DNA of 49,307 bases, from contig CAIWUU010000104.1 of assembly GCA_903915955.1 (NCBI GenBank), forward strand, positions 1 to 49,307. Reading direction: 5' to 3'. The position numbers and the translations under genes were made by a program. Origin of the DNA: an uncultured Chlorobiaceae bacterium (GTDB lineage: Bacteria > Bacteroidota > Chlorobiia > Chlorobiales > Chlorobiaceae). A model generated the notes under the pieces. It was not told the origin of the DNA. It worked only from the letters and a program-made list of their open reading frames with translations, and did not search any database. This document shows positions 1 to 49,307 of the stretch, one piece after another; positions within the stretch are counted from its first letter, which is position 1; each line of letters opens with the position of its first letter.

Positions 1-165
1 CTCAGCGCTGGCGCCAGGGTAACTTGCTGTTACCGAAACACTTGGAGGCGCAATATCAGGAAACCGTGTAATTGCCAACTGATTCATCCCGACAAGGCCG
101 AGAATCACCAGAATAACCGATATGACCGTTGCGAGAACCGGCCTGGAAATAAATCGTTCAAACAT
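1..165 (-). CDS. RND efflux transporter, N-terminal fragment (cut by window edge)
   Basis: The reverse strand reads MFERFISRPVLATVISVILV and continues open to the window edge, 55 codons in all. A short cytoplasmic start with FISRP, one hydrophobic helix (about residues 10-30) and then LAITRFPDIAPPSVSV is the standard N-terminus of AcrB/MexB-type inner-membrane proton antiporters of the HAE1 family. Only about 5% of the usual length of roughly 1000 residues is inside the window, so the substrate cannot be inferred. It follows the membrane fusion protein gene on the same strand with a gap of about 60 bp, so the two are very probably one operon for a tripartite pump. Confidence 0.9.
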   Translation of the reverse strand, partial: MFERFISRPVLATVISVILVILGLVGMNQLAITRFPDIAPPSVSVTASYPGASAE

Positions 166-225
166 CACTCAATACGTTTAGCTCAGCCCTTTGCAACGGG
201 ACAAATCTCTTAACAAGTTTTTCGC

Positions 226-1401
226 TCATTTTCGTGGTGCTCCTGCAACAGGAGTACTCCTTACCGGCGTAATCACAGCACCATCCTGCAATTTGTCCAC
301 ACCCACCATCACAAAGGTATCACCCTCGTTGAGGCCGGAACCCACCACATAGCTGTCGGTTGTTCTGGCCGCTACGGTAATTGCCTGCTTCCTCACCTTA
401 TTGCCCTTGTCGAGCAGAAAAACAAAGACCTTGTCCTGCAGTTCAACCGTCGATGCCTGCGGCACCATGAGCGCCTGCTGATACACTGACTCCATCACCA
501 CCGTACCGGTATTTCCAGAGCGCAACAGACCCTGGCGATTGGGAAATACGGCCCTCACCCTGACGGACCCCGTTGCCTGATCAAACTGCCCGCTGACCGT
601 TGTGATAGATCCTTGTTCGCTGAAGCGACTGCCATCGGCCAGTAACAGCGAAACCGGAGGTACCTGATGCAACGACTCTTGCATTGACGAACCTGTATAC
701 TGCTTTTTGAAGCGGATATAGTCGAGTTCACTCATGCTGAAATAGGCATAAACCTCGCTGACATCACTGAGCATCGTCAACCATCCCGCCTGATTTTTCG
801 TGACAAGACTCCCGATTCTAAAGGGAATTTTTCCGATATAACCACTGACTGGCGACTTAATAACCGTATAACCAAGATTAACTGAAGCTGAACGGAGAGC
901 CGCCTTTGCCTGCTCCACGGAAGCTTTAGCAACCTGATAATTTGCCTGCGCACCTTTAAGCTGAATATCCGAGACCACATTGCTCTTCACCAGCGGAACA
1001 AGTCTATCCATATCGATCTTTGCAACAGCAAGCATTGCATCCGCAGCATGTTGGGCCGCCAAAGCGCTGTTATACTGCTCGCGGTAAAGCTGATCTTCAA
1101 CCTTGAACAGCGACTGACCCTTCGTGACGAAGGCTCCTTCATCGACATAAATATTCTGGAGAGTACCATCAACCTGGGGACGAAGTTCAACATTCACCTT
1201 GCCCTCAAGCAGGGCTGCATATCCGGTGGTAACGGTTGCATCCGAACGCTGCACCGTCGCAACCGACAATGTTGGCTGCTCCCTCTTTTTCGGATCCTTG
1301 CCACCATCACTGTTTGCACCACAACCCCACAAGAGAAGTGGCGATAACACACCGATGATGATCGGTATCCTGAACAATCTCGTTACCCGTTTTTTATCCA
1401 T
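226..1401 (-). CDS. RND efflux membrane fusion protein (AcrA/MexA family lipoprotein)
   Basis: This is a periplasmic adaptor of a tripartite RND efflux pump. The N-terminus has a hydrophobic stretch ending in LLLWGCGAN, a lipobox with a lipid-anchored Cys. Then come the split biotinyl-lipoyl halves (VELRPQVDGTLQNIYVDEG and later VIKSPVSGYIGKI), an alpha-hairpin region rich in Ala and Gln, and beta-barrel and membrane-proximal domains; the length of about 390 aa is normal. The frame is open from a GTG at 1422, but I prefer the ATG at 1401 because AAAGAG lies just upstream and the signal sequence then starts cleanly with MDKKR. The gene for the RND pump lies directly downstream. The drug or metal exported cannot be told from the sequence. 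Confidence 0.9.
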   Translation of the reverse strand: MDKKRVTRLFRIPIIIGVLSPLLLWGCGANSDGGKDPKKREQPTLSVATVQRSDATVTTGYAALLEGKVNVELRPQVDGTLQNIYVDEGAFVTKGQSLFKVEDQLYREQYNSALAAQHAADAMLAVAKIDMDRLVPLVKSNVVSDIQLKGAQANYQVAKASVEQAKAALRSASVNLGYTVIKSPVSGYIGKIPFRIGSLVTKNQAGWLTMLSDVSEVYAYFSMSELDYIRFKKQYTGSSMQESLHQVPPVSLLLADGSRFSEQGSITTVSGQFDQATGSVRVRAVFPNRQGLLRSGNTGTVVMESVYQQALMVPQASTVELQDKVFVFLLDKGNKVRKQAITVAARTTDSYVVGSGLNEGDTFVMVGVDKLQDGAVITPVRSTPVAGAPRK

Positions 1402-1660
1402 TATCTCTTTTTTTTGATCCACAGCAAATTAACAACCGGGAAGAATATAGCACTCGATGAATCTGTTTCTCTCTCCCATACCATCGATCCAAAGAAATTT
1501 TGCTCATTTTATCATCTCTTTACCCAAACACTCTCCATACAATACCGCACTCTCTGTCAATGCCAGATATCGGAAGTTGAAACTTATAACCAACAGGAGT
1601 GGTTCGTTACATTGAAAAGAGTGTTAAATATTGGCTCGCTTCAACTTATGATGCCGTTTT

Positions 1661-2113
1661 ATGAATAATCTTTTGCAGAAGCCAAGAAAAGTCTACGTTT
1701 CAAGAAAAATTGAGTTCAATGCTGCACACCGGCTCTTCAATCCTCTCTGCACAGAAAGTGAAAACTTTGAAATTTACGGGAAATGCAGCAATAGCAATGG
1801 TCATGGACACAATTATCTGCTGGAAATCACCCTCAGTGGCATTGTTGAACAAAAGACGGGTTTTCTTTTCGACCTTAAAGAGCTGAAAAACATCCTTGAA
1901 GAGGAGATCATCGGCAGATTTGACCACAAGCACTTGAACCATGACGTGCCAGAGCTACAAGATTGTGTACCAACAACTGAGGTACTGGCTGTGCTGATAT
2001 GGGATATTCTCGAGCAACGACTGCAAACGACCATCAATAACCAGGAGCTTGCGCTCCATGAAGTAACCATTTATGAAACAGGAAAAAATTCCGTCCGATA
2101 TCTTGGAGAGTAA
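1661..2113 (+). CDS. 6-pyruvoyl-tetrahydropterin synthase family protein (biopterin-type motif)
   Basis: A 150-aa protein of the PTPS/QueD family, which converts 7,8-dihydroneopterin triphosphate to 6-pyruvoyl-tetrahydropterin (PTPS) or to carboxytetrahydropterin (QueD). Visible Zn ligands are H23 (AAHRL) and H48/H50 (GHGHNY), and the catalytic Cys is C42. The spacing C-x5-HGH is that of eukaryotic biopterin enzymes; QueD usually has C-x3-HGH. Together with folE, which overlaps it downstream, this points to tetrahydrobiopterin synthesis. Green sulfur bacteria are known to make glycosylated biopterins such as limipterin, so that is the likely pathway (inference). A role in queuosine synthesis is the alternative. 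Confidence 0.87.
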
Positions 2114-2747
2114 CCCATCCCTTCCATCCGGCCGAGGCAGTTGCTGTGATGATGACGAATGCTGCGCCGAGACACCGGAAACCTCTCCGCAAATTATGAA
2201 TAACTTGTCTGATGCAGTCTATGCCATGCTTCAGGGCATTGGAGAAAATCCAGAGCGGGAAGGGCTCCTGAAAACACCGGAACGGGTAGCCAAGTCGCTT
2301 CGTTTTCTGACAAAAGGCTACCAGCAGAATCCTGAAGAGCTGCTGAAAAATGCCGTCTTTACTGAAGCTTATGATGAGATGGTGTTGGTAAAGGATATTG
2401 ATCTCTTTTCGATGTGCGAACACCATATACTGCCCTTTTTCGGAAAAGCACATGTCGCCTATATACCTGATGGGAAAATTGTAGGGTTATCGAAACTGGC
2501 GCGGGTGGTTGAGGTCTTTGCGCGCCGCCTCCAGGTGCAGGAGCGGCTAACGCAGCAGATCCGGGATGCCATTCAGAATGTGCTGAACCCAAAAGGCGTC
2601 GCCGTCGTTATTGAGGCAAAACACCTCTGCATGGTGATGCGCGGGGTTGAAAAGTTGAACTCGGTCACCACCACCTCTGCCATGTCCGGACAATTCATCA
2701 CCTCACAATCCACAAGAAGCGAATTCCTGCGCCTGATCAAGCCATAA
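2073..2747 (+). CDS. folE: GTP cyclohydrolase I (FolE)
   Basis: Converts GTP to 7,8-dihydroneopterin triphosphate, the first step of folate and biopterin synthesis. Family motifs are clear: [19 protein letters not shown], the Zn-binding [40 protein letters not shown] and [11 protein letters not shown] with the third Zn ligand Cys. The N-terminus carries an acidic, Cys-rich stretch (SCCDDDECC, about residues 23-31) that precedes the normal domain; its role is unknown. If the ATG at 2073 is right, the gene overlaps the PTPS gene by 41 bp, which suggests translational coupling. An internal ATG at 2196 ([12 protein letters not shown]) would give a protein without the Cys-rich leader and is a possible alternative start. 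Confidence 0.95.
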
Positions 2748-2768
2748 CACCTCAAGAACATATCCAGA

Positions 2769-2795
2769 GCCAGTCCTGAATTATCCGGGACTGGC
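2769..2795. terminator. Hairpin between convergent folE and hupD
   Basis: GCCAGTCC (2769-2776) and GGACTGGC (2788-2795) form a perfect 8-bp stem with an 11-nt loop in the gap between the convergent folE and hupD genes. There is no long T-run on either side, so it may be a weak or bidirectional terminator. Position and symmetry are the only evidence. Confidence 0.55.
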
Positions 2796-2803
2796 ACATA
2801 ATG

Positions 2804-3280
2804 CTACGACTCTGCCAACCATGCATTGACAAGAGCACGTGCCTGCTCAACCGCTTCGGGAAGCAGCAGGGAGATCTCCGGGCTGAGACCAATAGTGAGT
2901 TCAAGCTCACAGGGAGGAACACCAATCAACACAACTTCACGAGGCAGTTTACCATGAAGTCGGGCAACACCAAGCATCTCGCTGAGCCCCATCTGGTGAG
3001 AAGACATTTTGCGATGAATAAACGCAGGAAGCTCATCGTTCCGATAAACGTACACGCGCCGCTCATAATCAAGAGGAATAAGAGCATCAAAAACGATTAC
3101 TGCATCGCATGATTCAATGTAATCAAGCAGATAGATCCCCTGGGTTCCACCATCAATACAGTGTACGGAGGAGGGAAAACCAGGCAACTCCCTGAACCGT
3201 TCGAGAGCAACCACCCCGAAACCCTCATCACCATAGAGAAGATTACCAAGACCTATAACATTAATTCTGTTGTACTTCAT
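2804..3280 (-). CDS. hupD: Hydrogenase maturation endopeptidase (HupD/HyaD family)
   Basis: Nickel-dependent protease that removes the C-terminal tail of the [NiFe] hydrogenase large subunit once the metal centre is in place. The N-terminus INVIGLGNLLYGDEGFGVVA has the family's GNxLxxDExxG signature with the nickel-binding Glu/Asp, and later residues include VFDALIPLDYER (second metal-binding Asp) and SSHQMGLSEML (metal-binding His). The length of 158 aa is normal. The ATG overlaps the stop of the cytochrome b gene by 4 bp (3277-3280), so it is the last gene of the hupSLC-hupD operon. Its substrate is expected to be the HupL protein encoded just upstream, whose C-terminus keeps the cleavable extension. 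Confidence 0.92.
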   Translation of the reverse strand: MKYNRINVIGLGNLLYGDEGFGVVALERFRELPGFPSSVHCIDGGTQGIYLLDYIESCDAVIVFDALIPLDYERRVYVYRNDELPAFIHRKMSSHQMGLSEMLGVARLHGKLPREVVLIGVPPCELELTIGLSPEISLLLPEAVEQARALVNAWLAES

Positions 3281-3960
3281 TCAGGTGCTTCCTCAACCTT
3301 ATGCTTGTAACCGGTAATCATCGAAGAGGTAACACTGCTACGATCAACCACATCGTGACGGAAAACGGCATAAAGGTGCATGATCACATAGAACGGGAAA
3401 GTCCAGGCAAAAAGATGATGAACAAAATGCAGCGTGTAACTGCCTCCAAAAAGCGGTATGAGCCAACCAAACCAAACATTACTGAAACCACCAGGATTGT
3501 TCTCACCATACATTGCAAGACCAGAAAAAATCATGAAGGTCGAGCCACAAAAAATGAAAACAAAGTTGGCCAGAGCCGCAACTGGATTGTGTGCAACATA
3601 GTTCGGCTCATCCGAGCGCAAAAAAAGATAGGACTCAAGCTGCTCTCTGAAGGGTTTTCCCCACCACGTCGGTGACCATGGCCTGAAACCGGCAAATCGC
3701 GCATATTTGTCGTGACCGAACAGAGCCCAATACAAGCGAAACAGAAAGTTTGCGATAAAAAGAAAAGCGGCTGAAAAGTGAACGTAACGCCACCATCCCA
3801 TACCCTTCGACCACACAGCCTCTCCTGGAGCAGGGCTTAACACCGGCGCCGCAATATACATGCCTGTTACAAAGAGAGCCACAATACACAGTGCATTAAT
3901 CCAGTGATAAAACCTTACAGGCAGCCTCCATACGTAGATTTCTTCAATTATCCTCCCCAT
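3277..3960 (-). CDS. hupC: [NiFe] hydrogenase b-type cytochrome subunit (HupC/HyaC)
   Basis: Integral membrane dihaem cytochrome b that passes electrons from the periplasmic uptake hydrogenase to the quinone pool. The 227-aa protein has about four hydrophobic helices: NALCIVALFVTGMYIAAPV, the VHFSAAFLFIANFLFRLYW region, LANFVFIFCGSTFMIFSG and FVHHLFAWTFPFYVIMHLYA. Candidate haem ligands are the His residues in VRFYHWINAL, YVHFSAAF, FVHHLFAW and IMHLYAVF. It lies 12 bp after hupL and overlaps hupD by 4 bp, the usual hupSLCD order. In a green sulfur bacterium the expected acceptor is menaquinone (inference). Confidence 0.93.
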   Translation of the reverse strand: MGRIIEEIYVWRLPVRFYHWINALCIVALFVTGMYIAAPVLSPAPGEAVWSKGMGWWRYVHFSAAFLFIANFLFRLYWALFGHDKYARFAGFRPWSPTWWGKPFREQLESYLFLRSDEPNYVAHNPVAALANFVFIFCGSTFMIFSGLAMYGENNPGGFSNVWFGWLIPLFGGSYTLHFVHHLFAWTFPFYVIMHLYAVFRHDVVDRSSVTSSMITGYKHKVEEAPE

Positions 3961-3972
3961 GACAAGCTCCGT

Positions 3973-5691
3973 TTAGACGATTGTTACCGAGGTAATCTCC
4001 TTGCCATTCATATCGAACAGATGAGAGGCACAGGCAAGACACGGATCGAATGAGTGCACCGTTCTGAGAATCTCAAGAGGTTGTTCCGGATTGATCATTG
4101 GTGTCCCCTTCAGCGCAGCTTCGTAAGCTCCTGAATTGCCATTGGCATCACGCGGAGAGGCATTCCAGGTAGAGGGGACGACAATCTGGTACTCCTTGAT
4201 CTTTTTCTCTTTGATCTGAATCCAGTGGCCAAGTGAACCACGTGGAGCCTCCGTATAGCCAAATCCTTTGCACTCTTCAGGCCAGGTGGAGGGCTCCCAG
4301 CGTTCACTGTTGAAGGTACGGTAATCACCAGTCTTGATGTTTGCAATCAGTTGATCGTAATAATGAGTCATGAAACCGGCAGTCTGCTTGCACTCAATGC
4401 CACGAGCTGCGGTACGGCCAAGCGTCGAGAAGAGGGCCTCCGGCCCAACTTCAAGCTTCGAGAGCACCATTCCAACCGTATCCTTGATCATCGGATCTCC
4501 CTTTGCATAAGCGACCAGCACTCGGGCAAGCGGACCCACCTCCATCGCATGGTTCTTCCAGCGGGGTGTCTTCAGCCAACTGTACTTTTTATCGGTATCA
4601 AGATATTCAAACGGAGGCTTGGGGCCGGTGTAGCCTGGAGTTGTCTCGCCCTTCCATGGATGAAGGGCCTTGCTGTCACCTCCAGCATAGGTATACCAAC
4701 TGTGGCTCACCTCCTCAGTAACCTCTGAGGCATCCCTTGGATCAACGTCAATAACATTGGCAAGATCCTTGTTGAGAATAGCCCCTCTTGGCCAGAGCAG
4801 TGTTTTAAAATCATCAAGAGAGGTTTCAGGGAAATCACCGTAGCTGAGATAGTTTCCAAGGCCGCCGCCATGCAGCCATCCCTTGTAATATCCGGCGATC
4901 GCAATAAGATCAGGAATGTAAACCTGATCAATAAAGGTGTTGGTATCGTCGATGATTTTTTTGATCATCATCAAACGCTCAATATTGATCGCGGTATCGC
5001 TGTTGGGATCAATCGCACAGGCCATTCCACCGACCAGATAGTTTGGATGAGGATTTTTTCCTCCAAAAATAGTGTGGATTTTAACGATCTCCTTCTGAAA
5101 ATCAAGTGCCTCCAGATAGTGTGCTACAGCAATCAGGTTCACTTCGGGAGGAAGCTTGTAAGCCGGGTGGCCCCAGTAACCATTGGAGAAAATGCCAAGC
5201 TGACCACTTTCCACAAACCCGACCAAACGCTGTTGGAGATCCTTGAAATAACCCACTGACGACTTCGGCCATGGAGAGATACTCTGGGCAATAGCGGAGG
5301 CCTGTTTTGGATCTGCCTTGAGAGCGCTGACCACATCCACCCAGTCAAGAGCATGAAGATGATAAAAGTGCACCAGATGATCCTGGGTAACCTGTGTGGC
5401 GTTCATCAGGTTTCTGATGATGCGGGCATTGGTTGGAATAGTAATTCCAAGAGCATCCTCAACGCACCGTACTGAAGCAAGAGCATGAACTGTGGTACAA
5501 ACACCACAAATGCGCTCAGTAAATGCCCAGGCATCACGTGGATCACGTCCCTTGAGAATAACCTCAATTCCGCGCCACATCGTACCAGTAGAGTAGGCCT
5601 CCTCAATCACATTACTTTCGTTCAGTGTTGCCTCTATTCTCAGATGCCCCTCAATACGGGGAATTGGATCAACAACTATTTTTTTACCCAT
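3973..5691 (-). CDS. hupL: [NiFe] uptake hydrogenase large subunit
   Basis: Catalytic subunit carrying the Ni-Fe active site, which oxidises H2. The two Cys pairs that bind the metals are present: ERICGVCTTVHALASVRCVE near residue 60 and DPCLACASH close to the end. After the final His come 15 more residues (LFDMNGKEITSVTIV), the tail expected to be cut off by HupD. The length of 572 aa is usual for group 1 membrane-bound hydrogenases. The N-terminus IPRIEGHLRIE is also diagnostic. It sits 16 bp downstream of hupS in the operon. No hyp maturation genes are in the window, so they must be elsewhere if the enzyme is active. Confidence 0.97.
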   Translation of the reverse strand: MGKKIVVDPIPRIEGHLRIEATLNESNVIEEAYSTGTMWRGIEVILKGRDPRDAWAFTERICGVCTTVHALASVRCVEDALGITIPTNARIIRNLMNATQVTQDHLVHFYHLHALDWVDVVSALKADPKQASAIAQSISPWPKSSVGYFKDLQQRLVGFVESGQLGIFSNGYWGHPAYKLPPEVNLIAVAHYLEALDFQKEIVKIHTIFGGKNPHPNYLVGGMACAIDPNSDTAINIERLMMIKKIIDDTNTFIDQVYIPDLIAIAGYYKGWLHGGGLGNYLSYGDFPETSLDDFKTLLWPRGAILNKDLANVIDVDPRDASEVTEEVSHSWYTYAGGDSKALHPWKGETTPGYTGPKPPFEYLDTDKKYSWLKTPRWKNHAMEVGPLARVLVAYAKGDPMIKDTVGMVLSKLEVGPEALFSTLGRTAARGIECKQTAGFMTHYYDQLIANIKTGDYRTFNSERWEPSTWPEECKGFGYTEAPRGSLGHWIQIKEKKIKEYQIVVPSTWNASPRDANGNSGAYEAALKGTPMINPEQPLEILRTVHSFDPCLACASHLFDMNGKEITSVTIV

Positions 5692-5707
5692 GAGTTATAC
5701 TCCCTGA

Positions 5708-6793
5708 TTATACTTTATCATTACCAAGCTTGTCTGATTTCGCCTTTTTTACCGCCGTAACAGCAGCATGGGCGGCAGCGCCAGCGGCGGCAGCACCAAC
5801 GGCGACCATGCCGATCTTGTCAGCATTACTGTCGCTGCCGAGGAATGGAACCGAGGCAAGTCTTTCATAAAAAGGCCCCTTGTCCCAGAAATTCGGCTCA
5901 GAGCAACCAATGCAAGGATGCCCGGAACCTATCGGGAAACTGGTTCCTCCATTCCACTGAATCTTGGAACATGAATTATAAGTGGTTGGGCCCTTGCATC
6001 CCATCTTGTAAAGACACCATCCTTTCCTGGTCGCTTCATCATCAAAACTTGTAACAAACATACCGGCATCAAAGAAAGCGCGCCGATAGCACTTGTCATG
6101 AATCCTTGTATTATAAAAAGCTTTGGGACGACCAAGCCGGTCAAGTTCAGGAAGGGTGCCAAAGGTATGGAAATGAGCAATAACACCGGTCATAACCTCT
6201 GAAATCGGTGGACAACCCGGCACTTTGACAATTGGTTTATCCTTGATAATATCAGAAACTGGTGCCGCGCCCGAAGGGTTTGGTGCAGCATTCTGTACAC
6301 ACCCAAACGAGGCGCAGGAGCCCCATGCAATAATTGCCGCTGCATCCGCCGCAGTCTCCTTCAGAATATTCAGGAAGGAATCGCCACCAACCATGCAATA
6401 AACGCCGTCATCCCTGGTGGAGACATTTCCTTCTACCGCAAGAATATATTTGCCTTTATACTCTTTCATGATCTTGTGACGGACAGCCTCCAACTGATGA
6501 CCTGCAGCAGCGCTGAGAACATCATCATAGTCAAGTGAGATCATGTTGAACAGAAGATTCTCAATGGTAGGGTGGGAAGAGCGAATAAAAGATTCAGAGC
6601 AGCAGGTACATTCAAGGCCATGAATCCATAAAACAGGGGTTCGAGGCTTGTTTTCCATGGCATGAAGAATGCTCGGTGCCATCGACGGTGAGAGACCAAG
6701 ATAGACTGAAGTAAGTGAACAAAATCTGAGAAAGTCCCGCCGGCTTACCCCCCTGGCCTTGAAGAGATCAGCAAAGGTCTGGTTACTTTGCAT
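5708..6793 (-). CDS. hupS: [NiFe] uptake hydrogenase small subunit with Tat signal
   Basis: Iron-sulfur subunit that carries electrons from the Ni-Fe site to cytochrome b. The N-terminus has a twin-arginine signal ([12 protein letters not shown]) followed by a hydrophobic stretch, so the HupSL dimer should be exported folded. The mature part starts with [15 protein letters not shown], the ligands of the proximal cluster, and later has [10 protein letters not shown] and the medial/distal cluster Cys residues ([35 protein letters not shown]). An Ala/Gly-rich stretch near residues 325-345 may be the C-terminal membrane anchor. The start is supported by a strong GGAGG eight bases upstream of the ATG. 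First gene of the operon; its promoter should lie in the 6794-7380 gap. Confidence 0.97.
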
Positions 6794-7182
6794 TACTACC
6801 TCCGTTTTGAATTTTTAAACAGTAACGGCTTTGTTTGTTCAGAAAGCTTAATCCGTCTGATAAAATATTATAAAATGAACAGATAAAAGCGCAAAAAACT
6901 CCAAGAAGAGTAACATTTATACTTCAAACTAATATAAATGATAATATCATAACAATCGTTAATATATTCAGTCACACCGAAAAAAACTCAGGTCGACCTT
7001 ATTTTATAACAAAAAACAATCAAAAAACACGATAAAGATAAGATAAAAAAGCCACTTCCCTTAATTTTTTATTAATAGATCGGGTGATTTAAAAAAAATT
7101 GCCGAAGTAGAGAGAGGAAAAGAGGCAAACAACAAGACTGAGTCTTCAGCTAAAAAAACTTGAATCTGGTCATAAGGCCATC

Positions 7183-7216
7183 ACAAAAAATACCCCGCAG
7201 CAAAGCTGTGGGGTAT
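7183..7216 (-). terminator. Hairpin with T-run downstream of the OmpA-type lipoprotein gene
   Basis: TACCCCGCAGC (7191-7201) pairs with GCTGTGGGGTA (7205-7215), one G.T pair, and on the minus strand the stem is followed by TTTTTT (7185-7190). That is the layout of a rho-independent terminator for the minus-strand gene ending at 7382. The stem is also the first part of the degenerate repeat found again near 8048. Confidence 0.6.
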
Positions 7217-7280
7217 TCGTTCAAGTCCGGGAACTCCTTAAAGAAGATCCGCTTCGAATAATATATCCTGCAGCGAACTC
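7191..7280 (+). repeat. Degenerate dispersed repeat, copy 1
   Basis: Shares with the segment at 8048-8136 the elements TACCCCGCAGCA at the start and GCTTCGA..AATATATCCT..AGCGA at the end. Both segments have exactly 60 bp between the first bases of these blocks, while the middle has diverged. The two copies have the same orientation and flank the OmpA-type lipoprotein gene. Probably a decayed member of a genome-wide intergenic repeat family (inference). Confidence 0.6.
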
Positions 7281-7286
7281 AATGTA

Positions 7287-7312
7287 CCACTCGATGATCG
7301 GCAATCGAGTGG
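7287..7312. other. Perfect 9-bp inverted repeat
   Basis: CCACTCGAT (7287-7295) and ATCGAGTGG (7304-7312) form a perfect stem with an 8-nt loop, 70 bp downstream of the stop of the lipoprotein gene. No T-run follows on either strand, so it is not a classical terminator; it may stabilise the 3' end of the mRNA or be an operator. Confidence 0.5.
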
Positions 7313-7381
7313 CAACAACTACTTCTCAAAAGCCACATTTGCAACGCAGCTTGTTACAAAAATTTTAACTCAAAACTGATA

Positions 7382-7996
7382 CTATTCAACAACAAAATGA
7401 ATCCGTCTGTTTTTAGCCTGCTCATTGCTACCGGTTACGAATGGCTTTTCCTTACCATAGCTGACAGCTTTAACATGAGTCGGATCGACACCCTGTTTGA
7501 CAAGATGCTCCTTGGCGGCATCGGCACGGCGTTGGCCGAGAGCAATGTTGTATGGGCTTGCTCCTTTTTCATCGGCATGAGCTTCAAGAACAATAGTTTT
7601 TGTCGGATTTGCCTTCATCCAGTCAGCAACATTCTCCAACTGCGGAACAGCATCCTTCCGGATCAGTGACTTGTCAAAATCAAAATTTATGTCGCTGAAG
7701 TTAGGTATAATAACTGGAGCAGGAACTGGAGCGGGTGGCTGTTGCTTCTTCGGTTCTACCACTGTCGGTGGAGGTGGTGGAACTACCACGGGTGCTGGAA
7801 CAGGAACCACAACGGGTACTGGGACGGGTGCCGGAACGGGTGCTGGGGGAGGTGCTGGAACAGGAACAACCACTGGTGCAGGTACGGGAGCTGGCTTTGG
7901 CGTTGGCACAACAACATCCGCTGTACTGCAACAAGCACCGAGCAAGAGCATACCCGGAATAACGAGAGCTCTTAGTGAAGGGGTCAATGTTTTCAT
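7382..7996 (-). CDS. OmpA/Pal-type lipoprotein with proline-rich linker
   Basis: An outer-membrane lipoprotein that should bind peptidoglycan. The start MKTLTPSLRALVIP leads into a signal ending LLLGACCS, with the lipid-bearing Cys. Then follows a low-complexity linker of about 75 residues made of PVPAP/VVVPVP repeats, and a C-terminal OmpA domain (INFDFDKSLIRKDAVPQLENV, LEAHADEKGASPYNIALGQRRADAAKEHLV, GKEKPFVTGSNEQAKNRR) with the Asp and Arg that contact diaminopimelate. It resembles Pal, but the Pro-rich linker is much longer than in typical Pal, and no tol genes are nearby. The ATG at 7996 is preferred over the TTG at 8005. The repeat-rich linker probably spans the periplasm. Confidence 0.88.
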   Translation of the reverse strand: MKTLTPSLRALVIPGMLLLGACCSTADVVVPTPKPAPVPAPVVVPVPAPPPAPVPAPVPVPVVVPVPAPVVVPPPPPTVVEPKKQQPPAPVPAPVIIPNFSDINFDFDKSLIRKDAVPQLENVADWMKANPTKTIVLEAHADEKGASPYNIALGQRRADAAKEHLVKQGVDPTHVKAVSYGKEKPFVTGSNEQAKNRRIHFVVE

Positions 7997-8005
7997 TTTA
8001 CACAA

Positions 8006-8323
8006 TTATTTAAGTGTTTTCAGTTGCATCCTCTCAGAAAAATCATCTACCCCGCAGCAGAGCTACGGTGTATGAACTCATGTTTAAGAATTGCTTCACG
8101 AAGCACAGCTTCGAGGAATATATCCTATAGCGATTAAACTGCTTTGAAATCAAAACAGGAAAAACCGTTGGCGCTTATCTGTGGTTTTTTTCGTAAAAAA
8201 AACCACATTATGCTCGAATTTACAACGAATCTGTTTGAGTTGCTAAAAAAAATTTTAGCCGCATTAACCATGCTATTCGACTGGTTGCCGGGTGTAATGT
8301 CGTCTGATTCTCATCCATTTTTC
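8006..8323. other. Intergenic region with repeat copy 2
   Basis: About 320 bp between two minus-strand genes. It holds the second copy of the degenerate repeat (8048-8136) and the promoter region of the lipoprotein gene. A short plus-strand frame (8144-8386) runs into the HD gene antisense and has no family resemblance, so I do not call it. Confidence 0.6.
8048..8136 (+). repeat. Degenerate dispersed repeat, copy 2
   Basis: Starts TACCCCGCAGCAGAGCT and ends GCTTCGAGGAATATATCCTATAGCGA split over 8048-8064 and 8108-8133, the same blocks at the same spacing as copy 1 at 7191. The hairpin in copy 1 (CCCCGCAGC...GCTGTGGGG) is weakened here (GCTACGGTG). Confidence 0.6.
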
Positions 8324-8887
8324 TTACATCTTCATCATAGGCAGCGGATTGAATGGATGAGTTTTCAGACGCTCAACGAAAAGTGATGCTAGTTTTTTAT
8401 GAAATCCTGCGTTGGGAAATGCATCAAGCACATCACTGACATAATCATCTGGCAAATGGAAGCGAAGCAGTCCACCAGAGATATCGACCCAATCGGCCTT
8501 TCGGAACGGTTCGACCAACCACAAGGGATTCAACTGATAGCGGGTAATCTTGTGGTGTTCACCGATCATTGCCTCTACTTCATCAACCCACGCTGCTCGA
8601 CCACTCTGTTCAAGATAGTGCCGGGCAAGCAATTGAGAAGGAATAATGTAATCGAAAGTGTTGTCACTCCATATAGCAAGATCATGGAACAGCGTGGCAA
8701 TCACGATTTTATCCTCTGCATCCGGGCTATCTCCGGCAAAAGCAATGCAAAAATTAAAGACGCGCATACAGTGATTTCTGTACGCTTCACAATCAGCCCC
8801 CAAAAGTAGCTGATAGTCGGACAACAGATCATCAAGCAAGACAGAGTGAGTAGTGACACTCCTGCCGTGCAGATCCAGGTGCTTCAT
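8324..8887 (-). CDS. HD-domain protein, predicted phosphohydrolase
   Basis: A 187-aa cytoplasmic protein with an HD metal-binding fold: an early His (AYRNHCMRVFNF), the doublet in LFHDLAIWSD, a later histidine pair (MIGEHHKITRY) and an Asp near KADWVDISGG. These are the ligands expected of HD phosphohydrolases that act on nucleotides or other phosphate esters. No second catalytic domain is present. The substrate cannot be named. It lies about 75 bp downstream of the large helicase gene on the same strand and may be cotranscribed with it, but nothing else links the two. Confidence 0.75.
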   Translation of the reverse strand: MKHLDLHGRSVTTHSVLLDDLLSDYQLLLGADCEAYRNHCMRVFNFCIAFAGDSPDAEDKIVIATLFHDLAIWSDNTFDYIIPSQLLARHYLEQSGRAAWVDEVEAMIGEHHKITRYQLNPLWLVEPFRKADWVDISGGLLRFHLPDDYVSDVLDAFPNAGFHKKLASLFVERLKTHPFNPLPMMKM

Positions 8888-8963
8888 TTGAAGGGTTCCA
8901 TTTTAACTTCCTTAAGTTGTAACAACATATCACCAACCAAATTCAAAAAAATTAACATCGTCA

Positions 8964-11900
8964 TCAAAAATCTATCGTGTACTGCTGATGCCTCAATTGC
9001 TCTTTTTTTTGTAGCTGCGCCTCAGCTCTGGCCTCTTTTTCTGCTACAAGCAGCCTCTTTTGTTCCGCTCTTGTCCGTTTAGACTCTTTCTGCTCCCTGA
9101 TCCTCTGAACATCGATCTCCCACTGTTTTTGATGACGCTCCCTCGTTGCCTTCCACATCTTTTCATGCGCTGCATTGCGAGCAATGGCCTCTTCTCCACT
9201 GATAGAAGAAACTGGTATTCTCATACCAGCTTTTGTACAACATTGCTCAAGCTGAAGCAACCGATCCTCGTGAGCAAACTCGTGAATCAGCGGCAGATTC
9301 AGTGCCTGAAAAATGGAGATCCAACTCTGATTACTTTCAGGGTCGGAAGAGCGAACAAGAAGTCGGGAATTGAATTGATACCAGCCTTGTGTAATACGCT
9401 CAAACAAGGCGCGGTTATAGGTATAGTCGCGTGACACCTCGTTACGGGCAAGAACTCCGGAGAGGTATTGACGCCTGTTTCGCTCAGGAATAACGACATT
9501 AGCTGGCATATTGGCCCATACATCAAGAATAGACTGAGTGTCAAAAGCCGAATAGCCGGGACGCGACTGGCGGGCAAAACGTGATTTAAAAATTACCCAA
9601 AGTGTCTGGAAAAGAAAATATTCAGAGAGATGGCGATCAAGACGCACCATACGCTCACCAGTACTGACATCAACCGAGGATGGGGCAAGTAACTCATAGA
9701 GTGTCGCAAAATTTCTGCGTGCATAGTCAGGATGGCGAAAGGCTTTGCGCATTGCCCAGTGCAGGGCATTGTATCCATACTGGTCAGTTTTCTCACGGTC
9801 AGCACCCCGGTCAAGCAATGCCTCCGTCAACGGGGTATTTCCGGCTGCGGCGGCTGCCATAAGCGGTGTCTGATTCATTGGCAATCGGTGGTCGATACCA
9901 TATTCGTCGCATTGCTTCAAAATATTTTTCGTCTGCACACTGAAATAAGGTACATAACTTTTTCGCCCAAGGGTATCCAGATGATCTTTAAAACTGCCCC
10001 GTGCATCAAATTGTGCATCCATGAACAGCCGCTCGGCCAACACAGGCTCATCATGGCAGGCAGCATACTCATAGAGTTGCTGCTTGGCCTTGTTCCCGGG
10101 CACCTTGTCGCGGAAAACCTTGAGGAGAAGCTCTCGAAGACGGAGTTCGTCGAAAATCGGCCAGGGAGGCGGTACCTCCTTGAGAATAGTCCGGCGAATC
10201 GCCTCGGCCTGCTCCTGTTTGCCCTGAAGCTCAAGCTTTCTTGCCTCTTTTTGCCACTCTTCAAGGGATGATTCCGCAACATCAACGCTCACATTTGCGT
10301 CGCTTGCCAAATCAAGCAGCGTAAAAAGTCTGTGCCCCGTATCAGATTCGATAATATAGATGTTCTTGATCGCCCTCGTCAAAGCAACATAAATCGCATT
10401 GACAAAAAATTTATAGACTTCAAGTGATTTGTCACTTTTGTCTTTTGCCCTGTTGTACTCAAGGGTCTCAACAGAGAGATCATCTCTGAAGACTCCATCA
10501 ACAATTTCATTAAATTCAGCTCGATTGCCTGAAACAAACTTGAAGAGGACTATATTCTCGTACTCCAATCCTTTGGCTTCATGAATAGAGAAAAGGAGAG
10601 GCGTTGAAAAATATTTCCGCGCCTCAAGTTTATCCTCATCACGCATCACCAGTACCGCAAAGTGGGTTGATTGCCTGGTTTTTTTGTCGAGATCACGCTT
10701 AACCGCTTCTTTGTCGGTCATCAGAAGCACCTGCCCCTGCTCACCTCCGACAGCCTGAACCAGGAAGTTGCTTTCCCGATCAATAGAACCAAAACGTTGA
10801 TGCTTGATTTTCAGCAATTGATTGGAAATTCTGGTCGCTTCCGTCCCATTTCGAAAATTAGCAGTGAGTACACTCAACTGCTGCCGCCCGGCAAGTTTCG
10901 GATCATTCCAGAAAAGTGTTTTTACCTGACTCCATGAGAAAAAATTAGGATGAACAATCTGGTTAGAATCGCCACAAAGCAGAAAGTGACCTGGTTTTTT
11001 CAGTGTTTTAAGCACCAGAGAGAGCTGGGCGACAGTCAAATCCTGCACCTCATCAATAACAATAAAATCGTACCGGGGAGTAGCCACCCATTCATGAGCA
11101 ACAAGATTCAGGTCAAACAATTCCTCTTCAACAAGCCACTTTCGGTATTTTTCAAAGAGATCATAGAGTTTGCCACGCTGTTTTTCAGGAAAGATAGATT
11201 GGCGAACACCAAGCAGACAATACTCCTCCCGACTGAGAATACCTTTCTCTCCAGCCGTAATGACTCCACGAATCTCCTCAAATGCCTGATGAGCATCAAT
11301 ACCTTTAAAGGAGTTCTGTACCCTGAAAAACCACGTTAAGAAAATACGCCATGTCGCCTCCCTGCCTGCAGGTACACGGATGGACTCCACAAATTCACGG
11401 TAGGAGAGAAAGTGCGCCTCCTGCCCATGATGCTCAAAACCGTAAGAGTAGTAAATGTTTCGAGCATTCTGGGCAAGATAAACCGAATGAGTAACATAAA
11501 GCACCTCTCCCTCTGCATGCTTCAGCTTTTCAAGCATCAGAGCTGTTTTGCCACTGCCAGCACTGCCGACAATAATCAGCGGTGGCTTTTGGCGGTATAC
11601 GGATTCCTGGGTATCGTCAAATGAGATAGGCTTGTCAAGCAAGTGAATTGAGGTATGCTCCGGATGAAGGTAGCGTAACTGCTTCGCCTCCTTTATAGCC
11701 TCAGAGAGATCGATATCGGAAATTTTTGATTCATCAATGAGAGCCCCCCTCAAAAAACGGGATTTGTCGTAGTTATGGTCGGTAATCACCTCAAGAATCA
11801 GGGCACAGATTTCATCACCATGACGCACCAGTGTAAACAGAAGCCGATTTGCGACATCAAGCTTTGCCCGGTAAAATTTGCCATGGTTGAGGTTAATAAG

Positions 11901-12011
11901 CTTCTTGACCTGGGCCGATCGAAAATCGTCACGGGCAAGCGCCTCCTTCACTTTGCAATAGCTTACTTTCACCCTTGAAGTGTCCAAATCTGTATATTCG
12001 AGAATTTTCAT
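8964..12011 (-). CDS. SF1 (UvrD-like) helicase with RelE-like N-terminus and ankyrin repeats
   Basis: A 1015-aa multidomain protein. Residues about 37-90 (LNHGKFYRAKL, RLLFTLVRHGDEICALILEV, DHNYDKSRF) look like a RelE/ParE-type fold. Residues about 140-560 are an SF1 helicase: Walker A IIVGSAGSGKTALM (148-156), Walker B DFIVIDEVQDLT (near 315), motif III-like HFLLCGDSNQIVHP, motif IV-V-VI-like ENIVLFKFVSGNR and FVNAIYVALTRAIKN. Around residues 711-760 are two ankyrin repeats (TPLMAAAAAGNTPLTEALLD, GYNALHWAMRKAF). The last 80 residues are a highly charged coiled coil rich in Arg, Lys, Glu and Gln. The motor should translocate on DNA; ankyrins suggest a protein partner. This is not housekeeping UvrD, which is encoded separately at 29.5 kb. 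Confidence 0.85.
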   Translation of the reverse strand: MKILEYTDLDTSRVKVSYCKVKEALARDDFRSAQVKKLINLNHGKFYRAKLDVANRLLFTLVRHGDEICALILEVITDHNYDKSRFLRGALIDESKISDIDLSEAIKEAKQLRYLHPEHTSIHLLDKPISFDDTQESVYRQKPPLIIVGSAGSGKTALMLEKLKHAEGEVLYVTHSVYLAQNARNIYYSYGFEHHGQEAHFLSYREFVESIRVPAGREATWRIFLTWFFRVQNSFKGIDAHQAFEEIRGVITAGEKGILSREEYCLLGVRQSIFPEKQRGKLYDLFEKYRKWLVEEELFDLNLVAHEWVATPRYDFIVIDEVQDLTVAQLSLVLKTLKKPGHFLLCGDSNQIVHPNFFSWSQVKTLFWNDPKLAGRQQLSVLTANFRNGTEATRISNQLLKIKHQRFGSIDRESNFLVQAVGGEQGQVLLMTDKEAVKRDLDKKTRQSTHFAVLVMRDEDKLEARKYFSTPLLFSIHEAKGLEYENIVLFKFVSGNRAEFNEIVDGVFRDDLSVETLEYNRAKDKSDKSLEVYKFFVNAIYVALTRAIKNIYIIESDTGHRLFTLLDLASDANVSVDVAESSLEEWQKEARKLELQGKQEQAEAIRRTILKEVPPPWPIFDELRLRELLLKVFRDKVPGNKAKQQLYEYAACHDEPVLAERLFMDAQFDARGSFKDHLDTLGRKSYVPYFSVQTKNILKQCDEYGIDHRLPMNQTPLMAAAAAGNTPLTEALLDRGADREKTDQYGYNALHWAMRKAFRHPDYARRNFATLYELLAPSSVDVSTGERMVRLDRHLSEYFLFQTLWVIFKSRFARQSRPGYSAFDTQSILDVWANMPANVVIPERNRRQYLSGVLARNEVSRDYTYNRALFERITQGWYQFNSRLLVRSSDPESNQSWISIFQALNLPLIHEFAHEDRLLQLEQCCTKAGMRIPVSSISGEEAIARNAAHEKMWKATRERHQKQWEIDVQRIREQKESKRTRAEQKRLLVAEKEARAEAQLQKKEQLRHQQYTIDF

Positions 12012-12323
12012 TTGACAACGATGGAATTACATTCACGACACCGACTGCAATGAGCAGAACAGCCATCGCGACCAGAGGTTTTGTATCAATGTGAACAAGA
12101 GATGCTGACACAAAAATAACAAAACGACTCTATAATTTTATATGATGGAGAGTTTCGTGGCTGTGAAATAAAAAATGTGATGCAATTATTGGGGCGAACA
12201 GTAACATCCCGGGAGGTGCCTGTGGATGATTTTGCAAAAAAATATTTACCGTTCATGCCATAATAATGTAATAATTCCGGATATTCATTTTTTGGAATCG
12301 TCACAAACAAAGGAGCCTTATCC
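12012..12323. other. Intergenic region between divergent genes
   Basis: About 310 bp holding the promoters of the helicase (minus) and the small plus-strand gene. A short minus-strand frame (11929-12111) contains a hydrophobic stretch but overlaps the helicase start and resembles nothing known to me. No hairpin or repeat stands out. Confidence 0.5.
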
Positions 12324-12506
12324 ATGGCAATGACCGTTGAAATCAAGAATAACAAGCTCTGTATTGAAATTGATCTTGAAAAGCCCACCCCTTCATCATC
12401 AGGGAAAACCCTTGTCGTTGCAAGCACGCATGGTAATACTGTCACCAATGTAGAGGTTAACGGCAAACCCGTCACGATTGGGCTGAATGCCTATATCAAG
12501 CCCTGA
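12324..12506 (+). CDS. Small conserved protein of 60 aa, function unknown
   Basis: A short plus-strand gene with a good ribosome site: AGGAG at 12309-12313, ten bases before the ATG. The product alternates short polar and hydrophobic stretches (MTVEIKNNKLCIEIDL, KTLVVASTHGNTVTN, VEVNGKPVTIGLNAYIKP), which suggests an all-beta domain. I recall proteins of the form GKTLVVASxxGN...VNGKPVTVGLNAYIK in many unrelated bacteria, which supports it as a real gene (recollection, not a search). No function is known to me. The 3' end overlaps the convergent cation exporter gene by 16 bp. Confidence 0.72.
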   Translation: MAMTVEIKNNKLCIEIDLEKPTPSSSGKTLVVASTHGNTVTNVEVNGKPVTIGLNAYIKP

Positions 12507-13423
12507 ACATTCCTGCACGCCTCTCCAGGGTATTCGATCTCGACGGTTGAGTGGTACATGCCGTATCGCTCAACCAGCGTTCTGATCAGCTCTTTGAGCT
12601 TTTTGTAGGCTTCAGCGTCAAGAAGTCTATCTACTTCAAGGTGCGCGGTAAAGACGTTGTGAACTCCGTCAAGTGACCAGATATGGGCGTGATGAACAGC
12701 GTGAATATGCTCCAGTGCCTCAATTTCTCTTGTAATGGCTACCAAATCAACCTCATCGGGAACAGCCTGAAGAAAAACTGGCAACATGGCTTTCAGATTT
12801 TTTACGACCCCGGAAAGAATGTAAAGCGTAATGATGACGGCGAGCAGAGGATCGAGAACCGGAATATCCCAGAAATAGAGAACAACGGCAACAACAAGCA
12901 CGGCAACCCAGCCAAGCACATCTTCAAACAGGTGCAGTGCCACAACTTTGGCATTCATCCCGCTCTCTTTCGACAGTCTGGCCATGGCAATGCCGTTGAC
13001 AATAACACCAACAATGGCGAGAAGAATCATACCACCAGCATCGGGGTGACGTGGTTCAAGAATACGTGGAATAGCGTTGGCAAGAACAAAGAGTGAACTG
13101 GTAAGCAGCACTACTGTGCTGATTAATGCACCGAGCAGAGAGAAGCGTTTATAGCCATAGGAGTATCGGGCGCTGCTCTTGCTTCCGGCTTTGCTCTCAA
13201 AGTACCATGCCTGGGCAAGTGCAAACGAGTCGCCAAGGTCGTGAACAGCATCAGCAAGAATGGCAGTGCTATTGGTGAGAAGGCCACCAACGATTTCGAC
13301 AAAAGTAAATCCAAGATTAAGGAAAAAAGCAACCTTGATGTTCCCGGAGGCATGATGGTGATGATGATGATCATGACCGGCATCATGCGAATGACCGCAC
13401 TCTCTGGATGTCGTTCCACTCAT
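12491..13423 (-). CDS. Cation diffusion facilitator (CDF) family metal exporter
   Basis: A 310-aa inner-membrane metal/proton antiporter. The N-terminus is His-rich (HSHDAGHDHHHHHHASG), typical of Zn/Cd/Co exporters like CzcD or ZitB. Six hydrophobic helices follow, with the HxxxD sites of the transport centre: TAILADAVHDLGDSFA in TM2 and ALHLFEDVLGW in TM5. The cytoplasmic C-terminal domain includes HAVHHAHIWSLDG and FTAHLEVD, which bind regulatory metal. Zinc is the most likely substrate from the His-rich start and the HxxxD sites. The gene stands alone and is transcribed away from the PAP2 operon; its gap of 195 bp to that operon holds both promoters. Confidence 0.92.
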   Translation of the reverse strand: MSGTTSRECGHSHDAGHDHHHHHHASGNIKVAFFLNLGFTFVEIVGGLLTNSTAILADAVHDLGDSFALAQAWYFESKAGSKSSARYSYGYKRFSLLGALISTVVLLTSSLFVLANAIPRILEPRHPDAGGMILLAIVGVIVNGIAMARLSKESGMNAKVVALHLFEDVLGWVAVLVVAVVLYFWDIPVLDPLLAVIITLYILSGVVKNLKAMLPVFLQAVPDEVDLVAITREIEALEHIHAVHHAHIWSLDGVHNVFTAHLEVDRLLDAEAYKKLKELIRTLVERYGMYHSTVEIEYPGEACRNVQGLI

Positions 13424-13618
13424 AAGCTCATTTGTATGATTGTGACTTGCCCGTCTGTCGAAATCTGAACTGATTTTTCAAGTTCAGAAACAGAAATTAA
13501 AAGATTTAATCCCACGTATCGCAAACTATTGCTCTTTGACCTCTGTACGACCACAAAATTTAATGTATTTTCACCATCCATCGACAAATAAAAAAATAAC
13601 CCGCAGTCACAACAGATC

Positions 13619-14242
13619 ATGAACAGAACGTTTCAATGGGGTATAACCTCGATAACGGTTATTCTCCTCTGTATTTTCAGCTACGCCTTTGCTGATATTC
13701 AGACTGCGTTGTGGTTCAATTCACTTCAAAAAAACTGGCTTTATGAACTTTTCAAGAAAATAACCCTCTTTGGCGACTCTCTCTACTCTCTCCTGGGAGG
13801 CCTGTTGTTGTTTGTCATGTTCAGGAACAAAAAAGCATACACGGCATATTCGGGTCTCTTTCTCTTCTCTTCTGTTGCTGCATCAGGATTAACTGTTGAC
13901 CTTATAAAATATATTGCAGGCAGAGCTCGACCGAAACTCTACTTCAGTGAGCAGCTTTCTGGATTTGACTTTTTCCGTTGGGAACACGCATGGACATCGT
14001 TTCCTTCCGGCCATTCGGCTACAGCGTTGAGTGTGGCCATGTTTCTTGCCTTGCTTTTTCCGCGCTGGCGATTTGCTGCATTTTTTGCTGGTATACTGGT
14101 CGCCTTTAGCCGAATTTATCTCTCCCAGCACTATATCAGTGATGTCATTGCTGGCTCTTTTCTGGGAATTGTATCCACGGTTCTCCTCTATAACCACTCT
14201 TTCAAGTCGAAATTAGATGCCTCTGAACCCAAAAAAATCTGA
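13619..14242 (+). CDS. PAP2-family membrane phosphatase
   Basis: A 207-aa protein with about five TM helices and the three-part PAP2 signature: KYIAGRARPK (about 96-105), PSGHS (about 126-130) and SRIYLSQHYISD (about 158-169). The Arg, Lys and both His residues of the catalytic site are present. Such enzymes remove phosphate from lipid pyrophosphates at the periplasmic face, for example undecaprenyl pyrophosphate or phosphatidylglycerol phosphate. The gene opens a four-gene run with two glycosyltransferases and a YbhN-like protein and overlaps the next gene by 26 bp. Recycling of an undecaprenyl carrier used by those enzymes is the best guess. Confidence 0.9.
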   Translation: MNRTFQWGITSITVILLCIFSYAFADIQTALWFNSLQKNWLYELFKKITLFGDSLYSLLGGLLLFVMFRNKKAYTAYSGLFLFSSVAASGLTVDLIKYIAGRARPKLYFSEQLSGFDFFRWEHAWTSFPSGHSATALSVAMFLALLFPRWRFAAFFAGILVAFSRIYLSQHYISDVIAGSFLGIVSTVLLYNHSFKSKLDASEPKKI

Positions 14243-15764
14243 AACCGCCTGGTTACTCGCTACACTGGGACTTCTTGTTCTGATCAGCTTTTTTGCGGCT
14301 CTTGGTTCCGCACCGCTCTTTGATGTCGATGAAGGAGCATTCAGCGAAGCTACACGGGAGATGATGATCAGTAAAAACTATCTGACAACCTACCTCAATG
14401 GAGCGCCTCGTTTTGATAAACCAATACTGATTTACTGGCTGCAACTTGCCGCTGTCAAGCTCTTCGGAGTCAACGAGTTTGCCTTCAGGCTACCCTCGGC
14501 ACTGGCTGGAACCGTTTGGGCATCAGCAATTTTTCTCTTTGTGCGCAAAGAGTCCGACAATCGCCAGGCCTTTTTGGCTGCGGCAATGATGGTGCTGTCA
14601 CTCCAGGTGATTGTTATTGCAAAAGCAGCCATAGCCGACGGGCTGCTGAACTGCTTGCTTGCTATCACCATGTTTGCTCTGCTGCACCACTATAAAACAG
14701 GTTCGAAGCAGGCGATCCATCTTGCCTTTGCCGCTGCAGGCTTTGGTATGCTCACCAAAGGACCTATAGCAATCATTATTCCAGTTGCTGTAACATTTTT
14801 GTTCTCCCTGCAAGATGGATCTTTTAAAAAATGGCTTCAAATGATAGTTAATCCCTCAGGGATAATCATCTTCCTCATCATTTCTCTTCCCTGGTACCTG
14901 CTTGAGTACCGTGATCAGGGCATGGCTTTTATTGAAGGGTTTTTCTTTAAGCATAACATCAACCGTTTCAACTCCTCACTTGAAGGGCACTCTGGTTCAC
15001 TCCTCTATTACCTGCCGGTCATCATTATAGGACTGATGCCCTTTACCGCTCTTTTTTTTACCGTTCTCTTCAAGCTGAAAACGCTGCTTGCCGACAGCAC
15101 AAACCGGTTTCTGCTGATCTGGTTCGGCTTTGTTTTTATCTTTTTCTCGCTCTCCGGCACAAAGCTGCCACACTACATGATTTACGGCTACACACCGCTT
15201 TTTATTCTCATGGCCAGAGTGCTGCCATTAACAAAGCACCCGGAACGTTTCGCACTATGGCCACTACTCGCGCTTGCCTCACTTGCCAGCCTTCCACTGT
15301 TCCTGCAAAAAGCACTCTCTGAAATAAATGATATTTATATACAGGCATTACTTGCCGGTGCAACAGAGCTTACTGGACAACCGTATCTCTTGATTGTTCT
15401 TGCAACCATTATTGGAGTCGCGGCCATTCAATTTCTGCCTCGTTTTTCCGCTGAAAACAAACTGATTGCAACTGGTCTGCTCTTCTCTCTTCTCATTAAT
15501 TTTTATCTGACTCCCCTTGCAGGTCGACTCCTTCAGGAACCGATCAAACAGGCTGCGCTTCTGGCAAAAAAAGAGGGGTATAAAATTGTCATGTGGAAAA
15601 TCTATAACCCCTCTTTTTTAGTATATTCAGGTTCTTTTGTTGAAAAACGGCACCCTGAACCAGGTGAAATTGTTCTGACAACAGTCAAACAGCTTCCCAG
15701 GCTCGACCGTCCTGCCATTCTCTACAGCAAGTATGGTATTGTAATGGCAAAATTAAGGCAATGA
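14217..15764 (+). CDS. GT39-type glycosyltransferase (ArnT/PMT family)
   Basis: A 515-aa polytopic membrane protein with about 12 hydrophobic segments. The first periplasmic loop has LFDVDEGAFSEATREMM, with the acidic Asp-Glu pair typical of ArnT-like enzymes that use a polyprenyl-phosphate sugar as donor, and next GAPRFDKPILIYWLQ. LSGTKLPHYMIYGYTPLF is another block typical of this family. It should transfer a sugar from undecaprenyl phosphate to lipid A or another envelope acceptor. The acceptor cannot be told. The GT2 gene ten bases downstream is likely to make the lipid-linked donor. Confidence 0.88.
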   Translation: MPLNPKKSETAWLLATLGLLVLISFFAALGSAPLFDVDEGAFSEATREMMISKNYLTTYLNGAPRFDKPILIYWLQLAAVKLFGVNEFAFRLPSALAGTVWASAIFLFVRKESDNRQAFLAAAMMVLSLQVIVIAKAAIADGLLNCLLAITMFALLHHYKTGSKQAIHLAFAAAGFGMLTKGPIAIIIPVAVTFLFSLQDGSFKKWLQMIVNPSGIIIFLIISLPWYLLEYRDQGMAFIEGFFFKHNINRFNSSLEGHSGSLLYYLPVIIIGLMPFTALFFTVLFKLKTLLADSTNRFLLIWFGFVFIFFSLSGTKLPHYMIYGYTPLFILMARVLPLTKHPERFALWPLLALASLASLPLFLQKALSEINDIYIQALLAGATELTGQPYLLIVLATIIGVAAIQFLPRFSAENKLIATGLLFSLLINFYLTPLAGRLLQEPIKQAALLAKKEGYKIVMWKIYNPSFLVYSGSFVEKRHPEPGEIVLTTVKQLPRLDRPAILYSKYGIVMAKLRQ

Positions 15765-15774
15765 ATTCCATAGC

Positions 15775-16707
15775 ATGAAGCTTTCGGTCGTCATACCGGT
15801 TATGAATGAGGTGGAGAATATCAAACCACTCTTTGCTGCTCTGGCCCTGTCACTTGCTGATGTGGAACATGAAATCATTCTGGTGGACGATGGTTCAACT
15901 GACGGCACGGTAGCCGAAATCCAGAAATATGCCCCCACCAAAGCCCAGCTCATTGTTTTGAACAAAAATTATGGGCAGACAGCCGCGATGGCGGCAGGTA
16001 TAGATCAAGCCTCTGGTGAACTGATTGCGACTATGGATGGTGATCTGCAGAATGATCCCTCTGATATCCCGATGATGATGCGCTATCTGAATGAGAGGGA
16101 TCTTGATGTTGTCGCTGGCAGGCGTGCCGGACGGCAGGATGGCATGATTCTGAGAAAAATTCCCAGCAAAATTGCCAATGCCATGATCAGGAATCTCACC
16201 AACGTCCATATCCACGATTACGGCTGTACCCTGAAGGTTTTCAAAAAAGATGTCGCGAAGAATCTTGGCCTTTACGGGGAGCTGCACCGTTTTATTCCGG
16301 TGCTTGTGCAACTCTACGGTGCAACAATGGAGGAGGTTGATGTGCGGCACCATCCAAGAACGTTCGGAACATCGAAATATGGTATCGGGCGCACCTTCAA
16401 GGTACTGAGTGATCTGCTCTTTATGCTCTTTTTCCAGAAATACAGTCAGAAACCGATGCACCTTTTCGGTACCCTTGGCTTTCTCTCTCTTTTTATAGGC
16501 ATGGGGCTGAATTTTTACCTGCTTGCCCTCAAAATTCTTGGTGAAAAGATAGGCGGTCGCCCGTTGCTCTCTCTGGGAATCATCATGACTTTTATCGGCA
16601 TTCAGTTGATTACGACAGGCTTTATTGCTGAATTCATCATGCGCACCTATTACGAATCACAGAACAAGAAACCATATATCATCAAAAAGATCGTTGGGAA
16701 ACAGTAA
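15775..16707 (+). CDS. GT2 glycosyltransferase, polyprenyl-phosphate sugar synthase type (DPM1/ArnC-like)
   Basis: A GT-A fold enzyme that moves a sugar from a nucleotide donor to a polyprenyl phosphate. The N-terminal domain begins LSVVIPVMNEVENIKPLF and has ILVDDGSTDGT and ATMDGDLQNDPSDIP, the Asp residues that bind nucleotide and metal. Two C-terminal hydrophobic helices (about 230-250 and 265-285) anchor it to the membrane, as in ArnC and GtrB. At 310 aa it has normal size. With the GT39 gene upstream, it forms a donor-synthase/transferase pair. The sugar cannot be predicted from the sequence. Confidence 0.93.
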   Translation: MKLSVVIPVMNEVENIKPLFAALALSLADVEHEIILVDDGSTDGTVAEIQKYAPTKAQLIVLNKNYGQTAAMAAGIDQASGELIATMDGDLQNDPSDIPMMMRYLNERDLDVVAGRRAGRQDGMILRKIPSKIANAMIRNLTNVHIHDYGCTLKVFKKDVAKNLGLYGELHRFIPVLVQLYGATMEEVDVRHHPRTFGTSKYGIGRTFKVLSDLLFMLFFQKYSQKPMHLFGTLGFLSLFIGMGLNFYLLALKILGEKIGGRPLLSLGIIMTFIGIQLITTGFIAEFIMRTYYESQNKKPYIIKKIVGKQ

Positions 16708-17578
16708 TTTCAACCTTAAAAAGCTGCTCAAGCCCCTGCTCCAGCTTCTTGTAACCGGCCTTGCACTCTATCTTGTCCTGAGAAAAACCGATGTCGCCCG
16801 GCTGTTCGATATCATCCGTGGCGCCAACCCATGGTATCTCCTGCTCTCACTCGTTTTTTTCAATATATCCAAGCTCTTTAATGCACTGCGCCTGAACCGC
16901 TTTTTCAAGGCAATCGGTATTGAACTTTCACCGATGTACAACCTGAAACTGTACTATCTCGGAATGTTCTACAACCTCTTTCTTCCCGGAGGTGTTGGGG
17001 GCGACGGTTACAAGATCTATGTGCTGCAGAAAAACTACGGGCTGAAGACGATCAACGTCTTTCATGCTGTCTTGTGGGATAGAATTGGTGGTATCTTCGC
17101 CCTGGCGGTTCTCTCACTTGTCCTGCTGTTACCAAGCTCATTCACCCGGGAATTTCCTCAACTGGTGCCCTGGCTATGGGTTTTGCTGGTCGCTCTCTAC
17201 CCGTTGTCGCTGCTTCTGAACAAACTGTTCTACAAACAGTTTCTGGGAGTTTTTGCCATCACTGCCGTAGAGTCAATGCTGGTTCAGGTAAGCCAGACCA
17301 TCTCTGCCTTTTTCATCCTCCAGGCAATCTCGCTGCACACCAACCACATCGACTATTTAGCCATATTTCTTCTCTCATCAGTGGCAACTATTCTGCCAAT
17401 CACCATCGGCGGGGCCGGTGCGAGAGAGATAACCTTCTTTTACCTCCTTGATTTTGTAAAGCTTGACACCAATCCAGGCGTAGCACTTTCGCTCATCTTT
17501 TTCGGCATCTCAGCCATTTCATCACTTGCTGGAGTGCTGACACGAATTCGTCATGAAAAAAGCGTACAGGAAAGTTAA
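16694..17578 (+). CDS. YbhN/LPG synthase-type membrane protein (UPF0104)
   Basis: A polytopic membrane protein (about eight TM helices) of the family that includes the flippase-like domain of MprF. Motifs include YYLGMFYNLFLPGGVGGDGYK and LPITIGGAGAREITFFYLL, both typical. Function in such clusters is not settled; members may flip or bind lipid-linked substrates. The frame is open from 16625, but the region before 16694 is inside the previous gene and codes nothing conserved; a TTG at 16694 gives a 14-bp overlap and is my choice, with AAAGA a few bases upstream. The stop TAA (17576-17578) overlaps the recJ stop on the other strand within TTAA. Confidence 0.8.
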   Translation: MGNSNFNLKKLLKPLLQLLVTGLALYLVLRKTDVARLFDIIRGANPWYLLLSLVFFNISKLFNALRLNRFFKAIGIELSPMYNLKLYYLGMFYNLFLPGGVGGDGYKIYVLQKNYGLKTINVFHAVLWDRIGGIFALAVLSLVLLLPSSFTREFPQLVPWLWVLLVALYPLSLLLNKLFYKQFLGVFAITAVESMLVQVSQTISAFFILQAISLHTNHIDYLAIFLLSSVATILPITIGGAGAREITFFYLLDFVKLDTNPGVALSLIFFGISAISSLAGVLTRIRHEKSVQES

Positions 17579-19287
17579 GGCTTTTTGCTGATCTCAAGAT
17601 CTTTCAGCTTCATCTGCAACTGCGCCTTGTTGTTCCATACTCTTTTTTCAACGGAATAGACCATGGCAAACAGCGGGCTTTGCACAGATACAAGTTCAGT
17701 ATAAACATCGGGACGGTCAAAACCGATCACGTCGAAGAGTCGCCCATGCTTGTCCCTGAGAGAGAACTTCACATGCCTCTCCTTGAGAAGTTTTGGAAGG
17801 CCAAACAAACAAAGCCCTTCGGTAACAAAAAGGGGCTCCCGATTACCGAGACCATAAGGGGCAAATTGCTCAAGAACATTAATAAATTTATCGGTAATCT
17901 GCTCCAGATCAATTGTTGAATCAACAACAAGCGCCTTCTGACGCTGTGTGAATGAGAGAAGGTTGCCACATACTTCATTGAACTTTTTACGGAATCCTGC
18001 AAGATTCTCAGGCTGAAGCGTCATACCTGCCGCCTGATGATGTCCGCCAAACTGCTCAAGATACTCACTGCACTGCTGCAATACCGCATGAATATCAAGC
18101 CCTTCAACGCTTCGCGCAGAGCCTCTGATGAGCCCGTTCATACCTCCAAGAATAACGGTGGGGAGATAATGTTTTTCAATCATCTTTGAAGCCACAATCC
18201 CGAGCACCCCGAGATGCCATGACTCATCATAGAGCACAATTGAAGAACACCAGGAGGCAAAATGGTTATCAAGCATTTTTTCAGCCTTCGCCATAATATC
18301 AGCATCAATCTCCCGTCGGTGCATATTTATACGGTCAAGCTCCCCGGCATGATCTTTTGAATCGGCAGATGATTCTGAAAGCATCCATTCAACAGAACGA
18401 TGCGCTGAGTGCATTCTGCCTGCCGCATTGATACGGGGCGCTATGCCAAAGGCAATATGAAACATCCCGAATTCGGAAGGAGTTACCTTCATGAGTGACA
18501 GCATCGCCTTGAGATTGGCTCTCGGATTTGTTCGTATTCGCTGAATTCCCTCACGAACCAGCGTTCGATTTTCACCCTCAAGAGTGACCATATCGGCAGC
18601 GGTAGCAATGGCAACAAAATCAAGATATTGCTGCCAGCTCTCCGGCTCAAGCTTTAGTTGCTCGGCTATTGCCTGAATAAACTTGAAGGCAACCCCGCAT
18701 CCGCACAGCTCCCGGAACGGGTAGGCAGAGCCCGGCACTTTTGGATTTAAAATGGCATAGGCGGGAGGCAGCTCATCGGCTTCATGATGGTCACAGACAA
18801 TCACATCAATGCCGTTTTCCTGGCATCGACGTATGGCATCATTATCCCTGATACCGCAATCAACCGTAATAAGAAGACGAATATCCTGCTTAAGAGCCGA
18901 GTCAATCCCCTCCTTCGATATGCCATAGCCCTCCACAAAACGATCATTGATATGCCAGGAGAGCTCCGCGCCGAGCCTTTTCAAAAAAAGCAACAGCATC
19001 GCGGTGCCCGTGGTACCATCAACATCATAATCACCATACAGCATTATTTTTTGATGCTCTCGAATGGCACGCAATACCCGTTCAACAGCCTGCTCCATAT
19101 CCTGAAAAAGAAGGGGAGAGTGTAGATGAGTGATGGATGAACGAAAAAAATCTTTCGCCCTGCCAAAGGTTGAGATGCCACGATTGCATAAAGCTTTTGC
19201 AATGGGCAGGGTGACATTGATGGATTCTGAAAGAGCAAGGACAACTTGTTCATCAGAAGAGAGAAAATTCCAGTGGTATCGTTTCAT
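17575..19287 (-). CDS. recJ: Single-stranded-DNA-specific exonuclease RecJ
   Basis: 5'-3' exonuclease on single-stranded DNA, used in recombination repair and mismatch repair. DHH phosphoesterase motifs are visible: LYGDYDVDGTTGTAML, LITVDCGIRDND and VIVCDHHEADELPPAYAILNP, then ARINAAGRMHSA, with the DHHA1 motif GGHHQAAGMTL further on, and an OB-like C-terminal domain. The coding frame starts at 19380, but conserved sequence begins at MKRYHWNFLS (ATG 19285-19287), giving 570 aa, the normal RecJ length. No good Shine-Dalgarno is visible before it. It is convergent with the YbhN-like gene and divergent from fbp. Confidence 0.95.
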   Translation of the reverse strand: MKRYHWNFLSSDEQVVLALSESINVTLPIAKALCNRGISTFGRAKDFFRSSITHLHSPLLFQDMEQAVERVLRAIREHQKIMLYGDYDVDGTTGTAMLLLFLKRLGAELSWHINDRFVEGYGISKEGIDSALKQDIRLLITVDCGIRDNDAIRRCQENGIDVIVCDHHEADELPPAYAILNPKVPGSAYPFRELCGCGVAFKFIQAIAEQLKLEPESWQQYLDFVAIATAADMVTLEGENRTLVREGIQRIRTNPRANLKAMLSLMKVTPSEFGMFHIAFGIAPRINAAGRMHSAHRSVEWMLSESSADSKDHAGELDRINMHRREIDADIMAKAEKMLDNHFASWCSSIVLYDESWHLGVLGIVASKMIEKHYLPTVILGGMNGLIRGSARSVEGLDIHAVLQQCSEYLEQFGGHHQAAGMTLQPENLAGFRKKFNEVCGNLLSFTQRQKALVVDSTIDLEQITDKFINVLEQFAPYGLGNREPLFVTEGLCLFGLPKLLKERHVKFSLRDKHGRLFDVIGFDRPDVYTELVSVQSPLFAMVYSVEKRVWNNKAQLQMKLKDLEISKKP

Positions 19288-19483
19288 GGGAGATTGACGG
19301 GTAATAAAAACTGTTGGACAATGTAGGGAACCCTTACTCATTTTCTTGACAAAAAATATGCTGCCACACAGAAGATGCACTCCTGGTTGGCTGAATATTT
19401 CTTACATTCAGTTTCAACGTTTACGCTTGATTCAGCAGTACCCATAACGTCAATCAACACACTAACCATCGGGGACCCAGAGC

Positions 19484-20485
19484 ATGAGCAATTTGATTAC
19501 AATTGAACGCCATATCCTTGAACAGCAGAAATTTTTTCCGGAAGCACATGGCGAACTTACTGACCTTCTCAATGACGTGGCCTTTGCTGCAAAACTGGTA
19601 AGGCGAGAGGTTGTCCGCGCAGGCTTGGTTGATATTCTCGGTTTTGCAGGCAGCACCAATGTGCAGGGTGAAGAGGTCAAAAAACTTGATCTGTTCGCCA
19701 ATGAAAAAATCATCTCCGCTATCGGCCAGCACGGTCGATTTGCGATCATGGGCTCCGAAGAGAACGAGGGCATCATCATTCCTCCAAAAAACGAGACTGG
19801 AAGCTATGCACTTCTGTTTGATCCACTTGATGGCTCTTCCAACATCGATGTCAACGTCAGTGTCGGCACCATTTTCTCAATCTACAGGCTCAAAGGCAAT
19901 GATCCCGTCAAAGCGAATCTGGGAGATTGCCTGCAGCATGGTTACGAGCAGGTCGCGGCAGGTTATGTTATTTATGGTTCATCAGTTGTTATGGTGTATA
20001 CCACAGGCCACGGTGTGCATGGCTTTACCTATGACCCAACCATTGGTGAGTTTCTTCTTTCTCACGAAAATATTGTCACCCCGAAAAGCGGCAAGTATTA
20101 CTCGATCAACGAGGGATCTTATGCACAGTTCAACGAGGGAACAAAAAAATATCTCGACTATATCAAGGAAGAAGACCCGGCGACAAACCGCCCATACAGC
20201 ACCCGTTACATCGGCTCGCTGGTCGCTGACTTCCACCGCAACCTGTTGACCGGTGGTGTCTTTATCTATCCTCCAACCACCAAGCACGCCAGTGGAAAGC
20301 TCCGGCTTATGTATGAAGCCAATCCACTCGCCTTTATCTGCGAGCAGGCTGGTGGTCGCGCAACAAACGGCAGGGATCGTATCCTTGATATTCAGCCGCT
20401 CTCCCTCCATCAACGTACGCCGCTTTATATCGGCAGCACAGATGATGTGCTGGTTGCCGAGGAGTTTGAGCAGGGAGTAAGGTAA
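19484..20485 (+). CDS. fbp: Fructose-1,6-bisphosphatase class I
   Basis: Hydrolyses fructose 1,6-bisphosphate to fructose 6-phosphate in gluconeogenesis, which a green sulfur bacterium needs because it fixes CO2 through the reductive TCA cycle. The 333-aa product has MGSEENEGI, the metal-binding [20 protein letters not shown], and the substrate-binding [18 protein letters not shown] and [20 protein letters not shown]. All catalytic acidic residues are in place. It is transcribed alone and ends in a strong bidirectional terminator. The N-terminal half carries no unusual insert. Confidence 0.97.
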
Positions 20486-20506
20486 CAGGACTTGTCAAAC
20501 TTGAAC

Positions 20507-20536
20507 AAAAAAGCCTCCATTGAACAGGAGGCTTTT
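20507..20536. terminator. Bidirectional rho-independent terminator, fbp / ymdB-like gene
   Basis: AAAAAAGCCTCC (from 20507) and GGAGGCTTTTTT (to 20537) form an 8-bp GC-rich stem extended by A-T pairs with an 8-nt loop. T-runs occur on both strands, so it can stop transcription of fbp (plus) and of the convergent metallophosphoesterase gene (minus). Confidence 0.9.
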
Positions 20537-20543
20537 TTGTTGA

Positions 20544-21374
20544 CTATTGTATCTCTCCCCGTTCGAACTGAGGATAGAAGATCCGTTCTATACCAACTGT
20601 TTTGCCTGTTGACACATCCAGCGACAACAGTACTCCTGAAAAATGGACATCATCTTCTGCACATTCGTACTTGTGTGGTGTCTGGTAGAGCATCCTGTCG
20701 GTTGCAGACTTAATCTGCATGCCAATGACTGACTGATGAGGCCCGGTCATACCTGCATCTGTGCAATATCCGGTTCCTTTTGGAAGAATACGCTCATCCG
20801 CTGTCGGCACATGGGTGTGTGTCCCGACAACAGCAGAAACCCTTCCGTCAAGATACCAGCCAAGTGCAATCTTCTCCGCTGTCGCCTCTGCATGAATATC
20901 AACAAAAATACACTTGACGTTCTCCTTCACCTGTTCCTTGATCTGCTTGATCACCCAGTCTGCGGTGCGGAATGGGCAATCAATGGAATACATAAAGGTC
21001 CTGCCTTGCAAATTGACGACGGCGATATCGCCAAGTCCGTTCGGAAGCTTGTAGATACCATAACCCTTGCCATAGGTACCCTTGGGATAATTCAGCGGAC
21101 GCAACACCTGCGGATGAGTTTTTAAGGTGTCAAAAAAGTTGAAATTGCTCCAGGTATGGTTTCCACCAGTCACCACATTAACGCCTGCCTCAAGAAGCTG
21201 TGTCAGCGCATCAAGACTCAGCCCTTTGCCATTATGAGCATTTTCACCATTACAGATCACAAAATCAACACGGTACTTGCTGATAAAACTCTTCAGCATC
21301 CGGCCAACGATCTGCAGGCCCGGCGTACCAACAACATCGCCGATGAACATGACGTTCAGGGTTTTCTGTGCCAT
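20544..21374 (-). CDS. YmdB-type metallophosphoesterase
   Basis: A 276-aa calcineurin-like phosphoesterase of the YmdB family (TIGR00282), known in Bacillus as a 2',3'-cyclic-nucleotide phosphodiesterase. Metal-binding motifs are visible: MFIGDVVGTPG (Asp), FVICNGENAHNGKGL (Asn-Glu), VVTGGNHTWSN (Asn-His) and VDIHAEATAEK, then AVVGTHTHVPTADER. The last, GT-H-T-H, is the final metal site. It is probably a housekeeping gene in this phylum. No partner gene such as rny is adjacent, so a link to biofilm or RNA turnover rests on the family only. Confidence 0.9.
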   Translation of the reverse strand: MAQKTLNVMFIGDVVGTPGLQIVGRMLKSFISKYRVDFVICNGENAHNGKGLSLDALTQLLEAGVNVVTGGNHTWSNFNFFDTLKTHPQVLRPLNYPKGTYGKGYGIYKLPNGLGDIAVVNLQGRTFMYSIDCPFRTADWVIKQIKEQVKENVKCIFVDIHAEATAEKIALGWYLDGRVSAVVGTHTHVPTADERILPKGTGYCTDAGMTGPHQSVIGMQIKSATDRMLYQTPHKYECAEDDVHFSGVLLSLDVSTGKTVGIERIFYPQFERGEIQ

Positions 21375-21497
21375 ACATTTTCTTAACCTGTTCTGTTACT
21401 TGAAACTGACTTTTCTGAAGTTACACATTGCTCTTCACAATGAACAATCTTATTTGCACCACATTACAGTAATCAATGCAATGACCACTCTCATGCG

Positions 21498-22928
21498 ATG
21501 AGTCAAGAATTGTTACATTGTGTTAAGCATTATCAACCAATCGTAGAACGCATGACAAAAGCAATCACAAGTCTGGATGCGTTTATCCAGAAATGGAAGG
21601 CACAGAGTGGAAAATATACGGGCGATTACCTTATCACACCTGAAGGGCTTGTCCGCAATAACATGGATGAGGAGCTGGGACGTGGTGGATATTATCAAGA
21701 GCGAGCCTGCACCTCAGAAAGTCAGGTAATGATGGTTCGCGGCTACCTCAGGGCATACCAGGCAACAAAAGAGAGCCGCTATCTTGCCGCCGCACAAACG
21801 TTTGCTGACGCGCTGATCAAGTATTTCTTTTTTGGTGTTATACCGTCAACACCCACAAAATGGCGTTCTCACTGGATTGTCAACGCTGGAGCGGCATTTA
21901 ACGCAAAGGAGAAGGGTCATGAATCGGAGCTCATCGCTTATGGAGAGGCGTATGAGTGCTGGCCGGCATGGCGCAAGTTGCGTCCAAACGAGTTCGCAAC
22001 GGCTGGCGATTCTCTGCACTGGTTTATTACTACTTTTGACCTTTTTGCACTCCTTGACACCGGGGAGGGCAAAACCAAATGGTTGAATACCAGAAACGCC
22101 ATGTTCAGGGAGTTCAAACTGATCAATGATCCCCAAAAGAAAATTGTCTACAAAGGCGCTATGCCTTTTGAATACACCAATAAAGGAGATAATCTCTCCG
22201 TACTGCCTGCGCCTCGCTTTCGAGGCCCATATTATGCCGGATACCAGGATCCCCTGCCATGGCATTACATGAAAGATTACACCGCTGCGGCAAATACACT
22301 GCAATTTCTGATTGACGCACAAACAGCTTATACGAAAAGCACCGGGATTACGGGGCCATTTGCTCCAGTCTATCACTACGACGATTCGTTTTTAGGCAAA
22401 GCTGTAAAAAACAGCTTTACGTGGGAAGGACCCGATCCAAACACCTTCTGGGGTGGATTCCAGTATCGGCCATTTTCCGCCACTGCTGATTTCTGGTATC
22501 ACTGTGTGTACTCAAAAACAGACAATGCGGCTGTAACCAGCGCTGCAAAAGTTTGTACCGCGTTTCTCGGCTGGCTGGACAACTGGCTTACCGCACATCC
22601 TGCCGACACCTACGTACCGACTGTCTTCAGGGAGAAAAGTGCTCCGGTTGCTCCCGCTGCTAATGGTACGGGCGACAAAGATCCACACATGATTGCCCTG
22701 GCACTCAAAGGCGCGCTGCTGTGCGGTAAAGCTGGAGCCAACGCTAAAGTTGTGGCTCGTGTTGTGCAGCGTCTCTATACGATGCTGATAAGCCACCAGA
22801 TTACCAAAGGTGAAATGGCTGGCGCATTCATGCATGATCCCAATACTCACATCTTCAAAGGCTTCTGGGCAGGTGAAATTATGGAGACACTTGGTCTGTA
22901 CACACTGTACGCCACACCAAAAGCATAA
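21498..22928 (+). CDS. Hypothetical protein, 476 aa, possible alpha/alpha-toroid enzyme
   Basis: I do not recognise a family. The protein has no signal peptide or membrane helix. It is rich in Trp, Tyr and Ala and has repeated helical stretches with aromatic residues (MVRGYLRAYQATKESRYLAAAQTFADALIKYFF, cut here: MVRGYLRAYQATKESR and AAAQTFADALIKYFF; then WFITTFDLFALLDTGEGK, TFWGGFQYRPFSATADFWYH). The pattern YLRAY..t...rYL..A..fad..l is typical of (alpha/alpha)6 toroid glycosidases, so a carbohydrate-active or structural role is possible (inference). It stands alone between ymdB-like and idh genes, begins with ATG 21498 without a clear ribosome site, and ends in a terminator. Confidence 0.6.
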   Translation: MSQELLHCVKHYQPIVERMTKAITSLDAFIQKWKAQSGKYTGDYLITPEGLVRNNMDEELGRGGYYQERACTSESQVMMVRGYLRAYQATKESRYLAAAQTFADALIKYFFFGVIPSTPTKWRSHWIVNAGAAFNAKEKGHESELIAYGEAYECWPAWRKLRPNEFATAGDSLHWFITTFDLFALLDTGEGKTKWLNTRNAMFREFKLINDPQKKIVYKGAMPFEYTNKGDNLSVLPAPRFRGPYYAGYQDPLPWHYMKDYTAAANTLQFLIDAQTAYTKSTGITGPFAPVYHYDDSFLGKAVKNSFTWEGPDPNTFWGGFQYRPFSATADFWYHCVYSKTDNAAVTSAAKVCTAFLGWLDNWLTAHPADTYVPTVFREKSAPVAPAANGTGDKDPHMIALALKGALLCGKAGANAKVVARVVQRLYTMLISHQITKGEMAGAFMHDPNTHIFKGFWAGEIMETLGLYTLYATPKA

Positions 22929-22937
22929 ATGCAAAAA

Positions 22938-22967
22938 GCCCGGAAGTGATTCCGGGCCTCTGCTTTT
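22938..22967. terminator. Bidirectional terminator between the 476-aa gene and idh
   Basis: GCCCGGAA (22938-22945) and TTCCGGGC (22950-22957) form a perfect 8-bp stem with the tetraloop GTGA. A T-run (TTTTTT from 22963) follows on the plus strand and a T5 run on the minus strand, so both convergent genes are served. Confidence 0.9.
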
Positions 22968-22985
22968 TTATAGAAAGAAAACGAC

Positions 22986-25277
<2,292 letters not shown>

Positions 25278-25453
25278 TCAAAAGAGATCACGCCTGATCG
25301 TGGTATCACAATCAGGGTGAAGACAGATATACTATGAAATGAAAATCTTTCGATACATAGTCGAAGTAACAGCGACACAACAACCGCTTGGGGAAATTGA
25401 GCGACGGTTACGCTTCAAAACGAAGAAAATAGTTCCGTTTTACTCCCCGAAAC

Positions 25454-26335
25454 TTACCTGGATGGCGAAAATTCGTCAAGACCTACGCGGTCTGCAAGCT
25501 CCTTGTCATTGAGTACCTCATGGGCAAGCTTGATCATGGGGATGGTTGCTCCCATTGAACTGTAACCACCATCATGGAAAAGGTTCTGCATGGTTACCTT
25601 GCGAGAGAGGTCACTGAGAATCGTCATGGAGTACTCAGCACACTCCTCGGCAGTAGCATTCCCCAGAGGAGACATGAGGTCACTGTACTCGTACATCTTT
25701 TCAAATCCGGGAATCCCGCTGCCAGCTTTGGTATAGGTCGGACTTTGCGATATCGTATTGATTCGTATCCCATACTTTGCAAGCCTTGGACCATAACTGC
25801 GAACAATAGATTCGAGCAGAGACTTTGCATCTCCCATATCGGAGTATGTCCAATAATTTCTCTGTGAGGCAATATAGGAGAGAGAGAGAATGCTGCCGCC
25901 ATGATTGATCACCTCATTTTTCAGGGCATAAGAGACCAGGCGATGCAACGACAATGCCGACACATCGAGGGTTCTCATAAACCATTCATAATTGAGATCT
26001 TCATAAGGCATCTGCTTGCGAATATTCTGCGACATTCCAATGGAATGCACTATAAAATCGACTGGTCCGATTTTTTCCTTCAATTCCTTGAAACAGTTAT
26101 CGACATCCTCGTTTTTCGATGCGTCGCACATAATCATCGGAGCATTACCGCACTGTACCGAAAGCTCTTCGATGTTGCCAAAACGTAAAGCGGCCGCAAC
26201 ATTGGAGATAGCAATCTCTGCACCTTCCCTGTATGCGTGAACCGCGATCTGCCAGCCGATACTGCTCTCATCGAGCGGGCCGAAAACGATCCCTTTCTTC
26301 CCTTTCAACAATCCATAGTGCGCTTTCTCGGACAT
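25454..26335 (-). CDS. fabI: Enoyl-[acyl-carrier-protein] reductase (FabI)
   Basis: Reduces trans-2-enoyl-ACP with NADH or NADPH in the last step of fatty acid elongation. It is a short-chain dehydrogenase fold with the FabI-type start LLKGKKGIVFGPLDESSIGW (residues about 8-27), FIVHSIGMSQN and the catalytic Y-x6-K in TYSDMGDAKSLLES. FabI's typical RINTISQSPTYTKAGSGIPGF and DGGYSSMG follow. The conserved region begins at MSEKAHYGLLKG (ATG 26333-26335), giving 293 aa; the frame is open to 26410. It stands downstream of the ArsA-like ATPase on the same strand. The phospholipid genes pgpA-pgsA lie elsewhere in the window. Confidence 0.93.
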   Translation of the reverse strand: MSEKAHYGLLKGKKGIVFGPLDESSIGWQIAVHAYREGAEIAISNVAAALRFGNIEELSVQCGNAPMIMCDASKNEDVDNCFKELKEKIGPVDFIVHSIGMSQNIRKQMPYEDLNYEWFMRTLDVSALSLHRLVSYALKNEVINHGGSILSLSYIASQRNYWTYSDMGDAKSLLESIVRSYGPRLAKYGIRINTISQSPTYTKAGSGIPGFEKMYEYSDLMSPLGNATAEECAEYSMTILSDLSRKVTMQNLFHDGGYSSMGATIPMIKLAHEVLNDKELADRVGLDEFSPSR

Positions 26336-26474
26336 GATATAAGCTGATTCTTTAACAAAGATTAGGAATAAATTCCTTTTAACTCGACATTTTAAACACT
26401 GAAGATACAAGATTCCCTGGAAAACCTAAACTGTTTACCTTGCTTTTTTCTGTTCACCAGCAAAAACACGTTTA

Positions 26475-27776
26475 TTATATCTTCATTCGCCTCATGGAGC
26501 GCAGCTTGTCAAGCATATTTTTATTGACACTCAACTCTGCCTCCTCCTTTTCAACAATAATCTCCTTGAACACCACCCGAAGAAGATTATCCTCCCTTAT
26601 AAACTTTTCCATATCAAGACTGTACAAGGCTCTTGGCAGAGTAATGATTCGCTGGGCCCGGTCAATACTCACGACAATATCAGTGCCCATACGCTCAACG
26701 GTTACCTCTTCAGCATCCTTGAGAAAAGGTATTTTGATGCAGAGGACCTCCCGGTGATCATCCGTGGCTTCATTTTTCTTGCTCTCAATCCAGAAATTCT
26801 TTCCCGTATAAAAGGTCTTGTCGGGCACCTGATCTCCGAAAACCAGTTTACTGATCTCATGCAGCGCATCCGTCCCAATCGGCTCCGTTCTCTGCAATTG
26901 ACAGCGAAAAACAGGGGTCGGGTAAAATGATTGGTCGATCTCCTGCAGATATTTGCTGTGCAGGTCGGCCCAGAACTCAAAATACTCCCCGACAGTTTTT
27001 GAGGTGGGAAGAATTTTGTTGATGACAATACCATCAATATTGATACCATAAAGATGCACAAAGGTGTAGGCACGCTTGGTCTCAAGGATTGAGAGCTTTT
27101 CAGGATTCAGCACAAGTCGGAAGGTCACCTCCGGACTGAGAATAAACTTGTTGATATCCTCCATCTGCTTCAGGAGCACATTAACCTCATTAAAAAAGTC
27201 ATCATCAGGAATGGACTTTCCACTGAGTGGACGAGCCAGCGACGACATGTTTTTATAGAGTTTGAAAAACTGCTTTCCCATGTTGCCGCCGATGATGATT
27301 TCCGGATAGGCAAGCAGGCGAAGGGTATTGCCTGTTGGCGATGTATCAAGCACAACGGCATCCCATTTGCCGGACTGCGACTCATCAAGCAGGCGACTCA
27401 GTGCAAAAATTTCGTCCAGGCCAGGCTGCGTGGTCAGCTCTGAAGCCATACCACTGTCGATACCCTTGTTTTTATAGGAGGTAGAGACGAACTTCTGAAA
27501 ACCGGACATGTTTTTCTTCAGCTCATAGACCGTATCGACCTCAAGCCCGTAAAGATTCTCTTCGATCTTCTGTGGATCGTTGCGGCTGATGCGAGTATCA
27601 AAGACGTCCGAAAGCGAATGGGCTGGATCAGAAGACATAATCAGCACCTTCTTGCCCTGCCTCGCGAGAGCAACCGCCGTTGATGATGAAATTGTGGTTT
27701 TGCCTGTCCCCCCTTTTCCTGAATAAATAATAACCCTGGTCTGCAACTGGTTTTCCGTCAAGTCTCTTGACAACAT
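26475..27776 (-). CDS. ArsA/GET3-family ATPase with HSP20-like C-terminus
   Basis: A 433-aa P-loop ATPase of the ArsA/TRC40 family. Deviant Walker A IIYSGKGGTGKTTISS (about 16-31), DPAHSLSDVFD, and switch II VVLDTSPTGNTLRLL are visible. The last 85 residues (VLCIKIPFLKDAEEVTVERM, DIVVSIDRAQRIITLPRALY) form an HSP20-like beta domain found in bacterial ArsA homologues of photosynthetic bacteria. The metal-binding Cys residues of true ArsA are not evident and no arsB or arsR is nearby, so arsenic export is unlikely. A role in delivery or assembly of membrane or chlorosome proteins is a possibility, but is only inference. Confidence 0.9.
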   Translation of the reverse strand: MLSRDLTENQLQTRVIIYSGKGGTGKTTISSSTAVALARQGKKVLIMSSDPAHSLSDVFDTRISRNDPQKIEENLYGLEVDTVYELKKNMSGFQKFVSTSYKNKGIDSGMASELTTQPGLDEIFALSRLLDESQSGKWDAVVLDTSPTGNTLRLLAYPEIIIGGNMGKQFFKLYKNMSSLARPLSGKSIPDDDFFNEVNVLLKQMEDINKFILSPEVTFRLVLNPEKLSILETKRAYTFVHLYGINIDGIVINKILPTSKTVGEYFEFWADLHSKYLQEIDQSFYPTPVFRCQLQRTEPIGTDALHEISKLVFGDQVPDKTFYTGKNFWIESKKNEATDDHREVLCIKIPFLKDAEEVTVERMGTDIVVSIDRAQRIITLPRALYSLDMEKFIREDNLLRVVFKEIIVEKEEAELSVNKNMLDKLRSMRRMKI

Positions 27777-27887
27777 AAAAAATCCCCTTGTTAAAGCTCA
27801 ATAATCCCAAAAGGCATTCCCTCTTCGGGAGAGAAAAACCACAGTCCCGTAAGGTACCATTTTTCCCCTGCCTTAAAGAACGACAAG

Positions 27888-28466
27888 TTAATAAAACTTC
27901 AGAAGAACGTCGTCAACCACTCTTTTGGGCACATGGTGAATACCGTTCGCATCCCTGAAGTAACGAATTGAATCACTCTCATCTATCTGGTCAATGACAA
28001 CAGTTTCCGCTGGTTTTCCAAGCGCAATAACCATAAGAATGGTAAATGTCTCAGGAATCCGGAATAACTCCCTTATTTTTGTTCGATCAACCGCACCGAG
28101 AATGCAGCCCCCCAGACCAGAAGCGACAGCACCAAGAAGAATGGTCTGTGCGGCGATACCACTGTCACAAGCAAAATCATCGCTTATCGCCAGATCACCA
28201 AGCATGACGATACAGGCCTGTGGTCGCTCCCCCTCTTTCGGGCCTGGCCACTCTGCAAGATAGCCCGCCCACGAGAGACAGGGAAATAAAGCAGCAATTT
28301 TCGCCGATTCACAAACCGTGATATACCTCAGTGGCTGGAGATTTTTGGCTGAAGGAACATAGCAAGCGAGCTCAATAAGCTCGCGCAAAGCCTCCTCCGT
28401 TACCGGACTTTTGCCATCAAATCTCCGGTAACTCCGGCATTTTGTTACAAGCTCCCTGAAACGCAT
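27888..28466 (-). CDS. Nitroreductase-family FMN oxidoreductase
   Basis: A nitroreductase-fold protein. The start MRFRELVTKCRSYRRFDGK (ATG 28464-28466) has the Arg-x-Arg-Arg that binds FMN phosphate; later YVPSAKNLQPLRYI and SGLGGCILGAVDRTKIRELF contact the flavin. The coding frame is open to 28580, inside the upstream glycosyltransferase gene; the ATG at 28466 leaves 11 bp between the genes. The domain is about 190 aa, slightly shorter than NfsB. The substrate cannot be told. It is the last gene of a run with the glycosyltransferase and the UvrD helicase. Confidence 0.88.
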   Translation of the reverse strand: MRFRELVTKCRSYRRFDGKSPVTEEALRELIELACYVPSAKNLQPLRYITVCESAKIAALFPCLSWAGYLAEWPGPKEGERPQACIVMLGDLAISDDFACDSGIAAQTILLGAVASGLGGCILGAVDRTKIRELFRIPETFTILMVIALGKPAETVVIDQIDESDSIRYFRDANGIHHVPKRVVDDVLLKFY

Positions 28467-28477
28467 TACAAGCAGAT

Positions 28478-29509
28478 TCAAGACCTCTCCGCCCAGGCGG
28501 CGGCAGAATATTTCGGAAGCTCCTCCCAGTGACCACAACCTATCCACTCCGCGATATAGTCCACAGATCTGGCATAGCACAACGGCTCACGCCCTGGCAT
28601 CTGCAACCAGTCGGCCAGAACAGTGCCGTCAAGACTATCCATCGCCATGCCATACCCAAGCTTTACCATGCCAAGCGCATTGGATTGCTGCTCAATCTGC
28701 CCGTCAAGAGGCCTGAGCAACAGCTTCTTGCCAAGATGGAGCGCCTCTCCCGGCAGCTCAAATCCAGCATTGCAAACCACACCAGTACTCTCCGTAAGAT
28801 CACCAAGAAAGCCCTCACGAGAATAGCTCCTGTAATGCAGATGCCCCTCATCACGACTTTCCGGCACCTTTCCATAGATAAAAAACTCATATCCGGCAAA
28901 CGGAGAGAGAAAGAGTGAAATATCCTCCAACTCTTCAAATGGAAGATAGACCAGCACCTTCCCGTTAATAACCGTTATAGCATTTTGGGCATAAAGAGTC
29001 TCGGGAATAACCGGAGGAAAAATCGGTTGATTAAAATGGTTCCAGTGCAATCCGGCATTGTACTGGGCTGGAGCAAAATTCATGAGAGCATATTTTTCAA
29101 AAAACGTTCCATTTGCTATAGGAATATCGTATTGAAACGCATACTGATGGCCAAACCCCATGGAAGGAATATTCTTTAATTTCGCAGTCATGGATGTAAT
29201 TGGCTCAAAGTCAGTAATAATCAAGTCAGTGCCAGTTGTATCAAGCGTCATTATGTCCGACATCAGACTGACCAGATCAATATGAAACATCGTGTTGAGA
29301 TAATCCAATTTTCCCTTGTGGGTTATCAACGTCATGCCTTTCATCACCCGGTAAGGCGCAAATATCTCTATCTCCTTCAGCTCCGCCTCTTTTCTCCCAC
29401 TGATAATGACCTCAACATCATGACCCTCAGCCTTCAGCTTTCGAACAAGCTCGCGGCTACGGCTGATATGACCATTCCCCGTTCCCTGAACACCGAAAAG
29501 AATCTTCAT
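28478..29509 (-). CDS. Glycosyltransferase of the MJ1255-type family
   Basis: A 343-aa GT-B fold enzyme. The N-terminus MKILFGVQGTGNGHISRSRE has the Gly-rich loop and His found in MurG/GT28-like proteins, and EGHDVEVIISGRKEAEL is the second strand of the Rossmann domain. The C-terminal half has GVVCNAGFELPGEALHLGKKLLLRPLDGQIEQQSNA, given here in parts: NAGFELPGEALHLGKK and LDGQIEQQSNA, which matches the sugar-nucleotide site. It resembles the uncharacterised MJ1255-type proteins of archaea and bacteria. Its start ATG (29507-29509) shares an A with the stop of the upstream uvrD gene, so the two are coupled. Acceptor and donor are unknown. Confidence 0.82.
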   Translation of the reverse strand: MKILFGVQGTGNGHISRSRELVRKLKAEGHDVEVIISGRKEAELKEIEIFAPYRVMKGMTLITHKGKLDYLNTMFHIDLVSLMSDIMTLDTTGTDLIITDFEPITSMTAKLKNIPSMGFGHQYAFQYDIPIANGTFFEKYALMNFAPAQYNAGLHWNHFNQPIFPPVIPETLYAQNAITVINGKVLVYLPFEELEDISLFLSPFAGYEFFIYGKVPESRDEGHLHYRSYSREGFLGDLTESTGVVCNAGFELPGEALHLGKKLLLRPLDGQIEQQSNALGMVKLGYGMAMDSLDGTVLADWLQMPGREPLCYARSVDYIAEWIGCGHWEELPKYSAAAWAERS

Positions 29510-31845
29510 TACTGCTGAATTTTCAGATTAGCATACTGTACCATCAGAGTCTTCTCACCTGCATTTCGAAAAGTTATCCGGACTTTCTGCTTTGCCCCGC
29601 TGCCCTGAACATCAAGCACCACTCCGGGACCAAAAAGAGCATGATGCACCATCACCCCTGCTCGAAGCGCCGGACGAGAGGGTTTCGGAGTTTCCCCTTC
29701 TGCTGAGGATGGTATCGTCGTTTTTTGCGAATACCCCCTCGGCAAAGATGATGTGGCAGAGGAGGTTTTTTCCTTCGATGTCCGATCTGAAAGCAAAATC
29801 CCACCCTCGGTACGGACAATTGACGAGTCAATTTCGCTGATAAACGTTGAGGGCAGAGAGTGATGCAACTGCCCATACTGGTAACGACTCTGCGCCCATG
29901 AGAGAAAAATCTTCTCCTGCGCCCTCGTCATTGCCACATAAAAAAGCCTGCGCTCCTCCTCAAGCTCTTCGGGTTCATAACAGTGCAGCGGGAAAAGCCG
30001 CTCCTCAAGGCCGGTAATAAAAACCACCGGAAACTCCAGCCCTTTGGCCGCATGCACCGTCATCAATGAGACATAATTATCTGAATCCTGCGTCTCTTCA
30101 TAGTCGGAAGCAAGAGAGATATTTTCCAGAAAATCGCCAAGCGAACCGCCATCAGGATTATGGTCAGAAAAATCTCTTGCCATGGAAAGCAGCTCCTGAA
30201 GATTTTCATGACGCGCCAGCGACTCTGGTGTATTTTCCGCCTGCAACAGTAACGGAATAGAGGTGAGGTTAAATAACTCAGTCAACACTTCGTAGACCGT
30301 CCCGTTCACTGCAAGGAGCTTGAGCGCCTCAATGACACTGCTGAAAGAGCTGAGGGCATTGACCAGCCGCGCCTGAAAGCCCCCCTCTTCAGAGCACCTG
30401 ATAGCTTCATAAAGAGTTATCCCCCGCTCTTCAGCAAACTCCTTCAGTTTGCTGATACTGACATCCCCGATTTTTCGGGGCGGAAAGTTTATAATCCTCA
30501 AAAGTGATTCGCCGTCACGCTCATTGAGAATGAACCGAAGATAGGCAACGGCATCCTTGATCTCCTTGCGCTTGTAGAATGAGACACTTCCAAACAATCT
30601 GTAAGGAATCTTGTTCTGGCGCATCACATCCTCAACCACCCTCGATTGGGCATTTGTACGATAAAAAATAGCAAAACTTCTGAACTCGTAGCCCTGCTTC
30701 TGGCGCATGGTGCGAATATGATCGCCAACTTTTTCAGCCTCGTTCCGCTCATTAAAGGCCTCAATCAGCGTCAGAGGCTCTCCTTCGTCACGATGTGAAA
30801 TCAGCTCTTTTTTGATCTGCCGGAGATTCCGACCGATCACACTGTTGGCTGCCTTGAGAATATTGCCAGTGCTCCGATAGTTCTCAACCAGCTTGAAGGT
30901 CAACGCCTCATTATAGTCGTCCTGAAAGTTCAGGATATTGGAAATATCGGCGCCTCGCCATGAGTAGATCGACTGGGCATCATCGCCCACAACAAAAATA
31001 TTGCGGTGACTGGCTCCAAGCATTTTTGCAACAAGGTACTGCGCCCTGTTAGTATCCTGATACTCATCAATCATGATGTAGCGGAAAGAGTTCTGCAACT
31101 CTTTGAGCACATCCGGCCTGGCATTAAAAAGTTCAAGTGGCTTGATCAGCAGATCATCGAAATCAAGAGCGTTGTTCTCCTTCAGCTTTCTGGCATATAA
31201 CTCATAAACCTGTGATGCCTTCTGCTGGTTATAGTCACTGGCATTGCGATGAAATTCGGCAGGCAGAATAAAGCTGTTTTTAGCCCTGCTGATCAGTCCC
31301 TGCACCGTATTGACCGGCACCGATTCAACAGAGATATTGAGTTCCGTCATCGACTGCCGGATCAGACTTTTACTGTCATCCGTATCAAAAATTGAAAAGT
31401 TCCGGTCGTAACCAATCTGATCGATATAGTTGCGCAGAAGGCGCGCAAAAATGGAATGAAAGGTACCTATCCACAAACCGCGAGAGCTCCCCTGATGAAG
31501 CAGAGTGTCGACACGGTGGCGCATCTCACCCGCAGCCTTGTTGGTAAAGGTGAGTGCAAGAATATTCTGGGGCAAAACGCCCTCGTTGTTGATAAGGTAT
31601 GCAATACGATAGGTTATCACCCTTGTCTTTCCGGAACCTGCGCCCGCCAGCACCATGACAGGGCCGGAGGTAGCAACGACAGCGCTGCGCTGAACATCAT
31701 TGAGATCGTTTAAAAAATCCGTCAATACTACTGGGTACCTGTTTACAGTTGGGACGCTCCTTTTATCTCTCTCTTCTCCCAAGGCCACGCCAAATTCTTT
31801 CGTTGAATTTCGTATAACTTTACCCTTTTTACAAATCACTCCCAA
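29509..31845 (-). CDS. ATP-dependent DNA helicase UvrD/PcrA
   Basis: SF1A 3'-5' helicase for nucleotide excision and mismatch repair. Motifs: Q motif LNDVQRSAVVA, Walker A VLAGAGSGKTRVITYRIAYL, LALTFTNKAAGEM, Walker B YIMIDEYQDTNRAQY, VVGDDAQSIYSWRGAD, FKLVENYRST, VSLMTVHAAKGLEFPVVF, and RRLFYVAMTRAQ. The C-terminus ends in a Tudor-like domain (HHALFGPGVVLDVQG) that binds RNA polymerase in PcrA. The open frame begins with a TTG at 31845 and the first 40 residues are not conserved; a TTG at 31725 just before LTDFLNDLND is another possible start, so the N-terminus is uncertain. Confidence 0.93.
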   Translation of the reverse strand: MGVICKKGKVIRNSTKEFGVALGEERDKRSVPTVNRYPVVLTDFLNDLNDVQRSAVVATSGPVMVLAGAGSGKTRVITYRIAYLINNEGVLPQNILALTFTNKAAGEMRHRVDTLLHQGSSRGLWIGTFHSIFARLLRNYIDQIGYDRNFSIFDTDDSKSLIRQSMTELNISVESVPVNTVQGLISRAKNSFILPAEFHRNASDYNQQKASQVYELYARKLKENNALDFDDLLIKPLELFNARPDVLKELQNSFRYIMIDEYQDTNRAQYLVAKMLGASHRNIFVVGDDAQSIYSWRGADISNILNFQDDYNEALTFKLVENYRSTGNILKAANSVIGRNLRQIKKELISHRDEGEPLTLIEAFNERNEAEKVGDHIRTMRQKQGYEFRSFAIFYRTNAQSRVVEDVMRQNKIPYRLFGSVSFYKRKEIKDAVAYLRFILNERDGESLLRIINFPPRKIGDVSISKLKEFAEERGITLYEAIRCSEEGGFQARLVNALSSFSSVIEALKLLAVNGTVYEVLTELFNLTSIPLLLQAENTPESLARHENLQELLSMARDFSDHNPDGGSLGDFLENISLASDYEETQDSDNYVSLMTVHAAKGLEFPVVFITGLEERLFPLHCYEPEELEEERRLFYVAMTRAQEKIFLSWAQSRYQYGQLHHSLPSTFISEIDSSIVRTEGGILLSDRTSKEKTSSATSSLPRGYSQKTTIPSSAEGETPKPSRPALRAGVMVHHALFGPGVVLDVQGSGAKQKVRITFRNAGEKTLMVQYANLKIQQ

Positions 31846-31963
31846 ACAAATCCTCTAACAGGAAGGCATTGAGCTTTTTGTGTGCCCCATACGCACGATT
31901 AGCTTTCAGAAGTTATTATATTGGAGCGCGAACCATTGCCCACAAATAAAGAATCAAAATCCA

Positions 31964-33433
31964 ATGTTTCCTCTTGTTTACGAAATTAACACCAGAATCT
32001 GGCTTCAGAAACTGAGCATAGAGCATAACCGCGCTGTGACCCTCGGCAATATTCCCGATGAGGAGTTCGCCTTCTTTTCGACCAGTGGATTTGAGATTGT
32101 ATGGCTCATGGGAGTCTGGAAACCAAGCCAGTACAGCAAGGCAATTGCAACTTCACATCAGGGCCTCAGGGCATCCTTCCTGCAACACATCCCGACAGTA
32201 ACGCCAGAGGATATTGCATCATCACCCTACTCCATCCCCTCCTATACCGTTAATGAAGCGCTGGGTGGAGAGACTGAGCTGCTTACCTTCCGTGAAAAAC
32301 TCCATGCAAGCGGCATTAAACTCATGCTCGACTTTGTCCCGAACCATCTTGCTCTCGACAATGCGTTCCTGCCCGAGCACCCCGAGTATTTTATTCCAAT
32401 GAGCGTTGAAGAGCAATACCAGGATCCCGGAGCTGCCTATGAGTATATAAAAGGAACATACCTCGCCTACGGAAAAGACCCATACTTTGATCCCTGGACG
32501 GATACACTGCAGCTCAATTACTCCAGAAAGGAGACTCACAAGATGATGACGGAGAACCTTTTCAAGATAAGCTCACTCTGTGATGCCGTCAGGTGTGATG
32601 TTGCGATGCTGATTCTGAAAAGCGTTTTCAACACCACATGGAGCAGCCTTGGCGGTTACATGGAGGAGGAGTTCTGGTGCAATGCTATCGCCGCAGTAAA
32701 GCGCCGCCATCCCAACTTTATTTTTCTGGCCGAGGCCTACTGGAACAAGGAGTGGGAACTGCAGCAACAGGGATTTGACTATACCTACGACAAACCATTT
32801 TATGACTACCTCAGCAATGGAGCTGTGAATGTTGAAAAACTGACGGGACACCTGCTTGGCAATTGGGAATACCAGAAACATCTTTGCCGGTTTATTGAGA
32901 ACCATGACGAGCCAAGGGCTGCTGAAAAAATCGGACTGAACAACAAGGCCGCAGCTCTTGTGATGCTGACTTCACCAGGGATGCATCTTATCCATCAAGA
33001 TCAGATATACGGCTTCAGCAAGAAAATTCCTGTTCAACTTCTCCGGCAGGCAACTGAGGAGAGCGATATGAAGCTTGCTGAGTTTTACCACAAGCTTTTT
33101 TTACTTCAAGAAAGAGATGTGTTTCAGGAGGGACGGATCGAATGGCTCAACCTGAATGCGCCAAACAACTCGCATTGTCTTGGATTTCATCGCTTTACTG
33201 CAAAGGAGAACGCTTATGTGCTGGCCAATTTCCATTCAACAGGCGTCGCTCTTGAATTCCAGCACCCTTCCCTTGAAAATGACGCTATCAAAAAGCTCAC
33301 CATACTCAGCACGGAAAACAAAACCAAAACGAGCATTCATTATGCTGAAAAAGTCATGAAGGTGAATCTTGCACCTCATGAGGCCGTAGTCATAACCTGC
33401 TTCACGACAGTGGCAGCATACCAACAAGAGTAG
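31964..33433 (+). CDS. GH13 alpha-amylase-family protein
   Basis: A 489-aa cytoplasmic protein of the GH13 family. The start MFPLVYEINTRIWLQKLS (ATG 31964) resembles the usual VYEINTRVWL opening; the frame is open from 31880, but those residues are not conserved. Barrel motifs: LMLDFVPNHLALDN (His), CDAVRCDVAMLILK (nucleophile Asp), FIFLAEAYWNKEWELQ (acid/base Glu) and CRFIENHDEPRAAEK (third Asp). All three catalytic acids are there. No signal peptide, so it probably acts on glycogen or alpha-glucans in the cytoplasm. The exact specificity cannot be read off. Confidence 0.88.
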   Translation: MFPLVYEINTRIWLQKLSIEHNRAVTLGNIPDEEFAFFSTSGFEIVWLMGVWKPSQYSKAIATSHQGLRASFLQHIPTVTPEDIASSPYSIPSYTVNEALGGETELLTFREKLHASGIKLMLDFVPNHLALDNAFLPEHPEYFIPMSVEEQYQDPGAAYEYIKGTYLAYGKDPYFDPWTDTLQLNYSRKETHKMMTENLFKISSLCDAVRCDVAMLILKSVFNTTWSSLGGYMEEEFWCNAIAAVKRRHPNFIFLAEAYWNKEWELQQQGFDYTYDKPFYDYLSNGAVNVEKLTGHLLGNWEYQKHLCRFIENHDEPRAAEKIGLNNKAAALVMLTSPGMHLIHQDQIYGFSKKIPVQLLRQATEESDMKLAEFYHKLFLLQERDVFQEGRIEWLNLNAPNNSHCLGFHRFTAKENAYVLANFHSTGVALEFQHPSLENDAIKKLTILSTENKTKTSIHYAEKVMKVNLAPHEAVVITCFTTVAAYQQE

Positions 33434-33491
33434 AAAAGATTCGTTATCCCTGGGCAATCCTGTTTAAAACGCAATTTTGGCATTTCATAGT

Positions 33492-33917
33492 ATGCAAGTC
33501 ATCACACATACGATCAAGGTGCACACTGCAAGGCCGATTGAAATCATCGATATTACCACAGAGATAACGGCTGCCCTCTCAGCGACAGGGCTCGACAGAG
33601 GGCAGATCACCGTGATAAGCCGTCATACCACTGCGTTTATCAATATCAATGAAAAAGAGGAGCGTCTTCTTGAAGATATGGAGACCTTTCTCAAGCGACT
33701 TGTTCCAAAAGATGGCAACTACCTCCATAACCTCAATCCGATTGATGGCCGACACAATGCCCATTCACACCTGCTCGGGCTCTTTATGAACAGCTCTGAA
33801 ACAATTCCTTTTTCGGAAGGAAAAATGCTGCTTGGGCAGTGGCAGTCTGTGTTTTTCATTGAACTGGACGGGCCACGAGCAGAGAGAACGATTCTCCTGC
33901 AGATTTCAGGCATATAA
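33492..33917 (+). CDS. YjbQ/UPF0047-family protein
   Basis: A 141-aa protein of the YjbQ family, whose members show weak thiamine-phosphate-synthase activity; the physiological role is not settled. Family motifs are VISRHTTAFININEKE, GRHNAHSHLLGLFMNSSE (His residues that bind a ligand or metal) and WQSVFFIELDGPRAER. The ATG at 33492 (MQVITHTIKV) is preferred over the TTG at 33477. It follows the GH13 gene by about 60 bp and may be cotranscribed with it. Confidence 0.9.
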   Translation: MQVITHTIKVHTARPIEIIDITTEITAALSATGLDRGQITVISRHTTAFININEKEERLLEDMETFLKRLVPKDGNYLHNLNPIDGRHNAHSHLLGLFMNSSETIPFSEGKMLLGQWQSVFFIELDGPRAERTILLQISGI

Positions 33918-33978
33918 ACGAAAGTCCTCTTCTCCCCAAACATCATTTATCTCGCCTTACAATGGAAGGGGTGGCGGT

Positions 33979-34455
33979 TTACATCGCGACCCAGAGGTAA
34001 AATGCAGTAAAGAGTACAAGTATTCCCCGCACAGCAAGATTGGCAAACAGACCGGCAAGCAGATCATCCGCCATGATTCCCCAACCACCGGGGAATCGCT
34101 GGGCGGCATCGACCGGCCCCGGTTTCGCTATGTCAAAATAACGGAAAAAAGCAAGCGAGAGCACGGCAGGCAACCATCCATCAGGCAGAAAAGCCAGCGC
34201 CAGCCACTGACCGGCAAGCTCATCAATCGTTACAATTGAGGGGTCCTCTCCACACTCCTCCTCCATCAGCGTTCCTGACCAGACACCAACAACGGTGCAA
34301 AGCGCAACAAGGGAGAGCAGAAGCGGCGGTTGCTGGAGTATCGGAATAAAATAATAACAGATAACGGCCACTATACTCGTCACCGTCCCGGGAGCTACAG
34401 GAAAATAACCGATTCCAAAGCAGGTGGAGAGAATTTTCGCTGCCAGCCGCTTCAT
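33979..34455 (-). CDS. pgpA: Phosphatidylglycerophosphatase A
   Basis: Membrane phosphatase that turns phosphatidylglycerol phosphate into phosphatidylglycerol. The 158-aa protein has the PgpA motifs FGIGYFPVAPGTVTSIVAV, EECGEDPSIVTIDELAGQW, and FRYFDIAKPGPVDAAQRFPG with GGWGIMADDLLAG near the end. Three to four hydrophobic helices are visible. It starts four bases after the pgsA stop, so both steps of phosphatidylglycerol synthesis are encoded together. Confidence 0.94.
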   Translation of the reverse strand: MKRLAAKILSTCFGIGYFPVAPGTVTSIVAVICYYFIPILQQPPLLLSLVALCTVVGVWSGTLMEEECGEDPSIVTIDELAGQWLALAFLPDGWLPAVLSLAFFRYFDIAKPGPVDAAQRFPGGWGIMADDLLAGLFANLAVRGILVLFTAFYLWVAM

Positions 34456-34459
34456 GCTC

Positions 34460-35071
34460 TCAATGCCCTTGGAGTGGCTTCTGAAAGTACGTGCTCCAGT
34501 TGCTGACCAGATAGGAGATACCTGTATAAACGGTAAAAACCGTCACAACCAGCATGATAGAGTCCAGATAACCCGAAGCGAGAAAACGGCTGATCGTAAC
34601 GGCCATCCCTTTGCCAAAAAAAGCCGCCTCCCTCATCAGAATGAGCACCATGATCAGATAGACCAAAAGATTCTGCGCCAGGGTTTTGTACTTCGCCTCA
34701 ACACTGGTCACCACCGGCCTGTTTTTATATTCGGCATAAATCCGCAACGCTGTTACCACAACATCCCTGACAACAACCAGAATAACCATCCAGAGTACCA
34801 GATAGCCCATCCAGACATAGAGCAGAAACGCCGCTGTAATCAGCAATTTATCGGCAAGCGGATCCAAAAAAGCGCCAAGACGAGTCTCAACACCATATTT
34901 CCGTGCATGATAACCATCATAAAGATCCGTCAGGGAGGCCACCGTAAAAACAATGACACCAAACAGTTTGAGCCAAGGATCCGCCTGCAGCAATAACGCC
35001 ACAAAAACAGGAACAAGCAGAATCCGCAATGCGGTCAACTGGTTTGGTATAGTCAGATACTCGTCTTTCAA
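34460..35071 (-). CDS. pgsA: CDP-diacylglycerol-glycerol-3-phosphate 3-phosphatidyltransferase
   Basis: Makes phosphatidylglycerol phosphate from CDP-diacylglycerol and glycerol 3-phosphate. The CDP-alcohol phosphotransferase motif is seen as DLYDGYHARKYG followed by TRLGAFLDPLADKLL, with the four metal-binding Asp residues. The start IPNQLTALRILLVPVFVALL and about five TM helices fit the family. It lies directly before pgpA and about 115 bp after mutS2 on the same strand. Confidence 0.94.
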   Translation of the reverse strand: MKDEYLTIPNQLTALRILLVPVFVALLLQADPWLKLFGVIVFTVASLTDLYDGYHARKYGVETRLGAFLDPLADKLLITAAFLLYVWMGYLVLWMVILVVVRDVVVTALRIYAEYKNRPVVTSVEAKYKTLAQNLLVYLIMVLILMREAAFFGKGMAVTISRFLASGYLDSIMLVVTVFTVYTGISYLVSNWSTYFQKPLQGH

Positions 35072-35188
35072 GCCCTGCCGGATTTATAATATTATCACAT
35101 CAAAAGGGGGATGAACCCATACCCCGCAAGATACAGTATTGCAACCTGTTTTTCAATGACTCTGCACTGCCAAAGAAAATAATGGTTA

Positions 35189-37570
35189 TTACTCCAGCTC
35201 CACAAAGGTCACCCCATCCCCACCTTCTCCCCACTCGCCAAGCCGAAACCCCTTAACCGCCGTATGTTGCTGCAAACACTCCGCCGTTCTTTTGCGGAGC
35301 GAGCCGGTACCCTTGCCATGCAGGATCATCGCTGCATGAATGCGGTTAAGGCGCATGGTGTCAAGAAATCTCTCGATTTTCAGCGTTGCCTCATCAGCGG
35401 TCAACCCCCGCACATCAAGTTTTGTTGACTCAATCCCTGATGTCATGGCCGACCACGAACTTTTCTGCTGCCTCTGTTCAGGCTGTCGCAGACTCTTTTT
35501 TGCCTGGGTTTTCGATGTTTTTTCAAGGTTTTTCAGCGACGTGGTGAGCCTGAAATTACCGCAGAGCACCACCACACTCTCACCATGAACACTCTCAACC
35601 TCACCGGAAGTATTGGTATCAAGAATAGAGACAAGGTCACCCGCACGGATGGTACGATCAACCTTCGCCGCTGCTTCAGCTCTGGCGCGCAGAAGCAACT
35701 CACTCTTTTCGGCCTGCTGCTTTTTGATGCCAAGTTTTTTACGGGCCTCGTGTACCTTTTTATCGTCAGTCGGTGCCGCTTTAACCTCCTGCAGAATCTC
35801 GCGTATCTCCTGCCGGGCATGTTCCAGCTCCTTCTGAAGCTCCCGCGATGCTCCAAGCTTTGCATTTCGGCGCTTCTGCTCAAACGCCACCTCAGCTTGC
35901 TGCAATGAAAGCTCCCTTTTCTCACTATCCGCCTTCTCCCCTTCAAGCTGCTGCTTCAGCGTACGGTTCTCCTCAAAAAGACGGCTCAGGTCATCAAGCA
36001 TTCGGTCGAGCCCGATGCGCTCATGCAGCATAAAGCCCGATGCACGCTCAACCATTTTCCCCGGAAAGCCCATCCGCTTCATCATGGCAAAGGCAAAACT
36101 GTTGCCGGGCAGCCCCTTGACAAACATGAAGGTTGGCAGAAGCTCCGCCCTATCAAACTCCATCGCACCGTTCACCACACCCTCCCGTTCATGGGCGTAT
36201 GCCTTCAACTCGCCAAGGTGGGTGGTCACAATGGTCTTGGTGGAGCGACTGAGCAGCTCCTCAATCACTGCGCGGGCAATGGCTCCCCCCTCCTCCACAT
36301 CGGTACCGGCACAGAGCTCATCAATCAGCACCAGATCGCGACTGCCAGCACCATCAAGTATTGTCTTTATAGCGCCAAGATGGGAACTGAAGGTGGAGAG
36401 GTCATTTTCGATGGACTGGTCGTCACCAATCTCGATAAAAATGTCGCGGAAAAGGGGAAACACCGAGCTCTCGCTGCAAGGAAGCAGATAGCCGTGAACC
36501 AGCATACAACAGAGCAGTCCGGCGCTCTTCATCGCCACCGACTTTCCACCAGCATTGGGGCCGGAGATCACCAGTACCCGATCCTCATCATCCAGAATCA
36601 GGTCAAGAGGCTGCACCTCCTTGTGGCGATGCGAAATCAGCAGCCAGGGATGATACCCCTTCACAATGCGAAGTGCCTGCCCTTCGGTAATGGAGGGCAG
36701 CACCGCATGGGTTTCAACCGCAAAGCGCGCCCGTCCATAGAGGGCATCAAATGCCGCAAGCAGAGCTTCATTGATCTGGATGTTGTGGCGCTCCTGTCGA
36801 ATCTCCTCCGTCATCTCCTTCAGAATGCGCTCAATCTCCCGCCGCTCGCTGATCTGCAGATCCTGAATGCGGTTACTGATCTCCAGCGTCTCCGCAGGCT
36901 CAATAAAGACCGTCTGCCCTGAGCCAGAGTAGTCCTGAATATACCCGGCAATTTTGTACTTGTACTCCACCTTCAGCCCAAGCGTCAGACGGCCATTCTT
37001 GACCGCAACCCTCTCCTCCATCAGCCAGCCACTATCCTGAGAGCGACGAAGCAGACGCTCCATTCTCCGGCGAATCAGTTCACGACTGCTCAGCAACTCT
37101 CCCCTAATCATCAGGAGCGCACCACTCGCCGTATCGCGCACCCTCCCCTGCTCATCAACAATCCGGCGAATCCCCGCCTGAAGAGCGCTCTCAAGCCAAA
37201 GCTGCAGGGTAAAGTCATTGAGCAGCGGATAGACCTCGCGGTTGAGCGCCATGAACTTCCGCAACTGCACCGAAGAAAAGAGAAGATGATAGATATCCTG
37301 CAGCTCCTCCGTCTCCAGATAGCTCCCCAAAAGCTCCAGCTTTTTCAGCAGCGGTCGGGTGTCGGGCAGATACGAGAACGGAAGTGCAACCCCCTCCTGA
37401 AGCAGATTACGCAACTCAAGCAACCGCTCAAGCTCGGTAACAAGCGCCTGCCGCTCCCGTTGCGGGAGGGCTGCAAGAAGCTGGTCGCGCCCCATCGCCG
37501 AGAGGCAGAGCTGCGCGGCGTAGTGGGCTACTTTGTCGAATTCGAGCTTTTTGAGGGTGGTGGGGTTCAT
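35189..37570 (-). CDS. mutS2: MutS2 family ATPase with Smr domain
   Basis: A 793-aa MutS2 protein: N-terminal lever/clamp helices, then the ATPase domain with Walker A VISGPNAGGKSVAMKSAGLL (about 330-350), FIEIGDDQSIENDLSTFSSH and LVLIDELCAGTDVEEGG, a Glu-Lys-rich coiled coil (about 510-620), a KOW-like segment and a C-terminal Smr nuclease domain (LDVRGLTADEATLKIERFLD, MILHGKGTGSLR). MutS2 proteins limit recombination or rescue collided ribosomes rather than do mismatch repair. The region matches the family throughout and is intact. Confidence 0.95.
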   Translation of the reverse strand: MNPTTLKKLEFDKVAHYAAQLCLSAMGRDQLLAALPQRERQALVTELERLLELRNLLQEGVALPFSYLPDTRPLLKKLELLGSYLETEELQDIYHLLFSSVQLRKFMALNREVYPLLNDFTLQLWLESALQAGIRRIVDEQGRVRDTASGALLMIRGELLSSRELIRRRMERLLRRSQDSGWLMEERVAVKNGRLTLGLKVEYKYKIAGYIQDYSGSGQTVFIEPAETLEISNRIQDLQISERREIERILKEMTEEIRQERHNIQINEALLAAFDALYGRARFAVETHAVLPSITEGQALRIVKGYHPWLLISHRHKEVQPLDLILDDEDRVLVISGPNAGGKSVAMKSAGLLCCMLVHGYLLPCSESSVFPLFRDIFIEIGDDQSIENDLSTFSSHLGAIKTILDGAGSRDLVLIDELCAGTDVEEGGAIARAVIEELLSRSTKTIVTTHLGELKAYAHEREGVVNGAMEFDRAELLPTFMFVKGLPGNSFAFAMMKRMGFPGKMVERASGFMLHERIGLDRMLDDLSRLFEENRTLKQQLEGEKADSEKRELSLQQAEVAFEQKRRNAKLGASRELQKELEHARQEIREILQEVKAAPTDDKKVHEARKKLGIKKQQAEKSELLLRARAEAAAKVDRTIRAGDLVSILDTNTSGEVESVHGESVVVLCGNFRLTTSLKNLEKTSKTQAKKSLRQPEQRQQKSSWSAMTSGIESTKLDVRGLTADEATLKIERFLDTMRLNRIHAAMILHGKGTGSLRKRTAECLQQHTAVKGFRLGEWGEGGDGVTFVELE

Positions 37571-37921
37571 GGGGAAATGGTGATGGACGAATGTCTGCTG
37601 TTTTCTGAATATAGGGAACTGAGGTGACTATTTATTCAGTACGCATCTACAGGCAATACCCTGAGGTAAAAAGTGTCGTGGTCATAGTCCTACTGATAAT
37701 TATTATGCCTTAGTTATTATCTCATCATAATTTGATTTATATGAAATGAAAAAAATGGATAGTTTATTTATTTTAAATCAGTTGCGATACTCCACCAACC
37801 AGATCTTCTCCCTGTGCCCGAAAATGAATATCAAAAAAATCACGCAATGTGGCAGGAATTTGAGCAGAAATAATAACCGGACAGAGCAACACCGAAGCGT
37901 ACAAACTTCTGAACCACGATT
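37571..37921. other. Intergenic region at the start of the accessory island
   Basis: About 350 bp with very AT-rich sequence at 37680-37780. The minus strand holds an open frame ending at TAA 37773-37775 whose last 40 codons read like a protein (VIISAQIPATLRDFFDIHF, RAQGEDLVGGVSQLI) but that has no obvious start; it overlaps the end of the Fic gene by a few codons. It may be a small toxin-like gene of the Fic locus or a remnant (see findings). No hairpin is evident. Confidence 0.4.
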
Positions 37922-39385
37922 CTATCCCATCCCGGGCAACACCGTCGCAGCATACGCATCTGCAACAACTGCCTCAATCATCATCACTTCATCATCACTC
38001 AATGCGGCAAACTCTTTTCGGCGGCAACCGAGAGGGAGTTTCATTCCGTTTTGGGTGATGAACATGATGAGATCGCGTACCTGGCCTCCAGGCATGTCGA
38101 GGCGGTCATCAATCGCCCTCAGTGCACGATCATGACATTGCAGATAGTGCACCTCCTTCGGGAGCAGGGTTGTGATGGTATGCTCAACGCAGGCATAGAG
38201 ATATTCGGCAATCGCTGTGTAGTCGCCGAAGCGGTAGAGATCGGAGGTATCATTCAGCACTTCGACGTTGTGCTTTGGCGTTGGCTGCCAATCGATAGCG
38301 GTCATGAGCGGTGAACTGAACGCACGGAGGGTTTGCTGGTACTCCCCGATTCGCTCAAGCATGACAGCACTGACCGGAAAGACCATACCCGCCGAAGCAA
38401 ATTTTCGCTCGGCAAGAATATGGTGAACAAGCGCCCTGTGCATGCGGCCATTACCATCCTCAAAGGGGTGCATAAACACAAATCCAAAGGCAATCAGTGC
38501 GGCGTGAATGACGGGGTCAAGCTGGCCCTCGCTCATGATGCGATGGCTCTCCAGAAGCCCCTGCATCAAATCGGGGAGATCCTGTGGTCGCGCTCCGACA
38601 AACTCTGGAACTAGCTCGCCATCCCGGTCGCGCTCGCCCAGAAAAACTCCCTCTGTCCGAAGACCTTTGGCAACAAAACGGTTATCCTGAATGAGCTGGC
38701 CATGCATATCGAGAATTTCAGGAAGCGACAGCGGCTGGCAACCAGCATTTTGAATAACCTGTGCCCAGCGTTCGATCCGGTTCCGGGCGGGGCGCTCGCC
38801 CTCAATGGCAAAGGAGGCTCGGCTGTCGGCAAGCAGCAGAAAGCTTGCCGCACGACACCAGACATCCTGACTGGTTCGGCCCCTGACCTGTTCGATCCGA
38901 AAAGAGAGTGATGCCTCGGTGAAGGCTTTCAGCACACCTGTTTTGCGAACGACAGGGCAGAAGCCCGGATTGCCAGGAAGATTGTTTGTGATTTTGTGGC
39001 GAGGTGATTGCCGGGGCGGCCCGGTGAAATAACACTCCGGGTCAAGAAGCGGCAAATAGCGCAATCCGGATGAGGCATCTTCAACCTGAAGCCTCTCGCC
39101 AACGAGCCATTCATGGAAAAACCAAAGCCTCCGCGCTTGCTGTTTGCCCTGACTGGCTGTAATAATCGCGGTAATTGTCTCTGCGCCCAACCGAAGGAAA
39201 ATGCGTTTAAGCACAAGCAGGTCAAGCGTTTCATGCTTGAGTGCAAAAATAAGATGTCCGGCGATATCCCCTTTTGGCTGATATCGCTGGTCATAAAGAC
39301 GCATTCCCTTCTCCAACCGGACGCTTCCCCTCACATGCCCGGTCGCAACCGCACAGCGCTCCCGTAACGGCAGATCCAAACCCAA
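37922..39385 (-). CDS. Fic-domain protein, 5' end interrupted by an in-frame TGA
   Basis: A 487-aa Fic protein, which normally transfers AMP from ATP to target proteins. The core motif HPFEDGNGRMHR is at residues 306-317, and an inhibitory motif SFAIEGE (S-x3-E-G-E) at about 191-197 precedes it in the same chain, the layout of class II Fic proteins. The N-terminal region matches family members of this size. The frame extends upstream of the first possible start (TTG at 39385) into a conserved-looking WVGYAALLRA segment, but a TGA at 39416-39418 cuts it from an ATG at 39475. So it either begins at the weak TTG or is a nonsense mutant. Confidence 0.78.
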   Translation of the reverse strand: MGLDLPLRERCAVATGHVRGSVRLEKGMRLYDQRYQPKGDIAGHLIFALKHETLDLLVLKRIFLRLGAETITAIITASQGKQQARRLWFFHEWLVGERLQVEDASSGLRYLPLLDPECYFTGPPRQSPRHKITNNLPGNPGFCPVVRKTGVLKAFTEASLSFRIEQVRGRTSQDVWCRAASFLLLADSRASFAIEGERPARNRIERWAQVIQNAGCQPLSLPEILDMHGQLIQDNRFVAKGLRTEGVFLGERDRDGELVPEFVGARPQDLPDLMQGLLESHRIMSEGQLDPVIHAALIAFGFVFMHPFEDGNGRMHRALVHHILAERKFASAGMVFPVSAVMLERIGEYQQTLRAFSSPLMTAIDWQPTPKHNVEVLNDTSDLYRFGDYTAIAEYLYACVEHTITTLLPKEVHYLQCHDRALRAIDDRLDMPGGQVRDLIMFITQNGMKLPLGCRRKEFAALSDDEVMMIEAVVADAYAATVLPGMG

Positions 39386-39475
39386 TGCCCGCAGCAGAGC
39401 GGCATAACCAACCCATCAGCGAGTTCCATCAATGGCTGTCTGGCTATCGGTAACGATTGGAATGCTATCGGGCAT

Positions 39476-39805
39476 AATTGTCGAAAAACAGATGTTGCTG
39501 TCGAAATATCATGCATAATAACGCTTCTTGTCGAATTTTGCGCATTGGATTTGTGCGACATTTACAGTTTTCTTGCATCCTGAAACAGATTGCACAACTC
39601 AAACGGCGTTCAGGCTCCGGCATTTTCCGATTGATGTCAGTTGTCAGAATATATGACCATGAATGAACATGAGAGGCAGTCATATCCGGGCAATGAGGGT
39701 TCGTTAAGCATACCTCCAAAATGAGCACTATTAAAACATTTTTTGCTTCAATAGTAACTATCATTTATATTCTTTCAATAGGTTTCAAAACATAAAGCGG
39801 TACCG
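39476..39805. promoter_or_regulatory. Divergent intergenic region with three phased TGTCGAA repeats
   Basis: This 330-bp gap separates the Fic gene (minus) from the Xre-RES pair (plus). TGTCGAA occurs at 39479, 39499 and 39529, that is, spaced by 20 and 30 bp, close to whole turns of the helix, just upstream of the ATG (39475) of the Fic frame. This looks like an array of binding sites on one face of the DNA. The rest shows no gene; the 100 bp before the Xre gene are AT-rich. Confidence 0.5.
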
Positions 39806-40201
39806 ATGAGCACTCTCCTTGAGCATCAAACCATCACATCAAAAGATCGGGGAGCATTAGCCAAGATGGTGATGACGCTTTTCGACCACTGGGAGCTGAC
39901 GACAGAAGATCAGGCCGTTCTCTTAGGGCTTGCGCCATCCAACCGGGGAGCCTTGACGCGTTATCGAAAAGGCGAGCCAATTGGAACCAGTCGTGATCAG
40001 TATGAACGGGTCGGGCATTTACTCGCAATTCACAAGAATCTGCGTACGCTCTTTCCGAAAAACCGTGATCTTGCCTATCGCTGGATATCCACACGAAACA
40101 AAGCATTTGATAATCTTACTCCTGTTGAAGTCATCAAAGAGTGGGGGTTCGCCGGTCTTTTGATGGTGCGCTTCTATCTCGACCGTGCATGCGCCCTGTA
40201 A
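39806..40201 (+). CDS. MbcA/ParS/Xre-type antitoxin (DUF2384)
   Basis: A 131-aa antitoxin of a Xre-RES type II pair. The N-terminal part is a helix-turn-helix domain ([25 protein letters not shown], in two parts: [19 protein letters not shown] and [10 protein letters not shown]) and the C-terminus is a toxin-binding DUF2384 domain ([40 protein letters not shown]). The stop overlaps the RES gene start by 17 bp (40185-40201), showing coupled translation. Such proteins block the RES enzyme's active site and repress their own promoter. Confidence 0.92.
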
Positions 40202-40934
40202 CCTGCTGCGCCAAATGGATAACCTCTTCTCCCATATCACTGTAGCCGATATTCATCAGGACTTGCTACGTAATATCGTCGCCTTGAGTGAATCAGAGGA
40301 TCCTTTCGACGATTTAAGCAGCAATCCCGAAGAGTGGCTTGTGGCTCGTCAGCTCGAATCCGATGCCAGACCTCTGCCTTATCAGTCGCACACCCCGGAA
40401 ATCCATCGTCCTTTTGAAGATGCCTTATGGTTCAAAGCGATAAACTGGCCGTTTAAAAACCGACAGGCAAGCCGATTTTCTGATGGATCATTCGGAGTAT
40501 GGTATGGCAGCGACAGGCTCGAAACATCCGTCCATGAATCGGCTTACCACTGGGTTCGGGGTTTACTCTGCGATGCTGGTTTTGAGCATGAAGAGGTGAT
40601 CATTGAGCGCACACTCTACGCCGTCGCGTGTGATGCAATATTGCTTGATTTTTGCCCTGTCGCTGCCAACGATCCAACTCTTCTTCACAAAACCGATTAC
40701 ACCTTCACGCAGTCCGTCGGTGCAAGAATCCATCGCGAAGGTCATCCTGGCCTGCTCACCTTGTCTGCTCGACACCAGGGAGGGCTCAATTATGCCATTC
40801 TGAACCCCAATGTTCTCTTCAATCCAAGGCTGCAGAGTCAACTAAGCTACAGGCTTCATGGGAAAACCATTACGGTAGAAGAACATCCCGGAGTTCCCTG
40901 TATGGAAATAGCGATTGATACTTTCTGGTCTTGA
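40185..40934 (+). CDS. RES-domain toxin
   Basis: A 249-aa RES protein, a relative of ADP-ribosyltransferases that degrades or transfers NAD+ and so stops growth. The key residues are visible: [25 protein letters not shown], given in parts as QASRFSDG (Arg of the RES name), [11 protein letters not shown] (Tyr) and [11 protein letters not shown] (Glu), and the Ser-containing end [12 protein letters not shown]. The length is normal for this family, with an extra 80-residue N-terminus. Paired with the DUF2384 antitoxin directly upstream, and intact. Confidence 0.92.
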
Positions 40935-40956
40935 CCGCTCATGATGACGACACATG

Positions 40957-41433
40957 CTAAAAGAACAGCTTTTCAAAAAAGCTTCGGGCTCTTGAACCAG
41001 CATAAAGGTCAACCGTCTTCATCAGTTGTGCTTGATCCATGCTTCGTGCCTTCTCGGCAACGTTCCTCAGCAGGCGTTCCTTGTCCTCGTCAAGGAGATG
41101 AATATTGTTCACAAGATCCACAATCAAAAACTCCTGGGTACTTTCAGCAGGAAAACGCGGCCTTTTCAAAAAATAGAAGTGGCATCCATTGAGTGTATGC
41201 TGCCCGTCACGCCGGTAATTGTAAACCAGCTTCTCATTATAAAGCTGCGTAGTGCCAACACCAAGAGCATTATAGCTGTTCAGCGAGGCAATATAAAAGT
41301 GGTCATCTTTAAGAAAGGCTCGAACCAACGCTGCATCTTCAGGTGGCACGTTCCCGAATGCTGTTGTTTGCGGAGAGTAGTAAACGCCACCGGAAAGTTT
41401 TTGAAGCTCCCCTTGCTTGACAAGTTGCTGCAT
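40957..41433 (-). pseudogene. Truncated AbiEi-like antitoxin (DUF6088), copy of the gene at 46.9 kb
   Basis: The translated 158 residues match residues 33-189 of the protein at 46890-47486 almost throughout (about 90% identical), for example PPEDAALVRAFLKDDHFY and LDEDKERLLRNV. The first part of the wHTH domain is missing, and the end changes after EKLF. Homology runs at DNA level from about 40963 to 41461; beyond 41461 the sequence is unrelated and a TAG stops the frame. No AbiEii partner is next to it. It is a partial duplication, not a working antitoxin as far as can be seen. Confidence 0.85.
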
Positions 41434-41461
41434 ATTGCGATCAACAGCCTTTGAGCATTTC
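40963..41461 (-). repeat. Long direct repeat, copy 1 (partner at 46920-47418)
   Basis: About 499 bp matching the AbiEi-like gene at 46920-47418 without any gap and with the same orientation; the offset is 5957 bp at both ends. The two copies bracket the SLATT, TIR, AAA, Res-remnant and AbiEii genes, so homologous recombination between them could delete that block. Confidence 0.85.
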
Positions 41462-41813
41462 TTCGGTAAGCCCTATGCAACTGCTGAAAGGGCAACGCAA
41501 GGATGCTGTCCGAAAAAAGGTGTCTTGCTCCCGTAAACCGAAAACGGAGCTATAGCCGATGTATCACCCTGTTAACCTCATCGCAGTCCGCGCCTGGAAC
41601 AAAACTGTTGGCACCATCTCTATTACCACATAAGGAATGGTGGCTCATCATGTACGATGATCGTCATCACAAGAAAAAATTTAAACCCAATTTATTACAT
41701 TTACGAGGAAGTAAATTCCTGCAAAAATGAATTCTGGATTATGATGATTGATAAGGAAGAGATTTTGAATGCAAATGAAATTTTTATAACCGGTTATCGT
41801 CCAAAAATCTAAA
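41434..41813. other. Intergenic region after the truncated AbiEi-like copy
   Basis: About 380 bp. After the homology ends near 41461 the sequence has short frames on both strands but none with family resemblance; 41690-41800 is AT-rich and should hold the promoter of the DUF4231 gene. Possibly the remnant of an inserted element, but no terminal repeats or transposase motif were seen. Confidence 0.4.
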
Positions 41814-42257
41814 ATGCCACAACTGACCTCATCCGATTATCTGGAACAACGGCTGGATAACCAGATCAACTGGTACTCAGACAAAAGTTCTCGCTGCAAA
41901 GTTTGGTACAGAAGCCTCCGCATAATTGAGATTGTCGCGGCGGCAATTATTCCGCTACTTTCGGGCATGGATAATCTGTTGTACGGAAACTGGATAATTG
42001 GTGGACTTGGCATGTTGATTGCCATTGCGGCAGCAACCGGCGGTCTGTTCAAATACCATGAGAACTGGATTCAGTACCGCGCTACGTCCGAGGCGCTGAA
42101 GCATGAGAAGTTTCTGTTTCTTGGTGGAAGTGCGCCCTATGATGGAGAGAATGCGTTTCAGCTCCTTGTGCAGCATGTTGAAGGGCTTATTTCAAAGGAG
42201 AACACCAATTGGACGATAGCCGTCAAGAGTGAGCCGAAGGTTATCGGCAAGGGATAA
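41814..42257 (+). CDS. DUF4231 protein, SLATT-like two-TM predicted effector
   Basis: A 147-aa protein with an N-terminal helical part (SSDYLEQRLDNQINWYSDKS), two membrane helices (IVAAAIIPLLSGMDN and GNWIIGGLGMLIAIAAATGGL) and a C-terminal helical region (YRATSEALKHEKFLFLGGSA). This layout is DUF4231, part of the SLATT group that was predicted to form pores in nucleotide-dependent conflict systems. It has no cyclase (SMODS) or SLOG partner here; its neighbours are a TIR protein and an AAA ATPase on the opposite strand, convergent with it. Start at ATG 41814 just after an AT-rich stretch. Confidence 0.85.
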   Translation: MPQLTSSDYLEQRLDNQINWYSDKSSRCKVWYRSLRIIEIVAAAIIPLLSGMDNLLYGNWIIGGLGMLIAIAAATGGLFKYHENWIQYRATSEALKHEKFLFLGGSAPYDGENAFQLLVQHVEGLISKENTNWTIAVKSEPKVIGKG

Positions 42258-42270
42258 AAAATATTTTCCC

Positions 42271-42289
42271 CTGGGGGCTTTGCCCCCGG
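42271..42289. other. GC-rich hairpin between convergent DUF4231 and TIR genes
   Basis: GGGGGC (42273-42278) and GCCCCC (42282-42287) pair with a TTT loop, extended by one T.G and one C-G pair to an 8-bp stem. It could be a shared terminator for both convergent genes, but there is no T-run directly behind the stem. It also lies 30 bp beyond the stop of the TIR gene, where a diversity-generating retroelement would have its cruciform. Confidence 0.6.
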
Positions 42290-42319
42290 TACCCCCTTAA
42301 TTGTTGAATAGATAAATGG

Positions 42320-43630
42320 TTAAAAAGCCCGCACCGCCCGAACACACCATCCGTCGGCCTTGCCGTCGTAGCCCTGGTAGCCACCGTTGAAGTCCTGGTA
42401 CCATGCGTTATTTGCACTGTACTCCGTAGAACCCCAGTAGTAGTAGCCGGAAAAACCGCCAACAGCACTTTTCGTGAGATAGAGCTTATTCAGTTCATCC
42501 TTGTTCGGCAAGTGCCAATTATCACCAATAACTGCACATGCTTGTTTCGCAGATTCCCAAGCATAGACCTCTGATAGGTCCGCTTTTGCTGCAATCAATC
42601 CGTGCTGACCTGTAGCATCAAGCCAAGCAATTTTTCCACCACCATATTCGTCACCGATGTTCAACGTTTTTTTCGCTTCCACTTCTTGAGGAATGGCAAG
42701 AGTCTTTTTATCTGCACTCAATTTTGCAGGTTTCGCTTCACGACGGACCACATCTTTCTCTGCCTTCAACCTCGCGGCCTCAGCTTTAGCATCTTTCGCC
42801 GCAGTCAAACGTGCGTCCTCAGCTTTTCGACGGACATCGGCCTCTTGCCTTGTCTTTGCGGCTTCAGCTTCACGACGAGTGGCCGCATCTTTCTCTGCTT
42901 TCAACCGCGCAGCCTCAGCTTTAGCATCTTTCACCGCCTTCAACCGTGCCGCCTCCGCTTTTCGACGAAAATCGGCCTCATTATTTACCTTTGCTACCTC
43001 AATGCTGAGAGCAGATTTATCTTCAACTTTCGAGGATGACTGGTTCATACTCCAGACAACACCAAATATAACCAGCATAACAACCGCGACAGCTATTACA
43101 ATCTGGTTTTTTTGAGCCCAGCTTACGTTTCCAAATGGTTGCCGCTCCGATTTACGTTGCGGTGATGTTTGCGTAGCACCCTCAAATGAAACCGAGTCCG
43201 GCTTTGACACCGGCAAAGAGTCTGTAACAGGCAGTGTTGCAGAAGAAATTTTGGATTCAATCGCGCCAATGAGTAACTGAAATCCCTGATGAGCTTTATT
43301 GTTTTTCCAGTCGGAGAGATCCGCTGCATGAATACGCCTGAATCCCATTGGCGGCTCAACCGTATCAAGAAAAAGAGGAACAAGGAGACCCTTTTTCTTG
43401 GCCACCTCAGCTTCTTCTTTAACCCAATCAGACTGTATAGAAGAGTGCGACCAGACAACAAGAACACATGGCGACTCTTCCAACGCTTTACCAATGTAGT
43501 TATCCCATGTTTTCCCTGGCGGAATCGTTTTATCCCAGAAAACACTCCAGCCGTGCTTTTCAAGCACGTTGACTATTGGCTTGACACGCTCCTGATCCTC
43601 ATGAGCGTAGCTAATAAAAATATCGGACAT
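42320..43630 (-). CDS. TIR domain - TM - coiled coil - DUF1566 (C-lectin-like) protein
   Basis: A 436-aa four-part protein. Residues 1-128 are a TIR domain (SDIFISYAHEDQERVKPIV, HSSIQSDWVKEEAEVAKKK, with a candidate catalytic Glu at 72 or 73), which in bacteria often hydrolyses NAD+. Residues about 175-195 are one TM helix. Residues about 220-305 are a Lys-Ala-Glu coiled coil with a tandem 45-residue repeat. Residues about 322-436 are a DUF1566/Lcl_C domain, a C-type-lectin-like fold, ending WCVRAVRAF. The last 42 codons look like the variable region of a diversity-generating retroelement (see findings). It lies 85 bp downstream of an AAA ATPase gene on the same strand. Suggested role: a sensor-effector whose outward domain binds a ligand. 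Confidence 0.86.
   Translation of the reverse strand: MSDIFISYAHEDQERVKPIVNVLEKHGWSVFWDKTIPPGKTWDNYIGKALEESPCVLVVWSHSSIQSDWVKEEAEVAKKKGLLVPLFLDTVEPPMGFRRIHAADLSDWKNNKAHQGFQLLIGAIESKISSATLPVTDSLPVSKPDSVSFEGATQTSPQRKSERQPFGNVSWAQKNQIVIAVAVVMLVIFGVVWSMNQSSSKVEDKSALSIEVAKVNNEADFRRKAEAARLKAVKDAKAEAARLKAEKDAATRREAEAAKTRQEADVRRKAEDARLTAAKDAKAEAARLKAEKDVVRREAKPAKLSADKKTLAIPQEVEAKKTLNIGDEYGGGKIAWLDATGQHGLIAAKADLSEVYAWESAKQACAVIGDNWHLPNKDELNKLYLTKSAVGGFSGYYYWGSTEYSANNAWYQDFNGGYQGYDGKADGWCVRAVRAF
42323..42448 (-). repeat. Putative DGR-type variable region at the 3' end of the TIR gene
   Basis: Codons 395-436. Within codons 411-426 ten codons are TAC, GAC, GGC, TAC, GGC, TAC, GAC, GGC, GCC and GAC, all NNC and all reachable from AAC by changing adenines only. 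The final codons (WCVRAVRAF) are of the invariant type seen after variable regions. Neither template repeat nor reverse transcriptase is in the window, so the call is tentative. Confidence 0.45.
42770..42985 (-). repeat. Tandem repeat in the TIR protein's coiled coil (135-bp period)
   Basis: CCTCAGCTTTAGCATCTTTC occurs at 42778 and again at 42913, exactly 135 bp (45 codons) apart. In the protein the unit is RRKAE(A/D)ARL.A.KDAKAEAARLKAEKD, present about twice. The period is a multiple of three, so copy-number change would alter stalk length without a frameshift. Confidence 0.8.
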
Positions 43631-43715
43631 GAATTTTGTTTAACATTATTTTTAGTTGCCCAGAATATAGCCATTTACCCCCATTTTTCACGCGGCATCA
43701 CCACAACACCATCAA

Positions 43716-44894
43716 CTACAGAGGCATCGATCGTCGCATAAATTCATCAAACACTGGAACAGTAAACGCCATCAAACCATGAGCCGGGCTGTAAATCATC
43801 CCTTTTTTAATAAGCTTCGAACGCACAGGGCTGAGGGTAGCACTGCTTTCAACACCAAGCTGCCCGGAAATATTGGCCGTTCGATATGGTCCTTGACCAA
43901 GCTCAGCCATAGCACGGAGATAGCGCTTTTCTCCATCGGTCAGCCGGTCGAAACGAACCCTGAAAAAGTTCTTGTCGAGACGATGAACAACCAGCTCTGT
44001 CGTTTGCTGAACAAGCTGGAGGGTTATTGGCGATGACTCCGCCTGATTCCATACCTGATATCCCCACTCCTGCAAAAAATATGGATAGCCTTTCGTCAAA
44101 CGATAGATTTCATGGAGTGCTGACGCCTCAAACTCAACCCCTTCTTCCTGCACAGGGTCTTGCAGGGCAAGGTTAGCATCTTCTTCCTCAAGCGGACCAA
44201 TATCAGGAAAATTAAAGAGCCGTTCGGCATAAGACTTTGCATCTCCCGCCATTCCTGCTAAAATCGGCAGACCTGCTCCCACAAGTACCAATGGCAATTG
44301 GAGTTGCTGCATTTTATGCATGGCCATAATCAGGGCATTCAGCTCAAGAGATGAGAGGTATTGAATTTCATCAACCAGAATTGCAACGGCGCAATTCCGC
44401 TCAACTGCTGCCTCTCCAACGGCAATAAAAAGATTGGTAAGATCGACTTCCAGATCACCACTATCAGCCGCGCCCTTTTCGGGGTCTCTATCCAAACCAA
44501 CATCAAATTCTCCCACCGACACCTTTATTGCGCCAATAAAGCTCATAAGGACCGCAAGCCCCCGGCGCACTTTGTTACCCGTACCAGCCATGCGGTCGAG
44601 TTCAAAAAGCAGAGTTCGCAATTGCGGCACCAGCAGCACAGCTAACAACTTGTTTTCAGAGGCTTCAACAAAAATGGTGCGGTACCCATCCTGCTCCGCC
44701 ATGCGCTTCATTTCATTCAGCAGAACAGTTTTACCAACACCGCGAAGCCCCATCATCAAAAGACTTTTTTCAGGCTTTTTGCGACGGACACGCCCGAAAA
44801 GAATGTGCGCCTGCTCCAGAAGAGCATCACGACCAGCAAGTTCAGGCGGCGGCGAACCAGCTCCAGGAGAAAAAGGGTTACTAATTGGATCCAT
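43716..44894 (-). CDS. AAA ATPase (Orc1/Cdc6-like ATP-binding protein)
   Basis: A 392-aa ATPase with Walker A LMMGLRGVGKTVLL (about 46-59) and Walker B AVAILVDEIQYLSS (about 169-182), an Arg-containing sensor region (LVGAGLPILAGMAGDAKSYA), and a C-terminal winged-helix part (YFLQEWGYQVWNQAE and following, GVESSATLSPVRSKLIKKG). This type of STAND/AAA protein occurs in many bacterial conflict loci but also elsewhere. It starts the two-gene unit with the TIR gene, 85 bp upstream. It may act as the signal-dependent switch for TIR; that is inference. Confidence 0.85.
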   Translation of the reverse strand: MDPISNPFSPGAGSPPPELAGRDALLEQAHILFGRVRRKKPEKSLLMMGLRGVGKTVLLNEMKRMAEQDGYRTIFVEASENKLLAVLLVPQLRTLLFELDRMAGTGNKVRRGLAVLMSFIGAIKVSVGEFDVGLDRDPEKGAADSGDLEVDLTNLFIAVGEAAVERNCAVAILVDEIQYLSSLELNALIMAMHKMQQLQLPLVLVGAGLPILAGMAGDAKSYAERLFNFPDIGPLEEEDANLALQDPVQEEGVEFEASALHEIYRLTKGYPYFLQEWGYQVWNQAESSPITLQLVQQTTELVVHRLDKNFFRVRFDRLTDGEKRYLRAMAELGQGPYRTANISGQLGVESSATLSPVRSKLIKKGMIYSPAHGLMAFTVPVFDEFMRRSMPL

Positions 44895-45027
44895 AACAGC
44901 ACGAGGTATTACAGAAATGAGAGAGCTTTAATACCTATTTATATCAATTTATAAATAAATATAACGTGATATACCTCTTTATAACAAGAGATCGATAGAT
45001 ATTGATAGAAATCAAATGATAGCGAAG
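44895..45027 (-). promoter_or_regulatory. AT-rich promoter region upstream of the AAA-TIR unit
   Basis: The stretch at 44934-45000 is strongly AT-rich (TTTATAAATAAATATAAC and similar), quite unlike the flanks, and it directly precedes the AAA gene. It should contain its promoter; I cannot fix -10 and -35 boxes with confidence. Confidence 0.4.
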
Positions 45028-45090
45028 CTATTTCTCCATCCCCCCCAACTGCCGCATCAGATCCTTGCGCGCCATCCCGTACACGTACAG
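45028..45090 (-). pseudogene. Short 3' remnant of a lost gene, possibly restriction enzyme
   Basis: On the minus strand LYVYGMARKDLMRQLGGMEK ends in TAG at 45028-45030. It reads like the end of a real protein, but the frame is not continuous with anything upstream. Its closeness to the Res remnant suggests that both come from one decayed restriction locus (inference). Confidence 0.35.
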
Positions 45091-45101
45091 CAATGATTAG
45101 A

Positions 45102-45745
45102 TTAGAAATTCCTGGTATCTCTTGATCTACAAACCAAAGCCACCAAAGAGAATAGGTATGTCAGAGGGTATTTGGAAAGTCTCCATGGAATTTCAAGGAA
45201 ATGGCTCTCCTCAAAGGGTTCAAACAGATCGCCCTGCTGCACGGAGAGGAGAGGCACCTCTGCGAGAGGTTCCGAGACCTTGTAGAAGAGGTCAAGCCTG
45301 CCCTGTTCTCCGGCTGGCATACGAGTTATCAGCTCTTTGGCCTCCTGCCGGTTAAAGCCGTTTTGAATCAGGGCATCTTCGAGGGCGTTGGCCGCCTCAA
45401 CAAAAATTTTCGATGCTGAAAAGGCGTAGGCCATGTTCAGCTCTACCCGCTGCTTCCGCTTTGCCTGGTGCAGCCGCATGATCCGTCCGAGAATCTGTTC
45501 GACCGCCGTGGAGGAGCGCATCTCCGCAACGGAGCAGAGGACGTAGGCAAAGGGGCAGTCCCACCCCTCGCGCAATGCCTGTACGGTAATAGATAAAGCG
45601 TACTTTGCAACTGGGCAGATCAAGGTCAAGACCCTCCGGCCCCCTGTCGGTTCCGGTGGCTCGGCAAATCTGCTCCGATGGAATATTGAAATCGTCAATC
45701 AGGCATTGCTCAACAACCTCAACAATTCACGGCTTCATCATTCAG
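45102..45745 (-). pseudogene. Frameshifted fragment of type III restriction Res / SF2 helicase
   Basis: The longest part (45102-45698) encodes TVQALREGWDCPFAYVLCSV and SSTAVEQILGRIMRLHQAKRK, motifs V and VI of an SF2 helicase as in type III restriction Res subunits. Upstream in another frame the sequence reads QICRATGTDRGPEGLDLDLP and SCKVRFI, which is the part normally just before ITVQALREGWDC. The two fit together if one T is removed at about 45591, so there is a single-base insertion. A second break lies near 45730. Helicase motifs I-III and the nuclease domain are absent, so it is a remnant. Confidence 0.85.
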
Positions 45746-45940
45746 CATCGATCAAAATTTGTATCAGATTGATCATTATACCTGTTGATACCTCTTCATA
45801 AACCAATAACCAAATCTCCGACAGTTAACCTTTGAGCAATTACCTGAAAGATAGCCATTTACCATCTTTTTCATGCACGTCAAGCGACTAACCTGAGTTG
45901 TAATACACCCGCCACAGGATTTTTGGAAACTGGAATCAAG

Positions 45941-46900
45941 TTACAATCGACCCAGTTTTGTTCGAATCATATCCAAAACCTCATCAAAGGGCGGTTGTAC
46001 CTGATAATAAAGTGCTGCACGACGTTCATACTCTTTTTTGTACAGCATCCGCCGGGCTTCGTCAGCCATAAGAAGTGCATCATTTTCAGCGAGTGGATAC
46101 TGAAGGTCAACTGCCGGAAAACGACGCTTTTTATGCTCGTGGTACTCGATAGTTCCGATAAATGCCTGTACCTGTTCATTCTGCAGCAGACAAAAAACAT
46201 CGTAGTAATGCCGCATAAAATTCAAAGGAAACTCGTCGCTTGAATCCTGGTGGCGACGATATTTCGTCACAATAGCCTGAAGCTTTTCCACAAAGGTATA
46301 ACCTGGATGATAGCATTGAATGTGCAGCGCTCTATTATCAATGACATTAACATGCTTTGCCAAGGCGAAATCTAATGCCCATGAACTGATGTCCATCGGC
46401 TGATTGGGAATGATATCATCAAATCCGACTTCAAGCAGAACTCCCTCTTTCGCGCTGCCATCTGATGGAAATTTGGCATCATAAAAAAGACGAATACCGC
46501 CACTGAAATATTTCGGAAGGCTATCAAACATGATATCCCGCCCAACCTTGACAATGCCTGGGATACGAATGCTGTCCGATAAATAATCATAAAAGTCTTT
46601 GCGACTTTTGCGATCCTTCTCCTTGTCATGATTTTTCGATGTCCGAACTTGCCCCCCTTCAGGTGGGACAATGTGAATATCAATATCTTCGGAGAAACGG
46701 TGGATAATGCCGTACCCCTTGGAGAGAGAGGTTCCGCCTTTAAGCTGAAAATCGTATCCGGCTTTTTGGAGCCCATAAAGAGAGTGCACAAGCCAATAAT
46801 CCTTCTCAACCAAATAAGGGTCTATCCTGCGCTCACCCGCCACAACTCTGATCAAATCAGAAAAATCATGGTGTTCATGGAGATATATTTCAGGCGACAT
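45941..46900 (-). CDS. AbiEii/AbiGii-family nucleotidyltransferase toxin
   Basis: A 319-aa toxin component of an AbiE-type (type IV) toxin-antitoxin system. The nucleotidyltransferase signature is LKGGTSLSKGYGIIHRFSED followed by IDIHIV, with the Gly-Gly-Ser and the metal-binding Asp residues; next are HYYDVFCLLQ and DSSDEFPLNFMRHYYD with the conserved RHxxD. Family members add nucleotides to tRNA or other RNA. The start overlaps the end of the antitoxin-type gene by 11 bp, so the two form one operon in antitoxin-toxin order. Intact. Confidence 0.9.
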   Translation of the reverse strand: MSPEIYLHEHHDFSDLIRVVAGERRIDPYLVEKDYWLVHSLYGLQKAGYDFQLKGGTSLSKGYGIIHRFSEDIDIHIVPPEGGQVRTSKNHDKEKDRKSRKDFYDYLSDSIRIPGIVKVGRDIMFDSLPKYFSGGIRLFYDAKFPSDGSAKEGVLLEVGFDDIIPNQPMDISSWALDFALAKHVNVIDNRALHIQCYHPGYTFVEKLQAIVTKYRRHQDSSDEFPLNFMRHYYDVFCLLQNEQVQAFIGTIEYHEHKKRRFPAVDLQYPLAENDALLMADEARRMLYKKEYERRAALYYQVQPPFDEVLDMIRTKLGRL

Positions 46901-47486
46901 GGCTCATCTTTTCAGCGGTGAAGAGTTTTTCAAAAAAGCTTCGGGCTCTTGAACCTGCATAAAGATCAACGCTCTTCATCAGTTGTGATTGATCCATACT
47001 TCGGACTTTCCCGGCAACATTCCTGAGAATGCGTTCCTTATCCTCGTCCAGGAGATGAATATTGTTCACAAGATCCACAATCAAAAACTCCAATGTACTT
47101 TCAGAGGGAAAGCGTGGCCTTTTCAAAAAATAGAAGTAGCGCCCATTGAGTGTATGCTGTCCGTCACGCCGATAATTGTAAACCAGCTTCTCGTTATAGA
47201 GCTGCGTGGTACCAACACCAAGAGCATTATAGCTGTTCAGGGAGGCGATATAAAAGTGATCATCTTTAAGAAAGGCACGAACCAGCGCTGCGTCTTCAGG
47301 TGGCACATTCCCGAATGCTGTTGTTCGTGGGCAGTAGTAAACACCTCCAGAAAGTTTTTGCAGCGCCCCTTGCTTGACAAGTTGCTGCATATTACGATCA
47401 ACAGCCTTTGACCATTTCGCCAAATCCGAACGTCGGTACACTTGCCCCGGTTGAAGATGTTGTTTCAGTTCATCTGCTTTCGACAT
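46890..47486 (-). CDS. AbiEi-type antitoxin / DUF6088 protein
   Basis: A 198-aa protein with an N-terminal winged helix (YRRSDLAKWSKAVDRNMQQL and GGVYYCPRTT) and a conserved part (DHFYIASLNSYNALGVGTTQ, NYRRDGQHTLNGRYFYFLKR). It should be the antitoxin and repressor of the AbiEii-type nucleotidyltransferase encoded directly downstream. A truncated copy of the same gene lies at 40957-41433. The ATG at 47486 is followed by KADELKQHLQPGQVYRRSD, matching the family start. The short AT-rich stretch upstream (47510-47560) should hold its promoter. Confidence 0.88.
   Translation of the reverse strand: MSKADELKQHLQPGQVYRRSDLAKWSKAVDRNMQQLVKQGALQKLSGGVYYCPRTTAFGNVPPEDAALVRAFLKDDHFYIASLNSYNALGVGTTQLYNEKLVYNYRRDGQHTLNGRYFYFLKRPRFPSESTLEFLIVDLVNNIHLLDEDKERILRNVAGKVRSMDQSQLMKSVDLYAGSRARSFFEKLFTAEKMSHVA
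46920..47418 (-). repeat. Long direct repeat, copy 2 (partner at 40963-41461)
   Basis: The body of the complete AbiEi-like gene. It matches copy 1 without gaps at about 90% identity. Since copy 1 lacks both ends of the gene, this copy is the likely source of the duplication or both come from related loci. Confidence 0.85.
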
Positions 47487-47617
47487 GGATGCTCCTGTGG
47501 GCTGATGTAATGCCTATTTTTTAGTCTAAATTTCATGCAATTTAATAAAAGAAGCTGCAAATAGAAAGATGTGAGCATGGATCTGGTTTATTCGCAATCG
47601 TGTCGTTCAGCGTTCTT

Positions 47618-47974
47618 TCAGAAGAAGCTCGGAAGCTCCCGCTTCATAACAGCTCCAACAGTGCCGTAAATCTCACCACATACCCCTCTTAAATCATGCT
47701 CTCTATCGAAGGTGTGTCCCAGCTTGCTTGTCCATAGTCCTGATGTTAATTGACGTGCGGCGCATGTGGGTTTGGTGGTATTTGGGTCAACCAAAATGGC
47801 AACTTTTTCAAACCCGTCTTCAAACTCTTCTGACTCACAGCGAGCATACCGCAAAGTCTCGAACGCTGCGATAAAACATTCAAGCGTGACTTTTCTCGGA
47901 ATTTGTTGAGGCCAAAATGCAATGAACTCGATCACAATCCCGGTGAAAGTACCCCAATTATAACTCTCATTCAC
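47618..47974 (-). CDS. Conserved hypothetical protein, third gene of the ParE/RHH locus
   Basis: A 118-aa product starting with GTG (47972-47974), 14 bp after the stop of the ParE-type toxin gene. I recall many bacterial proteins with GFEKVAxYxDxxGxPTHAARQL...WTSKLG; here it reads DGFEKVAILVDPNTTKPTCA and ARQLTSGLWTSKLGHTFDRE. The pattern is widespread, so the gene is probably real, though its function is unknown to me. The frame is open upstream of the GTG, so the start is not certain. No TM segment. Confidence 0.6.
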   Translation of the reverse strand: MNESYNWGTFTGIVIEFIAFWPQQIPRKVTLECFIAAFETLRYARCESEEFEDGFEKVAILVDPNTTKPTCAARQLTSGLWTSKLGHTFDREHDLRGVCGEIYGTVGAVMKRELPSFF

Positions 47975-47987
47975 CGCTACTTTAATG

Positions 47988-48302
47988 TCAGATTTTACCC
48001 GGTTCGATGGTAACTTGCCACTGCGAGTGGTAGTTTTGGGAGGTATGAAACACCGTGATAATTGTTACCGTTGTGGCATCTGCAGTATAAATAGCCAGCC
48101 AGGGGATATCCGAAAAGAACAACTCTCTTGTGCCATAAACTCGCCCAGGCTTGCCGCTGCCGGGATACAGTGTTAATTGCTTCATAGTCTTGTTGACGAG
48201 GCTCAACACAGTTTTTCTTGCTGCTTTTTCGCTCTCCTGCTTGATGAAAGCCTCAATTTCCATAAGGCGTTTCTCTGCCTTCTCAGTCCAGACTATCTTC
48301 AA
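47988..48302 (-). CDS. ParE/RelE-family toxin
   Basis: A 104-aa toxin of the RelE/ParE superfamily. It starts MKIVWTEKAEKRLMEIEAFI, continues with a helix pair (KQESEKAARKTVLSLVNKTM) and has YPGSGKPGRVYGTRELFFSD, AIYTADATTVTIITVFHTSQ. The pattern PxxGrxgRvxGTREL is typical of ParE-like proteins that poison gyrase, more than of the ribosome-dependent RelE group. It overlaps the RHH antitoxin gene by 20 bp, downstream of it. Intact. Confidence 0.9.
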   Translation of the reverse strand: MKIVWTEKAEKRLMEIEAFIKQESEKAARKTVLSLVNKTMKQLTLYPGSGKPGRVYGTRELFFSDIPWLAIYTADATTVTIITVFHTSQNYHSQWQVTIEPGKI

Positions 48303-48543
48303 GTCGCCTCTCCCACTTTGCTACAAGGGTTTCATGAGTAATAATCCTGCCTGCTCTGGCATCTTCAAGACCCTCCTGAATGCTTTTAATCTGCCATTCA
48401 TTGAGGTCAAGGTAGTGATTAATCGCCTCTTCAAGAACAAAGGTTTTCGTTCTTCTGGTTGCAGCGGCAAGGGCTTCAAGACGCCGCTTGGTGTTGGTCT
48501 CAAGTTTGAAGCTAACCTGCTCTCTTTTTGTCGTCATCGTCAT
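48283..48543 (-). CDS. RHH/CopG-type antitoxin of the ParE pair
   Basis: An 86-aa protein, MTMTTKREQVSFKLETNTKR, of the ribbon-helix-helix type: a short strand (QVSFKLETNTKRRLEALAAA) that binds DNA and two helices (TKTFVLEEAINHYLDLNEWQ), with a C-terminal tail that holds the toxin (LEDARAGRIITHETLVAKWE). The ATG at 48543 is chosen; residues upstream of it (the frame is open to 48693) are not conserved. It overlaps the toxin gene by 20 bp. Confidence 0.87.
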   Translation of the reverse strand: MTMTTKREQVSFKLETNTKRRLEALAAATRRTKTFVLEEAINHYLDLNEWQIKSIQEGLEDARAGRIITHETLVAKWERRLEDSLD

Positions 48544-48832
48544 GATGCTGGTACCCTGATGGTTGGGTTCGTATTTTGATGCACTCCGATAAAATACGGG
48601 ACTGCCAGATATTCTCAAATTTCTTTGTAAGGAAGCCTCTCTCAAGTCGAGTTCAATGGCATGCAACTTCCTTCGTTCACACCTCGCTCCCATGCAGCTT
48701 CAACATACTCAATCATCGGCTTTGCTGTCCATTATTTTTATTACCTTGTTAGTACAACTTCATGGGTAGAGTCGAATTTCTCTACCTGTGGAAAAGCAGC
48801 TCAAAAATTTTCAGACAAAGCGGATACAATTC

Positions 48833-49054
48833 ATGCAAAAACAACTGACCGTCATTATCACACATGAAGAAGATGGGTATGTTTCCCTCTGTCCCGAATT
48901 TGATATTGCAAGCCAGGGGGAGAGCATTGAAGAAGCCCGCGATAATCTTCGTGAAGCTTTGGAGTTATTCTTTGAGACCGCATCCAGCGAAGAGATCAAG
49001 ACGCGCCTGCATGAGGAGGTATACGTGACCCGCATGGAGGTTGCTGTTGGGTAA
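48833..49054 (+). CDS. HicB-type antitoxin
   Basis: A 73-aa protein starting MQKQLTVIITHEEDGYVSLC, with the HicB core PEFDIASQGESIEEARDNLR and EALELFFETAS. HicB proteins block the HicA mRNA nuclease and often act as repressors. It has only the degenerate RNase H-like core and no separate DNA-binding domain at the C-terminus. The ATG at 48833 fits the conserved start; the frame is open to 48788. It overlaps the start of HicA. Confidence 0.88.
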   Translation: MQKQLTVIITHEEDGYVSLCPEFDIASQGESIEEARDNLREALELFFETASSEEIKTRLHEEVYVTRMEVAVG

Positions 49055-49199
49055 ACTTCGCATTCTTTCGGGGAAAGAGGCCTGTGCGATTCTTGTGAGG
49101 CACGGGTTTGTTGAAGTGCGTCAGCGAGGCAGTCACATTGTTATGCAGAAGCGACTTCCTAATGTCAAAATAACACTTGGAATTGAAATCTTCTTTTAA
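49047..49199 (+). CDS. HicA-type toxin, short C-terminus
   Basis: A 50-aa protein starting with TTG (49047-49049), six bases after a strong GGAGG (49036-49040). The sequence LGKLRILSGKEACAILVRHG and FVEVRQRGSHIVMQKRLPNV is a good HicA start with the catalytic His in RGSH. Family members run on for another 20-30 residues (typically VPxHxELxxGTLxxIIRQ), but here the frame ends KITLGIEIFF and TAA. So the C-terminus is missing; the protein may be inactive or the gene decayed. The start overlaps HicB by 8 bp. Confidence 0.82.
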   Translation: MGKLRILSGKEACAILVRHGFVEVRQRGSHIVMQKRLPNVKITLGIEIFF

Positions 49200-49208
49200 G
49201 AGCCTAAT

Positions 49209-49307
49209 ATGCTAAAAGATTTTTTTGTAGGTATTGCCGTAGTAACATTTATAACAGCATGTAGCTGGGCTTATCATAAATTTCGAAAAAAACGAACTGT
49301 TAAAAAG
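49209..49307 (+). CDS. Hypothetical short membrane protein, cut by window edge
   Basis: An ATG at 49209 opens a frame that reads MLKDFFVGIAVVTFITACSW followed by AYHKFRKKRTVKK at the window end. One hydrophobic stretch (about residues 5-19) is followed by basic residues. It may be a single-pass membrane protein; the Cys after TITA-like residues makes a lipoprotein possible but weak. It lies 9 bp after HicA. Confidence 0.45.
   Translation, partial: MLKDFFVGIAVVTFITACSWAYHKFRKKRTVKK

What the first reader, a model, noticed from the sequence alone, without database searches (positions are those of the whole stretch)
39386..39475. Fic gene interrupted by TGA 20 codons after its ATG
From the ATG at 39475 the frame runs MPDSIPIVTDSQTAIDGTR, then TGA (39416-39418), and then continues WVGYAALLRALGLDLPL into the Fic protein. 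As I recall, a GYAAL-type segment is conserved in the N-terminus of this Fic family, so the stop looks like a nonsense mutation in an otherwise intact gene. Alternatives are a sequencing error, readthrough, or a restart at TTG 39385.
Basis: partly seen in the sequence, partly recalled or inferred. Interest (0 to 1): 0.5.

Follow-up and report, generated by a model that had tools for sequence, protein, structure and literature searches.

The report
Decaying Fic defence-candidate gene in Chlorobium
A gene for a protein-modifying enzyme that may defend green sulfur bacteria against viruses is cut short by a stop codon near its start, and related species are losing the same gene in other ways; its promoter carries an evenly spaced row of short repeats that hints that the enzyme controls its own gene.

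Summary
From ATG 39475 (minus strand) 19 sense codons run to an in-frame TGA at 39418-39416; then 497 codons stay open. The gene belongs to PDC-S24, a candidate anti-phage family of PADLOC (E 1.6e-172). Five distinct intact copies in the same genus or family (77-78% identity) start at the same ATG and read arginine at codon 20; the segment after the TGA is conserved (G23 invariant in 34 of 34). The stop is a nonsense mutation or a sequence error, not a mis-chosen start.

At the same chromosomal locus, upstream of mutS2, one relative has lost the gene's 5' end and Fic domain, and another the whole gene, keeping only its upstream element. Loss here looks recurrent. Substitutions still show purifying selection, so the stop is young or a shortened protein is made.

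Beyond the finding: upstream lies an array of direct repeats spaced exactly 30 and 20 bp (TTCGACA at -60, -30, -10). A 0/30/50 comb beats all shuffles in 46 of 53 family members, against 0 to 5 of 53 for three control spacings, although the word differs between groups. I infer an autoregulatory operator. The stop is ordinary; the array is the new part.

The parts
37922..39475 (-). Fic-family gene (PDC-S24 type), interrupted by an in-frame TGA at codon 20
   Evidence: PF02661 E 1.6e-15; PADLOC PDLC04966 PDC-S24 E 1.6e-172
39416..39418 (-). premature TGA (codon 20); five distinct intact relatives read arginine here
39473..39475 (-). ATG start, at the same place in five distinct close relatives
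39529..39535 (-). array repeat 1, TTCGACA, -60 from the ATG
39499..39505 (-). array repeat 2, TTCGACA, -30
39479..39485 (-). array repeat 3, TTCGACA, -10
39383..39385 (-). in-frame TTG proposed as restart; I see no Shine-Dalgarno-like sequence in the 20 bases upstream
39302..39304 (-). in-frame ATG (codon 58) with GGAG 6 nt upstream: the best-looking internal restart; the three relatives aligned there (L034-L036) have no ATG, GTG or TTG at this position
38798..38815 (-). inhibitory motif SFAIEG, upstream of the Fic motif
38444..38470 (-). Fic catalytic motif HPFEDGNGR, intact
37940..38089 (-). C-terminal helical region (model residues 463-512), inside the stretch aligned to Fic structures that carry a C-terminal HTH (CbFic2, SoFic); putative DNA-binding part
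35189..37570 (-). downstream neighbour, open over 793 aa, taken as mutS2 (gene name recalled); marks the locus in G013 and G014
39806..40201 (+). Xre-type antitoxin of a RES/Xre toxin-antitoxin pair, divergent neighbour
40185..40934 (+). RES-domain toxin of the same pair
40957..41433 (-). truncated orphan copy of an AbiEi antitoxin gene (first 32 residues missing, no AbiEii seen beside it)

Best explanation
This is a Fic (AMP-transferase type) candidate defence protein of the PDC-S24 family whose reading frame has been closed by a nonsense mutation at codon 20, as an early step in losing the gene. Shown by comparison: the start codon, the homology across the stop, the intact catalytic and inhibitory motifs, and two further, different losses at the same locus upstream of mutS2 in related species. 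Inferred: the stop is a real, recent mutation and not an assembly error; little or no full-length protein is made. Before inactivation the protein most likely worked like other inhibited Fic toxins, silent through its SFAIEG helix and AMPylating a cell target on infection. It probably repressed its own promoter by binding, through its C-terminal helix-turn-helix region, to the phased array of three TTCGACA repeats just upstream of the ATG. That function and that binding are inferences.
For: Frame and motifs. Family. Intact relatives with the same ATG and arginine at codon 20. Nearest relative G014/L068 (526 of 587 nt identical): the 5' end is not found in the 145 nt left before the contig end, one base is missing, about 620 bp holding the Fic motif are deleted, and the C-terminal part has further gaps; it lies on the same strand upstream of mutS2, with an extra 4.3 kb between. 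G013/L196: 5' flank, array and ATG kept, the rest of the gene gone, mutS2 following. One copy of this protein in the window's genome. Recency: dN/dS 0.18-0.20 against three intact copies; on the window branch since the split from L068, 9 of 24 polarised changes are nonsynonymous, P 1e-4 to 9e-4 under neutrality. No SelA match and no tRNA-Sec over the cut-off.
Against: There is a single assembly with no reads, so a base error or a minority strain cannot be excluded. Only one lesion is seen in 1.55 kb, and the gene still shows purifying selection. An ATG at codon 58 with a good Shine-Dalgarno-like sequence could give a shortened protein that keeps the Fic domain. Defence activity of PDC-S24 is a database label; I found no test of it. 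Binding of the array by the Fic protein itself is untested.
Confidence: 0.8

Rival explanations
1. The gene is still used: ribosomes start inside, most plausibly at ATG 39304 (codon 58), less so at TTG 39385, giving an N-terminally shortened Fic protein.
For: ATG 39304 has GGAG 6 nt upstream; the Fic, inhibitory and C-terminal parts remain intact; purifying selection is visible on the window branch; one plasmid relative (L173) is annotated from about residue 59.
Against: The three relatives aligned at that place (L034-L036) have no ATG, GTG or TTG there. A start at codon 58 removes G23, the helix of residues 23-31 and two short strands, which are modelled with high confidence (mean pLDDT 95-96 for residues 21-30). 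The TTG has no visible ribosome-binding sequence.
Confidence: 0.12
2. The TGA is a sequencing or assembly error, or a minority variant in a mixed population, and the gene is intact.
For: The genome is a 201-contig draft. The rest of the gene is clean and shows constraint.
Against: The lesion is a substitution, not an indel in a homopolymer run. The same locus has lost the gene in two relatives, so loss is plausible here.
Confidence: 0.15
3. The TGA is read as an amino acid (readthrough or selenocysteine).
For: The downstream frame is open and constrained.
Against: No SelA match. No tRNA-Sec over the cut-off: 13 sub-threshold places, of which the 8 given as loci hold ordinary Ser, Leu, Trp, Thr, Tyr and Cys tRNAs; the other 5 were not examined one by one. 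Relatives read an ordinary arginine codon there.
Confidence: 0.02
4. The true start is downstream of the TGA and the upstream 19 codons are non-coding.
For: A mechanical ORF list gives the 487-aa ORF from the TTG.
Against: Five distinct close relatives read straight through from the ATG equivalent to 39475; L034 and L036 have no other start codon up to about codon 40. 14 of 15 opened plasmid annotations start before the GY segment.
Confidence: 0.03

Closest known systems
PDC-S24 (PADLOC-DB, PDLC04966; 'phage defence candidate', expansion recalled)
   Same: Nearly full-length match, profile positions 7-490 of 497 from residue 2 after the TGA, E 1.6e-172
   Different: The window copy has a premature TGA. 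I found no paper that holds the name (0 papers), so its defence role is a label only.
CccR of Yersinia pseudotuberculosis (PMC9755527, passages read)
   Same: Fic protein with N-terminal inhibitory helix and C-terminal HTH that represses its own promoter near the -35 and -10 boxes
   Different: CccR binds palindromes; here the repeats are direct, 30 and 20 bp apart. No DUF4172 match here. Secretion was not examined.
CbFic2 of Coxiella burnetii, PDB 8cil (PMC10628234, passages read)
   Same: Top row of the structural second look: Z 19.1, rmsd 3.4, 297 aligned, tied with 4rgl at Z 18.9; TSAIEG inhibitory helix and a C-terminal HTH whose DNA binding regulates the enzyme
   Different: CbFic2 has an N-terminal DUF4172 domain. 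The PDC-S24 protein has about 170 other residues there without a Pfam match, and no histone target applies.
SoFic (PDB 3eqx, 3zec; PADLOC SoFic; Sofic in PMC12249575, abstract and outline read)
   Same: Fic fold and C-terminal region match; Sofic protects against phage by AMPylation according to the abstract
   Different: NF046030 scores 29.5 bits against a cut-off of 550, so it is not a member. The Sofic abstract names a downstream antitoxin gene, AS1; I did not look for short ORFs of that kind here.
AbiEi / Rv2827c antitoxins (PMC7319586, passages read)
   Same: The modelled N-terminal domain ranks Rv2827c (Z 6.8) and AbiEi (Z 4.5) first and second of 239 aligned chains. These antitoxins also autoregulate through promoter repeats.
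   Different: Z is below 8, ranks 3-5 are within 1 Z unit of AbiEi, and there is no sequence-profile similarity (hhalign probability 0.4%). Their repeats are inverted.

Membership tests
PDC-S24 (PADLOC) | Full-length profile match | tested here: met
   E 1.6e-172, positions 7-490 of 497
PDC-S24 (PADLOC) | Anti-phage activity | not testable with these tools
   needs plaque assays; no paper with the name
Fic/Fido AMP transferases (PF02661) | Fic domain over the curated cut-off and HPFx[D/E]GN[G/K]R motif | tested here: met
   58.1 bits against 24; HPFEDGNGR; motif as given in the abstract of PMC7479194 (listing)
Fic proteins with N-terminal inhibitory helix (class II; class name and motif form recalled) | [S/T]xxxE[G/N] motif upstream of the Fic motif | tested here: met
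   SFAIEG in the window; S221 and E225 invariant in 34 of 34. In most rows of the wider family the last residue is H, not G/N.
SoFic equivalog (NF046030) | Score over cut-off | tested here: not met
   29.5 against 550 bits
CccR/CbFic2 type (DUF4172-Fic-HTH) | N-terminal DUF4172 domain | tested here: not met
   Only Fic is over its cut-off in three relatives searched to E 1; no DUF4172 among the matches of 35 N-domains to E 1
CccR/CbFic2 type (DUF4172-Fic-HTH) | C-terminal HTH that binds DNA | tested here: inconclusive
   The structure alignment runs to model residue 511 against CbFic2 residue 374; binding not testable
Pseudogene | Disabled frame relative to intact homologues at a homologous start | tested here: met
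   TGA at codon 20; five distinct intact copies
Pseudogene | Relaxed selection | tested here: not met
   9 of 24 polarised changes nonsynonymous; constraint still visible, so at most a very young pseudogene
AbiEi antitoxins (N-terminal domain) | Sequence-profile similarity | tested here: not met
   hhalign probability 0.4%, on a shallow 5-row AbiEi alignment
AbiEi antitoxins (N-terminal domain) | Shared fold of the antitoxicity domain | tested here: inconclusive
   1zel Z 6.8, rmsd 4.8, 149 aligned; 6y8q Z 4.5; Foldseek E 0.26 at best

The most novel reading that the evidence does not exclude
PDC-S24 Fic proteins are self-contained, self-repressing defence switches. Each gene carries its own helically phased operator of direct repeats (30 and 20 bp apart, often with a fourth site a further 30 bp up, all on one face of the helix) across its promoter. 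Its own Fic protein reads the array through a C-terminal winged helix, and operator words diverge with the protein while the spacing is fixed by the geometry of the bound oligomer. The unassigned N-terminal domain may be an antitoxin-like (AbiEi-like) sensor fused in cis.
Probability: 0.45. Interest if true: 0.6.

Novelty: new variant of a known kind. Interest (0 to 1): 0.4.

Why it matters
The stop codon itself is an ordinary nonsense mutation, useful as one of three different stages of loss of the same gene at one locus. The array matters more. It gives a testable regulatory model for a widespread but uncharacterised defence-candidate family. It predicts which stretch of each promoter to footprint. 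It also suggests that a Fic enzyme can be controlled by promoter geometry in which the spacing, not the word, is conserved.

Tried and rejected
Selenocysteine: no SelA match, no tRNA-Sec over cut-off. A start downstream of the TGA: rejected by intact relatives. A relationship of the N-domain to AbiEi by sequence: not supported. Phage records: one weak partial match, 19% of the query.

Array tests. The first repeat search, by word count in each sequence, was uninformative for the window itself (two copies; 14 of 60 shuffles as good). The evidence came from spacing, tested over many sequences. The first 35 sequences suggested lags 20, 30 and 50 (17, 21 and 20 of 35; distal controls 2, 1 and 0). 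The next 18 were new and gave 8, 7 and 6 of 18 (distal controls 1, 0 and 0). The 53 are the window, 31 of the 45 loci, the 16 plasmid loci opened (of 297 plasmid records matched) and the 5 full-length loci. Of, L039, L058, L062 and L067 were usable but left out (L039 looks the same as L038 upstream); the other ten (L044, L053, L068, L070, L071, L073, L075-L078) are partial, broken or have no clear start. Of the close copies, L005, L006 and L007 were not in the tests (L005 duplicates L034). The 53 are not phylogenetically independent. Seven of 53 did not pass the 0/30/50 comb. Start codons of unannotated relatives were chosen by me (nearest ATG or GTG, or TTG, before the GY segment). The shuffles keep base composition only (20 per sequence); those keep dinucleotides. 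The 67 control Fic genes use a first-ATG rule, so some control starts may be wrong; 11 of 67 controls show at least one of the three lags, against 46 of 53.

A mistake found on re-checking: I had taken L068 as lying directly beside mutS2. L068 itself holds no mutS2; mutS2 lies farther along the same contig, after an extra 4.3 kb.

Literature: I searched for the family name and for Fic with autorepression, direct repeats, phage defence or AbiEi and saw no report of this array in the listings; the library holds open-licence papers only.

Full report
Observation. The sequence is as described: ATG 39475, TGA 39418-39416 as codon 20, and then 497 open codons to 37922. The window lies in a 2.52 Mb, 201-contig genome with one copy of this protein and two other Fic-domain genes. 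One same-genus genome, G030, has a contig of the same length as the record titled Chlorobium sp. L304-S-6D and shares sequence with it, so I take the genus to be Chlorobium.

What the gene is. Pfam finds a Fic domain. PADLOC-DB gives a nearly full-length match to PDC-S24 with E 1.6e-172. The catalytic motif HPFEDGNGR and the inhibitory motif SFAIEG are intact. A model of the intact relative L036 (mean pLDDT 86) aligns with CbFic2 (Z 19.1, rmsd 3.4, 297 residues) and with SoFic (Z about 18, rmsd about 7) up to residue about 511; the CbFic2 paper places a C-terminal HTH at residues 304-362 (passage).

The stop is not a wrong start. Five distinct close copies (L034, identical over 1500 nt to G030/L005; L035; L036; G035/L006; G021/L007) begin at the same ATG and read arginine at codon 20. 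L034 and L036 have no other ATG, GTG or TTG between the upstream stop and about codon 40; L035 has one more, a TTG at codon 31. In 34 aligned members G23, three residues after the TGA position, is invariant. Fourteen of 15 annotated plasmid relatives that I opened start before this segment; the exception, L173, is annotated from about residue 59.

Loss at one locus. In G014/L068 526 of 587 nt are identical, but the 5' end is not found in the 145 nt left before the contig end, one base is missing, about 620 bp holding the Fic motif are deleted, and the C-terminal part has further gaps. The remnant and mutS2 lie on one contig, same strand and order as in the window. The window bases 37631-37642 correspond there to an extra stretch of about 4.3 kb that carries a 1341-codon ORF. 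In G013/L196 the 5' flank, the array and the ATG are present (82% over 165 positions), the rest of the gene is missing, and the sequence goes on at window 37687 with mutS2 (protein 94%) and the next gene, 90% over 3054 positions. G003/L014 holds an ORF of 153 aa that covers only the N-domain of a more distant copy. The window's TGA fits this series as its earliest stage. It must be recent, or the product is still partly used: dN/dS against three intact copies is 0.18-0.20, and 9 of 24 polarised changes on the window branch are nonsynonymous, where neutrality would give about 17 or 18 (269 codons compared, 24 sites ambiguous). L068 shows 20 of 39; its gaps may inflate that, and the branches do not differ significantly (Fisher P 0.31).

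The upstream array. The window has TTCGACA at -60, -30 and -10. L034, L035 and L036 share this element, whereas sequence further upstream is unrelated. The pattern TTCGAC-N24-TTCGAC-N14-TTCGAC occurs once each in 5 of 61 genomes and never in the backwards control. Four hits lie directly upstream of this gene and the fifth is the G013 scar. In distant relatives the words differ (for example TAATnATTTTT or TTTTTCGAT) but the spacing is the same. Within 120 nt of the start, 7-of-8 repeats at lags 20, 30 and 50 occur in 25, 28 and 26 of 53 members. This compares with 6, 3 and 2 of 67 other Fic genes and with dinucleotide-shuffle means of 3.1, 2.7 and 1.9 of 53 (maxima 9, 7 and 6). A comb at 0/30/50 beats all 20 shuffles in 46 of 53 and one at 0/30/60/80 in 38 of 53; control combs at 0/25/45, 0/33/55 and 0/27/43 do so in 5, 1 and 0 of 53. 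Spacings near two and three helical turns put the sites on one face of the helix (inference). In the window, two promoter-like hexamer pairs overlap the array (9 of 12 matches each, weak consensus hits).

How it most likely works. CccR, a Fic protein with a C-terminal HTH, represses its own promoter through palindromes (PMC9755527, passages read). CbFic2 is regulated by DNA binding through its C-terminal HTH; the same paper used random DNA and says that DNA binding by SoFic had not been shown (PMC10628234, passages read). By analogy I infer that PDC-S24 proteins bind their own arrays. In the 15 annotated plasmid neighbourhoods I saw no regulator gene that recurs beside the gene. What does recur is an AAA ATPase gene next to it in L153 and L154 and a cyclic-di-GMP-type gene (GGDEF or EAL; function recalled) downstream in L167, L168 and L169 (the plasmid gene tables are incomplete). 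The N-terminal 170 residues have no Pfam family. Their model (pLDDT 92) places two AbiEi-type antitoxin structures first and second among 239 chains, but with Z of only 6.8 and 4.5, no significant Foldseek E-value and no sequence-profile support. I treat that as a lead only.

Verdict. As a finding the nonsense mutation is ordinary. The conserved spacing of the promoter repeats in this candidate defence family is the part that a specialist would want to test.

Noticed in passing
window 40957-41433 (-): Truncated AbiEi antitoxin copy: 96% identical over 157 residues to a 198-aa copy on contig C36 of the same genome, lacking the first 32 residues and without an AbiEii gene seen beside it; a TAG lies in frame just upstream.
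   Followed up: partly
window 45941-47486 (-): AbiEi-like gene (198 aa) and adjacent 319-aa gene, probably the AbiEii toxin (name by position, recalled); the same pair is in G014/L178.
   Followed up: no
window 39806-43630: Cluster of toxin-antitoxin and defence-like genes: RES/Xre pair, AbiEi remnant, DUF4231/SLATT membrane protein, TIR-domain protein with an Lcl_C domain.
   Followed up: partly
window 39636-47914 against L196: In G013 the sequence homologous to window 39635 is followed within 10 bases by that homologous to 47915 (93% over 502 positions), so the 8.3 kb that holds the neighbouring toxin-antitoxin and TIR genes is absent there.
   Followed up: partly
L196 (G013:C89): An operator scar: the array and ATG survive beside mutS2 after deletion of the rest of the fic gene.
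   Followed up: yes
L199 (G014:C20 55956-60276): About 4.3 kb inserted between the fic remnant and mutS2 in G014 carries a 1341-codon ORF that looks like an NTPase with a TIR/SEFIR-like stretch and WD repeats (by eye, recalled); part of the stretch reads N.
   Followed up: no
L153 and L154: On two alphaproteobacterial plasmids an AAA ATPase gene follows the PDC-S24 fic gene, and in L153 an ATP-dependent helicase gene after it.
   Followed up: no
L167, L168, L169: GGDEF or EAL domain genes (in L168 a bifunctional diguanylate cyclase/phosphodiesterase) lie downstream of the fic gene on three of 15 annotated plasmids opened.
   Followed up: no
A1 column of residue 226: The inhibitory motif ends in G in the Chlorobium and some Bacteroidota rows but in H in most other rows, although S221 and E225 are invariant.
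   Followed up: no
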